Assembly: GCA_014871385.1 (NCBI GenBank) | Contig: CM026429.1 | Location: 13,429,783-13,493,782 of the forward strand | From: Ceratodon purpureus | Lineage: Eukaryota; Streptophyta; Bryopsida; Pseudoditrichales; Ditrichaceae | DNA: 64,000 bases | Reading direction: 5' to 3' | Shown: in pieces, positions 1-64,000 of the stretch | How positions within the stretch are numbered: the first letter of the stretch is position 1 | Layout: the number at the start of each line of letters is the position of its first letter | Position numbers and translations under genes: made by a program | Notes under the pieces: model-generated | The model's input: only the letters and a program-made list of their open reading frames with translations | Database searches by the model: none | Told to the model about the DNA's origin: nothing

Positions 1-1385
1 ATGTGCTTAGGCCTACAAATTATTGCGATTGTCCTTCATCTAAAGAATGCTATAGGTGTGGGCGCTAATTGATCATGAGACTGTTGTTCAATAAGATAAT
101 TTATACTTGTCTTGGGAGTCACAGATGGATTATAGTGATGTTTTTACATTCTGCAAGTCGTTTGGACTCACGAAGAGGAAGTCAAATCGAACCAAATCGA
201 AGTTGTTTCGAATCTTAGAATTTGAGAGGGGCGGTGGGAATTTTTTTTATTTATTTGTGCGAGATGGGTCAGTGTCATGGATCATAGAACAGGACGTTTG
301 AAGGATATTTTGGAGATCTTTCTGTTGCTTGTTGATACATGGGGTACCCAATCCTGTATCTAAGAGAGACTATTCAATTCGGAACATAGAGTTATGTGAG
401 GTACTAACCACTATGCCTGCATTCCAGGAAACTACTATTCTGTACAGCCTTTGAGCCTGGACGAGTGAGTCCGAATGCAGGTCCCACCTAAGGCCTGTCA
501 ATGCGTACATTATTGCAGAAAAAGAAGAGCTCTGGCCTCTTTTTGCTTCTACTGTAGGAGGTACTGTACATTATCGCATTCTAGGGAGTTGCGTTTCAAG
601 CCCATCTTGCATGTTAGCCGCCACCTTCGATTGCACAGTTCGATTGCACAGTTCTTGGGATGTGATGGAAATTCACTGCAATTCTAATCAGAGGATGTCA
701 GAAGCTGAAGAGCTCAGGATTTACTTGGAGGTTTCCACAAGCAACCTCAGACCTAAATCACAGTCATATTTCTGTGACTCGATTGTACGCGATCTCCTGT
801 TCAGTTGATCACTCGAATCATCTCGGTAACCTACTTGTTTGTAATCGTGCTGGCAGACCCTACTTTTGCGACGAAGACAATGGAATGACACCAAGCTGAC
901 GCATGGATCCACGACAGCACCATCTCTGCATCGTCAGCTCAGACTTATCCAGTGTGTGAATTCAAACCGAAATTGAGGTGATTTACATGGAGGGTCGATT
1001 GATTGAAACAGTTCAGTAATATTTCATGGATTGGAGGTGGAGAAGCCGGGAGCAGAATACGTGCAACCATGTTCAGACATTCGGTCTGGAGATGGAGCAA
1101 ACGTCCTTCTCTGATATTCTCCAAACCCTAACTTGTTGAAAGTATAATCACATGATTAATTTTTGCTAAGTAGGGAAGAAGCCGGGAACTATGTGCATTC
1201 CTCTGGTCTGTCCTCCGTTTCTATAGATCTTATGTAAGAAAGAAGACTAACAAGAAAAGTTTGAAAAATATGACTCTAATTTCTGTAGCTATGGTGGGAA
1301 AGACGTTGTCGGATGCCGGGAGCAAATTACATGTGGCACCAGTTCCAGGTGATTCTCCTCTGATATCCGTTCTTCCTTTGGGTAA
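1..1385. other. Intergenic, no gene recognised
   Basis: Only short open frames are present and none resembles a known protein or joins into a spliced model. This is the 3' flank of the minus-strand GH9 gene, so its 3' UTR and poly(A) site should lie just below 1386. I see no repeat or RNA gene. Confidence 0.5.
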
Positions 1386-3898
<2,513 letters not shown>

Positions 3899-3951
3899 TT
3901 ACCAAGTTGGAGGTGACACTCAGAGCACTGCGATGTGAAATTGATTCAAGG

Positions 3952-3959
3952 CTTATATG
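3952..3959 (-). promoter_or_regulatory. Candidate TATA box of the GH9 gene
   Basis: On the minus strand the sequence reads ATATAAG about 115 nt upstream of the start codon. That spacing would leave a 5' UTR of roughly 80-90 nt. The call rests on sequence and position only. Confidence 0.35.
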
Positions 3960-6900
3960 TGTGTGTGCCCTCATTAAATTGTAGAGAGGGGCCCAGTGGA
4001 CCCGTTGACATTGGCAATCAAGGGGAAGGTGTCTTGAAGCGCGCCATTTGGCACCAAATTATTCCCTCCAAACTGCATCAGATTGTCTACAGTTAATTAA
4101 TGCCGCCTTTGGATGATTTGATCAGGACGTTGTTGCGCCAGGATCCTGAGGAAGTTCCGGAAATCCTATTTTGTGCTTTCCCTTAAAAATGAATTCCAGG
4201 TAGCCCCGTCTTCTATTTTTGGCCTGTATACCATCATCTAAGATTCTAGGCATCCAGATTTACCAACCCTCCACCGATTAACAATTTATCGTTTCTCAGG
4301 AATACATGCAACACAGTTTCGAGGTCGATCCATAGTTGGCAGTAAGCCTGCGAAACAAAACAACTCTAAAAGACGAGTATCAATGTAGGTCCTACTGCCT
4401 AGCCAGTAGGCTTGAAAGTTGAAGGGCCTGGGCCCCGGGTTGTTACAAAGTAAGTAGTACTCCGCTCCTTTAGAGTAGGTAGACGGTGCTTGTCTTCAAC
4501 CCTCGGAGATGAAGCCAAACCCAGTCCAACTGAGGTGCATGATATGAGTACAGTACACTACTTTAACAATTAAAAGAAGCGGGGAAAGTAATACTTCATC
4601 CTTGACTTGCCTCAGAGGCAATCGTGTAAACACTGCAGACTTAGCTTAAACATTTCATTGAGAGATTAGTACGTCTATTTTATATGTTAAGCATCTCGCC
4701 AAATAGACAATATAGTAGTGCTAAGTGCTCCTCACGGTTGGAAGATGATGCCGCTCGAAAACTTATTGACCTCCACCAGTCATAAGCTACGTAAGAACTA
4801 AATTCAGTTAAGTGATCGGCATGAACTGCCGGCGTTGACGGAGCGGTGATCGCAGGAACGGCGCACAGAGTTCGAGGTATGTCAACGCCGGAGGAAGCTA
4901 CCGAGCACAATCCAGGAGGCAAGAATATAGGAGAATGCTCAAGTTATGGGCGCGATGAAAGCGGTGAGGAGCAGTCTGCTCGGCCAAGCAATCAAGGTCT
5001 ACCTCCGGCGGCAGGTCAAGTGATAAAAAAGTTTTGTGCAGAGTTGGGTTCATCCAAAAACAAGTTGACTCGACTTTTGCAGCAAGGATCATGTCAAACT
5101 GCCAAGGTGGTTGTCATGGCCACATGGTTGTATGAACGGATAATTCAACATTTTTCTAACACAACTTTAACGGAACCTAAGATTGGCCGCTCTTGTCAAG
5201 TCAACCTCCTCCAGCAACCTTGGTTCAGGTTCTCCTCTCCCTTCACTGTACTGCACAGTACGCTGGTTATGTTAGCTTTTAAAACACTACATTGAATAGC
5301 ATAAGTGAACGATGATCACTTGTATAATTTTCTTTATTAGCCCCGACTGTCCTGATTTTGATCGTGGGACAAGGCGCCGAAATTAAACTAAGTTTACCTC
5401 CCTGCATATCAAAATTATTGCAAAATTGCCTTCAACCTTATTGAAAACTATATCTTACCCTTTGTCTTGGCTGGAAATCTTCTGTTCGAAATGCATATGA
5501 ACTATCAATATAGGGAATTTTGGCTCCAAGAATGGTGCGTAAGCAAGATCTGTAAATGCAAGTCATCATGGTTTTTTGGATACTTTGGCCACACTCAATC
5601 CTTAGTGCCGTGGTCATACTCTTGGTGAGAAAGCTGACCGGTGATTCGAAGCAGCAAATTCAAGCCGAACCTGAGTTATCAGGTGGAATGGTAGTATGGA
5701 CTGCCACAGGCATCAGTAAATCTTGGGCCATTTCTGTTTGTGCAAGGTCCTTGGATATTAAAATCGGATACTGTTCTTGGCATGGTACATACAGAAGGCC
5801 GTTACATTACCTCCTACTTGTAACCGGTGGTGGATTCACCTTCTATCAGTTACTGTTAGTTAAAGTGAAACTATTGCCTGCAGATACAGATAAAGCTATG
5901 ACTTTGTGATACTTAACTTTTGCTGAGAATCTTGATGTCAGTAAAGCCTTCGTAATAATACTGGCTTACAGTGGGATGCTCTTCGAAAGAAAATACTGGT
6001 GCACTGTTATTTCCACTGACACCCTGGTGACGAAAAAACTACTTTCCCAAATCGTTATCAATTACGGTTGCTGTAGAAAATCCGAAACAACTGTGGATTA
6101 GGAGAAACAACTGTATTTCACTCGGAGTTTCGTCATCTTCCACTCCTGTTAAATTACCCGAGTCCACTGGAAAATCCTTCTGCGCTTCACCTTGTTCCCC
6201 AATTACTTTCCTGACTAATGCTTGATCAGCTGATTAGTTCATGAGGTGTCTGTGGCAGGAATTAAACATGCCATTACGTCGTTGGCTGCTGTGTATCACA
6301 TACAATGTCAAACTTCGACCTGGTAAGTTTCAGCTTACAGGTCGAATTCAAGTATGCCTCTCAAATAGCACAACGCAAGCACAAGTTAATTGCCTGATTG
6401 TGGTGATTTGTTACGATGAGGGGTTGTCATTAATCGTCAACTTCTGGAGAGAAAATTGATCGAGCTCCAAAATTTGCTTAGCATCCAGGTGAGTTTTGCA
6501 AGTACGTGACATGATTGTAGCTGGTCAAGCTGACTGTGCATTGACTTCTTAAAGGTTTTTCTGCATCAAAGTGTTGTATTCCCGTCGTTCAACTTGATCT
6601 TGTCCTCCCAAGTCTGTTTTATAGTCGATCAAGTTGAGAGTCAGCCCTGTTGTTAATCGATCCGCTATGTCCTCTTAACATTGAGCGTTTTTGTTAATCG
6701 AACCTTGGGTTTGTTGCAATTGGTAACAAGAAGCTACAGGAGTACACGAGCTAGCAGACATGAAATACCTTAAATATGTGCGGCCATTCTAGTGGGGGCT
6801 TGCCAGTGGCAGTGCCGTTACTACAGATGCTAATCTTTTGGGCGACAACTTCGACAGGCACAGACTCTTCGCCGTACATGTAAGACTCGCACATGCTATC

Positions 6901-7248
6901 CTGTTGAGCCGTCTCTTGTCGTGACTCATCACGCGTGACATTGCTTTCCAACATCGTTTCCAATCAAGTTCCATGTCCAACACACATCTAGCACTTTGCT
7001 ATCCAGAAGTGCTGTACGTAAGCCTCAATTATGCAGCCCTTTTTTGTACTGCAGATTTCCAAGTTGTAGTCCAACTCGCAGTGATCGTACAAAACCAATT
7101 GATAGTGTCATGGCTTGTGTACATGACGCCAACGTTGTTGACTATCTCGGAGAGTCCAGCCTACTAGAACAACCTTTACCTTCATGCCCATGGCCAAGAC
7201 AACAGGATTGTCATCACTGTGATGTCGTGAGGATCGATTCGCTTCAGA
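3960..7248. other. Intergenic; one unrecognised ORF at 4846-5295
   Basis: No gene is recognised. The plus-strand frame 4846-5295 (149 codons) has no family resemblance; its first half is polar and gives way to a Val/Leu/Phe-rich tail, and it has no visible splice partners. I would not annotate it without transcripts. The rest is the shared upstream region of the GH9 gene and the oxidase at 7249. Confidence 0.4.
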
Positions 7249-8592
7249 ATGAAGATGCTCCGGACAATCTCCTTGTGTTTTGTGCTTTCTTTTGTATTCT
7301 TACAAGCGGCTACGGTTGAGGGAGCAGATTCCAATCGGACCAACTGGGCGGGGAATGTCGTTTACAGTGCCGATCATCTTCAAGAGGCGGCGTCGGTGCA
7401 GAGGATTCGCACTCTGGTAAAATCGGAAACCAAAGTGACAGCGCTCGGCACACGGCACTGCTTCAACACCATTGCGGACAACGCCCACACCCAGCTCTCG
7501 GTCCTGCAAATGCACGACGTTGTCTCCCTCGACGCCACGGCCCGCACCGTGACGGTCGCTGCGGGCATCACGTACGCGCAACTCTCCCCGTACCTCCATA
7601 CCCACGGTTTCGCGCTCCACAACCTCGCTTCGCTCCCCGACATCTCCATCGCAGGCGCCATCAGCACCGCCACGCACGGCTCCGGCGTACGCAACGGAAA
7701 CCTCGCGACCGCCGTCTCAGCCCTCGAACTCGTCACGGCCGACGGCGAAGTGGTGAAATTCTCGCGTGGCCATGGTCTAAACGGAGTCGTTGTCGGGCTT
7801 GGCGCGGTGGGCATCATCACACGCATCACGCTCGACCTTCAACCCACATTCACGGTGAAACAATTTGTTTACGAGAATCTCCCGCTTGCGCAATTTGAGG
7901 ACCACTTTGATGAAATCATGGCTAGCGGCTACAGCGTGAGCTTGTTCACCGACTGGCAGAAGAAGAGATTCACCACGGTGTGGATCAAAAGCCGGGAAGG
8001 CTACGGCCTCCCGTTCGCGGCGCCAGAGGAGTATTTCGGCGCGACGCTCGCAACTCAGAACCTTCACCCCATACCGGGCTTGTCGGCCGAGAATTGCACG
8101 CAGCAGATGGGTGTGCCGGGGCCGTGGCACGAGCGGCTGCCGCACTTCCGTGCCGGGGTCACCGCGAGCGTAGGCAAGGAGCTCCAATCCGAGTTTTTTA
8201 TCCCACGTCGTCACGCGGTCGCTGCAATCCTAGCACTAGAGTCCAACCTGCGCAACGAGATTGGCCCCCATCTCTTCATCAGCGAGATTCGCACGATAGC
8301 GGGTGATGCGAATTGGATGAGCACCGCGTACCGCCGAGAGAGCGTGGCGATCCACTTCACGTGGAAGCAGGAGTGGCCGGCGGTGCAGTTGCTGCTGCCT
8401 CTGATCGAACGAGAATTGGCGCCGTTTCGGCCCAGGCCTCACTGGGGCAAGCTGTTCACCATGTCGCCGTCTGAGCTGCAGTCCCGGTACAAGATGGTCG
8501 ACGAGTTTCGAAGCCTCGCCGCGAAGCATGATCCGACCGGAAAGTTCCGCAACAAGTTTCTGAACACCAACATCTTCACCAGCGATGTCTAA
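7249..8592 (+). CDS. Secreted FAD-dependent alditol (xylitol/sorbitol) oxidase-like protein, bacterial type
   Basis: Predicted to oxidise sugar alcohols with covalently bound FAD, reducing O2 to H2O2. A single exon encodes 447 residues. Residues 1-26 form a signal peptide (core CFVLSFVFLQAATVEG); the mature part of about 420 residues matches the size of actinobacterial alditol oxidase (AldO). Visible family features are NWAGN near the N-terminus, LGTRHCFN (His expected to carry FAD), LPDISIAGAISTATHGSG (FAD-binding loop), GYSVSLFTDW, ENCTQQMGVPGPWHERLPHF, SEIRT (active-site Glu and Arg) and RPHWGKLFT (active-site Lys). It lacks the plant L-gulonolactone oxidase layout of nearly 600 residues. 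It is intronless and visibly GC-richer than its flanks, which fits horizontal origin followed by gain of a signal peptide. The substrate is inferred from family. Confidence 0.88.
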   Translation: MKMLRTISLCFVLSFVFLQAATVEGADSNRTNWAGNVVYSADHLQEAASVQRIRTLVKSETKVTALGTRHCFNTIADNAHTQLSVLQMHDVVSLDATARTVTVAAGITYAQLSPYLHTHGFALHNLASLPDISIAGAISTATHGSGVRNGNLATAVSALELVTADGEVVKFSRGHGLNGVVVGLGAVGIITRITLDLQPTFTVKQFVYENLPLAQFEDHFDEIMASGYSVSLFTDWQKKRFTTVWIKSREGYGLPFAAPEEYFGATLATQNLHPIPGLSAENCTQQMGVPGPWHERLPHFRAGVTASVGKELQSEFFIPRRHAVAAILALESNLRNEIGPHLFISEIRTIAGDANWMSTAYRRESVAIHFTWKQEWPAVQLLLPLIERELAPFRPRPHWGKLFTMSPSELQSRYKMVDEFRSLAAKHDPTGKFRNKFLNTNIFTSDV

Positions 8593-9764
8593 ACTTGAGC
8601 CCCATCTTTGATCAATTGACGCAAAACTCATTCCACAACATTCAATTTAAACAGTACGTCTCTATTTCAATGATCAATTCATTACCGATTGTTGGTGCTT
8701 AACTACAGTTTGTTGATCAGCCTCGGTCAACACTTTAATCCGAGCATGAAATTAGTTCGAAAACTCGTTAGGCTAAACTTTTAGATTCGATATTCAAGTG
8801 CTACCTAAGTTGATTTCAGTAGATACGGAGCTCACATAATTTGTTCTAGCTGATTACTGAAACTATTGTAGATAGAATTTTGCTCTGTTCATGACGCAGG
8901 CATCTGAATCCTGAAATAGTTGGCATTATCAATATTGAGGTAGCAAGACAAGTGGAATTAAATATAACGGAAGGTATGGGATTGACAAGCTCGACAATGC
9001 CAGGAATGCTTCTGCACATGATTATGTATGTGATAACTCCTCGTTAGCCAAGTTGAGCCGGCGCTGGGAGTCAGTACATTGTCCTAAGTATTTATCGTTC
9101 GTGTTCATACATCTGGGTTTTAGCGAAATTGAGATAGCTGATGGTAGTACTGAAGACCAATACAACGTGGAATGTGGATAATTTAGTGGAAGACCTTCAC
9201 ATGTAAGATATACAGTAGTTACCTTTTTAATGAAACCCTTTCGTTCTTGAGTCCAACTGATTTCTAGATGTTGCTACATTGTTTATTGCTACGCCATGAC
9301 CATGTCTGAAAAAATAAATTGGACCATGAGATATTTTGCAGGAACAATGTGTGTTCGTAAATCTCTGATCTTTTAACTGTGACTTATTGATCGGAGCTAA
9401 TCTCGTCGGAGAACTTCACTACGATGTGTGTCACCCATGCAGGTAGTGGTTGAGAGTATACATACCTATGGTGTTTGTTGCAGCTTGTGTTGCATATATG
9501 ACGTTCGACTGTGATATTGCAGAAAAAAAAACAATCTACGATATCTGCTCGAACTCAGAGCGCATGGCCCTCGCTTGAACCATGCGATTCCTGTTACTCT
9601 CTCACCGGAATGGGTTTTCGCTTCAACATGTTCTTATATTGAACTTCAAGCAGTTATGAAGATGGACCTTACACATGGTGGCTGACAATTTAAACTGGAT
9701 GTGTGGAAATACCTTAAAGAGGAAGAGGGACCAAGACTAGCCATTGACGACAGTTTCCTTCAAT
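8593..9764. other. Intergenic, 3' flank of the oxidase
   Basis: AT-rich with no coding potential that I can recognise. The 3' UTR of the oxidase must lie in its first few hundred bases. No repeat was identified. Confidence 0.5.
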
Positions 9765-9892
9765 TTTCGTATCAACCAACTATCATCAACCATCCTTATT
9801 TCAGTTCCAACCCTCCACTGAACCTGGGACGCAACTTTCTAAGCACAAAACACAGTGCGAGTGCTCGTTGATGATAGTTGGTTGATACGAAA
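9765..9892. repeat. 26-bp perfect inverted repeat with a 76-nt loop
   Basis: Positions 9765-9790 and 9867-9892 are exact reverse complements over 26 nt, with a core of ATCAACCAACTATCATCAAC on the left arm. The base pairs just outside and just inside the arms do not match, so the arms are sharply bounded. Candidates are the ends of a very small MITE or a miRNA or siRNA hairpin precursor; the sequence does not decide. Confidence 0.8.
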
Positions 9893-10367
9893 TCCAGAAG
9901 TATTGTCCACTGGATTGGATACATGGAGAAGATGGAACTAGCTTACTGGCACCAAAGAAGGGAGAGAACCGTAATAATAGAAGTGATGTAGATTAATTGA
10001 TTGAATGTTCTAATTAGAGAAAAACGTAAAATATTATAAATTCTTACATGTGCAATTAGGTTGTTGACTATCTAGTATCAACCCTAGATTGTTGAATATT
10101 AGAACGACATTTCACAAATAACTACTCAAAGGGTATTTAATAAACGTCTTAAATTAAGTGGCTAGCCATATAAAGTGGGAATAGCCTTTGCTCATTTGAA
10201 ACCTTAGGGCCCATTTACACTACGGTGAAGAAGGCCTCCGATCAGTCAAGAATGCTTGGCCAAGACATGGCTATATGAGGCAAATGGTGGATGTGCTAAA
10301 TAGGAATTAAAGGCAAAAAAAATATTTCAAAAGTAGTCTTGACCGGTTGTAGTCTAAACACTTAGCG

Positions 10368-11178
10368 GAGAAGTCCACCGGAGAAGTGTACTGGTGAAGA
10401 GAAGCTCACCAAATGGTGAAGTTTTTTTGATAAAAAGCCATAATTCTCTACATTCACATTGTATCAAAAAAATTGAATAAGAATTGTGTTCATAAAAAAT
10501 GAATATGCATATGTATGACAATTTGACTATTTAACTTCAAATTAAGTTTATTACCAAATTGTGCGGTAGAATAATATTTTTTTTGGTTGATTTTCACTTT
10601 CCATAATAAAAAAAACATCTCATGGTAATATTATATTCAATTTTATTCAAATGATAATTAAAATTATCAAATTGCCAATTGTCAATTTTGGCCCATGTAT
10701 CAACATCTAATCAATAACTTAACAATACCATTAGTACCTTGCACGTTCATGTCTACACAAACATGATAAAAAGCCCAAAAAATAAGCTCTAAGCCTTCAA
10801 AATGGCTTTGAAAAAAAATATTACAGCATGTAGAGGTAGAATGGAAAGTGTATAAATCCAATTCTAAGAAGGTGGGACATAAGGAAAAGGTGGAGATGGA
10901 CCACAAGCCGAAGTGACTTACCTTGATGAGCATGAGGTGTATGGTTCAATTCTTGGTAGTAGAAGCTCCGGTCTGGATTTGCTTTCAAAAATTAATTTTT
11001 TTTTCCCTTCGGATTAAAAAGTGTTGCCATATAGGCAGCCATGTCAATTTATCATCCATGAAAAAACTTCATCACTATTGTTGTCTTCATCTACAGTAAA
11101 CACCTTCCGGTCAAAAGTTGCATTTTCGGCCAATCATAGTTTAAAAACTCCCTTGTTTTCATGACCGGTGGACTTCTC
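10368..11178. repeat. Possible decayed foldback element
   Basis: GAGAAGTCCACCGG at 10368-10381 recurs inverted at 11165-11178. A second loosely matching pair of TGAAGTTTTTT-like stretches lies inside it. Similarity between the arms is patchy, so this is only a candidate. Confidence 0.25.
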
Positions 11179-14100
11179 TACCTTAGTCTAAATCGACCCT
11201 TAATTCTGAGAATGTTCTATACCTCTTTTTGTTCTTTCTCTTTGTCTCTCAACTCTCTCTCCTCTTCTCTGAGTTCTCTTCTCTCAGCCTTCTCTCTTCT
11301 TCCAACACATGCTCATCAAACCACTTTTGACCTACAAAATGAAATAACCCTACCCTTGCATAGCTATAGAACCCCAAACTTCTGCTTGAAGGTGTCTTCA
11401 AGATATTCCATGACTGCAACTTCTTCCTTGAATTAATATTCTACACTATGTCACTTTCTATTATGGAATCTATCATCAATTTCAAATTATGTTATAGACT
11501 TCACCATTAAGTTCAAAACTAATGCAGTCAATGTGTGCAGTGACCTAGCTTATGATATTAAGTAGCTTAGAAGAAAATAAAGAAAACGTACAAATTCAGA
11601 AAAATCAATTATAATAATCTTGTACAGAAAAGGAATAAATCCAAAGATGTGTATTGAAAATAACACAATAAAACAGAAATAATGTAAGAAAGTTAGCAAG
11701 ACAATATGCCGCATTCATAATAATGTTGGTGATGGTTTGCACATGTATTTAATATCTCAGATGTAGCAAAGTTCCAAAATAATAAGAATCCATCCTAGTT
11801 AATTTTGATCAATTTTTGTTAGTAAAAGATGCAACAAAAGTTATCATAAGTGCTCCAATAGTTCCACTTCTGTAATTCAACCATTGAAGAAGGTTGTGTA
11901 ATATAAAATTTGGATTTTTATAGTCAACTTCTTGTTTTTGCATTCATAAACATGATTAGAAGTCTAACACTAAAAACGAAATAAGTTAAATTTTTTTAAA
12001 GTTTGAAATATACATGATAGCGGTAAAAATATAAGTACACTTTTTGAACTTGTAATTTATTTCTGTAAGCAATATATCAATAAGTTACTGTCATTCATAA
12101 AATTCACAAATATCATATATAAGTACGTTCTTGTTATAGAAGATTGCAAAGGAAGGGTATTAACATGGATCATTGATGGACCTTGTGACTTGTATTTTTG
12201 AAATCTTGATCCAAAATTTATTTAAGTTTGAAGTCACACATCCTCCAAAATGTAAGTTTTTGATTGTGTAATATAAAGATTAAATACATACTATAATTTT
12301 TCAATTCAACAGTCCAATCTTACAAAGGTATAATAGGCACTTGTTTGATCAAGGTATACATCCACTTAGATGGTTAGATATTATTTTCTAACATCACTAA
12401 ATTCAATACTTTTACGAGTAGGCTACGTACCTACTCATCTGGATTACCAAATACATATACATCTACGTAGGTAGTTGGAACCGTTGATATGATTATTGTT
12501 TAAGACAAGTGAGACAAGACGCCTCCTCTCACTTGTCATTTTGTTATTTGAACTATGAATAAAATGCATTTGCTATCAATGATGGTTTGATGCGTAAAGT
12601 CGAGTGTTCACAGGTTTTGAGCCCTAACAAATACAAAGAGTTTTAAGAAAAAATCAACCCAACAAATGTGGTTTCTCCATACGCTATGGACCTTAAAGGG
12701 CCAAACAATATATGTGTTAGAAACTCATTTGTATCAAGTGATCGGTCGCAACGATTAACGGTTGGATTAGTTGGTTTCTCTCTTGTTTTTAAAGAGGAGG
12801 TTTGTTCCTAACTTGACATTTTTTTTTAATAAATATGAAATGATTTCAATACAACGTGTAATTCTTGACTCTTATTCTCCTTGTTGTAAATTTGAACTTA
12901 TTTATTTTGAGATTAATTCAATTAAAACATCAACTAATTTTTTGTCAAGTTGGTCCATAGCAACATGATGTTCAAAGAATGATTTCTAGATTTTTTATTT
13001 TTTTAAAGAGTGGAGAAAGTACATTGATCAAAATCAGAAGACATAAATTTATAGAATATGAAAAAAAAGCACACAATTTCAAAAATATAAAACAAGATAG
13101 TAAACTTTTAAATACATGAAAGATCACATAATGCATGTGCTGTTTTTGTAATTATTTATTTCATATATTTGATATATTTAGTTTTTTAATTCAGAACTTT
13201 TAAACACTCTAAAATTAAATACAATACAAATTATTCTTCAACAATTTGATTATTTCACTTCATACAATTTCAACCAATTAGTCTTGTGCTAATAAATTGT
13301 CACACAAGTACACAATTACAAATCAATTGGTAGCATACCACATTGAATTATAAATATATTGATATCATCAATCAAAACAAACAAACACCGCATTCTACAC
13401 TTCCACCATAAGGGAGGAGCTTTCTTGCAAAAAGGATTGCTAATTTGAGATCAAAGTTGTCTTTTGAAAGGCAATCAACATAACAATTGTAATCAAATAA
13501 ATTAATTTGTCTATTCATATATTAATAATATCCTATTTAAAAACTCATCATTAAAATGACTCATTTATACCACTACTTTATTACCAATTGGCTAACTTCT
13601 AAATTTAATACAAAATATAGTCACTTATTTTTTAATAATATCTTTAATTTCTAAATTACCTATTTTAATGATACTAATTATCTTTACATAGTTTTGCAAT
13701 AAATCAAATCTAGATAGCTAGGCTCCAAGGTTCCAATGTTGAAAACATACAAATATTAGAAACAATGTTATTGTAATTAAGACTTATAAATCCAAGGCAT
13801 TTCATATTCAGCACAAAATACAAATAAATAGTATATTTATATAATGACAAGATTAATGATTATATTGTTGTAGCATGAAGTCTAGAAAAGTGGTCTCTAT
13901 GCTTTTCGTTATCAATCAAACATGTGGCTATGATTTTTCATCTAATAGTTACTTGAACCATGACATCATTGAGTTGTACGTTACTTTCAATTTAATGTTG
14001 AAGCTTAATTCTTTTAAATTCAACAACTTTTAATTTCACTTGCTTATCTGCTTTATAAATAATCATGTGTTGCCTACTATTGCTGTCTTTTTATTTGTCA

Positions 14101-14466
14101 TTATTTCTATGTTTCTAACTTTATAAAATTTTATTTTTAATGCTCATAACATTAAAAGGTTAAAACTCTAAAAGCAATTTACTTATTGTATTTTTAACCT
14201 TGAGAACAAAAAAATACTGAACTCAAAACAATATTGCCTGTAAATTGAAGTCATAATAATTTTTAATATTTTACTTAATTCAAATATTAGCTACCAATTA
14301 TAAAAAATCAAAATATTATATTTATTTTTATTTGAAATGAACTTCCATTACACTTTACTATTCAAACTTACATTATAATGGAAGGTTATGGATGAAACAA
14401 GAATATGGAAAATATATGAAAAATATATTGAAAATAATTACTTTCTATAGCCTTTCAAGATTGAGA

Positions 14467-14562
14467 TGCTACTACATTGCAATACACTACATAGCATTGT
14501 ATTACACGACATTGCACTATACTACACTGCATTGTATTATACAACATTGCGTTGCACTACAA
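14467..14562. repeat. Degenerate short tandem repeat
   Basis: Variants of a unit near TACACTACATTGCA repeat about seven times with substitutions. The translated frame across it (IHYIALYYTTLHYTTLHCI) is repeat-driven and not a gene. Confidence 0.6.
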
Positions 14563-17500
14563 TATGAGTACTACTTTGCATCGAATTTGTTAGGAACAAG
14601 GGTAGTGGAAATAGGGTTAGACATTCAGTTAGTTAATGGCGATTATAAGGCAGCTGGACGGCGGGGCCGGCAGTTGGCCCATCTGCTAGCATGCTAAGTC
14701 GTTATTTAAAGCACAGGGAGGGTTTTGTCCCTCATTGTGCGTTTTGCTTAATTAATGATTTTGTTGTTAATATGAGTAATTTATTCTCCGTCTGTAAGGT
14801 CAGTTTTACATAATGCACGGTCAATGAATAAAAATTTTGTTCTTTTAGAAATTTGAGTTGAATGGAATCTAGTGGATTTGAAAGTTGAAGACTAAGAGAT
14901 ATTGAGAGAATTTGAAGGCTAACAACATCTCACATATTTATTAGGATGTCAACAGATCTGAATAAAATTGCAAAGCACAAGAAATGAGTGATCCAACATA
15001 CATGTTATAAATTAATGAAACGAAATGAGTGATAAGAAGAAGGTGGGACCCTCATGTGAATTGAGCTCGGCGATCAGAGTCAGATTGAGAGGAAGAGAAT
15101 GAGCGCTGGAATAGGCGCAGGGCTCGGCGACAAGCAAGAGTCGACTTGGGTTTTAATCGACGAATCATGCGGACCCTACCATGCATATGTTCAGAGGGAC
15201 GAATTGAGATAACGTGCGGGGAACCGCTTAACATCGCGAATACCAGTAGGCCAGTAAGGATCCACTACCAGCGAGGCACTGACGAGCAAGGGCACGAAAT
15301 TGCTACACTGATGTACGAGATGATGAGTGGAGATCACGCCGGTGATGACTACGAGGTCTCCAGGGACGAGTACCATCCTCGTAGCAGTGAAACATCATCA
15401 GAGGAGAACAATGTAAGTGTTTAAGTAGGTAAGTGCTTCTTAAGTAACATATCGTAAAGTATGTTTTTATGGGAATATTGACCTTGTGTCTGGCAGAAAT
15501 AGAAAATGCTATCGTATGTCTTAGATGCCGTCGCAACACTTACTAGCCTGTCAGGAATTAGAGTTTACGATTGACAAAATTTATAGACTAAACCATAACA
15601 ACTAATGGCGCCATCGCCAAATTGTCCAACAGTAAACTTGCAGACTCGTTAGCAGCCTGAATCGTACACTAAATATAATTAATCCAGCAAAACAAGTAGT
15701 TGCCGTTGCATTTTAAGAATTAGAAACATGCAGGGAATTGGAAACAATTAAAAAATCTCATGAAGACGATTGAAGTGATCATCAAATGCCGTCCGGAATT
15801 TGCTTGGTCGCAGTATCTGCAGACCTCCATAATTTAAAAAACAGAGGGATTGAATTGTTCACTCTATATTCCTGCCTGTATGCACTGAACCATGAACATC
15901 ATTATTGTCATGGCTCTTGTCCAAAATCTATGCCCTTTATAGATTAAGATTAAAAGAAATTGCAAAATGATCAATTGATTACAAAGCTTAAAGCATGAGT
16001 GTGAAATTTATTTAGGAGAATCTTATATGATTTTTTGTTAAAACATTATATATTTAAAGTAATAAATATTAATGTTAAAGAAAGGTATATATCAACACTC
16101 AAATGATGAAAACAAATCTATTACAAAGTAACCTAACATAAAAGAATGCAAATTGAAGGTTGTCGCCTTCACATTGCCAAAGTATAGGTTGTCTAACGAA
16201 CTATCCTAATTGCTGCGAGCTACTTTGGCTCTTCATTTCCTTAACAATTACCAAATAATCTCAATTCTTGTAATCCTATTTTTACAATTAGGTTTGTCTT
16301 CTTTATTCACATTGTTAAAAAGTTTAGTCTTAACAATTAATTAATATATTATTTATTGAAATCATTTGATGAAGTCGCATAATGCTTAAGAAATACAAAA
16401 TCAATGTGAATGACAAATTGGTGTAGATAAGTATATGATGTGTGTTGAGTGATCATTTGTACAAGACTTTGGTTTATGGATAATCTTTATAAAATAGTAG
16501 AATCAATAATAAGTTTGGTTAGAACTAAATTCACATTAATTGAATGCATTATAAAAATTGTGAAATGTTGAAAACTTTTATAGTGAAACCAAAAAGAATA
16601 ATTTGAATTTTGTATGTGCATGCAACTTAGATAATCAAGTATGATATATAGAAAATATTGTGCGGTAGATTTGGTTTTATCACTCAAGCATAGTGTAAAG
16701 AACATGTGTGCAAGAGTTAAATTTCAATCCAATATTGTCATTGTAGAAAAGAAAGATTGAACATTTTTTTAGAAAATTGTACTAATTTTTTGATGAATTT
16801 ACCTTGAAATTGTAATATGAATGTGTATGGGTGTACATTATTGTTAGGAGCATGATAGATTACAGAAGATGATTGGTTATTGATATTAATTAAATGAATA
16901 TCTGTATAATATTTATAATTCTATCCCGGGGGGAATTCTATAGATGAATATTCTTGAGTGTGGAATATCAAACTAGTTTATTGATGATAATATAGATTGT
17001 GATTCTAATACATATAGAATATAAAATTATATCCTGCATATAAATAAGTGAGACGTATTAATCATTGAATAAAATGCACAAATTTTTAACCATAGTTTAC
17101 ATAGATGATGTTTTCATTATTTTAATAGATTATTTTTTATGGATGTTATAAATTCCTTGATTTAACACGTGACTACAATTTATGAAGAAAAAAAACAAAT
17201 TATTGTTCATCAACCAACATTTTTTTTGGATTATGACCTTAACAAGCTAATTAAAAATAATAGACTAACTAGAGTTAAAGACTAAAATTATGAAGTTATG
17301 GAGATTAGGGGAGTTAGAGTAGTTAAGGAGTTAAAGTAGTTAAGGGAGAATAATTGTAGTAGAACTATTGGTGTTTTGAAGGTGAAAAGGTAATTCCTTC
17401 CACACTTCCTCTTGTTTCATAGAGAGTTTAGTCTTAATAGAAATACAAGATTTGGAACGTCCATAAGAAATTATATTCTAATTGTTCTAACAATTTTTAT

Positions 17501-17699
17501 CACAAGTTTATTAGATCTATTTCCACCATAAAATTTATAGATATTCAAAATTAATCTAGTTGTTCACTAATTTTGTGACCTATAAGACTATGATCTAGTT
17601 GTTATGAAAATTAGAGTCAAAAAGGGCTAGGCACCGTACAATATGGCACTAAAGGAATTCAAAATACTTTGATTTTTTTAAAAAAAAAGGTTGGATTTG

Positions 17700-18120
17700 A
17701 TGGTCAAAATCAATCATCCTTGCTTCAATTGTTTTCCTTAAAAACGAAGATGGTTCAATTTGATTTTGTGTAGATTAGTATAATCTAAACCAAATCACAA
17801 TGTCTAACTACTATCCATTGTTTTTATCCTATAACTCATTGTTCAAATGACAAAGGCAAAAATATTCATGAAGCTTGATTTATGACAAAATTATGATAAA
17901 ATATGGATGGCATGTGGATGTGAATTAATTATGGCTTTTAAAACTTGTTACTATTTCCTTGAATACTTAGTAATGCCTTTTAAATTGACAAATGTTGTAG
18001 CTCAATTTCAAGCACACATGAAAAAAATACATTTCGTGACCTTTTAGATCTAGCTGTTGTATGGATTTATGACAATATTTTTATTTTCCAAGAAAATCGA
18101 GCTGAACAAATTAAAAGTGA
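17700..18120 (+). pseudogene. Fossil Ty3/gypsy reverse transcriptase
   Basis: A decayed reverse transcriptase of a Ty3/gypsy LTR retrotransposon. In one frame from about 17740 the order is KNEDGSI-stop-FCVD-stop-YNLNQI, then YYPLFLSYNSLFK. After a small frame change come AKIFMKLDL-stop (from 17856) and MAFKTCYYFLEYLVMPFKLT with NVVAQFQAHMKK. A 1-nt shift near 18045 leads to LAVVWIYDNIFIFQENRAEQ. These match, in the right order, the family signatures DGS-R-CVDYR-LN, YPLP-ID-L, A-F-KLDL-GY, TAF-T-G-EYLVMPFGLTNAPATFQ and VYLDDILIFS. The catalytic Y-DD is IYDN and stops occur at 17761, 17776 and 17883, so it is dead. No clear LTRs, integrase or gag were found around it. Confidence 0.8.
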
Positions 18121-20179
18121 ATGACCACCAAACTCTTCTGTCATATGTCTAAGGCTTTAGAGGTAGTGGATGATAAAAACATCTATACCATATCAACTAT
18201 TTTTAGTGAAAAATGTTGTGTTTTATTACACATCTTAAGAAAAAATGATTTGGATTTATAAGGATGTTTGCTCAATTCTTAATCCTAAATCAATCCAAAT
18301 TATTGCCTATACAAATTTACAAAAAAATATTGTTGTATAGACAATTTAAAAAGCATTAGTCTTCAAAAATTGACTCTAATATGAAGTCCAGGACCCCAAT
18401 TTTCAAGTATTCAACAATTTGTTTCGTGAATCCTAATACATCAAATTCAATCCAAAAGGATTTAATTTATAAAAACCCCCAATGCACTTTAATAACAGAT
18501 TTTATTGAGTTTATAACAAAAATAACATGTGTTTACATTTCCAAAACCTGACTGATTTTACATTCTATTAAAGTATTCTTCATAACCTCCGAGGTAAGAC
18601 TCCTCGTTAAAATGTCAATCTTTGCAAGTAGTGTGAACCACAGTTTCTTCATTCCATGAATCACCCCCAAAGTTTGGGTCGCTTACTACCCCACACATGA
18701 ATTTCACAACTCCACTTCCACAAGTCCACTTGCAAAGCCAGTGGTTGAAACTTGAGAGTCCAGACCTAAGGTGGGAGGGAATATCTCCACCTAAGATTCC
18801 AAATGGAACTGTCCTTGCCTCGAAAAGAGCCACCAAAATCACTGTCAGAAACTCAAAGGGCAGTGGGCCCCATGAGTCATGACCGAGAGCCTGACAACTT
18901 GACAAGCGTGATGGCACTACCCACAGCCCAGCCCACGTGCATCGCCTCTCACAAAAATCTGCCGCTCATCGCCGCTCTCCCTTCTCCGTCCATCCCAAAT
19001 ATCATTCCACCCTAAACAAAGTGCTCCCCCATGCCCCATGCTCCCACCAAAATAAAATAATACATCATCCAACAGACAACCCCTTCCATTGCCATCCATC
19101 TCAAAACCAAACTCAATGCCACTACCTAGCAAGAAACCAATAAATTCACTTCCGGATGTACAAACCTTATTTAAAACAAATTAAAAAAAATATTCATTTG
19201 AAGGTGCATAAACCAACCATCACAAGATATGGTATTAGATGTAGCACATGATGTTACATCTTGTATAAATATTAGCTACTTTTGCTACCTAACAAATATA
19301 CTACTCACAATAATTCTATGATATCCTTCAACGCCCTTGAGATTCTAAAGTGATATTATGATAATACCCGTCAATATTACATTGAGAAGTTGCTACATAT
19401 TTATCGCATTTTTAGGTTGACATTCGTGAGTTATTTATTCATTTTCATTTGAATATTTAGCAGCCCCATTCTTTTTGGTAGAAACCAAGAGAAATTTAGG
19501 CACTTGGAATCGCTACTCATACAATAATACATCATCCAGGAAAGAACTATTTCCATCACCATCCATCCGAAAACCGAATTCAGTACCCACTCGCAGTGGA
19601 TGAATAACGGATGAAGAAATAATACATCCAAGAGACGACGACCGATGAGCGTCGCCGCGGCATCAGAAAAAACTGCAATGACTGGAGTTGCAGGATTGCG
19701 CCGGCTCCACACGGGAATGACGACCCGAATGGCGACGCCGGATTCGTAACTGGGAATGGAAGCGCACGGCAGCATGGCATGGACCATGGCATGGCCCCAC
19801 GAGAATGCCATGGTTCCGATCTGAGCGATGAGCGATGGAGTACTGCGCCGGATTTAGACTGCCGTAGTCTGCCCACTCCTGGCGCTGTTTATAGCCATCC
19901 CATCGTCATTAATATGAAGCACAGTTCAGACAATTGTCGTGCGTCTCTCGTTGCAGAGGACCCTTTGGCTCGGATCTTGCACGGATCTGCCCCTTGCATT
20001 AACTGCAGTGGACCGGACCTGCAGCCGGATTGGTGATCGAAGTGAGCCTGCAGTGCGGTGATCGATCTCAGGTTTACTAGGAGAGGTGACAGTGGATGTG
20101 TTTGAGCAGAAGGTGAAGGTTGTTGTTTTGGTGTTGGAGGTTTGTGAGTGGGTGAGTTGAGGAGTGAGGTGAGTGAGAG
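18121..20179. other. Upstream region of the starch synthase gene
   Basis: No supported gene. Minus-strand frames at 18615-18917 and 19431-19811 have no recognised family and no splice context. A diverged direct repeat is present (about 19055-19121 and 19524-19592). The last 300 bases become GC-richer towards the start codon at 20180 and should hold the promoter and 5' UTR of the starch synthase; no clear TATA box was singled out. Confidence 0.45.
19055..19592. repeat. Diverged direct repeat in the starch synthase upstream region
   Basis: A stretch of about 67 nt beginning AATAATACATCATCC at 19055 recurs from 19524 at roughly three-quarters identity by eye. Shared blocks include CCATCCATC and AAAACC. 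It could be an old local duplication of promoter DNA. Confidence 0.45.
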
Positions 20180-23100
20180 ATGGCGATGGCGATGGGAGCG
20201 ATGCAGGTGTGTGTGCCGAGGGGATGTGGAGTGGAAGGCGCGGTGGCGGCGTCGACTGGGTTGCGGAGTGGGGAGAGGGTGAGTGGGATGGTGGCGTTCC
20301 AGGGGCTGCGAGCGAGGAGTGCTGTTCATGGTGTTGGCCGGGTGCGTGCAATGCCGGTGGTGGAGAGAGCGCGGTCGCGGGCGGTGGCGGTGCAGCGTCG
20401 CGCTGGTGTGCGGTGTGATGCGTCCGGGAGCAATGGTGCGATGGGTGGCAGGAACCATAGTGGGATGAACTTGGTGTTTGTGTCAGCTGAAGTTGCGCCG
20501 TGGAGCAAGACGGGTGGGCTTGGTGATGTGCTTGGAGGACTTCCCCCGGCTCTCGCTGTAAATTTCTGATCCTTTTTCGTTGTCCAATTGTGCCCATTGT
20601 TGTTGCTCTGCCGGCCATGGACGGTTATCCGGCGTTGGGACTATATTGTTAATTGGGTTTTTGATCCGATTGCGGGGACCCAGAGCTCGTGTCCTTGGCT
20701 ATGGCCGTCGGAAGCAGATGCCGTACATTGGTCGTGGCTTCTCTTCTTAGATTTTGATCCTCCATCAGAAATGTGATCGATGTTAATTTACCGAGAGGCC
20801 CTTGCTGTCTTTATTTGTGAGTTTGTGGCATTTCGTCTCTGTAACCAAATCCAAATTTGAAGTGCTCAAATGTAAATGCCTTGGTCAGGTTATTTCCTTC
20901 GTCGCATTTGAGAGCTTTCTTGCAATTGGTGATTGAAATGAGTGGTCACTGCAACTTTCGGTCTGACACACATTACTGCGAATATATTCGTATCTTACTT
21001 GCGAGGAAGTAGTAGAACAATTTGAGCATCATTCGTTCCGTTTGGTGTGCGGGCTTTGGAATGTACATTGTCCGAGGAGTTCGAAAATCGAATCTTTGAT
21101 GTTTTGGATTATATCACTGGTTGTGTTATTTCTGTTGTGAAAATTAATTGGAAGTACTGACATGGATGCCGATATTACAGAAGACTAAGTTTTGAATAAT
21201 GAAGCATGTTTTCATTTTCATTGATTTCTGTTGTCTCGTATCTTGTGATCGCAGGCACGTGGCCATCGCGTTATGACCGTGTCTCCTCGATACGACCAGT
21301 ACAAAGACGCTTGGGACACCAACACTCCCACTGAGGTGAGTGTTTCTCTTTTCAGCTGAATGGTTTAAGCTTAGGGAGATATGTAATGGCCTGGTTGAAG
21401 AGGATCAGTACTTGTCACACAATTAAGGGCATTCCTAACAACGTTTACTACTGGGGTACTGTGCAGATTACTATTGGCGACAGGACAGAGACAGTCAACT
21501 TTTTTCACACCCACAAGCGAGGTGTGGATCGAATCTTTGTGGATCATCCACTCTTTCTTGCAAAGGTAGTTGAATTCTCCTCGTTTTTCATTTTTTTGCA
21601 ACATTTGCCAGTTTTATTCTCTGGTGCTATGGTAAGGTTCCGGATTGTCAGTATGCAAATGGATTTTGGTGACTGTAATCACCTGCTGAAACTGCCGAAA
21701 TGTTGCTGCAGGCCTGTGACTGATAGTTGAATTCTTCTGCAGGTCTGGGGCAAAACCGGCAGCAAGATTTACGGTCCCAGCTCCGGAGAAGACTACGATG
21801 ACAACCAGTTTCGGTTCATGCTTCTTGCAAAGGTATATTAATGGTAAATGCACCCTTAAATTTGATTTTGTTCCATTTTAATCAACATCTTGTTGAATCT
21901 CATGCGTGTTTATATTACTAATTTTTTTCTGGTTACGATATCCTCCAGGCAGCTATTGAAGCAACAAAAGTTCTAAACCTGGAGAGCAATGAATTCTTCA
22001 GCGGCCCATATGGTAAGCCTTGAAAGTCACAAAACACCTTCATTGCATTTGATTATTGAGTATTAATCAGATAGTTAGAAAGTACTTGAAAGTAATCTGA
22101 CTGTATAGACAGTGTTTGCACATTCGGTTCCAATGTTGTGCGAGTCAAACCTGTAAGTTTGGTAACATGAACAAAATGAGAATTAATCGGAAGAATGTGC
22201 CGACAGGTGAAAACGTTGTCTTTGTGGCCAATGACTGGCATACGGCCCTCCTTCCATGCTACCTCAAGAGCGAGTACAAGCCTTCTGGGCAGTTTCAGAA
22301 CGCAAAGGTGAGTGGAAATTTAATGCACTTGATGTAAGATTGTGAGATCGTCCCTTTGCAAGCAGAGACACGTCGTTGTGCCAATTCAAAGCGAACTGTT
22401 TACTGATGATGGTACGTGAGATGGACGAGGAAAGTTTACAATACATAGTCACTACTTTCGACTAAAATGCCCGTGCACTTGCATTCCCAGGTGGCTTTCT
22501 GTGTGCACAACATAGCCTATCAAGGAAGGTTTGCCTTTGCTGATTTCGACAGACTGGGCCTGACAGACCAATTCCGGAGTTCATTTGATTTCATTGATGG
22601 GTAAGATTTTTGTATCCTCGAACGATCCTGTATTCTGAAATTTTTACTTAAGTGCGGATATGCCTATCTTCGATTGAAAGAGTATTATGTGAGCCACTTT
22701 TACAAAAAGCTTTTGTTCCACAATATCTTTCAAATACAACTGCCTTCGCCTTGTCACAGCTTTCATTAACTTGATTTTTCTGTGAGCAGTATGTGGTACA
22801 AAGTTTCCGTGCTTTTCTAATTGTTGAGTGGATTGCAGGTACACAAAACCAGTAAAAGGTCGCAAAATCAACTGGATGAAGGCAGGGTTTTTGGAATCAG
22901 ATTTGAATATGACTGTCAGCCCTAACTACGCTACTGAGCTTGTTTCTGGAGAAGACAAAGGAGTCGAGCTTGACTCAATCGTACGAAAGCAAGGGATTGT
23001 TGGAATCTGCAATGGGATGGATGTCCAAGAGTGGGACCCTTCAGCTGACAAATACCTTGATACTCCCTATGACATCACCACGGTATGAAAAGAGATGGAA

Positions 23101-24381
23101 ATCACATCACTCTTATTTCTTGTAGCGTATTCTTCCTTGTCTCTTTGACAGTCCGAATGAGAACTCTTACATTGCATCCTTCTTTTGAGGTTTGGTTTTG
23201 ATTTTTGTTCTGTTATTGTGTAGGTTTTCCAAGCTAAGCCGTTGTTAAAGGAGGCGTTGCAAGCAGAGGTTGGTCTTCCAATCAAGCCAGACGTCCCTCT
23301 CTTCGGGTTCATTGGCAGACTTGAAGAGCAGAAGGGTTCTGATATTTTGGCAGAAGCTGTGAAAGATTTCTTGAAAGACGATGTTCAGCTGATTGTGCTG
23401 GTACGTGAATTGGTTTCCTTCCCATCTTATAAATACCTTATCACCTCATTTGTGTTTTTATGAGTGATGAAGGTGGCTTTTCCTTCACAATTCCAAAATG
23501 TCTTCTTAAGCTGTATGAGCGTGTTAAAGCGAAATTATTTCTTTCTTTGACAGGGGACAGGCAAGAAACATCTCGAGAAGCAACTGGAGGAGTTGGACAG
23601 CTTGTTCCCTGGCAAGGCGGTGGGAGTTGTTAAGTTCAACACTCCTTTGGCACACATGATCACAGCTGGGGCAGATTTCATCCTGGTGCCAAGCCGATTT
23701 GAGCCGTGTGGTCTTATCCAATTGCATGCCATGCGCTACGGAACAGTAAGTGTCACACACGATACAAATAATTTCATAATCAGCGTTAAGTTAAAAAAGT
23801 CTGAAGGAAATAAATTTTATATTTTATCACTTACTTTATGTTAAGCAGAGTAGGTCTCTCAATGACATCTTTTATACTACTGAAAGAAGTACTCATCCTG
23901 AAACATTTTGCACGTTGCCTTGTATTGTGCAGGTGCCTGTTGTAGCATCAACAGGTGGACTCGTCGACACAGTGAAGGAGGGCGTCACAGGATTCCAAGT
24001 CGGACAAGCCTTCAACGTGGATGTAAGCCCTCCTTATTGAACCGCATGCTTATCTGCAATCCACTGAGAATAACTGATCAATTATTTTTACTCTTTGAAG
24101 GGAAGTCCTCACATCTCTATGTTGCACTGCACCAGTGTGAGAAGGTGGACCCAGAGGACGTGGAGCGTCTGTCAGCAACCGTGAAGAAGGCAGTGGAGGC
24201 CTACGGAACCCCTCAGTTCAAGACCATGATCAAGAGTTGCATGGACCAAGACCTGTCCTGGAAGGGCCCTGCACGACAATGGGAGGAGATCCTGCTGGGA
24301 TTACAGGTTGAGGGCAGCGGCCCCGGACAAGAGGGCGAAGAGATCGCTCCCAAAGCCAAGGCCAATGTTGCAGCCCCTTGA
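20180..24381 (+). CDS. GBSS: Granule-bound starch synthase, plastidial (GT5)
   Basis: Adds glucose from ADP-glucose to amylose chains inside starch granules. Twelve exons: 20180-20557, 21255-21335, 21467-21565, 21743-21832, 21949-22012, 22207-22307, 22491-22600, 22839-23082, 23224-23400, 23554-23745, 23933-24022 and 24136-24381. The total is 1872 nt, 623 residues, with all phases consistent. The first 75-80 residues are Ala/Arg/Ser/Val-rich and acid-poor, as in a chloroplast transit peptide. Domains in order: GT5 N-terminal domain from [20 protein letters not shown] (KTGGL binds ADP-glucose), [66 protein letters not shown], then the C-terminal domain with [31 protein letters not shown] and STGGLVDTV. 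The GMDVQEWDP and [10 protein letters not shown] forms favour GBSS over soluble synthases. Short N-terminus and no starch-binding module or coiled-coil extension agree. It looks intact. Confidence 0.95.
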
Positions 24382-26373
24382 AACTAGATCTCCACATCAG
24401 CTTGCATTGTTGAATGCACTGAGTAGTGGCTGGATTATATTTTGGCCTCCCATTAGGCACCTCCAACCGCGTTAGACACGAACATTTTTTTTCTTCCGAT
24501 TCATCTCAGTTGATGGGGAGTTCAGTCTGTGGCACCCCAACCATTCCAGAGGTTGCGAGGTGGTCGTGCATGGGCTCCTGCTGGAGCTGGTTTTGCTAGG
24601 CAGGAGAGAGTGCGGGAGGTCTTCCTGAGACTAATTAGTACTTGTAGGGGATGGTGATGCCGAAGGTTATGATTTGGAATGGTAGGCCTTCCCGGAGAGG
24701 ATGAACTCTTGATTTTGTAGAACATGAGGCTTAATCAGAATGAAGACAATTATTGAGTTACTGCAAATGCTTTAATGCATTTGGTCCTGTTTCCTGGGCT
24801 CATTGCAGCTACTATTTTGATGTGTATCAGCTTCTCATTTTCTGATCAGAGACTTCTCGCTTTTTCAAGTTTTGGAAAAGATGTATATTTCATTCTCATC
24901 AGACAGACAGCAGGGTGCAGATTCGGTGTTTTGGCTATTTGTGCAGCTATTCACTCAAAGGTAACTGATTGTGGAGGTTCTTTTTATGAGTATGTGGACC
25001 CAAGAAAACACAAAGGCAGTGGAGTATTTGAGTTGTGTTGAAACTACTCATGTCAATTTTATAATTGTTGAAGTTTGTGGTTTCCTTTGTGGTACTAGTG
25101 CCTTTGTGCTTTGACTATTGATTGGTTATGAAGTCACCAATTTGCACCTTGTTCATATTCAAGTACTTGAAGTAGTACGATGATATTACGTGGTACTGTA
25201 TACTCCTGTTCGAGGTCATGTATCATTCAGAGTTCTTGTCTCACCAACACAAGAACACACAACTTGATGAGCAACATTAACACTCATGATGCAGAATTAA
25301 AACTTATAAATGCACCTTGGATAAGTCAGAGTGGTGAGACATTCAAGTTTCTGTTGTCTAGACTCTAGAATAGAATCGTCCTAATTCTGAAACTTCAAAT
25401 CATGCTAATTTATATGATTTCATTTTTGGCAATTCTATCTTTTTGCTCCTTCATAGTACTTTCATCAATGCTTCAAATAAAAAGGCATACAATTTGTTGT
25501 AAATCAAAATGTGAATTGTGTCTTCGCTACCGTGATACCAAAGCAGGTTTGTCCAAAAACAATTTAAAAAAAAAAATTCAAAAAATCAAAAAATTATGAA
25601 GACAAAAATAAATAAATAAATAAATAAAATAGAATAAAGTAGTTTTTACAATATTTTGTTTCCTCCTAAGCCATTTTTACTTATTTTTTATTATTAAACA
25701 AAAATTGAGAAATTCTGTTTATGAAAGGCGAACATTGTTTGTTCAAAAAATAAATAAAATTATTTGCCATGTGACGAAGCTGCTATGGTGTTACGGTATT
25801 AAACTTTAAGGATTTCAAATTTTATTTCAGATTTTGATTATAAGGCTTCAAATGACTTAGGAGTTAGACCTATAAAGATTGATACGACAACAAATTTAGA
25901 GCACCAAAGACCAACACCTTTAGAGCCTTTCTAGAAAGGTTAAATGACACAATTGGTATAAAAAATATACAAAAGTTGGCAATCATAGAAAATATAGATA
26001 AGAAAGGTGTAAAAGTTTTGGAGTATTGAATTTTGTCTGAAATTTTTAAGGTCTAAATACAAATTTTTTAATAATCAATAAAAGATTGTTATGAGAACCC
26101 AAAATAGCATATTACCAAAAACAAATACAATAGAATTAGAAATGGTATGTGGACCAATTCATGCAACCTTTGTTTATGCCAAAAATAGTATCATCATTAA
26201 TGCATTATATATTCTTATAACTACACAATTTCAAGATCTACGGTGTAAATGGTGCTCCTACCTTAATATTCATTTATCCCCGGCGCCATATTTCATGGTT
26301 GGTAGCTTACATTCATGAACGACAAATGGTAAGGTTGAGACACCCATATCCAAACATCCACCTATAATTGATG
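24382..26373. other. 3' flank of the starch synthase and AT-rich spacer
   Basis: No gene is recognised. The starch synthase 3' UTR lies at its left end. A short TAAA microsatellite sits at 25615-25630. The rest is low-complexity AT-rich DNA up to the first MITE copy. Confidence 0.5.
25615..25630. repeat. (AAAT)n microsatellite
   Basis: Four to five tandem TAAA units in an A-rich stretch. Confidence 0.7.
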
Positions 26374-26594
26374 CATTAGGGGAAAAATGGGGTCTCCACA
26401 AGGCCTTGTAAGACAACCCGGATTAGGTGAGCTTCCTGCCCGCTGACACTTCTCTGCGAAATCTCATTGGTGGATATCCTGCCCGCTGACAACAAAATTC
26501 GCCCCGCTGACAATAGGATCCGGTACTTTCCAATGGGGTGACAGCAGTGGGCACACGCTCGTTGACAGTGTCATTACTGCTTGTATTGTCCAAT

Positions 26595-26622
26595 GGGGGG
26601 GGTGGGGTGGGGTGGCGTGGGG
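26595..26622 (+). repeat. G-rich tract, potential G-quadruplex
   Basis: A run of eight G followed by TGGGG, TGGGG and TGGCGTGGGG. It occurs only in MITE copy 1; copy 2 has non-G-rich sequence at the corresponding place. Confidence 0.6.
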
Positions 26623-26687
26623 AAGGGAAGCGATCGACTGGACCCCCCAAATGCCAATTGCTGGCACTGCTGGCAGCATTTGGCGAC

Positions 26688-26712
26688 CTGCTGGCACCAT
26701 TGGTGCCAGCAG
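26688..26712. repeat. 25-bp palindrome inside MITE copy 1
   Basis: Arms CTGCTGGCACCA and TGGTGCCAGCAG pair perfectly around one central base. The same palindrome is at 30337-30361 in copy 2, and a decayed remnant is in copy 3. Confidence 0.85.
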
Positions 26713-26793
26713 GTAAATTGCACGGGCATGGCAAAAATTCAGGCACAGATTTCATGGAAAAGGCCTTGTAGAGACCCCAATCTTCCCCTAATG

Positions 26794-27146
26794 AGTAGAC
26801 TTGTCCATTTTCGAGAAGCATAACTGATCATCTCACAAAAGTTTCAAATTTAAAATCTTGAGAGATCTAGAAGAAGATAGCAAGCATGATTGGTAGAAAG
26901 GGAATCATATGGGAATTTTTTGGTATTTTGGTAGAAGCACAGTAATCAAATTTTGGTGTCTTGGTGGTCAATTTTAAGTAGACCTACATACCCGTTTTAT
27001 GTATTACAAAAAAAATTATGTATGCCACTGATGATTCGCCTAAATTCTTTCACTCTCAGACGCTGAGACACCAAGCGAAGAGTGTTTTACAGTCATCAAT
27101 TGTTCGCAGCGACTAGCAAAGTAGGCGAGAGAAAGAGGTTACCAAC
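26794..27146. other. Spacer between MITE copy 1 and the decayed gene
   Basis: AT-rich sequence with no recognised feature. It would be the promoter side of the decayed gene that starts at 27147. Confidence 0.4.
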
Positions 27147-30002
27147 ATGCTGACAATGGACGTTACAGAGATGGTAAGTGGAGCATTTCCGATTATGAAT
27201 AATCAAAACGTCAATGTACATGCAAGAGTTGCCTAGCTTATTATCTCATAGTGCTACCCTAGCAATATTCTGTTGTAAAGGAGAGTCCTCTCAATATTTT
27301 TTTTAACATTTCCTTTCGCAAGTGGTATATTTGAAGTCAATGATATATCTGTGCAGACTATGGACGACAACATGTATGAAGCGAACCCGCATACCGAGAG
27401 TGACCGTCTCCATACTCCAATGCACGTAGGATCTCATGGAACGAACGCTCGCCCTTTGGCTGCGCCTCTGAACGTGCCGGTCACTGACGCACCTGCAATG
27501 GCCGCGGCGTTCATGAGTAATCCAGTAATGGCGCAAATGTTCCACATGTTCAACGCTGCTCAATGTTCACAAAGCAGCATGAACCAGTATACACAATATT
27601 CGCCTCTCTTTCAGACCCCTCCTCAGACGGGGCAACATGGGCTTTCAGCGAATGCAGTACGTCAGCACCCTCGCAGTCGAGGAGCACAAGGCGCCAAAGA
27701 CGGAATACACATGGGACGCACGTGAAGATGTACGACGGGGAGTAAGTGATGCACCAAGATAGCAGGCAACTCTAAAGAGAACAGGAGCAAGCGGGAATTT
27801 AGCCGCTCAATTTTCTAGTGTGCAAGGCCCAATGAGCTCTGTGTATCGAACAGACGGAGGTATGCACTGACTGGATCAGATGCCGAACATGTAGGATGGA
27901 GTTGGGGCGGCTGCTGTTGCCCCGACTCTCCTGGGGCACACCGTCGTTGATGGATTCAATGGGAGTCGGAATCAGCACCGAAATTTCTTGAGGCGACAGA
28001 GGACGGAATATCAGCGAAACCAGCGGAATAACCTTGGAGGTGGCGGAAGGATACACATACCTATAGATGCTGACGGCAACGTCACTGCACTCAAAACTTT
28101 TCTGAATCGCGCTATCAAGGACGTCGCGGGAAAGGTACTCGACGTCAACATCAAGGAGTTCAACCAGCACCCACCAGGGCTATTTCTAGTCATCCAGCAC
28201 GACATTGACAGTCAATTCACATTCGACCCGCCGCTCAAGGAAGGCTACATCAAAACATATCTTCAAGATGCGCTTAGTTGGACTAGATACTAGTGGAGGA
28301 GTTACTGGAGGAAGAACGGTGGGCGTCACCCCGCGTGTCCTCCCAAAAGATTTCTTACGCTTGTGGCACAGTGGATGACAGAGGCTTCAATGCTTGAAAG
28401 CGAGAGAATGAGTGCGGCGAGACATCGTAGACGCTCCACCGGAGCCACAAGCGATGTTGGAGAAAGGTCTTTGGGGGGTCCGGGAGGGGTGACGGACGCA
28501 ACGATTGTGCCTCAACAGGTAAGCACTGTACTCATATACATGTATGTATGTCATGGACGATGACAGTTTATCAAAGTCGCTTGAATTGTAGACTAGAAGG
28601 TTCTATTTAAACAGTGATTGTTTAATTAGAAATAAACCACGAAAAAGTGTGTACATGTCGTACCCCATAAAGGTATGTTGGTGTAATGTATAAAGTCATG
28701 CACTTCATATCACGTTATGATCCCATGACTGCGTGTCTAATGTTTAGTTCATTTCCGGACAGATGGACGACATTATCTCTGATGGCCACTTATTTGATGA
28801 GGTCGGAGGCGTAACAGGCGAAATACAACCAGATGGAGGGAACATGCAGGGAACCCCGTCTGTCCCTATTTCACTCCTGTCAGAACGAATGAACACCCTG
28901 ACTCCTTCACTATGGTCTGAGAGTAGGGCCGGCGATGGAGCTCCCAGAAATGCAGACCTTGCAGACGTACTAGAGAAGCAGCAACTCGACTTTGCTGACA
29001 TGAAGCTCCAAGTGACGCGGACGAATGAGAGGGTGGAGCCTTTGGAAAGAGAGTCAAAGAACTCCAACCTCGCTATGTCTCAAAAAATTTGGAGACATCG
29101 ACAATTTTTGACGACATGTACTCAATCTTTCCAACACCGTGAAACACCTAAGTGGAGATAGAAGAGTGTCGTCGACTAGGAATCCTAGCAATATCGCATT
29201 AAGTGCGAGCAACGTTCCGGCACCAACTCCAAAAATGACTGGGAACGACATGGAAGTCAAGACGCCGAGAGAAGATTAGGTTGTCCATGATGAAGAAGGC
29301 AAGGTAATCACAGAGGAGTTTAGAGAGTATGAAGGACTAGAGGACTCCCGCGGTCATCACCTCCATTCGAACTCCGAGGGAGGCAGTGCTGACGAAGAGA
29401 ATGAAACACATTACAGCGATTTTACGGAGATGCTAGTAACACGAACTGACTCACCAGAAGGTATGGTCTATAACTTACGTGAAGTGTCATGCAATAATAA
29501 GGCTAAGTTTCTATAGGAAACTCTTAATCTGACATAAATGGGTGACGTTTTTGTTCAGGGTTAGTACGTAGTGATGTATTGAAATGGCGGAGGCTGCCAG
29601 GTTCCGCCACTGGAGCTAGTAGAAGACGTCGTGTCGCGACATCCAAAGTACATCCACAGTACCGGCTGGAAGTTCACTAGAACGCCGTAAGTGAGGCAAT
29701 GCAAGCTGCAGAGAAGGCACTGCAGCAAAAACAAAGTAGACAGAAACGAAAACCGAAGAGGCTAACCGAGGAGGGAAGAACGCAGAATCTGTCACCGAGG
29801 ACGAGACATGTGAGTACCGCACTACTGTTCTCGTATTGAAATATATGTGATAGTGGATATATATATCACCTCCAACTAATGTCGTTCCATACATTGAGAG
29901 ATACCTGTACTACACAGAGGCTTCGTTGACACGAAGTTGAGAAAAAAATGTTTAACGTGTGAATCTGACTTAATCAGGACCTAGTGCGGATGCACAAGGA
30001 TG

Positions 30003-30442
30003 CATTAGGGGAAAAATGGGGTCTCCACAAGGCCTTGTAAGACAGCCCGGATTAGGTGAGCTTCCTGCCCGCTGACACTTCTCTACGAAATCTCATTGGT
30101 GGATATCCTGCCCGCTGACAACAAAATTCGCCCCGCTGACAACAGGATTCGCCTTGCTGACAACAGGATCCGGTACTGTCCAAGGGGGTGACAGCAGTGG
30201 GCACACGCTCGTTGACAGTGTCATTACTGCTTGTATTGTCCAATGACGTGACAGCAGTGGGCAACGCCTTTGCTGCAAGCGATTGGCTAGACCCCCCAAA
30301 TGCCAATTGCTGGCACTGCTGGCAGCATTTGGCGACCTGCTGGCACCATTGGTGCCAGCAGGTAAAGTGCACGAGCATGGCCTAATTTTTAGGCACGGAT
30401 TCCGACCAAAGGCCCTTAGGAGACCCCAATCTTCCCCTAATG
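30003..30442. mobile_element. MITE family 1, copy 2 (440 bp)
   Basis: Same terminal inverted repeats as copy 1: left CATTAGGGGAAAAATGGGGT, right ending CTTCCCCTAATG. The interior is nearly colinear with copy 1 and has an extra CGCTGACAACAGG-type unit. Open frames on either side (HKD before it, VWILQMEH after it) join in phase if the element is removed, which implies insertion into an exon. Confidence 0.85.
30337..30361. repeat. 25-bp palindrome inside MITE copy 2
   Basis: Identical to the palindrome in copy 1: arms CTGCTGGCACCA and TGGTGCCAGCAG around one base. Confidence 0.85.
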
Positions 30443-30717
30443 TTTGGATACTACAAATGGAACACCGAGGTACCGCGGTTGCTAAGGGGAGGTCTGGCGT
30501 CTATTACAAAGTGCCCAAGTCTAAGTTACCTTTGGACAGGCCATGCAAAACAGGTATACAGTGGGTCTCCATGGAGGATGTGTTTGTGGTAGGGGTGGCT
30601 CCGATGTATGCTGCAAAACAAGTCGAAATGCGTGTGATGGAAGACGCTCTGGCATCCACTAGCACCAGCGTCACATGGGTAAAATGGAATGCAAAGTATC
30701 TCCTGGAGATAGCGTAG

Positions 30718-31879
30718 TAATGGATTTGAAGGGGACAGATATCTTGGGCTGGCCAAAATTGTTTAATAATTCTGCACCAAATGGGTAGGATATGGGCCTG
30801 CTAGCAATAGTATAGTTCACAGAAGTCGTTTGTATTCATGATGACCCATTTTGGTGTTATGGACAAGGGAGCTTGGGGATACTTTTAATTCAATTGGCTA
30901 ATTCCCTGGTGCTCACCATAGCGATTAACTTGCTTTGGCTGACATCGTATGATAGGCCGCTGATTTTAAATATGGTATCATTCAAGCCTCTTGGGATGTT
31001 TCGGTTCCAAATAATATGGAACCAACTTTTGTAACTGGCGAAGCCGACTTGGTATCGATAGTGTGTGCTTCTGAAACCTAGATTACACTTCCGCATGTCA
31101 TGTGTCTTTAGTGTCGCTGTCAGTTTAGTGGATATAAAGTAATATGAATCAACGCCTGATGTTAAGTGGGAGGTGTAAGTAGGCATGAATCACCATTGTA
31201 CTGTAGATGTGTAGTTCCTATGAATATCAATCAGCTACTGAGGACGACAGATATTCACCTCCAAATATGTTTCAATGAGCAGAAATCATTTGCCGCACCA
31301 CAGCTTACCTGCTTGCCGAACCATATGCATATCCGAATTTTCATCGATTAGCAGAATACAGAAATATTCCCGGAATGCTATGGCCCGCATTTCCATCAAA
31401 ATGTAATTTGTCGGTATACTGTGCATTTAATCAACGGTCTAAACCATGGTAGATCGAACGGTAACTGTAGAATGACCATGTCGGTCCATCACCGGAATCG
31501 AAACATGTACCGACAGAATCACCCGAGGTGGACGGCATTGAAGAACTGCATCTCACGGCCTTTAAGTAAAGCATCGTACGGACAAATCATGATGGGTATG
31601 GAGAAATCCGTCGGCCCAAAACGTTCTCATCGGACGGACCTCGTTTGAATGATCGGAGGATGGTTCTTACAGAATGTATAGCAAATGAGTTGCCTCCAGG
31701 TCGACAGCGAAGATAATCTGCATCTTATGGCTCACGGGGAAAGAATCCAAAGGCCTAAAAGCCACACATCGTAAGGTCAAGGCCAAAACCATCGGACGGA
31801 GGCTCCCTACTTTATCCAAGGGCTATGACGTTGACAAGTGGACGCTCCACATGGTATTGAATCTGCGGCTCCTAGTAAA
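30718..31879. other. Intergenic, no gene recognised
   Basis: Short frames only. Moderately GC-rich in the part 31400-31860, possibly old repeat DNA, but no family is identifiable. Confidence 0.4.
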
Positions 31880-32747
31880 TTAACCCCTAAAGGACAATTG
31901 TCCTAGAATGGGCTTTTTAAAAATTTGGGCAGGTTCCTAGAATTCCAATTTAATTTCCAAACCTTTGAAAAAAATAATGTAGGTAGGCATTTTGAAGAGG
32001 TTTGTGTACAATTTTTTTTATTTTTTTTTTGAATATACTGAAAAAAAGTTACAGGGTTTTGATTGTCAAAAGTTGCATTCAGCCAAACTTCGGGCAAACT
32101 CACAGCCACTGTGAATGCAGCAAATTCTGCCCAAAACTGCCCAAAATTGCAAAAAATCTGCCAAAATCTGCCCAAAGTTGAAACTTTGGAATTCCACCAA
32201 AAATTGAGATTTTGATATTTTCAAAAACAAAAATTTCTATGTATAGAGAAGGCAGTAAAGCATGTTTCCACCGTTCCGATTTTTAATCCAAATTTTTTCA
32301 TGTGCTATTTTTATTGTCAAGAAACGGCCTTTGTTTGTGAATTTCAGTATACCCCCAAGCAGAAAATGATTTTTTTGGCAACCTACACAACTTTTTTTAA
32401 TATAATTTTTTTAATGCCATTAGCTAACTCAGTCTTCTTTGACGTGCATAAAAACCTTGAAAATCCACAATGCAAAAAAATGGTTATTTGGGCCTTCAAA
32501 ACTCTGTTGTTCCCTTTTTGCGCAGGGAAAAAAAACTTGTTTTTCAACTTTGAACTTTAAGATCTTGCAATCGATGAGGAATGAGCGTGTAAGATTTGGT
32601 GGACATGTAGACATAGAAGTTAGCTACAAGTTCTTACGGTTAGATGTACTAATTAAAACCCCAACTTTGCAAAATCCACCTTGCTTTGAAGAGGGGCTGT
32701 TTTCAGGTAGTTTTGAAGAAAAATACCCTCAGAACTTTAGGGGTTAA
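31880..32747. mobile_element. piggyBac-like non-autonomous element, copy A
   Basis: An 860-bp element (31884-32743) bounded on both sides by TTAA (31880-31883 and 32744-32747). Ends are CCCCTAAAG and its exact complement CTTTAGGGG. TTAA target sites and termini beginning CCC are the signature of piggyBac transposons. A 14-bp perfect palindrome, AGGACAATTGTCCT, sits just inside the left end (31891-31904). No transposase is encoded. A relative with the same left palindrome, right end and interior blocks lies at 47080-47884. Confidence 0.7.
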
Positions 32748-33710
32748 TCGAACGGCATTGTGGCCTTGAATCCAACAAACCATATGAAAAGAATTGGGCG
32801 GTTGCAACTGAGCGCTGGAATAATGATCCTGCGGCGGTAGACGTGCCCCGCCTTGGAACCGTCGAGCAGCTCGGGCTACTCCGTCGTCTGCCCTTACGGA
32901 GGGGGGGGACACTGCCATGGTAAATCAGAATGGCTAATTCGTGCTACGATGTGGGGAGGGTAAGCGGGGTTCCCGAGTCCGAATGTTGTCGCATGTACTG
33001 GCTTGTTTCACTCGGTTGCCCTCGCATTTCAAAAGTTCCAGGACGCTAGAACGGTACCAGTCCAGTGCATTTGGAGTGAAAATCCGACCTGGAGAAAGCC
33101 AGTATTTGGACTTAAAGGCATCCGAGTGAAAGGGGATGTCTGTAACACATTATTTAATGATGTCTGTACACATATTCTGGTCGAATTCCCCTACGTCACT
33201 GGCACAGTGCCGACAATTTACTATAATTTGAGAACATTATGATTCAGAACTACTGTATTCTCATGATCGATCAAAGGATCCGGATTCCGGATCAAACCTG
33301 CCTTTATGGAGAGTGGCCCGGAGGATATTCATTTCCATCCGACTGACCCATCCGGATGGGTCCTAACAATCCTCTCCGCCAAATAGTTCTCCTCCTTTCC
33401 AGCTTGATAAGTCTAACAAGAGCTGGACCGACGAAATTAAACAATTTCTGTGTCTGTACACTTTGGTCTGTGCAGACTTTTTAAGACAGAGGATCGTCAC
33501 AGACAGTTTCTTAAGCTAGATTTGGAGAAATAAGGTGCCTGCCATAATTACAGACAGTTCCTAATCAGATCTCTGCCTCTGCCACATACATAATATCTAA
33601 ATGAGAGTGAGAATTCTTTGAGCATTCTTTTGACATGCTTTGGATTTGAGCGCTTGACGAACTAGCTGAGCCCCAATCAGCACATAGCTTGATTTGCAGT
33701 TCTATCAGCC
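32748..33710. other. Upstream region of the AAA ATPase gene
   Basis: No gene is recognised. The final part should hold the promoter and 5' UTR of the gene starting at 33711. No clear TATA element was singled out. Confidence 0.4.
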
Positions 33711-36700
33711 ATGGAAGATCCGGACGTTGGTACCAAGGCAAGGAAATTGAGTGATGGTGACTCGAGCATGAAGACGAGGGTCAACACCTTCTTCCTGAAT
33801 GAAGCATATGGGTCCTTCTTTCTGAACATGATTGCCGACGTTGTGGTCAGGTGCATGTGTGCTATCCTTCTACCCCTGCTTGGCTGTTGTCTCGCCTTTG
33901 GTTGTTGCCGGAAAGGCAAGAAAAGGAAAGAGGGGTTTTCCAAGCGACAGCTTCAGCAATTGAGTGACATATGGGAGGAAAGAGGGAGAGCCATCTGGGT
34001 GTCCGAATTTGCAAAATTGCTGGAGGCTGATCACAGCCACTCTGCTGCAGAGAGCGAAAATCCTACGTCTACGTCTAGTACTAGCCAGAACTTGAAGAGT
34101 CATGGAAGTGAAGTACTAGACAACTTCAGCAGAGATGGTGACGACAATATAGTTCCTGACGCAGTTTCGCATAGTCCGAAGTTAAACGGGTATGTGGATC
34201 AGATTCAGACACCAGAGAAGCGGCCACTGAAGGCCGATGTGAGAAAGCGACCGAATGGTGTGATTAAGCAATTGCAAACAGACTCGGATGGGAGATTTGT
34301 GAAACATGGAGACACACCGGGAGGCATGATGTCAGGGGAGGCGGCAAGTACGTTAACTTCAGAGAAACTGTCGGTGGAGCCTCGATCAGGTTCAACGTCG
34401 TCGAGTGGAGGGAGCACTACCGGGATTAGCACTGGAGTACTTGGCTGTGCACAATACGAGCACATTCTGGACATACCAGTCGTTGCTGTGCTTCCGTCGT
34501 CGGCAAGCTTGGAGTCGGGCGATGCTTTGAAAGGGATTTTTAAGGTAAAGTTGGCCATCAAGTTTATTCAAGACATGTGTTCCTCTCGCATCCTGCAGGC
34601 CTGGGTGAAGCCAACTGGGGAAAACTTGAGAGCTTTGCGTGATCTGGCTGTGGAAGGCATGAAAATCGACAAAGAGTTCACCCTTCAGATTGACAGATTC
34701 TTCATGTTCCACTGCAAAGGTGAGTTCCTTGATTCATATGTAGGGTGATATCTTGTTTTGTGGAATCTGAAGCATATTGAGATTTGGAGCTGAGCATTCG
34801 GACGCTCACCATGACCTCAAACCTATTCCACTTCACATTCCACTCTTCATTCCACCCCATGTAGCGTAGAATTTATCTGGTATATGTTTTCAAGTTAGAG
34901 ACCATCCCTGACATTTCACTGTTCCAGATAATCCGGAGGAACCTGTCTTGTTAAGTTTGAGAGACGTTGAAGTGCCTACTATTCTACAAGCAGAATATGT
35001 AGCAGGTATGCACTTTGTACAAAGCCCTTCAAGAATTCTTTACAATTATCATGATGAGATCACCATTCAAGCTTAATATCTGGGAAGCAGGTTTCAAAAC
35101 ATTCATCAATTCAGAACCAAATTATGTATGCCACTTCCAGGACCCCTCATTCTCATCGATGTTCTTTTGGTGTTATGTGACTGATTAGGAGTGCTGACAA
35201 TCAAAGGGCACTATCTTGAAGGAGCAGAGATCAGAGCAGCAACCTTGGATGAATATCTGATATTGCATCCAGAAAAACAGGAGAAGGTATTGTATATTTA
35301 CCTTGTCTCAGAGACATTCAAATGGGCTTCAACCTGCATAAAGTCTTGAGGTCTCTTCCATTATATGTACTAGAGTTATTCAAAAACCCACATTGTCTCA
35401 CCAATATTTAACCCATTTCTTTCTTCACCTCATTTTTGTTTTTAATTGGACCTCAAATAATAATGTAAGAATATTCCACCCACTTGAATGAAGCACAAAT
35501 TTAAATGCAATATTCTTGAAATAAGATGAGTTATCAAATAACTCAAATGTAGAAATTAAACTGCATGATTTGAAATGTTCGTTTCATGTGAGAGGTGCCA
35601 TATTATATTCTTTATGTATGCAGGGGAATGAAATTGAGAAGAGCCCAGAAATTGAGGAATGGAGGTGCACTAACCTTCTTCTACCAGCCAAGCTTGACAA
35701 GGTTTATGTATTTGCAAGCAAGAAAGTATGCATTCAAAAGGAATATGTCACTGTCCGCAGCGAATCATCACCTCTGATTGATAACACCATAAGCACAGGT
35801 GCACATTGATTCTCTTAGCTCTTAGTGGGACTTTAGTTCTCCAGATTGAAATTAACTTCTCTAGATTGAAATTATGATGATAATATCAACTGTAAAAATT
35901 CTTTGTAACGAAATGTATTGAATTCTGTTGCAGTGATGCGGGAATGGATACCAGCAGCAATCTTGATTCTGTTCACGTTTCTGAATTTGTTACAACTTAT
36001 GGCAACAGTCATGAATTTTTCAATGATTTTACAGTTTCCTCAGCTTTGGCTCCCACATCTTACTCCTGGTCTAGTGATTTACATCCTACAAATGTTGCCA
36101 TCAAGGTACTCTACTCAAAGCATAAATAATGTTCATGTGTTATTCATAATTTTCATTTTCTAATTAAAGTTCTCAACAAGAAATTTTAATGGATTTTGAG
36201 TATAGATATTTTGAATACCAATGTAATAGACACACAATTCTTGTAAATTTTTCATTGCCTACGAGTATTCAAAGGAATTCTTTATTTAAAAATATCATGA
36301 TGACAACACAAATAAAATTCTCCATACACTATGATGACTAAAAATCCAAAAGTATGTATTATCTTTTTTTAGATTAAGTAAATTTGGGACCTGCATTAAT
36401 TTATCTGATATTGATTATATCTTTATTTTTAAAACCAAAAATTGCTTTTATAACACCATAATAAATAAATAAATTGATTGCATGTTTGAATTAGAAAAAA
36501 CTAATACTTTAAAGGATTATTAATATCCACATGTTTATTTATGTATAGATTGTGATTCATTTAGCATGTTTTTACTCATAAGTTTGTCCTCTGTTGACAG
36601 TGTGGAGACTGGTATCCAAAGTTTGGTGAATCAACTGAAGATTTTCTTTGCCATTTTCAAGTTTAGACCTCTCTTGGAGTCAACTTTCACAAAACGCATG

Positions 36701-37155
36701 AATGGTAAACTAACAAATGTTTTCAATTATATCTAGAAAATATTAAATGTATATTAAAATTTACAAATTTTAGCTGACTAAAATTAAGTTCAATACAGAT
36801 TCCATTAAGTATATCTTGAACATTGAAAAATATATGATGTCCTTTGCAAAGTAATTAATTTCCAAAGTTAAAGTGTACCACTAGATTTGAACATTATACT
36901 TGTATTTTCAAATTCTAACTATACATGCTTTCTTTCTACAGCAAATTCTATTGAAACAGCAAATTCTATTGAAAGAGATTCACAATCATCTTCATCCATA
37001 AACGCAAAACACATTGGAGATAAAGGTATGGAGGAGAAAAGGAAAGATCTTACCAGACATCAAGGTAAGTTAATTCCTGCATATAATTTTCTAAATTTAC
37101 AATTACAGTTTAATTTTAATACTTTTTAATAATTCTTCATATAATTATATATGTA

Positions 37156-37249
<94 letters not shown>

Positions 37250-39388
37250 GTATTTTTTTATATTTTTATATTGTTGTTTGTTAATGAATTTTCAGGTACA
37301 GGGAATCAATCTCCAATTGATTTGGATTGGAAGTGGATGACTTTAAAACAAAAATACTCAAATTCAATGGAAGATTGGGTTACTTTGCCTACAAAATCAA
37401 CAAAGAAAGAATTGGAGACTTTGCCACCATTTGAAGTGATATATCGAGTAAATCGAAGGATCTTCAACTTGTATTCAGAATTTGAAAGAAAGGGAACGGA
37501 CAGTGGCTCAACAAGTGTTTTTGTGAAGATTTTTTCTAAAGGCTTACAAATAATACTGCAAAAGTTGATTCCTCGTCATTTGATCGTATTCGAGGAGTGT
37601 GCGGAAATTGAAGCCAAATATATTTTTCAAGTCTATTTACAAGGAGCCTTGAACAAAACCATGGACTTTGACGCTATTATTTCCAATGATGTATTATCAG
37701 GTGAAGTAATCAATCTCAAAACATTACAGTTACATATCTTTCATTTGATACGGTTCATTGAAAGTGAATTTGAGACTACCATATTACAGCATCAAAAAAT
37801 GATCAATACTGGCGTTATTTCTTGGGACATGTTGTGGACTTTGTTTCAAGAAAATGAAAAAGTTATCTATTATTGTGATTTGTCAAAAGAGGAACTTTGT
37901 GGAAAAGTACTGTCATCACAATACATAAGAGGAGAAGCCAATTCAAAGCAAATTAGGCCAAGTTTTTTTATTGAACTGGAAGTATGGGACTATGATTGCC
38001 TCAGTTATGAGCCAAAAATCATTAATCGCAAGATTTCTGAATTTTTTCAAGAGCGGAATATATCAAGTCTAGATGTTCAACCCATCAAACTTCAAAAAGA
38101 CGTGGCCAAAACAGAGACATTCTTTTTAAATCGGGGGAAAATGTATCACAAACTTGTTTTGAGCACTGAACGTCAATTTATGGAATACAAGGGAACCATG
38201 TTTTGGTCATTTATTGACAAATTTCGTTATCGTGGCACATTTCCTGCTGCTCACAGAGAAAGTATGGATGGTCGAGTGATGATTGATCAAGGAAGCTATG
38301 CAAAAATGAAATCACACCGTTATATGGGCACTGCACAACCTGCAAATGGTTGGATGCAAGGTAGCTTGGAGAGGGACAAAAACTTGCCTACTGAAGATGA
38401 CGCAAATCTACAATTTGCTCCAACTATAGTGTATGGATTTTCCTTTCCCTTGAGGAAGTGGGGGTGTTTTTTGATTCCTCAACTTGAAGAGATTACATTC
38501 AGTCCAACAGCTTTTGATACATTGGTGATGAAGGAAGAACAAACAAAGAAAATGCTTCTTGCAATGACAGAACATTTTATCAAAAGACCCAAGCAAAGAT
38601 CTACAACCAAAGAAAGGGTAGGCTCAGTGGATCCATTACCCAACAAGGGAAAAGGTTCTATAATTTTATTACACGGACCTCCTGGAACAGGTAAAACTTT
38701 GACTGTTGAGGCTCTTGCAGAAAAGATGGAATGTCCTTTGTGGCAATTAAGTGTTTCAACACTTAAAATGAAACCCAAAAAGTTGGAAATAAGGCTTATG
38801 AAAAAATTTGAAATAGCAGCACTATGGGGGGCCATCATGTTATTGGATGAAGCTGACGTTTATCTTTCTCCACGGAACTATTCACCATTAGCACCAGATG
38901 CTAGCAAAGGAAATGCTCTCACAGGGGTGTTTTTAAGGATACTGGAGTATTACAAAGGTATATTGTTTTTGACAACCAATCAGATAAATCATTTTGAGCC
39001 AGCAATTTACTCTCGAATATCTTTGTTTGTAAAGTATGAAGAATTTGACTTAGAACAACGCCGTCAATTATGGAACAATTTTATGAAGCGTGCTGGTATT
39101 GAGAATGTAACATCTACATTCTGGAAGGAGGTTTTGCCAATACAATTGAACGGACGAGTCATTCGAAACATTGTGAGCAATGCAGAAATTCTTTGTGAAG
39201 GCCAAGGAAAACAACTCAATGAAGACTATGTATTGGAATCTCTGCGAGTGATGACCCATGTTACAATTAGAAGTTTATTTTCAATTGAGGAAAAAGGAGA
39301 TGAAAGAGATGGCCAAGATTCTATGTCACTTGGTGGTTCTCTCAATATTCATCACCAATGGTCAGTGTCGGATAATCAATCAGCATAG
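33711..39388 (+). CDS. Membrane-type N-terminal region joined to a fungal-type AAA+ ATPase
   Basis: Eight exons: 33711-34719, 34928-35005, 35189-35286, 35624-35798, 35934-36105, 36601-36704, 36942-37064 and 37296-39388. Phases agree at all seven junctions, giving 3852 nt and 1283 residues; the start GCCATGG is in strong context. Residues about 30-62 are hydrophobic (VVVRCMCAILLPLLGCCLAF) followed by a basic patch; a second hydrophobic stretch lies around 455-510 (AAILILFTFLNLLQLM). The part from 60 to 580 has no recognised family. The C-terminal 700 residues form an AAA+ ATPase: YKGTMFWSF, GRVMIDQGSY, Walker A GPPGTGKT at about 1047, Walker B LLDEAD at about 1102, sensor TTN and arginine-finger-like SRI. 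This order, with KGKGSIILLHGPPGTGKT, LEYYKGILFLTTN and a preceding DUF7025-like region, is the pattern of a large fungal ATPase family. Function is unknown; two adjacent genes remain an alternative. Confidence 0.65.
37161..37246. repeat. (AT)43 microsatellite in intron 7
   Basis: An 86-nt uninterrupted AT run inside the last intron (37065-37295) of the AAA ATPase gene. It creates a false open frame of alternating Tyr and Ile that extends the ATPase exon upstream. Confidence 0.97.
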
Positions 39389-40969
39389 TGAACAAGATTT
39401 GTATAGCATCATTATTGTAAAATTTTATGTGATTTGTTTTTTTGGAGAGAAAGATGTAGACTCCCACCTTCAATTTTCTTTCTTGTTGAAAGGTTGAAAC
39501 CATGTGAGAGAAAGTATGGCAACTATGCACTATCATCACAAAGGTTGCATCAATAGCTTGCTTGTTGTATGGACAAAGCATACAAAGAATGCAGAAGAAA
39601 GAATTCATGTTCAATTAGATGTGTTTTCACAATAGAGTGTCCACTTGTTTCAGAAATTTAATTCACACAATGTGTAACAAAAATACAGTCTATGGGGACA
39701 CAATTAAGCACTTAAGCCTGATTGAGAAAAAAATTCAAATAGTATCAGTTGAGAATACCGTACCCTAGGGTCAGCTTCGGCACCCCTTGGTCGAATAATT
39801 AATTAATTTCAAATTTTAATGTCCGACACCTAAAAATAATATATTCTCAATTTCCGACATCTATTTTTGGAATTATTTTCTGCCAAAGCTGACCCTTGGG
39901 TAAGGTACATGGAGTATTTTTTATTTAACCCTGAATGCCCACGATGATTTCAAAGCAAAAATTGCCGTTCAACAACTCTTTGTAATGCAAGTTATTTTTT
40001 GAAATTTATTACTTTCCTTGGTAATTTTAACTGTATGATTTTACAACAAACTTATTGAAACATTCTTTTTTAACATTTTAGAGGGAGAAACAAAATTGAT
40101 TACAAGATTGTAATGTTTAAAGTTGAAAACAAATTCTTTTCAATCCTTAAGAAAATTAAAATCTTACCTTCAATGAATTTTCATAAAAAAACAATTTTGG
40201 CTTTACCTTACGTCAAGCGGTCACATTGATAAAAACGTATTTTATTACAACAATATAATTTTTGGAATGAGAGTCATATGAAATTTTTTAGTGAGAGTGT
40301 GCTAGAACACAATTTGGGTGACTTACAAGAAAACAAGTCACTTTTATTAACACATTTCTAATTATCTTGAGTGATCCTTGGAAAGATATGCTCAGTTACC
40401 CGGTCATTCAAGCAGGAATTTCTCTTGGTACTTACATCAATGGTAGATACCACTTCAACCATGATCTTCAAATTTTCAGCTAACTTTCAAACTCTACTGA
40501 CTTTGCTAAACAATTCTTGAATCTCTCTCCTAAAATGATGAGTTATTTACTTGTACAAGAATTGTGTATTTTAAAATGTTGTCAGTAGAAACTATCCATT
40601 GAGCTTGAAGATGTGTTTGGATTGTTTATGAAGGTCATAGTGGTTACATCATGAAAAGAGATTGAATATGTATGTTTAACTTGTAGCAAATTTGTTTAAT
40701 TTGGGCCATTGGCCTTGGAGTCACATGATGAGCAAACTATACTTCTACATGGTTAAGATGGGCATAAACTCATGAATAATTAAATATGTCTCTTTAGACC
40801 CTCTTAAGAGAAGTAGAGGGGATCACAAACGCACTATCCGTGATGGCATGAAGTGTCAAACAAGAAATGACCGTGAAAAGATGTTAGCTATAAAAGATGT
40901 TTAAAATAGATTTCAACTAGTTACTTTAATTTTAGAATTAAAAAACTTTGAAAAATGCTAATTTGTCTT
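39389..40969. other. 3' flank of the ATPase gene and AT-rich spacer
   Basis: No gene is recognised. Short frames near 39258-39614 are shadows of, or directly behind, the ATPase 3' end. Confidence 0.45.
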
Positions 40970-41225
40970 GGTTTTCTCCTAGTTTGATGTACAATTCTTT
41001 CAAATTCAATGGAATAAAAATTCATTTCAAAAAAAGTAAAAAAATATTAAAAAGGTGAAAATGGACATTAAAAAGTAAAGGAGTTTAAAAGAAGTTATGA
41101 GAAATAGACCCTAGGTCGTTCACATTGTCATGTCTCCAGGAATGAGTTTTGGTCGTTGGCGTAGTTCCAACATATAGAAACAGTGGGCAATGCTCCATCT
41201 ACAGCCATAAGGTCCAAATCACATA
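40970..41225. repeat. Diverged copy of the RAE1 5' flanking region
   Basis: This stretch is colinear with 50671-50935, immediately upstream of RAE1. Shared blocks include GTTTGATGT, TTTCAAATTCAATGGAAT, a series of AAAAGTAAA units, GTTCACATTGT, GGTCGTTGGCGTAG and GCCATAAG, in the same order and spacing. The RAE1 coding exons are absent here. Confidence 0.75.
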
Positions 41226-42782
41226 ATTCCCTACGTGCTTGCACTTCCACCTTTATATCCTTCCAAATCCCTTTCCTAAGTAATTGGAGTTAATCCTATA
41301 AACATACTAGCTACGGTAGAAAATGTATTGAACCAAAAAAATAGCCTCGTTAAGATGTTTTTGGTTTCTTTGGTTTCTTTAACATCTTACAATTGCTATG
41401 AAAAATTGACGACAACAATTGAACAATCACCTATTACCGGATCTCTCTTATTATAATATGTATGGTGCAGAAACACTTCTGCACATAGCTCAACATATAT
41501 TGAAGTAGGCGCTCTATATTCTCTATTCAAGGTTGAAGGTGGAAAGAGAAGTGACAACATTAAGTCTGAGAACAATGTTTAACCTTGTAGTGCCCAAGGT
41601 GGTTAAAAAGAAACCACTGTTTTTTGGTTGATGTATCTTTAAAACTTTCTTTGATGAAATTAGTGATATTATTTATAGTATCCAACCGTATGAATGGAAG
41701 CATAGCTTAATGAAACAAGTGTTGTTTAAATTTTGGTAAGATTGGATTGTTGAATTGGAAGATTATAACATGTCCTTGATCTACTTAATTAAGCTCACTC
41801 AAAATTGAGATTTTTGGAGGTCTGTGATGAAAATTTAAAAGTGAAGATGTTCAGTAATGGCCTGTATCAACACATCTTCATTGCAATCTTTCATGTCAAG
41901 AACACACTCATGTATAATTATTGTAGATTTTATAAGTAAGAGTGACTTACCCATATACCGTTTAATACATAATTTATTCGTTAAAATAAGAAAAGAAATG
42001 GTACATTGATCAAGATCATAATATATACACTATTAGAACATGAACAAGAGAATACAATCCAAAAAATATATATAAGATAAAAAAACTTGCAAACACAAGA
42101 AATACCACATAGTACATGGGTCGTATTTGTGAGTATTTGTTGTATTTTGAGGTATTTGCAGTGTTTTGATATTTTGTACATGGATATTTGAATAGCTAAG
42201 AAAGTCAGATTTCAAATTTTCATTTTGCATCACCCACAAAACAAAAATTGCACATATGAACTTTAAAAGTTGAACTGAGATGTTCACAAATTTTGCGTCA
42301 TTTCATTTTCTAGTGATCCAGTGACTACTTAGTGGGCGCCTGGGGCATTAAAGGGTTAATAAGATGAAAATTCCCACTCCTGTTCAATTAAGATTCAACA
42401 TTTTTATTGTAAATCTATGGTTTGGTCATTATTTTGAGTTTATTGGATTAAATGAAGTGCACTTGTTTCCAACCAAGATTGCTAGTGGATTTTTTATTTA
42501 ATTTAATTTTTTTTTGAGTCAAATGGTGGAAGTTCCATTGCCATTGCTAGTGGATTTTGAGTTGAAAAAATCGGATTGGAATGCCACTATTAATTATAGA
42601 TGGATGGAGTGCCTGCAAAGGCTGACAATGATCAACCAGTCATCTGGTTTGATTAGAGGCACAAGATAAATTTGAATGAGGAATGAGTTCCTTGAGACAA
42701 GGGTTGGGATTGAAGTTGGGTGGAGTCCAAATAGACCTCAACTTCTGTTACACCATAAAAGGTTTGCTGCTTGGAAAACTAA
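41226..42782. other. AT-rich spacer
   Basis: No gene is recognised. The text around 41500-41900 looks like eroded coding or retroelement sequence, but no motif is clear enough to name. Confidence 0.4.
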
Positions 42783-42969
42783 TACTCCCTCCGTCTCACT
42801 AAAAGAGTATGGTTTGGTAAAATAATCTCTCTCAGAAAAAGAGAGTGGTTTCTAAATTTGGCCAACTTATTTCTAAAATTTTCCAACTTGTTTCTAAATT
42901 TAGAACCGCCCTTAAATCTTCTATTACCGTATTAGCAAACAATGCTCTTTTAGTGAGACGAAGGGAGTA
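42783..42969. mobile_element. Stowaway-like MITE (Tc1/mariner type)
   Basis: A 183-bp element (42785-42967) flanked by TA on both sides (42783-42784 and 42968-42969). The left terminus is CTCCCTCCGTCTCACTAAAA and the right terminus is its reverse complement with one mismatch (23 of 24 positions). CTCCCTCCGT with a TA target duplication is the classic Stowaway signature. No coding capacity. Confidence 0.92.
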
Positions 42970-43189
42970 TTTATTTATTTTGAAAAAATAAGGTTTTTTT
43001 TTTAAAAATTGTGTTTCTCAATTTTTGTTTTTTACAAAAAATTAGTGAAATTGACCTTAAATGGCTCAGAAATAAAAAAATATTGCAGAAAATAATATAT
43101 CTTATTTTGGTTTTTTATGGGACCTTAAGGAAGCGCCTACGCTCTCAACATTGGGAGCGCAGACGCTCCCTAAGATTGCAACGACAATC

Positions 43190-45086
43190 CCACGTTCTCA
43201 CAGAAGTCTTCACTGGTCGACCAACACTGTAACTTGTGTATCAGTATTACATATGGAGCGGCTCTTCCGAAGGTCAGCTGAGGGCGAAGGTGGCTTGGGA
43301 CACGGCGGTGATCCCAACCATCAAGGGGGGATCAAATTTTTTGATCCTTACGCCCAATCAAGAGCGCTGCTGGCCAAGATGGTTACCCGAGCGATGACAC
43401 CGAGGCCGGAACCTTCGAAGACGTTGATCCGCTACAGGGTCTCGAGACTGCAGCTCAGGAAGGATGGAGACTGGGCTCAGGCGGAGTTCTGGCTCTGCTC
43501 GGCACCGAGAGTCAAGCCAGACGGCTCAAGGCTCTGGCTTGCTATATGGAAGGCGTGGACTTCAGTTCGGCCCAGAATTATGAAGCATAAGGCCGTAACC
43601 CCTGTTGAAATCCTTAGGCAGCCCCTGTATTTTAACCTAGAGGTGCTGGCCGGTCCTTCCAGACCGTTTGGGGCAGAACATAATTCACTTTATGGAAATT
43701 GGAGCCGCAAGGGAGTCAATTACATCAAAGATATCTGGTTAGAATCCGAGCAAAGGTTTCTTGGCGTTGAACACCTTAAAACTCAGACCAGATCTTGGCA
43801 CGTTGTCCTGCTAAGGAACAACATTATTAGAGAACTCCCTTGGGATCTTACCAATCCGAGACCCCTACAGCCGGGAGACTGGATGGTAGATGCAAGCGGC
43901 AAGTTCTTTCAGTTACGGGTCTTCGATGAAGGGAGATGGCAAGCGACCTCTTACAGCCGGGATGGAACTTCGGAGTTACTGATCCGGAATAATCAGCCGG
44001 CTTTCGTAATCCCCTCGTCCTCTCTCCAAGAGGCCAGAATAGTTATGAAGAACGATGAAGGCAAGGTGGCTGGCTTCAACCCCAAACCAGAGTTGCTTCA
44101 AGGGAATCCGCTACTGGCATACCGATCTGGGATCCTCAAGGACCTCTCCTTCGACCCGAAGGAATGGTCCTGGAAGCGACAAGGAGTGATGAAGTCGACC
44201 AATTTCTTCGACTACAGTACCAAGCGAGGGTACAGAATTATTATTCGAGAGCAGCCTCAAGTGGGATGAAGAGATGGAGTCGAGAGGCTATCCTCCGGGA
44301 CAGAGAAAAGCATACTTTGAGAGGCTTTGGCACCAATGGCTGCCAAGACGCATCTCAGCGATGCTCTGGCTCACGATTTCTGGAGGCCTGCCGTTGGGAG
44401 CGTGGAGGCGCCGAATAGGCCACACAGGCTTGTGCAACTTATGTACAGGTTCGCACTTAGAAACGGCGGAGCATGGCCTTTTCCTCTGTCAGGCAGTGGC
44501 TCCTACCTGGGCAAGGGTGAGAGCAATCCGGACCTTAGCTCGCCTTGAGCCGGGTATCCGCAATTGGGAGGAGGCTCTCCATGGAGAAATGGACAAGCCT
44601 AATACCTCAAGAGGGCGACAGCCCGAGCCACACTCCCTATGGGGTGCTAGTCGCACCTCTTGCAAAATTGCTCTCAGAACACCCTGGGACATTCTCAAGT
44701 CTACACTTCTGTACATGATCTGGTGCCACAAGGTTGGCCACGATTTCAACAACGAGCACTTTCACATTGGAGCGGTGCTTTACAGAGCGTGGAAGACCAC
44801 GGTTCAGACTGGAATGGCAGCTTGGAAGGAACTTCAACGATTTAAGAAGAAGCGCTCTCCTGACAAGCACTCAGCAATGGAACAACTCTTTATGTCGATT
44901 TGGAATCAGGGTGAACTCTTTTGCTCTGGGACTAGTTCCCCGACCTGGAAGCTGGTTCCCCATCCCGAGTTCCTCACTAGGGAATTCGCTAATCGATTCC
45001 ACTCCTTTGAGACCCCGGTGGTTTCTTCAGCTGAGATCTCTCAGCTTGACATTCTGTCTCAAGTCAATAGAAGAGCAGAATCTTAG
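43190..45086 (+). pseudogene. 5'-truncated LINE ORF2, C-terminal part with zinc knuckle
   Basis: C-terminal part of a non-LTR retrotransposon polyprotein. The first frame (to 44269) is the post-RT region: FFDPYAQSRALLAKMVTRAM, LIRYRVSRLQL, then WARKG-like NWSRKGVNYIKDIW. A 1-nt shift near 44220-44250 leads into the second frame (to 45086): SLKWDEEMESRGYPPGQRKA, FERLWHQWLPRRISAMLWL and the zf-RVT knuckle CNLCTGSHLETAEHGLFLC. Endonuclease and reverse transcriptase domains are missing, so the copy is 5'-truncated, as is common after incomplete reverse transcription. The region is GC-richer than its surroundings. Reading frames are otherwise clean, which suggests a fairly young copy. The clade is not determined. 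Confidence 0.85.
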
Positions 45087-45786
45087 GCAGAATCCATTCT
45101 TCGGGATATCATCTCAAGAATTCAAGAGGACCTCTCTGCACAAGAGGCAGGCCCTTCTCAAGGGGATTTATCGGAGGGGGAGGATTCTGAGGATAATCTC
45201 AGCCACCCGAACGACCTCCAATCCTCCTCAGACCTGATCGATCAAGCTTCATTCTGGGTCAGATATTGATCCTCGCTTTCAGGATCTTCCCCTTCTCCTC
45301 GGCTTAGGGGAACTGCGTCTCGTCACCGACTTCGGAGAGTAGGCTGTTAGGATTTTAGCTTTGTGCTAGTTTCCTTTTTGTAGGACTGGGTTTAAAGACC
45401 TAGTGTCCCGAGGCTTGTGGCTCAGTGCTTCTTTGTTCTCACCTTCTGGTTAGGATCTGCTGTGTGCTTTTCCGGCTAGTTGCTTTGGTTTTTCTTGTTA
45501 GATTTGGGCTCTGTGCCTGGTCTCTTTGGCTTTGTCCTGGCTTTGTGCTCGACTTTGCTTCTCCCCTGCGTGGGTTTTCGCTGTCTGCTTTGACGGTTTG
45601 TTTTTCCGCTTTAGATTGTTGGCTTTGACGGTCTTAGGTTCTTTGGTGATAGGTTGGCTTCGGTCTGTCCCTGTGGCTCCCCTTGCGAGGGGGGCGTGAC
45701 GGCCCTCTGGGCCTCTTCCCGGGTCTCCCGGTTTGTTTCTTTGTTCTCTCTTTAACCCGAAAAGGGATTTTTAGTATCAGTATCAG
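45087..45786 (+). mobile_element. LINE 3' untranslated region and tail
   Basis: GC-richer, non-coding sequence continuing from the LINE frame, with a small Leu/Phe-rich spurious frame at 45425-45628. It appears to end at the short tandem AGTATCAGTATCAG (45773-45786), which resembles the short-repeat tails of some LINE clades. Confidence 0.55.
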
Positions 45787-45830
45787 AGAGCGAGGTCGCG
45801 GACTCAAAGATCGCGGGTTCGAACCCAGGC
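45771..45830 (+). other. tRNA-like sequence with Pol III B-box
   Basis: GGTTCGAACCC at 45816-45826 is a perfect Pol III B-box (T-loop) sequence. About 15 nt upstream lies CTCAAAG, which could be an anticodon loop (CAA). The flanking stems pair poorly, so this is not an intact tRNA. It could be a decayed tRNA, a SINE head, or a tRNA gene into which the LINE inserted. Confidence 0.4.
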
Positions 45831-46867
45831 ATAGCTGAATCTTGCAGTTTCAAGTTGTTGGGATTTTCATCACCTCCCCTCGTGCTTGGCAGCTTCCCCC
45901 AACACTTTTGTTTTCAAGCAAAAGCTAATTTTAATTTAAAAAGTCATTTTAATTATTAGACAGGAACTAGGCTCTGAACTGATGAGTGATGCTTTTTGAT
46001 GCATTCAAATATATGTAAATAACATACAATAAAATTGGTCCATGTTATCTTGCAAAATTATCACTCAATTCTTAGCTAATCCCACTCAAGAGTACCAAAT
46101 TTCAATTTCAAAAAAGTAAAATTCTAATTTTTGGTGATGACTTTTTAAAGTTTGATTGCAAAGAAATGTAAGGAACATACATACACACATCTTTTGCATT
46201 AAAAATCACTCCATTGAGTAACAAAGTTTTCCTCTATGAAGAATCCAATGAAAAGTTATTATGCAAATAATTTTGTGAAATAGATATTTCTTTATTGTAA
46301 TTAGATTTTGGCAAAAGCATTTACCCTCACCTTTCTTGTGGGCAACTATAGATGTTGGTTGGTTTTACTTATTACTTATTTTGTGTTTTCATTTTCCAAC
46401 ACAGTATCGCTGCGGGGTCACTAGATAGGCTTGTCTATGTTTATGGATGTTGTTGTCTAACTTCAACCTTAGTCGGAAACTAGGGTGTTCAAAGAAATCT
46501 CAGTTTTTGTTTTGAAAAAGGTGTGTAGAATTTCAAAGCATGTTATTGTATGTACTAAAAAATAAGAGGAACATGTGCTACTCTTTGGTTTGTACTTTGG
46601 TACATAGTGAATACAACGTCCTTCAAGTCGTTATTGTAGTTGGTCATAGAAGTATGTCAATGCCTTCGTCTTTCAGTGGCTTCAATGATTACGACCATCT
46701 TTTATCCTCGTATGCGCTTATATTTTGATACATGCACATGTGTAGATGTGACACGTTGTGTGAGTGCGCTAGCCCTGTATTTTATAAGTCTATGTTGGTT
46801 TTGACATTAATTTATTCAAGTGTAAAACTTGATGTAGGAGGTTGAATTCAATTGTACTTCGAATGTT
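45831..46867. other. AT-rich spacer
   Basis: No gene or repeat recognised. Confidence 0.45.
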
Positions 46868-46995
46868 AGTTTGTGCCCAATCATGGATTGGAATAATTAC
46901 TTTTGAAGATTAGATTGATACAAAATGAGCAAGTTTGTGCCCAATCATGGATTGGAATAATTACTTTTGAAGACTAGATTGATACAAAATGAGCA
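46868..46995. repeat. 64-bp tandem duplication
   Basis: Units 46868-46931 and 46932-46995 start AGTTTGTGCCCAATCATGG and differ at one base (T versus C). The near-identity indicates a recent event. Confidence 0.95.
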
Positions 46996-47079
46996 GCTTC
47001 TTCACCCAACTACATCAGAGAACCTGCTCCATTTGACAAAGCGCTGCGAAGATGCCTCAAGGACGAAAGGAACGGTTGG

Positions 47080-47884
47080 TTAATCTTTAAAGGACAATTG
47101 TCCTAGAATGAATTTTTTAAAAATTTGGGCATGTACTTGTGGCTTCAATTAAAGTCGAGATTTTTTGAAACTTTTTGTGAATGTACACCATAACAAGAAC
47201 TCTGAGGGAATCTTTTTTTTCTTCGATTGGACATTTATAAAAATAGTTATGGTACCCAAAGTTGGAAAAGCTGCCAGCCATGCTAAATACATCAATTATC
47301 TCTAAACATATTTCTTTTTTCCTTCTTCTTTCCTTCCTAAAAGTTAGAAAAAATATTATTTTAGGTTTTTTTTTTTTTTTTTTAGTGAAAGGATGGATGT
47401 CAACCTTTACTTTGACCGTTTGGATTGGGAGTTAAATCAAATAATGGAATTTTTAGATAAGAAATAAGATTTGGCATTTTTGTGTAGACAACTTAATAAA
47501 AATATTGTTTTCAACATGCTACACTTGACTTTTGAGAGTAATTTTTTTAATAAAATTATCTAACTTCGTCTTCTTTGACATGCATCAAAATCCCCAAAAT
47601 CCATAATGCAAAAAACCTAAGAGAAAACAAATTAGAGTGTGTCAACCTAGTCAAAAATCTTGTCAAAAAAGTTTGTTTTTAAATTTTAATTGCTATAATC
47701 TTCTAATCTCTACGGTCGATTATATTGAAATTTTTTTGAACTCTCCATTAAAATAATCTACTTGAAGATCTTACAATTAGCATTAGAAAAAAATGATGTT
47801 TTAGTCATTTATGCTTTTAACATTGGAAATGGCAGTTTAGGAGCATTTTTTGGTAAAACATAGTCAAGGAACTTTAGGGGTTAA
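47080..47884. mobile_element. piggyBac-like non-autonomous element, copy B
   Basis: A 797-bp element (47084-47880) with TTAA at both ends (47080-47083 and 47881-47884). The left end is TCTTTAAAGGACAATTGTCC, sharing the AGGACAATTGTCCT palindrome (47091-47104) with copy A. The right end is the same CTTTAGGGG. Interior blocks such as TCTTCTTTGAC, ATCCATAATGCAAAAAA and AAAAATTTGGGCA also match copy A. Diverged and non-coding. Confidence 0.7.
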
Positions 47885-48803
47885 GAAATGTCTAGGAACA
47901 AAGAGTTTCTATCTATCAAAGAAAACAACGATAGCTTGGGCAATGGCTCAGACACGTCAAGTCAGACATTTTCTGGGCTCATATGTATACACTGCTGTAG
48001 GATTGCTACCACTTGCTACGGAGGTTTCCGGCTACCTTAACGATATTGTATTCTAACTTACAATGAAGACTTACAAATTTAAATATTTTGATTGTAGGTG
48101 CAACTCACCCGGATATTTTCGATTTTCACCAGTGTGTTCACAAATACCGTAGAAAGTGCAAAGTTTTTATTGGACCTCCAAGGTTCACCTACAAGTTCAA
48201 AACTTGGAGAAAGTTGAAACTAAAGTATAGGGTACAAGGTAGGAGCTAATTCATCTTCAGAAAAACCATTGGCACACGCTATTTAAATCTTATCTCAAAT
48301 CCACAACCATATTGTCAAAAGTAAAAGAAGTCATTTTAATTATTGGTAAGAGTATCATAAGTTAGCACACCTTAATTGTCATTTCGAGACAACACAAGGA
48401 GATTCTACAGAAAAAGTGCAAATCAATGACCAAAGAGATACGGTCTCTTAATACATAGCCTAACAACTAGCATATGCAAATCTAGCAGCATTGAATAAAA
48501 ACCAATCACTTGAAATTCAAGCGAAGCGCATCATGTGAAGTCACAAAAATGAAGCCAAGCAAAACTCGTCGAGACTCCGTAATTTCTAAGTTTTCCATGA
48601 AAATCGATACCACCAGAGATAATGACTAGACAACACAGATCCTAGTGAAGTATTCTTAGTGTCCATTGACTCTAATGCATTCCATATTGAAGAACTGACT
48701 GATTGGATAGATGACACTAAATTCAACTAATTGAAAAAAGTCGCTAAGTGGGCTCGCCATGGTTTTGGACAATATCAACATTCAAAAAGGAGTCAACAAT
48801 ATT
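47885..48803. other. AT-rich spacer
   Basis: No gene recognised. Confidence 0.4.
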
Positions 48804-48945
48804 GAAATGAGTAAGTAGAAGGTATTCATCTTAAGGAAGATAAAAATATTGAAGGAATTACAATAGGTATGTTAGAAATGAGTAAGTAGAAGCTATTCAT
48901 CTTAAGGAAGATACTAATGTTCAAGGAATTACAATAGGTATGTTA
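48804..48945. repeat. 71-bp tandem duplication
   Basis: Units 48804-48874 and 48875-48945 share GAAATGAGTAAGTAGAAG, ATTCATCTTAAGGAAGATA and GGAATTACAATAGGTATGTT, with a handful of differences in between. Confidence 0.9.
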
Positions 48946-50670
48946 GAATCCAGCTACAAAACAAAGTTAAAGAAAAAAAGACAAAGTTTAACTACAACTA
49001 TATAGAAAAATATTTCAGGTCTACATTTTTGTTGGTTTTGGCATATGCCACCGTTGTTTCAAAAGTGATTATCAAGATTTGCTAGGTATCCATACCGGGA
49101 TTAACATATGTTTTGTTATCTAGAGTAACAGAAAGTAAATATGTTATGATACCTAGAAAACTTATTGTTGATGACTTCAAGCTAGTGAAGCATAAGATAC
49201 TTAATAATAAAGAGTAAACATAGTTGTGAAAGTTTTGAATGCCTAAAAATCTTTAGTTTAACTAAAGGATAAATGTATAGAAAGGTAAAGACAATTGCTT
49301 TGTTGTTTGCATGATTAAAATATGGCTTTTCGTAATCATTTGGTTATAAATGCATGGCAATTTACGTACAATTTTATCACTTCTTTATTCTAGACAAGAT
49401 GGAAGACAAGAAAAAAACTTTATAGATTAGATTCTTTTGGCATCTATTTCAAAAATTCATAGGGATTAAAATAAATTTCTGATGGAAGTGTAATCAGTCA
49501 ACTTTCTCTTCAAACCTCTAGAAAACAATGAAAAATCTAGGTGATTGAAGAGTCTAGCAAATGTGTGTTTTCAACATTTTGATGCTGGTAGTGCTCTTGT
49601 TGTCACATGTTTTGTGAACGCAATGTCTCCATGTGCAGTGATCAGGAAAAGTAAGGACTGTTCCATTGCATCGAAAATTATTGGGGGGATTATTCATAAT
49701 CAATCAAAACAGACTTTTAAATACAGTTCAAACAATTGGAATTTGTCACATTTACCAACCATTATAGGTGAATTAGATGGCCTTTATAGATACATTTTTT
49801 CTTGATTTGGAGATAGTGTAGAGAATGTTTTCGACGAATTTGAGAGCACACACTTTAAAATTCATAACAAATTCATACTTTGTCTAAGAAATAAAATTTC
49901 ATTTCCACTATCCATTTTTGACATTTGTCTTTATGTGGAATTTTAGAAAAAAATTCAACAATGGCAACAAGGCACACCAATCATTTTGATTATCATAGGT
50001 TGTTTTATCTTGTGCAAATATGTGATTTTGGAATAATAATATTGGAGTGTGGAGAGATCTTCGAGTTTAGAAGCAAAATTTGCTGAGACATATAAAATCA
50101 TCATCATTTTAGGAAACCTCAATGCAGTTCTCTTGTGCGAGGTTGTAAAATAGTGTGATTGAATATACCAAATCTATTCAAATATACGGAGAAAGTGTTC
50201 ATTTCACATTTAGCCTGGTCATGCATCAATTTCAGTCATCAACACACTGGTATAATATGTATCTTCACAAATTTATTAACAAAATTTTTTAACTGCGACG
50301 GAATTATTAAAATGTATGCTGCTATAAATTCATAAGTGAAAAAACCATATTAGTAAGGTATCACAACATACATTGATGGTGAAACGTGTATTCATATTTC
50401 AAAAATTGTCACAAAATTTTGGGACCATGAAACCCTAGAAATGCAAAGCCGTAAGTTCTTGCCTTGATGCACTTCTTTTTCTACTTGTATATGTTCATAC
50501 TCGTATCTAAAACCAAATACTTTAGTTTTGACTTCCTCCAAGTTTTGTATTTGTACGTGAACCTTATGGTCCCACACGTCTTGTTGTCTTCATAATTTCC
50601 TAATTCTGTACATTTACATTTTTAGAATTTGTTTGGACAAACATGCTATGGTACTACGGTAGCAAGAGGA
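48946..50670. other. AT-rich spacer, possible eroded retroelement
   Basis: No supported gene. The frame at 49545-49805 is unrecognised. The stretch 49960-50160 vaguely recalls a copia RNase H tail, but no motif is decisive. Confidence 0.35.
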
Positions 50671-51059
50671 GTTTTCTGCTGGTTTGATGTGCGTTTCTTT
50701 CAAATTCAATGGAATTTCTGTCCATTTGGAAAAAGTAAAAGTAAACATAAAAAGTAAAAGTAAATAGTAAAATTCAAAAGTAAAAGTTAAAAACAAAGTA
50801 TAAAAGGGTATATAGGCAAGAGCCGTGGTTCACATTGTGATGTGAGCAGGAGTGAGTCCGGTCGTTGGCGTAGCTCCGACGCACACAAAACCGTGGGCGA
50901 CGCTCCAAGCAAGACCCACGGCCATAAGACCCATCACGGAAGTAGGCCCTCCACCCGCCCAAGTACAAAACCCAACAGTCTCCAACACTCTCTCTTGCCT
51001 TCCACTCACAACACAAGACATCGCTACAACGCAATCAGCCGAGCAGGGAGGGCGTCGCC
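50671..51059 (+). promoter_or_regulatory. RAE1 promoter and 5' UTR region
   Basis: A TATA box TATAAAA lies at 50799-50805, about 255 nt before the RAE1 start codon, downstream of a run of AAAAGTAAA units. The region has a diverged duplicate at 40970-41225. Confidence 0.6.
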
Positions 51060-54000
51060 ATGGCCAATTTCGCCGCCATCGCCTCCCCGCAGCCCCACAA
51101 CCCCAACAAATCCTTCGAGGTACTCCTCCTTCCCCTGCATTGTCTGCACCCACAGCGATGTCCTTATGTTCATTGAGTCATTGATTCCCATTCATGCATC
51201 GTCATGTGTTGGATGCTGTTTTTCGTCATTGCTGGCTTTTGGATTGGAGTGGATGCTCCAGGAGGTTGGAGTGGATGTTGGATTTGGAGTTTCGTGAGGA
51301 TTGGTATGAGTGACGGGGATTGGAGATGGGAGTTGGGAAGGTTATGGTAGCAGAGTGTTTTGGTTTTTTTTGGATTGAGAGGTTTAGGGTTTAGGTTTTT
51401 GGGAGCTTTTGGTTTACGAGTTTGGTTTGGGATTCGATTGGGAGGATTGATGGTGATGGAGATTGGAGATGAGCAGGATATTGCAGTAGTGGAGGGTGGA
51501 GTGTATTTCAGAGGGGTTTTGTTTTATGGAGTGTTGATTGTAGTGCGGGGTTTAGGGTTTAGGTTTTATGGCTATTGGTGTTGGGGGTTGTTTTAGAGCT
51601 CGGTTAGGATTGCTGCGAGCGATGGAGATTGGATGTGAGGTGATAGGGTGCGTGGTGTTTTTGAGATGGGGGTTTAGGGTTTAGGTGTTGAAGCTTTTGG
51701 TTTAGCAGTGGGTTTTAGGGCTTCCTGTTAGCAATGTAGATTGGAGATGATGAGGAGTTTGGCGATAGTGGATTGTGCAGTGTGCTTGAGAAGGGCCTTT
51801 GTTGTGTGAGGTTTAGGGTTCGGGATGAGGGCTGAGAGGGATCGACTTAGAGCTTGTGGAAAGGTTTGTGGTTGGTTCCGTTGTGTTGGTAGACTAGTTT
51901 GAATCTGCGATGTAGCTTGTGCGTTCAGCTTGATGTTGGCCGTGGGGCGAGAGGTTTCTGACCAGTCCATCGCAATGTGGACTGGTTTTTGATTCGAGGA
52001 AGTGAGATTCTTCATGGTATTTTTAGTTCGGAGGGCTAATAGTTTCTATCGCGCTCTACAATTACTTAGAAAATGAGAGACGCGTGACCCCTGATCCCCG
52101 CATATTCGCACTCTGAAGGGTAGTACGACCACTTGCGAAAGCGGTTTCCTGGTTTCTCTTACCCATATCATTTGTTCATCACCGAACCTTGTAGATGGGG
52201 CGACGGAGGTGATAGAATTTGCAGTGTTGCATAAATCCTGTGTCTGTATTTCAAGTTCGAAGGTTTTACTTTTTCGTTTTCTAAGAAGACGTTTGTAGTC
52301 TGCAGGGTTTAGGTGTTTGGAGTGTCAACCTTGTAATGTGAATTCGACAATGTGACAATTGTCATGTTTAGGGTTTGATGGTTCAAGTTTTAGCAGCTTT
52401 CGCTACTGACCGCTTCTTCGAGAACTTGAATAGTAGAGAGTTTTCTGAGCCATTAGTGACTTAGAAAAGTTGAGTTTCCGAAGTCAATACGCACTTGTGT
52501 GGTGTCGATAAGGATCACTTCATATTTCAGAAATAAATTAGTGTTCACCATTGCTGCCTTGGCAGAAGTGTACGTAGTATCTTTAAGTCTCCTCAGAAGC
52601 TCGCAAGATTGACTCATTTATGTTGTGTGGAACAGATAAATTCTCCGCCAAATGATGGTATATCAAGTCTCGCCTTCAGCCCAAAAGCTAACTATCTGGT
52701 TGGGACTTCATGGGACAATCAGGTGCTGTCTCCTGCTTACAGTTTTCGATAAACATTGGTGTTCCAGTGTCTTTTGTGCTTGTGTCCCAGAGTCTTCTCT
52801 GATTCTAGACTGAAATATTTTTTATCTTCGTTGTCGCTAGCCTCGGTTTGTCCGTTGTTATTTACTATGAAGCAAAAATCGTCCTTACTTTCTGATAAGT
52901 TACAACGCGCTGTTTAAAAGGCCAATTTGCATAAGATTGGAGAGTGACCAGATCACACACACTTTCAGTCTTCTTTTTAACGGGTGATTTTTTTTTCAAG
53001 TTTGTCAAATTTCTAACTCTCGAGGTTATGGTGATTAGGTGAGGTGCTGGGAGATTAAGTCCGATGGCAGCAGTGAACCAAAAGCGGCGATTTCCCATGA
53101 TCAGCCTGTAAGTTCAGCTCAGTATTTCTTTCTAGCTTGCATTGTTCTGTATTTTGTTAATCTCCATACAGGAGTTTCCTAATTCCAGTTCTTCTTGTGC
53201 TTCGGATGCTCAATCTCAGCTTTAGCGAGTTATGTTAGTTTGCAGCTTTTGAGTCATTAATGGGGAATTTTTTGTGTAGCTTTTTCTCTTTTAACAAACA
53301 TATCAAAAGTGGATGTTAAAGTGGGGTACGTGCTGCTGCTGTATTCAATTGTGGTCTTATTGTAGGTTGTGTAAAATTATCTTAATTACGTTGAATGATG
53401 GAGATAATAATGTATGAATTTTGCAGGTTCTCTGTTCTGCTTGGAAGGAGGATGGCAGTACAGTGTTTTCAGGAGGTTGTGATAAGCAAGCAAAGATGTG
53501 GCCCATTCTATCAGGTGGCCAGGCAGTCACAGTGGGCATGCATGATGCTCCGATCAAGAACCTTTCATGGATTACTGAGATGAATCTCCTTGTCACTGGA
53601 AGCTGGGACAAAACCCTCAAGTACGTGTTTTATGTGAAGCCCTTTAACGTATCTAGGCACTAAGAAAGCCACAGTATTTAGGAGTGGTGTTAAAGAGAGT
53701 AGTTTTGAAGGTGTCCCACCCAGCTTATCTGCCTACCATTTTGCATACTTTATGGCGAGGGATGAGGTATGTTGCAATATACGCCTCAAGTAGTTTGTAG
53801 CATTCTAAGTTTATAAATTTGGAACATGTGTGCAGATATTGGGATTTGCGGCAACAAACTCCAGCACATACTCAGCAACTCCCTGAACGGTGTTATGCTT
53901 TGAGTGTTCGGTACCCGCTGATGGTGGTTGCGACAGCGGATAGAAATATAGTTGTGTACAATCTTCAAAACCCACAAGTAAGTACATGGACATTAGCTTG

Positions 54001-55380
54001 GTTTTGTACAAGGGGTAGATCTTGAGGGTTGAATGTTAGATTTCAATAATTCATTTAATGATTCAAGCTTTGTTGTAGTTTTCTGTTTTGGTGGTACTCT
54101 TGGACACTCTTGTAGCATCCTGATATTTTTTTGTGTTGAAACAGACTGAGTTTAAACGGATACTATCTCCATTGAAGTATCAAACTCGATGTGTTGCAAC
54201 CTTTCCAGGCAAAGAGGGCTTTCTTGTAAGTCAACGCCTACTATCTGAGACATTCAAACATATTTGTTTCAAGCTTTTGTTTGAAAGATATACCATTTGC
54301 AAATATGCATTTGTATTTGTTGATGATGACGTCGGTATGTATGTTCCAGGTTGGTTCAATTGAGGGCAGAGTAGCCGTTCAGCATATCGATGAAGCTCAG
54401 CAGTCCAAGAACTTCACTTTTAAGTGCCACAGAGATAACAACGATATATACGCAGTCAACTCCATCGACTTCCATCCTGTATGTTCTTCCCTGTTCAGTT
54501 AGTTCGTTGAAATAATGCGTTTCCCCGTTGCTTTTCTCCATTCACAATTATTCTTCAAATATTACTCCTACTAATGCAATATTTGGGAACTAGCAGGTCC
54601 ATGGAACGTTTGCCACCTCCGGATCCGATGGAGCATTCAACTTTTGGGACAAGGACAGTAAACAAAGACTTAAGGTAATTAGTGCATCTGTTAAGTGCGT
54701 TGGTTATTGCTGCCGTGTAAACTTTTATGTTTATCTTTGGGTTTTTATCAATTAATCTGTTGATTTTCGTGTTAATTTCATCTTTCACATTTCACTAATG
54801 CTTTGAAACAACTGAGCAGGCTATGCAGCGGTGCAACCAGCCGATTCCTTGCAGTACATTTAATCATGATGGAACCATCTTTGCTTATGGGGTACGTATT
54901 TCTAATTACGTTTTGAAAATTTGGTCTTGGATATAATTTTGCGGACTTAAAGTTCGTTTTCTTGTTCGCTTTTCCTTCAGGTCACAGTAATGTATTTACA
55001 TGTAGTTATAAATTTGAATCTCTTCTTACGTGCTAATGCTGGTATTCAACAGGTTAGTTATGATTGGAGCAAGGGTGCTGAGAATCATAATCCTTCAGCA
55101 GCTCGCAACTACATCCTTCTCCATCCTACTCAGGTAATTATGGCTATCTAAATCAGATACTCGTGTGCTTCAGGATTACACAGGAGTACCGATATATCAA
55201 ACACCTTTGCGCTTAACACTTTTGCAATTAGCTACAAGTAATTAATTCCAGATCGCAGGTTCCCAGTATGAGAAATTGTCACAGTTATTGAAGGACACCA
55301 GTGTGTTGACATATTCGTATTGCTGGCAGGACTCTGACGTTAAAGCTAAAGCTCGGGTAGCCGCCAGTGGAAGAAAATAA
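51060..55380 (+). CDS. RAE1: RAE1 mRNA export factor, WD40 protein
   Basis: A WD40 propeller that links mRNA export to nucleoporins of the NUP98 type and acts at the nuclear pore and mitotic spindle. Eleven exons: 51060-51119, 52636-52722, 53039-53107, 53427-53620, 53836-53977, 54145-54225, 54350-54478, 54597-54674, 54820-54891, 55053-55133 and 55330-55380. They total 1044 nt, 347 residues, with all phases consistent; plant RAE1 proteins are close to this length. Diagnostic stretches are [118 protein letters not shown] and the basic tail [12 protein letters not shown]. Intron 1 is about 1.5 kb and carries telo-box motifs. The gene looks intact; the identification is firm. Confidence 0.95.
51382..52377 (+). 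promoter_or_regulatory. Cluster of telo-box motifs in RAE1 intron 1
   Basis: TTTAGGGTTT-type sequences occur at about 51382-51395, 51550-51563, 51671-51685, 51811-51820 and 52368-52377. Plant telo-boxes (AAACCCTAA) are found near the starts of ribosomal and growth-related genes. A regulatory role here is inference. Confidence 0.5.
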
Positions 55381-56472
55381 GCACGAACGAAAATGTTCTT
55401 GGCTAGCACTATGTCATTGAGTCTAGTGGAAGCGTGCGTGTTGTACAAGTATTTGCATGGAGATGATAAACTGTTACTCTTCTGCGAATGTCTACTGAAG
55501 TACCTACTACCCTGAGCTCTGCTTCACTATACCCCAGAAGTCTAGTATGGTGTTCGAAGGAGAAGGAGGCTTTTGCAGTTCAATCATACTGGGGACGTCG
55601 GCTGGGGGAATTTGTGGTCTTCGACGATGGTTGAGCCTTTCAGGATAATGAGGGGGTTTTCTCAACTGACAAGATTCTCCTCAACAATCCCGTGCTCGGA
55701 TGAACAAGTTCTTGAAGCCATTATGAATCCATACGTCGAAGTCTACACTTGTACAATGCTTTGTTGATAACACTCTGTTGGCATTGTATTTTGGTCCTTC
55801 ACTTACTACGTCCTTTTTAGGCCAGTGTAGAAATTTTCAGGTTAATCATGATATGTAGATGGGGTATTGTAGATCTGTCGGCAGAGCTGTGCCTATGAGT
55901 CGAAAGTTGACGTTTATGTAACGTGACCGAGTTAATCTTCTTTCAACAAAATTCTCAAGTATCTAATAGCAACTTGAAAACCTCGGTTGTAAATGAGTTT
56001 CTAATATATTTTGCCGGAAAGTCATCCCGTAATATACAAACTCACCTGCGTTCTCTTTGAATGCGCACACCTAGACATACGAGTCTCTTGAAGTCTGCTT
56101 TTCACTTGTGTATACACCCAACTTCCATCATTACTCTACTTCGATGCAGCTGAATTATACTTTCCTTCTCGGATTCCACACTTCCATACTGTTGCCCAAA
56201 GCCTCATGTTTGAATGACTAATAAAATAAACCCATTCCCTACACAAACAGAACCTGCAACACCTTGCCCGACGTGCTTTGGCTATACCTCCTGAATATGG
56301 GAATTACCCCAGATCTATGAATTTGTAATCAAAAAATGGTGCATGATCTAACACATTACACCCATTCACAACAGCAACCGATGTTATGTAAACGAATCAC
56401 CCCCTAGTTTCTATATACAAATACCATAACTGTCAAAATTTTGCAATCAAACACCATATTCACAGAACATGA
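55381..56472. other. Convergent 3' ends of RAE1 and the receptor kinase
   Basis: Both neighbouring genes point into this region, so it should hold two 3' UTRs. The frame at 55573-55767 is unrecognised and is probably RAE1 3' UTR. Confidence 0.5.
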
Positions 56473-59400
56473 TCAGATGCACACAAGCCGGCTGATCTCT
56501 TCCAGCGTTTCCACAACGGCAACCATCGTGGGACGCGACAACGGCGAGCTCTCAGTGCACCGCATCGCAAGATCTAGAAACGCAGAGATCTGGCCCACAG
56601 CACCAGCCGCCATGACAGTCTCATCACAGACCTCGTTGGCCTTCCCTCTGGCGACGAGAATTCTCGCCATCTCCACGAGGTTGGACCCGCAGCGGCCGTT
56701 GAAATGCGGGCCAGTGGGGCGCTTCCCGGAGAGCAGCTCCAGCATGACCACCCCGAAGCTGTACACATCGCCCTTGGTGGTGGCGCGCCATGTCTGGGAG
56801 TATTCCGGCGGGACGTAACCTGGTGTACCCGCGACCACCGTGCTCACATGCGTGCAGTCCGTGTCCATGATCCTTGCCATGCCGAAGTCTGTCAGGACGG
56901 CGTGGAAATGCTCATCGAGTAATATGTTGCTAGATTTGATGTCCCGGTGGATGATCAGGTGGGCGCACTCATGGTGCAGAAACGCGAGTCCGCGTGCAGT
57001 TTCTAGTGCGATTCGAAGGCGAAGTGGAAACGCTAGTTTCGAAGCTTTTTCGTCGCTTTCGTACAGCCAGTCGTCCAGGCTTCCGTTTGGGAAATACTCG
57101 TAGACGAGCAGCATCTCCTCGTTGCTGCAGCAGTAGCCGAAGAGTGAGACGAGATTCTCGTGGTGGATCGTGCCTAGCGTTTCCATCTCCGCTCGAAATT
57201 CCCGAGCTCCTTGAGCGCCGTTCGGCGTTAGCTTCTTGATGGCTACTGTCACGCCGTTCGCCAGCGTCGCCTTGTACACGATTCCGAAACCGCCATCGCC
57301 TAGAATGTTCCTGTCGCTGAAATTCTCAGTGGCTAGCGCGAGGTGAGCATATGTAAGGGACTCCAAGCACAACATCCCGAATGACGCAACGCTGCTCTTA
57401 TCTGAAAAATCATGCACCTTCTTCGCCATCTGATCCTCCTCAACTTCCACCAGCCGCTTCCGGCGCCACTCCGATACAATGCAGTAAAGTGAACTCATAA
57501 AAAGAACTGCAATTATCGTGCAGATACTGCTTATGAACGCGATTTCTAGCCTCAAGATGATCTTCTTCTCGCTGCTAGGCGGTATCATCTCGGTTAATGA
57601 TGAGTTCACCTCACTGAACATTTGACTGCATAATTGGGGCATGTCAAAGTTTGTAGAAGTGGCGCTCAGATTCGCCAGGACGGTTGTGTAAAGTGGGTCT
57701 GAGTCATTGAAGCAGAGATTTACATCTCCGATGTAACCCTTCCATCCCAAGGTTGTGAACTGGCCCTTGCTCGGAATAGGTCCGCTCAATTTCGGGTTGT
57801 AGGAGACGTTCAGTATAGTCAGTGCGTACAAGTTGCTGAGCTCTGGAGGCAACGCACCTGAGAGATCATTGTTCGCCATGTCTAAGGTTATCAGCAAGGA
57901 TGCGTTTCCTAATGAGCTCGGGATGGATCCAGTCAAGAGATTGTTCGACACGTTCAGGTTGTAGAGCGGAAGGTTACCCACTTGTTCAGGGATCGGGCCT
58001 TCTAATCTGTTTTCTGACAGTATGAGGAAGCCCATAGTGGATGCGTTTCTGAGGTCGGGGATGAGTCCTGTCAGATTATTTTTCTCGAGTTGCCAGTAAC
58101 GCAGGACTTTGCGCTCTCCGAGCAGGCGGGTGCTACGAAGCTTGAGGCTACCCCGGAGGAGAAGTGGTAACCAGACGTGGCACTGGGTGTCTGAGACGTC
58201 GATGAGAGAGTCCAAGTGCTGTGATTGCCCGGGTGACCATGTTGACAAGATAGAGCACTCCCCAATTCCGTCCACAATCCAGGGCTCCTCTCTGTTTTGC
58301 TGAAATACTCGGTCTGAGTCCCACCCTACGTCTCCGAATCTTGAAGGAATGCTCCCGTTCAGGTGATTGTCCGCCAAGTTGACCCAGATCAAGCTGGAGC
58401 AGTTTGTGAGCGATGTCGGAATGCTTCCTGTAAGAAAGTTGCTCTCGAGCTGCAGCCACAAGAGGTCCTGAAGGTTGCCGAAGCTCGTTGGGATATAACC
58501 GGTGAGGAAATTCGACGACAAATCCAAGCCCTGCAATTTAGATAGTAGCCCAAGCTCCGCTGGTAGAGTGCCAGCCAATTTGTTGAACGAGATGCGCAGG
58601 AGGCGTAAACTGCTCATACGGCCAAACTCCGACAAGACTCTGCCTTCGAGGAGATTGTTGCTCAAATCGATGTAGCGCACCTTCTGGAGCTCTGTGACTT
58701 CCACCGGAATTTTGCCAGAAAACATGTTTAATTGCAATGTCAGGAACTCAAGGTTCGAAAGTTGACCTAACCATGTCGGAATCGTACCCGTGAGAGAGTT
58801 GTTGCCAACATCCAGCAGCTGCAAGGAGCTGCACTGACTTAGATTTTCCGGCAATTCTCCGGTGAGGTTGTTGTGACCAAGCCACAGAACCTTCAACCGC
58901 TTCAGGTTGCCTATTTCTCCAGGAATCGACCCATGGAAATGGTTTCCTTGCAAGACCAGCCCCTCCAAGTTGCTGCAATTGCCGAGCTTTGGCGGCAGCG
59001 CACCCGTGAAATTGTTCCAAGCCATGTCCAGCTTTCTTAGATACTTACAGTTGGAGAGAAGCGTGTCAGGAATGGATCCACTGATGCCTTTGTTATCTGG
59101 CATAATAAGCTCCTCAAGGTAAGGCAGCTGGCTGAATGCGAAAGGAATCTCCCCCTTGAAAGAATTGTTACCAAAGTCCACCGTGCGTAGGCTTCTGCAA
59201 CTCCCTAACCCTGGTGGAAGACTTCCGTCGAGATTGTTGGAGGAGACGTTGAAGGAAGTGAGGTTGTTGCAGTTGGTGAAAATTTGGGTCGGAATGGTGC
59301 CATTCAGCTGATTCCTGGACAGATCTAAGCTCTGAAGCTGAACGAGGCCTCCGAGCTCAGTTGGGATACTTCCCCCGAGCCTGTTGTGGGTGAGGTTTAG

Positions 59401-60065
59401 TACCTAAGAAAACATGTGCAACGGTCTGAGAAAACATTACCCCAACACAAGCATCTGCTGTCACCTATAGTGGTTTGAATCGCCGAAATTATACCTGTAG
59501 ATTGGAGCAGTTGGCGATTTCTCGAGGTATAGTGCCGGTGAGGCCATTGAACGCGAAGGAGAGAGAAGTGAGAGCTGAGAGGTTGGAGATTCTTCCAGGT
59601 ACAGCTCCGGTGAGGTTGACAGAAGTGAGGTTAACAACGGTGACTCTGGTTTCACCTTGCCAAGCTCCGCAGCGCACTCCGGGCCAATTACAAGGACCAG
59701 AGGCATTGTTTTCAACCCAATTTGCATTGAGATATGCGCTGTTGGTTCTCCACGAAAGGAGAACTGACTCATCCCGGCTCAGTCCGCTGGAGAGATTGAA
59801 TGCCGATGTGTTTGCCTGCAAATCTGGAAGCAGTCATAGTTTAGATTGTTGATCAGTCACAACTTGAAAGTTTTAATGAAATTCTGGGAAAGGTCTTCCA
59901 AACACTTAGAACCTCACCTTGCTGAAGGAATAATCTCTCTAGATCTGAACGTTTCACAGATCCTTGAACCTCACCATCCTTCGTTGCCGCTATGATGTTC
60001 AGCTGCAGACTGCTAAAAAGGAGACAAAGATATAGAATGCAGCTCTTTGGTGAGTACGTCGACAT
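56473..60065 (-). CDS. LRR receptor-like kinase, BRI1/EMS1/PSKR-like (subfamily X type)
   Basis: Cell-surface receptor: an extracellular LRR domain binds a ligand and the cytosolic kinase signals. Three exons read on the minus strand: 60065-59918, 59823-59495 and 59403-56473. They total 3408 nt, 1135 residues. An in-frame Met at 60095 is a possible earlier start. A signal peptide (CILYLCLLFSSLQL) is followed by an LRR N-cap (WVENNASGPCNWPGVRC) and about 20 LRRs of the plant LxGxIP type. An interruption of roughly 80 residues at about 517-597 resembles the island of BRI1 and PSKR. The membrane segment is at about 775-797. The kinase (about 850-1130) has GDGGFG, VAIKKL, IIHRDIKSSN (RD type), DFGMARI and GTPGYVPPEYS, so it should be active. 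Subfamily X is inferred from kinase similarity (LTYAHLALATENFS, LAFLHHEC). The ligand is unknown. Confidence 0.92.
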
Positions 60066-60095
60066 GGAGACGAGCAAGGGAGTGCCTGACTCCAT

Positions 60096-61566
60096 GTTGA
60101 TGGATAACCAGACTCGAGAGTTAGACAAGCTTGATACAAGCAACCCAATTCCATAGAAAATCGAACCTGTCCACATCAACTTGTTCCTATCTCTGTTAAG
60201 AGTTTCCCTGCCCAAGTTGTTATTTCTATCTCACGTCTCTCCATCTGGGAAACTCTCACTCAGCTTCGAATTCCTCATGGCTCGGGTAACTGGAGTATGA
60301 GTCTACAATTTGGTTCGAAATTGTCTTTCAAACGCACTAACATTGTCGTAGATTGGAAGGTCACTACCAGGATGTATCCTCCGAAACGTTCACAAAAAGT
60401 GGAACGTTTTCGAAACATCTCCTTGAATGGTGCTCCATACAGAAAATTCGACTCGTTTCTGCACCAGCTTCAATCAGGCATGGAACACAACTGGTCAATC
60501 CCGGTTCAATGGCCAAGGCCCTTGCAACTGTACTATCAAACACCGACGAGGACCAGGCTCATCAATTCAGAAAATGGCCACTCGCAGGGTTTATGTATTG
60601 TTGCACAGTACCTGCGATGCCAAGAGCAACAACCTGAAGTGTGTGCTATTTAAGCTTGAAAGATAATCGACAACCAAAAATCATTGCAAAGTTGAAGAAT
60701 GGTAAGGGATGCTGTTGTCTACGTTGCCATGGTACTACCAATGAACTTTAAACTCTCGGTGGACCCTCCATCGAAATAATCACCAAATCTCCATAATCTC
60801 TAGTTTGTTGCGAAAGCATCTTTCGGCATGCATGTCGGCTAGCTTGCACCCTCATCAGAATCACCCCTCCTCAAAAAAATTGCTTATGTCGGGGTGGCAG
60901 CAAGCATGAGAAGTATAGAAGACGTCGGTCTGGATATCGATGCTACAGCCGTAGACCTTGACCACTGCCGTCAACGTTTACAAAGGTCCCAAACATTATG
61001 AGAGCTGGTGAATGAAGTGTTGACGGAGCTATCACGTAGCCATGGCATCAGCAAGTTGCCCAACCTTCTGTTGTGATGAATTCTAGAAGGTACGAGGTGA
61101 GTTTTAAACTTAAAAAACTGCCAACTTGTCAAAATTCTGGTAGATGCTTCACCTTCTATCGATACAACAACTTGAATTTGTGTGAAAGAGTGGCTGCCGT
61201 CCAGGTGCAATTAAACTTGCCAATCTGTAATTCGACTCATAAAAATTCTCTTTTGTATTTCAATGATAAAGTACTTACTCCTCCTTCAGGAACATTATTT
61301 GAGCTCACTAAACATGAGCATTCAAGAATTACAGGCCTTGAGTACTTTGTGTGGCTTTAAGAAACCGGAGTCAAAAGGACATTGAGCTCTTCTGAATTCA
61401 AGAACTTTAATGCCTTGGACTGTATAGATTTCCGGTTATGGTGTTGGCAGATGTTTATTTCTCTTCCTTGGCATTTCCATAGCATTTCCATAGTATTTCC
61501 ATAGTATTTCCATGTTAATAGTAGATCATAACCTGTTTCATTCTAGATTCAATTTGTGTTCAGAAC
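60096..61566. other. Upstream region of the receptor kinase; unrecognised frames
   Basis: Overlapping frames at 60297-60666 and one at 61073-61360 have no recognised family. An 11-bp tandem repeat is at 61473-61513. Nothing here is supported as a gene. Confidence 0.4.
61473..61513. repeat. 11-bp tandem repeat
   Basis: About four copies of ATTTCCATAGT, the last one incomplete. Confidence 0.9.
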
Positions 61567-61865
61567 ATCGAGTCAATGGGCACAAAGGTTATTAGTGATC
61601 TAAAGAGGTTGGACAAGTGTGCAAAAGCTTGCCAACAGCTATGCAAAAGTTTGTGAAAGAAAGTGCGTTTGGAGGAGACCAGGGTGGGAGACTGGGACAG
61701 GCTATTGACTCTCTAGAAGAGTGGTCATCACACCATCCATGCTTATTGTATCATACTTTTTGGGCTCCTAGAGAATTTGATCAGCTTGCTAGCATGCCGG
61801 CTAAGCAGCTGAGCATAGTTGACCCGTATTGCTCACTCCAAGAGCTCACATCAGGAAACTCCAAG
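61567..61865 (+). pseudogene. Possible eroded exon, unrecognised
   Basis: After a possible acceptor, one frame reads NIESMGTKVISDLKRLDKC then KACQQLCKSL and stops. The adjacent frame continues FVKESAFGGDQGGRLGQAID and SLEEWSSHHPCLLYHTFWAP, ending at a possible donor (AAG-GTAATC, 61863-61866). The pattern suggests one exon with a frameshift. No family is recognised and it may be chance. Confidence 0.2.
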
Positions 61866-61891
61866 GTAATCAGTTTGCTGTGAACATCAAC

Positions 61892-62240
61892 ATGACATCA
61901 AAGAGTACCTTGTCAAGTTTGATGTCATTTTTGCATGAAGACTACACATGTCAAAATTAAGATAAAATGATATCAATTTTTTTAAGGTGAAATGATGTTA
62001 AAATGACATCAAAATATTATGTCATTTTAATGTCAATATAACTCATGTCATTATAATATCATTCTCATATTATTTTGACATGATTTTCATATTGTTTTAG
62101 CATAATTTTAATCTATATTATTTTTAGTTTAATTTTATAACTTTTTTATTTGTATCATTTGAATTCTATTTTAAAGTCGTTTTGGTATTATTTTGATGCC
62201 CTTTGGATGCCAAAATGACATCAACATATGTCAAATCTTT
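61892..62240. repeat. AT-rich region dense in TGACATC / GATGTCA
   Basis: ATGACATCAAA (61892-61902) pairs with TTTGATGTCAT (61918-61928). Further TGACAT and ATGTCA words alternate down to 62240. It looks like a degraded inverted-repeat or foldback element. Confidence 0.45.
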
Positions 62241-62974
62241 AATTGACTTCTGACTCTATATCAGATTGACACTAGAGAAGATTCTTGATGTACATGGTTT
62301 TTGAGTCACTAGCTTATTTGAGTTTAGACACCTAGATCTTTTTTTTCTCAGAGGCCTTCTTAAAACAAGTTATGGAAAAGTTGGAACACATTGAAGCAAC
62401 ACCGCAAATTTGTAGGAGAAATGGGCCTCCGTACTAATTCCTATGAATTTGTGATCATGCATATTGAAGTCCAATGGTTGAATGATTTGTAGATTATTTA
62501 TTTCTTGAACAAGTGACCTCCAAAAATTGAGTTGAAAAATAGTTACCTCAAATAGTTCCAGTAAGAAACCACTATATGCAACTACAGTGTAGAATACTCT
62601 AGTTTTGAATTGTAAGAATATTATGTGAGTGTTGTTTATATAATGTGGTTTACAATTACTTAATGAGTAATGTGGCCCTTTATGTGAGGGTTGTGTGGTA
62701 TTTATTAAAGATTAAATTGTACAATAGTGACAATGGCAAGGAAGAAGACACAAGATGTTTTTTACTCATCTCAGAGGAAGAAAATCGAAAGACACAAGGA
62801 TCAACTTCAAAAAGGCTTAGGTTGGAGATAACTATACAAATCTGATTATGCCTTTGCTTTGGAATTCCATACATGTTGCAATGTGAGTACAATGGAATTC
62901 CATACACTGATGCTTTTAGGTATTGACAATCAAAGTACGAGCTTCTAGACCATACCAAAAATTCCTATGATGAT
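62241..62974. other. AT-rich spacer
   Basis: No gene recognised. Confidence 0.45.
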
Positions 62975-63318
62975 CATTAGGAGAAATGTGGGGTCTCCAA
63001 AAGGCCTTGTAAGACAGCCCGAGGTAGGTGAACTTGCTGCCCATGCATGCTTCTCTAAGTAATCCCATTGGTAGATATCTTGCTCACTCACAGCGTCAAG
63101 AGCTACAGTGTTGACAGCGTCATTACTGCTGGCACTATTCACTGCGGTGACAACAATGGACACGCCGTCGCTGACAACAATTTGCTGAATCCACAAAATC
63201 CACTATTGGCAAAACGTGGCACCATTGGTCCCGGTAGGATAAAGTGCATGGGTTTCACCAAAATTTTAGGCACGTGGAAATCCAAAGGCCTTTTAGAAAC
63301 CCCAGATTTCCCCTAATG
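62975..63318. mobile_element. MITE family 1, copy 3 (344 bp, diverged)
   Basis: Left end CATTAGGAGAAATGTGGGGT, right end finishing TTTCCCCTAATG. Shared interior with copies 1 and 2 includes AAGGCCTTGTAAGACAGCCC near the left end and GGCACCATTGGT in place of the palindrome. Shorter and more diverged than the other copies; non-coding. Confidence 0.8.
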
Positions 63319-64000
63319 TCCTATAAGAGAGATGTCCTTCAATTGAAATCTCACATATTTTGGAGAATCAAAAAGAGAAGTGGAAAAACATTTAACAATG
63401 AAAAGTCATCATTTATCAAAGGTTCTCAACATAATCATGATTTAAAATAGAATTTTAAAATTAAGAAACAAGATTATTGTAATGTTCCAAGGCCTTACAG
63501 ATGCAATTTAACTCTTGTTTCTATCTTCAATGAAAATGAAGATTAGATCCTAATTATACCAAACAATCTCAAACACTCCAACAAGAAGGTGGTAAAGCTT
63601 TCAAGATCAATTTAATTTAGTTAAGGACATTTGTAAACGAACAACATAAATGAAGCTACATAAAGATTATAGGGTCTACAAAAAACTTCTAAAAGAATGG
63701 AAAGAAGTAGAGTTGAAGATGGCACAAAGAGTCGGCTATCTTATTAAAGCTTATTTAATATGTCTATAGATAACTTGTCAACACAGATCATATATGGCAT
63801 GTACATAATCCTTGCAAGAAGGGCCATAGAAAGGATGCTATAGTTTCAAAATATATGATTTTTCATGGAACAAATGACAATAGGCAGATTAGATTATAAG
63901 CATCTTTAAAAATAAATGACAACCTCTTATCATTGATTCATTCTAAGTTGTATTGAAAAGGACATCTATAAAGTGCTTACTAGTAAAGAATGTTTGGGAG
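63319..64000. other. AT-rich right edge
   Basis: No gene recognised up to the window end. Confidence 0.45.

Follow-up and report, generated by a model that had tools for sequence, protein, structure and literature searches.

The open reading frames at positions 33,711–39,388 (forward strand) of the window, meaning the whole 64,000-nucleotide stretch of Ceratodon purpureus DNA analyzed, appear from their sequence to form one spliced gene joining a membrane half to a DUF7025-AAA half. The gene belongs to a poorly known family that has expanded within this genome and is not a one-off fusion. Our preferred interpretation, to which we assign a probability of roughly 0.55, is that this spliced family member encodes a membrane-anchored DUF7025-AAA+ protein that remodels or extracts a membrane-associated partner.

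Gene structure and the membrane half

The gene model comprises eight forward-strand exons with GT..AG intron borders, forming a single frame of 1,283 codons plus a stop codon. Exon 1 (33,711–34,719) carries the start codon, membrane segment 1 (33,840–33,896), a variable linker, and block B1 (approximately 34,470–34,715), as indicated by the sequence model and hydropathy. Exons 2 (34,928–35,005), 3 (35,189–35,286), and 4 (35,624–35,798) correspond to blocks B2, B3, and B4, respectively, in the sequence model and the block profile, and exon 5 (35,934–36,105) to block B5, a hydrophobic hairpin also traced by hydropathy. Exons 6 (36,601–36,704) and 7 (36,942–37,064; low conservation), modeled from sequence and codon comparison, serve as a connector, and the entire DUF7025-AAA half with the stop codon occupies exon 8 (37,296–39,388; sequence model, Pfam, and alignment). 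In comparison with the paralog L020, differences at codon position 3 exceeded those at position 2 at the end of exon 1 (0.50 versus 0.23), in exons 2–5 (0.54 versus 0.27), and in the AAA half (0.60 versus 0.31), the pattern expected of selected coding sequence. Identity to L020 was low in the linker (0.26) and exons 6–7 (0.24), and because of this poor conservation the linker and the exon 6–7 borders are the least certain parts of the model. An Rfam scan of positions 30,000–43,000 gave no match at the gathering threshold.

Residues 1–587 matched no Pfam family above the cut-off (best, Prominin; E 0.13), and a PDB sequence search with this half gave no convincing match (best row, E 0.59). Hydropathy placed a strong membrane segment at residues 44–62 of the window protein and another at 462–480. 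L020 has a further hydrophobic segment at 493–511, where the window protein stays below the same threshold; hydropathy thus makes no call there, leaving the second crossing of the hairpin uncertain in the window. The GT-AG borders and the lack of an internal stop support the eight in-phase exons and 1,283 codons proposed in an earlier note on this DNA, and hydropathy and the Pfam result agree with its description of the first ~580 residues as containing hydrophobic segments and belonging to no recognized family.

The DUF7025-AAA half and a proposed mechanism

In Pfam, DUF7025 (residues 154–254 of the AAA-half query; 37,790–38,092) scored 58.3 bits against a cut-off of 27 (E 9.9e-16), and AAA 52.5 bits against a cut-off of 21.2 (E 8.8e-14). 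Next to DUF7025 lies a middle region (38,093–38,650) with DGRVMID-like and GFSF..WG-like signatures, which alignment showed to be common to phage and viral-contig relatives. The AAA+ core downstream (38,663–39,028; Pfam and alignment) contains Walker A, Walker B (LLDEAD), the sensor 1 motif TTN, and the SRI arginine. In the following AAA lid region (39,044–39,223), the Pfam match to AAA_lid_13 was weak, at 16.5 bits in the window and 18.0–20.1 bits in L039, L040, L041, L042, and L044 (cut-off, 27), and none was listed at E 0.01 for L020 or L043. In sequence searches, matches to solved structures did not extend beyond the AAA part, PDB fold-search rows covered residues 387–650, and a joint phage-moss profile returned no PDB chain at E 1e-15. 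Matches to the defense models IetA, TRIP13, and DolB were likewise confined to the AAA part, and the window (33.7 bits) and phage protein L161 (56.6 bits) fell far below the NCBIfam equivalog cut-off for the IteA/IetA anti-phage ATPase (510 bits). Our open-access searches retrieved no literature on DUF7025 and none linking C. purpureus with an AAA ATPase; the related open-access abstracts covered did not name the DUF7025-AAA gene family.

These features suggest that the protein is likely a membrane-tethered AAA+ remodeler. A single N-terminal membrane segment would serve as the anchor, followed by the conserved region of no known family, the hydrophobic hairpin, DUF7025, the middle region, and one AAA+ domain. 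The conserved N-terminal region and the ATPase would face the same side of the membrane, and subunits would form a ring at the membrane face. A membrane-associated partner may be recognized by the N-terminal half together with DUF7025, and remodeled or extracted through a shape change powered by ATP binding and hydrolysis; oligomerization and the identity of the substrate are guesses. Because a hydrophobic-x-glycine pore loop was unseen in the examined family rows, the protein would be expected to remodel a folded partner or to act like a switch, in preference to threading an unfolded chain. In the one sequence alignment used, none of the eight family rows had an aromatic residue or glycine at the pore loop 1 site, versus glycine in all 11 classical threading rows (8 aromatic, 3 leucine; two of the 11 are duplicates, as L001 and L002 overlap). 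The nearest solved fold is that of p97-type D1, whose rows carry leucine and thus also lack the aromatic residue, so this argument, drawn from a single alignment, excludes threading only weakly.

A membrane anchor and one AAA domain are also features of Bcs1/Msp1-type membrane AAA proteins, and Msp1 was among the profile matches. However, the window protein has DUF7025 and the middle region between its membrane part and AAA, and the Bcs1-specific N-terminal domain gave no Pfam match in the AAA half (E to 1) or the N-terminal half (E to 5). Bcs1 itself, like the family rows above, is not known to have an aromatic pore loop.

Copies within the moss genome

DUF7025 and/or AAA relatives were found at 16 loci of the genome, including the window, on contigs C1, C2, C3, C5, C8, C9, C10, and C11. 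At eight of these, the window among them, the window-type front half (membrane segment, conserved no-family region, and hairpin) is present, with blocks B1–B5 in order, on the same strand, and 5′ of AAA, which is only a remnant at L022. Five of the eight appear intact (the window, L020, L039, L040, and L041) and three are decayed (L021, L022, and L045). Block B1 was recovered in L020, L021, L022, L039, and L045 by a profile that had been seeded with several of these loci; in L040 and L041 it was read by eye and then aligned, and B5 was also read by eye. Contamination was ruled out by the plant-type genes on both sides in the window (GH9, FAD/ALO oxidase, starch synthase, and LRR kinase) and by the spread of the family over several contigs.

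The composition of this family also bears on a reading of it as signaling or immune-type receptors, in which DUF7025 would be an input or switch module recombined with AAA+ or kinase outputs and the window protein a membrane-tethered sensor with an ATPase switch. The arrangement would resemble that of plant NLR proteins, in which an ATPase switch is paired with varying additional domains. In line with this reading, L043 encodes kinase-DUF7025-AAA in one frame, and L047, L048, and L049 combine DUF7025 with a kinase, AAA being absent from the frame. The copies are only 31–47% identical to the window; decayed sister copies (L021, L022, L038, L045, and L046) and local clusters occur; and the unseen threading loop would suit a switch. 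The window protein nevertheless retains the intact catalytic set of an active ATPase, and birth-and-death evolution is not unique to immune genes, so we regard a receptor role as unlikely, at about one chance in five.

Another interpretation divides the locus into two neighboring genes, a membrane protein followed by an intronless AAA gene, that the earlier note misjoined. The AAA half is a single 2.1-kb exon with a G+C content of 0.37 versus 0.50 in exon 1, a long AT repeat lies upstream of it, and exons 6–7 are weakly conserved, all of which fit such a division. Against it, the halves are paired in the same order and on the same strand at all eight loci (the AAA remnant of L022 included), and an L020 model with the same exon order gives 1,299 codons and one terminal stop, its introns linking the halves without an internal stop. 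Most intron positions are shared by the window and its closest copy. In L040 and L041, the AAA frame is uninterrupted, and its opening weakly resembles the start of window exon 6 (17–19 columns; scores, 30 and 24); no sensible match was obtained with L039. Two separate genes are therefore improbable in our judgment, and the single spliced gene remains the preferred model.

Relatives outside the genome

Relatives aligning well past the AAA core were three Rhizobium phages, one Methylobacterium plasmid, and 30 distinct viral-contig proteins, and seven giant-virus proteins were related by fold (Foldseek). The phages RHph_X66, V1VFA-S, and B1VFA are 30.2–31.2% identical to the AAA half over 72–74% of its length and share the middle-region signatures, with AAA at 67–68 bits in the two tested. 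They differ in being single frames of 593–596 amino acids without the membrane N-terminal half, and they lie across a strongly supported branch from the moss copies. DUF7025 scored 21.6 and 21.1 bits in these two phages, and across them and the plasmid 21.1–21.6 bits (E 2.7e-4 to 4e-4) against a cut-off of 27, which counts against a clean family claim. In the IMG/VR viral contigs L050, L051, and L052, DUF7025 reached 28.4, 48.8, and 44.1 bits (cut-off, 27) and AAA was also over its cut-off; virus type was checked by eye for these three only. The complete IMG/VR relatives differ as single frames of 533–658 amino acids, in which a membrane N-terminal half was not noted. The giant-virus proteins (Klosneuvirus, Hyperionvirus, Terrestrivirus, Homavirus, Yasminevirus, and Mimivirus LCMiAC01), compared by fold alone, gave Foldseek E values of 1.5e-40 to 2.1e-26 over 486–752 columns, longer than the AAA core, but with 18–26% identity, query TM-scores of 0.43–0.57, and root mean square deviations of 5.5–21.9.

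A DUF7025-middle profile found nothing in sampled bacterial genomes (0/397, 0/395, and 0/398 in slightly overlapping sets; ~1,190 in total), an empty result that proves nothing alone, its sole positive control being the Methylobacterium plasmid (5e-60; 1 of 8 records). Among the best 80 of 214 confirmed matches from at least 593 stretches in the genome-contig search, none covered residues 151–254, the match at L146 beginning at residue 255. PF22942 gave no match in any of 14 control genomes, and an initial search of viral sequences that used just the window protein as query was likewise empty.

This distribution weighs on the earlier proposal of a single capture in which a fungal-type ATPase was joined to a membrane protein of the host. 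The description of DUF7025 comes from fungi, and the window shares with fungal-type DUF7025-AAA proteins (PF22942 and PF00004; lid, PF23232) the domain order above curated cut-offs, differing, in a comparison via Pfam models alone, in its subthreshold lid and its membrane half. The claimed order of DUF7025 and then AAA thus holds, but "fungal" is too narrow given the phage, viral-contig, plasmid, and giant-virus relatives. A one-off event in which a fungal AAA gene came to lie behind a membrane gene of the host would accord with the fungal name of the Pfam lid family and with the single open frame of the AAA half in eight aligned copies. It is nonetheless very unlikely, because the architecture recurs at eight loci, five of them apparently intact, relatives are also present in phages and viral contigs and, judged by fold, in giant viruses, and no stand-alone membrane half was found in this genome besides short exon-2-like pieces. 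In those searches, in which only top candidates were scored, all eight matches to window exon 1 (one weak, E 2.95), 14 of 21 matches to an L039 N-terminal half, and all seven to an L041 N-terminal half fell at family loci, the other seven for L039 being the exon-2-like pieces (33–39 amino acids). Finally, a decaying or non-functional relic, as the five decayed sister copies might suggest, is hardly credible for a gene whose 1,283 codons are uninterrupted, whose catalytic motifs are intact, and whose differences show a bias by codon position.

Significance

A broader evolutionary scenario, which we consider rather doubtful, is that mosses acquired a DUF7025-AAA gene with phage and giant-virus relatives and built from it lineage-specific membrane and kinase receptors, with DUF7025 as an exchangeable sensor and an AAA+ ring or kinase as output, comparable to NLRs on a different ATPase. 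Independently of this scenario, a family labeled fungal has relatives in phages and viral contigs, in giant viruses (by fold), and in a moss genome, some of whose copies carry a previously undescribed membrane half and others kinase partners. The family offers a concrete case for studying how plants recruit mobile ATPases, and its conserved, uncharacterized N-terminal half presents a testable membrane role.

Gene structure and surroundings

Reconstruction of the window gene (33711-39388, plus strand) to exact exon borders gave GT-AG termini at every intron and an open frame of 1283 codons with a single terminal stop, bearing out the eight in-phase exons proposed in an earlier note. Both DUF7025 (Pfam E 9.9e-16) and AAA (E 8.8e-14) were found above cut-off in the last exon (37296-39388); the fungal lid match in that exon fell under the Pfam cut-off. 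The 587 residues ahead of the last exon matched no Pfam family above cut-off, as had been claimed for the N-terminal half (N-half).

With its splicing picked by frame and alignment score, L020, a related locus of the same genome, encodes 1299 aa followed by a stop, with intron phases of 1, 1, 0, 1, 2, 1. Four of the first five window introns share their aligned position and phase with L020, the third being no more than five residues away from its counterpart; window introns six and seven face one L020 intron placed elsewhere. In three further loci (L039, L040, and L041), where the search was limited to junctions with the phase seen in the window gene, candidates turned up at 4/5, 3/3, and 3/3 of the junctions tried, respectively; these are consistent with the window gene structure and do not count as independent evidence. 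Both halves are under constraint, judging from codon-position differences between the window gene and L020, but the signal is slight in exons 6-7 (0.64 at third positions and 0.48 at second) and barely present in the exon 1 linker (0.67 and 0.57, respectively).

Our best explanation, held at a probability of about 0.55, is one spliced gene encoding a putative membrane-tethered AAA+ remodeller of an expanded moss family. Two adjacent genes wrongly joined would be an unlikely alternative to the continuous frame described here. Two of the arguments are fairly weak, namely the similarity of exon 6 to the start of the AAA frame in L040 and L041 and the difference in the pore loop, which lowers our trust in the single remodeller gene a little and raises that in the two-gene reading.

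The genome searched comprised 362.5 Mb in 151 contigs, one (C6) exceeding 110 Mb; a review gives 358 Mb for Ceratodon purpureus (isolate R40), with sex chromosomes making up about 30% of the genome (PMC13120521). Open frames neighbouring the window gene are plant-type. A retroelement remnant lies near the gene, an open frame (44193-45083) that encodes the zf-RVT zinc-binding domain of reverse transcriptases. The locus immediately left of the window (L009) holds, by eye, a channel-like frame together with an FtsH-like 1013-aa frame, which belongs to a different type of AAA protein.

Related loci in the moss genome

With the AAA half as query, tblastn reported 35 matches in the genome below an E limit of 10, the top 24 of which (E up to 1.5e-4) are family loci, and a DUF7025 search returned 16 rows (14 above cut-off); merged by place, these gave 16 loci (the window, L020-L022, and L038-L049). 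Searches with the complete model, followed by five short profiles, located N-half blocks in order upstream of AAA at L020, L039, L040, and L041 and at the decayed loci L021, L022 (its AAA shrunk to a remnant), and L045. Seeds for the block profiles came from the window and L020, with L021 or L022, L039, and L045 added for certain blocks, so that matches at these loci follow from the design. No seed was taken from L040 or L041, and their blocks matched at 0.0037 (B2), 0.13 (B3), and 0.19 (B4) for L040 and at 0.0056, 0.0012, and 1.9e-5 for L041, the first block and the hairpin of both being identified by eye. L042 has a single membrane segment only, L044 is truncated at the front, and no N-half was seen at L038 or L046 within the stretch examined. 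The capture or fusion proposed earlier is not supported as a one-off event, since N-half blocks precede AAA at several further loci of this genome; the fusion is a family trait.

The truncated AAA copy at L044 (C5:10187100-10197000) adjoins long open frames resembling, by eye, a DNA transposon. An exon-2-like N-half piece of 33-39 aa, each time within a 43-aa frame, occurs at seven unlinked places (C1:7137369, C7:9296168, C6:110463042, C6:89461940, C11:9220724, C11:6361166, and C13:6133888), and a mobile element may have spread it.

Relatives in viral contigs, phages, and plasmids

Scanning IMG/VR with the family alignment recovered relatives matching well past the AAA core. Others were added by searching with the middle region and with the stretch from Walker B to the sensor, the latter yielding 109 confirmed rows, of which the best 80 were used. 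DUF7025-AAA-like genes are numerous in these viral contigs, some up to 465 kb (L050-L053, L164-L179, and L182-L261). Of 99 loci examined, several sharing a contig and some drawn from those best 80 rows, 62 have a frame matching the DUF7025-middle profile at E 1e-3 or better, corresponding to 38 distinct proteins, 30 of them at 1.1e-28 or better (including two partial proteins, L167 and L196, and three profile seeds, L050, L051, and L052). The other 37 gave no such match in a test confined to frames with a Walker-like motif, from which L169-L171 and L178 dropped out though matched by the middle-region scan. Phage-like neighbours were seen at L050-L052, the only IMG/VR contigs typed by eye, and the three IMG/VR proteins tested pass the Pfam DUF7025 cut-off, one narrowly (28.4 vs 27).

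Eleven records of named phages matched. Three of them, all from Rhizobium phages, align with 72-74% of the AAA half and are 30-31% identical to it, and in the remaining eight the match is confined to the AAA part. A Methylobacterium indicum plasmid (54% covered) was the best among the 30 listed of 253 matched plasmid records and matches the DUF7025-middle profile; in the other 29 listed, the match stops short of DUF7025. This plasmid and two tested Rhizobium phages scored 21.1-21.6 for Pfam DUF7025, below the cut-off of 27. Because these matches lie in phages, viral contigs, and a plasmid, with none for the profile in about 1190 sampled bacterial genomes, the DUF7025-AAA-like gene in prokaryotes looks, from sequence, like one of phages and mobile elements.

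In an unrooted tree of 8 moss and 30 phage, viral-contig, or plasmid rows, omitting L166 and L169 (long branches) and L167 and L196 (partial), a branch with 100/100 support separates the moss rows from all others; among the moss rows, the five N-half bearers (95/92) and the three rows without an N-half (100/99) each group together. An earlier 21-row tree including L166 and L169 agrees. In this unrooted tree the N-half may have been either gained or lost, and more than one donor would be possible.

DUF7025 combinations and pore loop

At L043 (C5:10151000-10160900, minus strand), a kinase (E 1.2e-29) precedes DUF7025 and AAA in a single 1225-aa open frame. At L047 (C2:18.43 Mb), L048 (C2:11.83 Mb), and L049 (C8:3.18 Mb), a single frame that lacks AAA joins DUF7025 (33.2-36.1 bits) to a kinase match behind it, and a second kinase frame lies 156-254 bases upstream. 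Since it is joined to kinase and AAA in one case and to kinase alone in three, DUF7025 is an exchangeable module in the moss genome, and it is on this that a less likely alternative, a signalling role for the gene, rests.

For the putative remodeller, the catalytic residues are invariant in both alignments. Eight family rows were compared at the pore loop with 11 classical AAA rows of the same genome (two duplicates): a hydrophobic-x-glycine loop is present in all 11 classical rows (8 aromatic, 3 leucine), whereas none of the eight family rows has an aromatic residue or glycine at that position, most showing an LGxxPxxLE-like loop one residue shorter. A two-residue spacer ahead of the arginine, found in 10 of the 11 classical rows, is absent in the family rows. 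Bcs1, which is not known to have an aromatic pore loop, may serve as a precedent. As p97 D1 likewise has no aromatic residue at its pore loop, the contrast in residues would only mildly favour a remodeller or switch over threading for this family.
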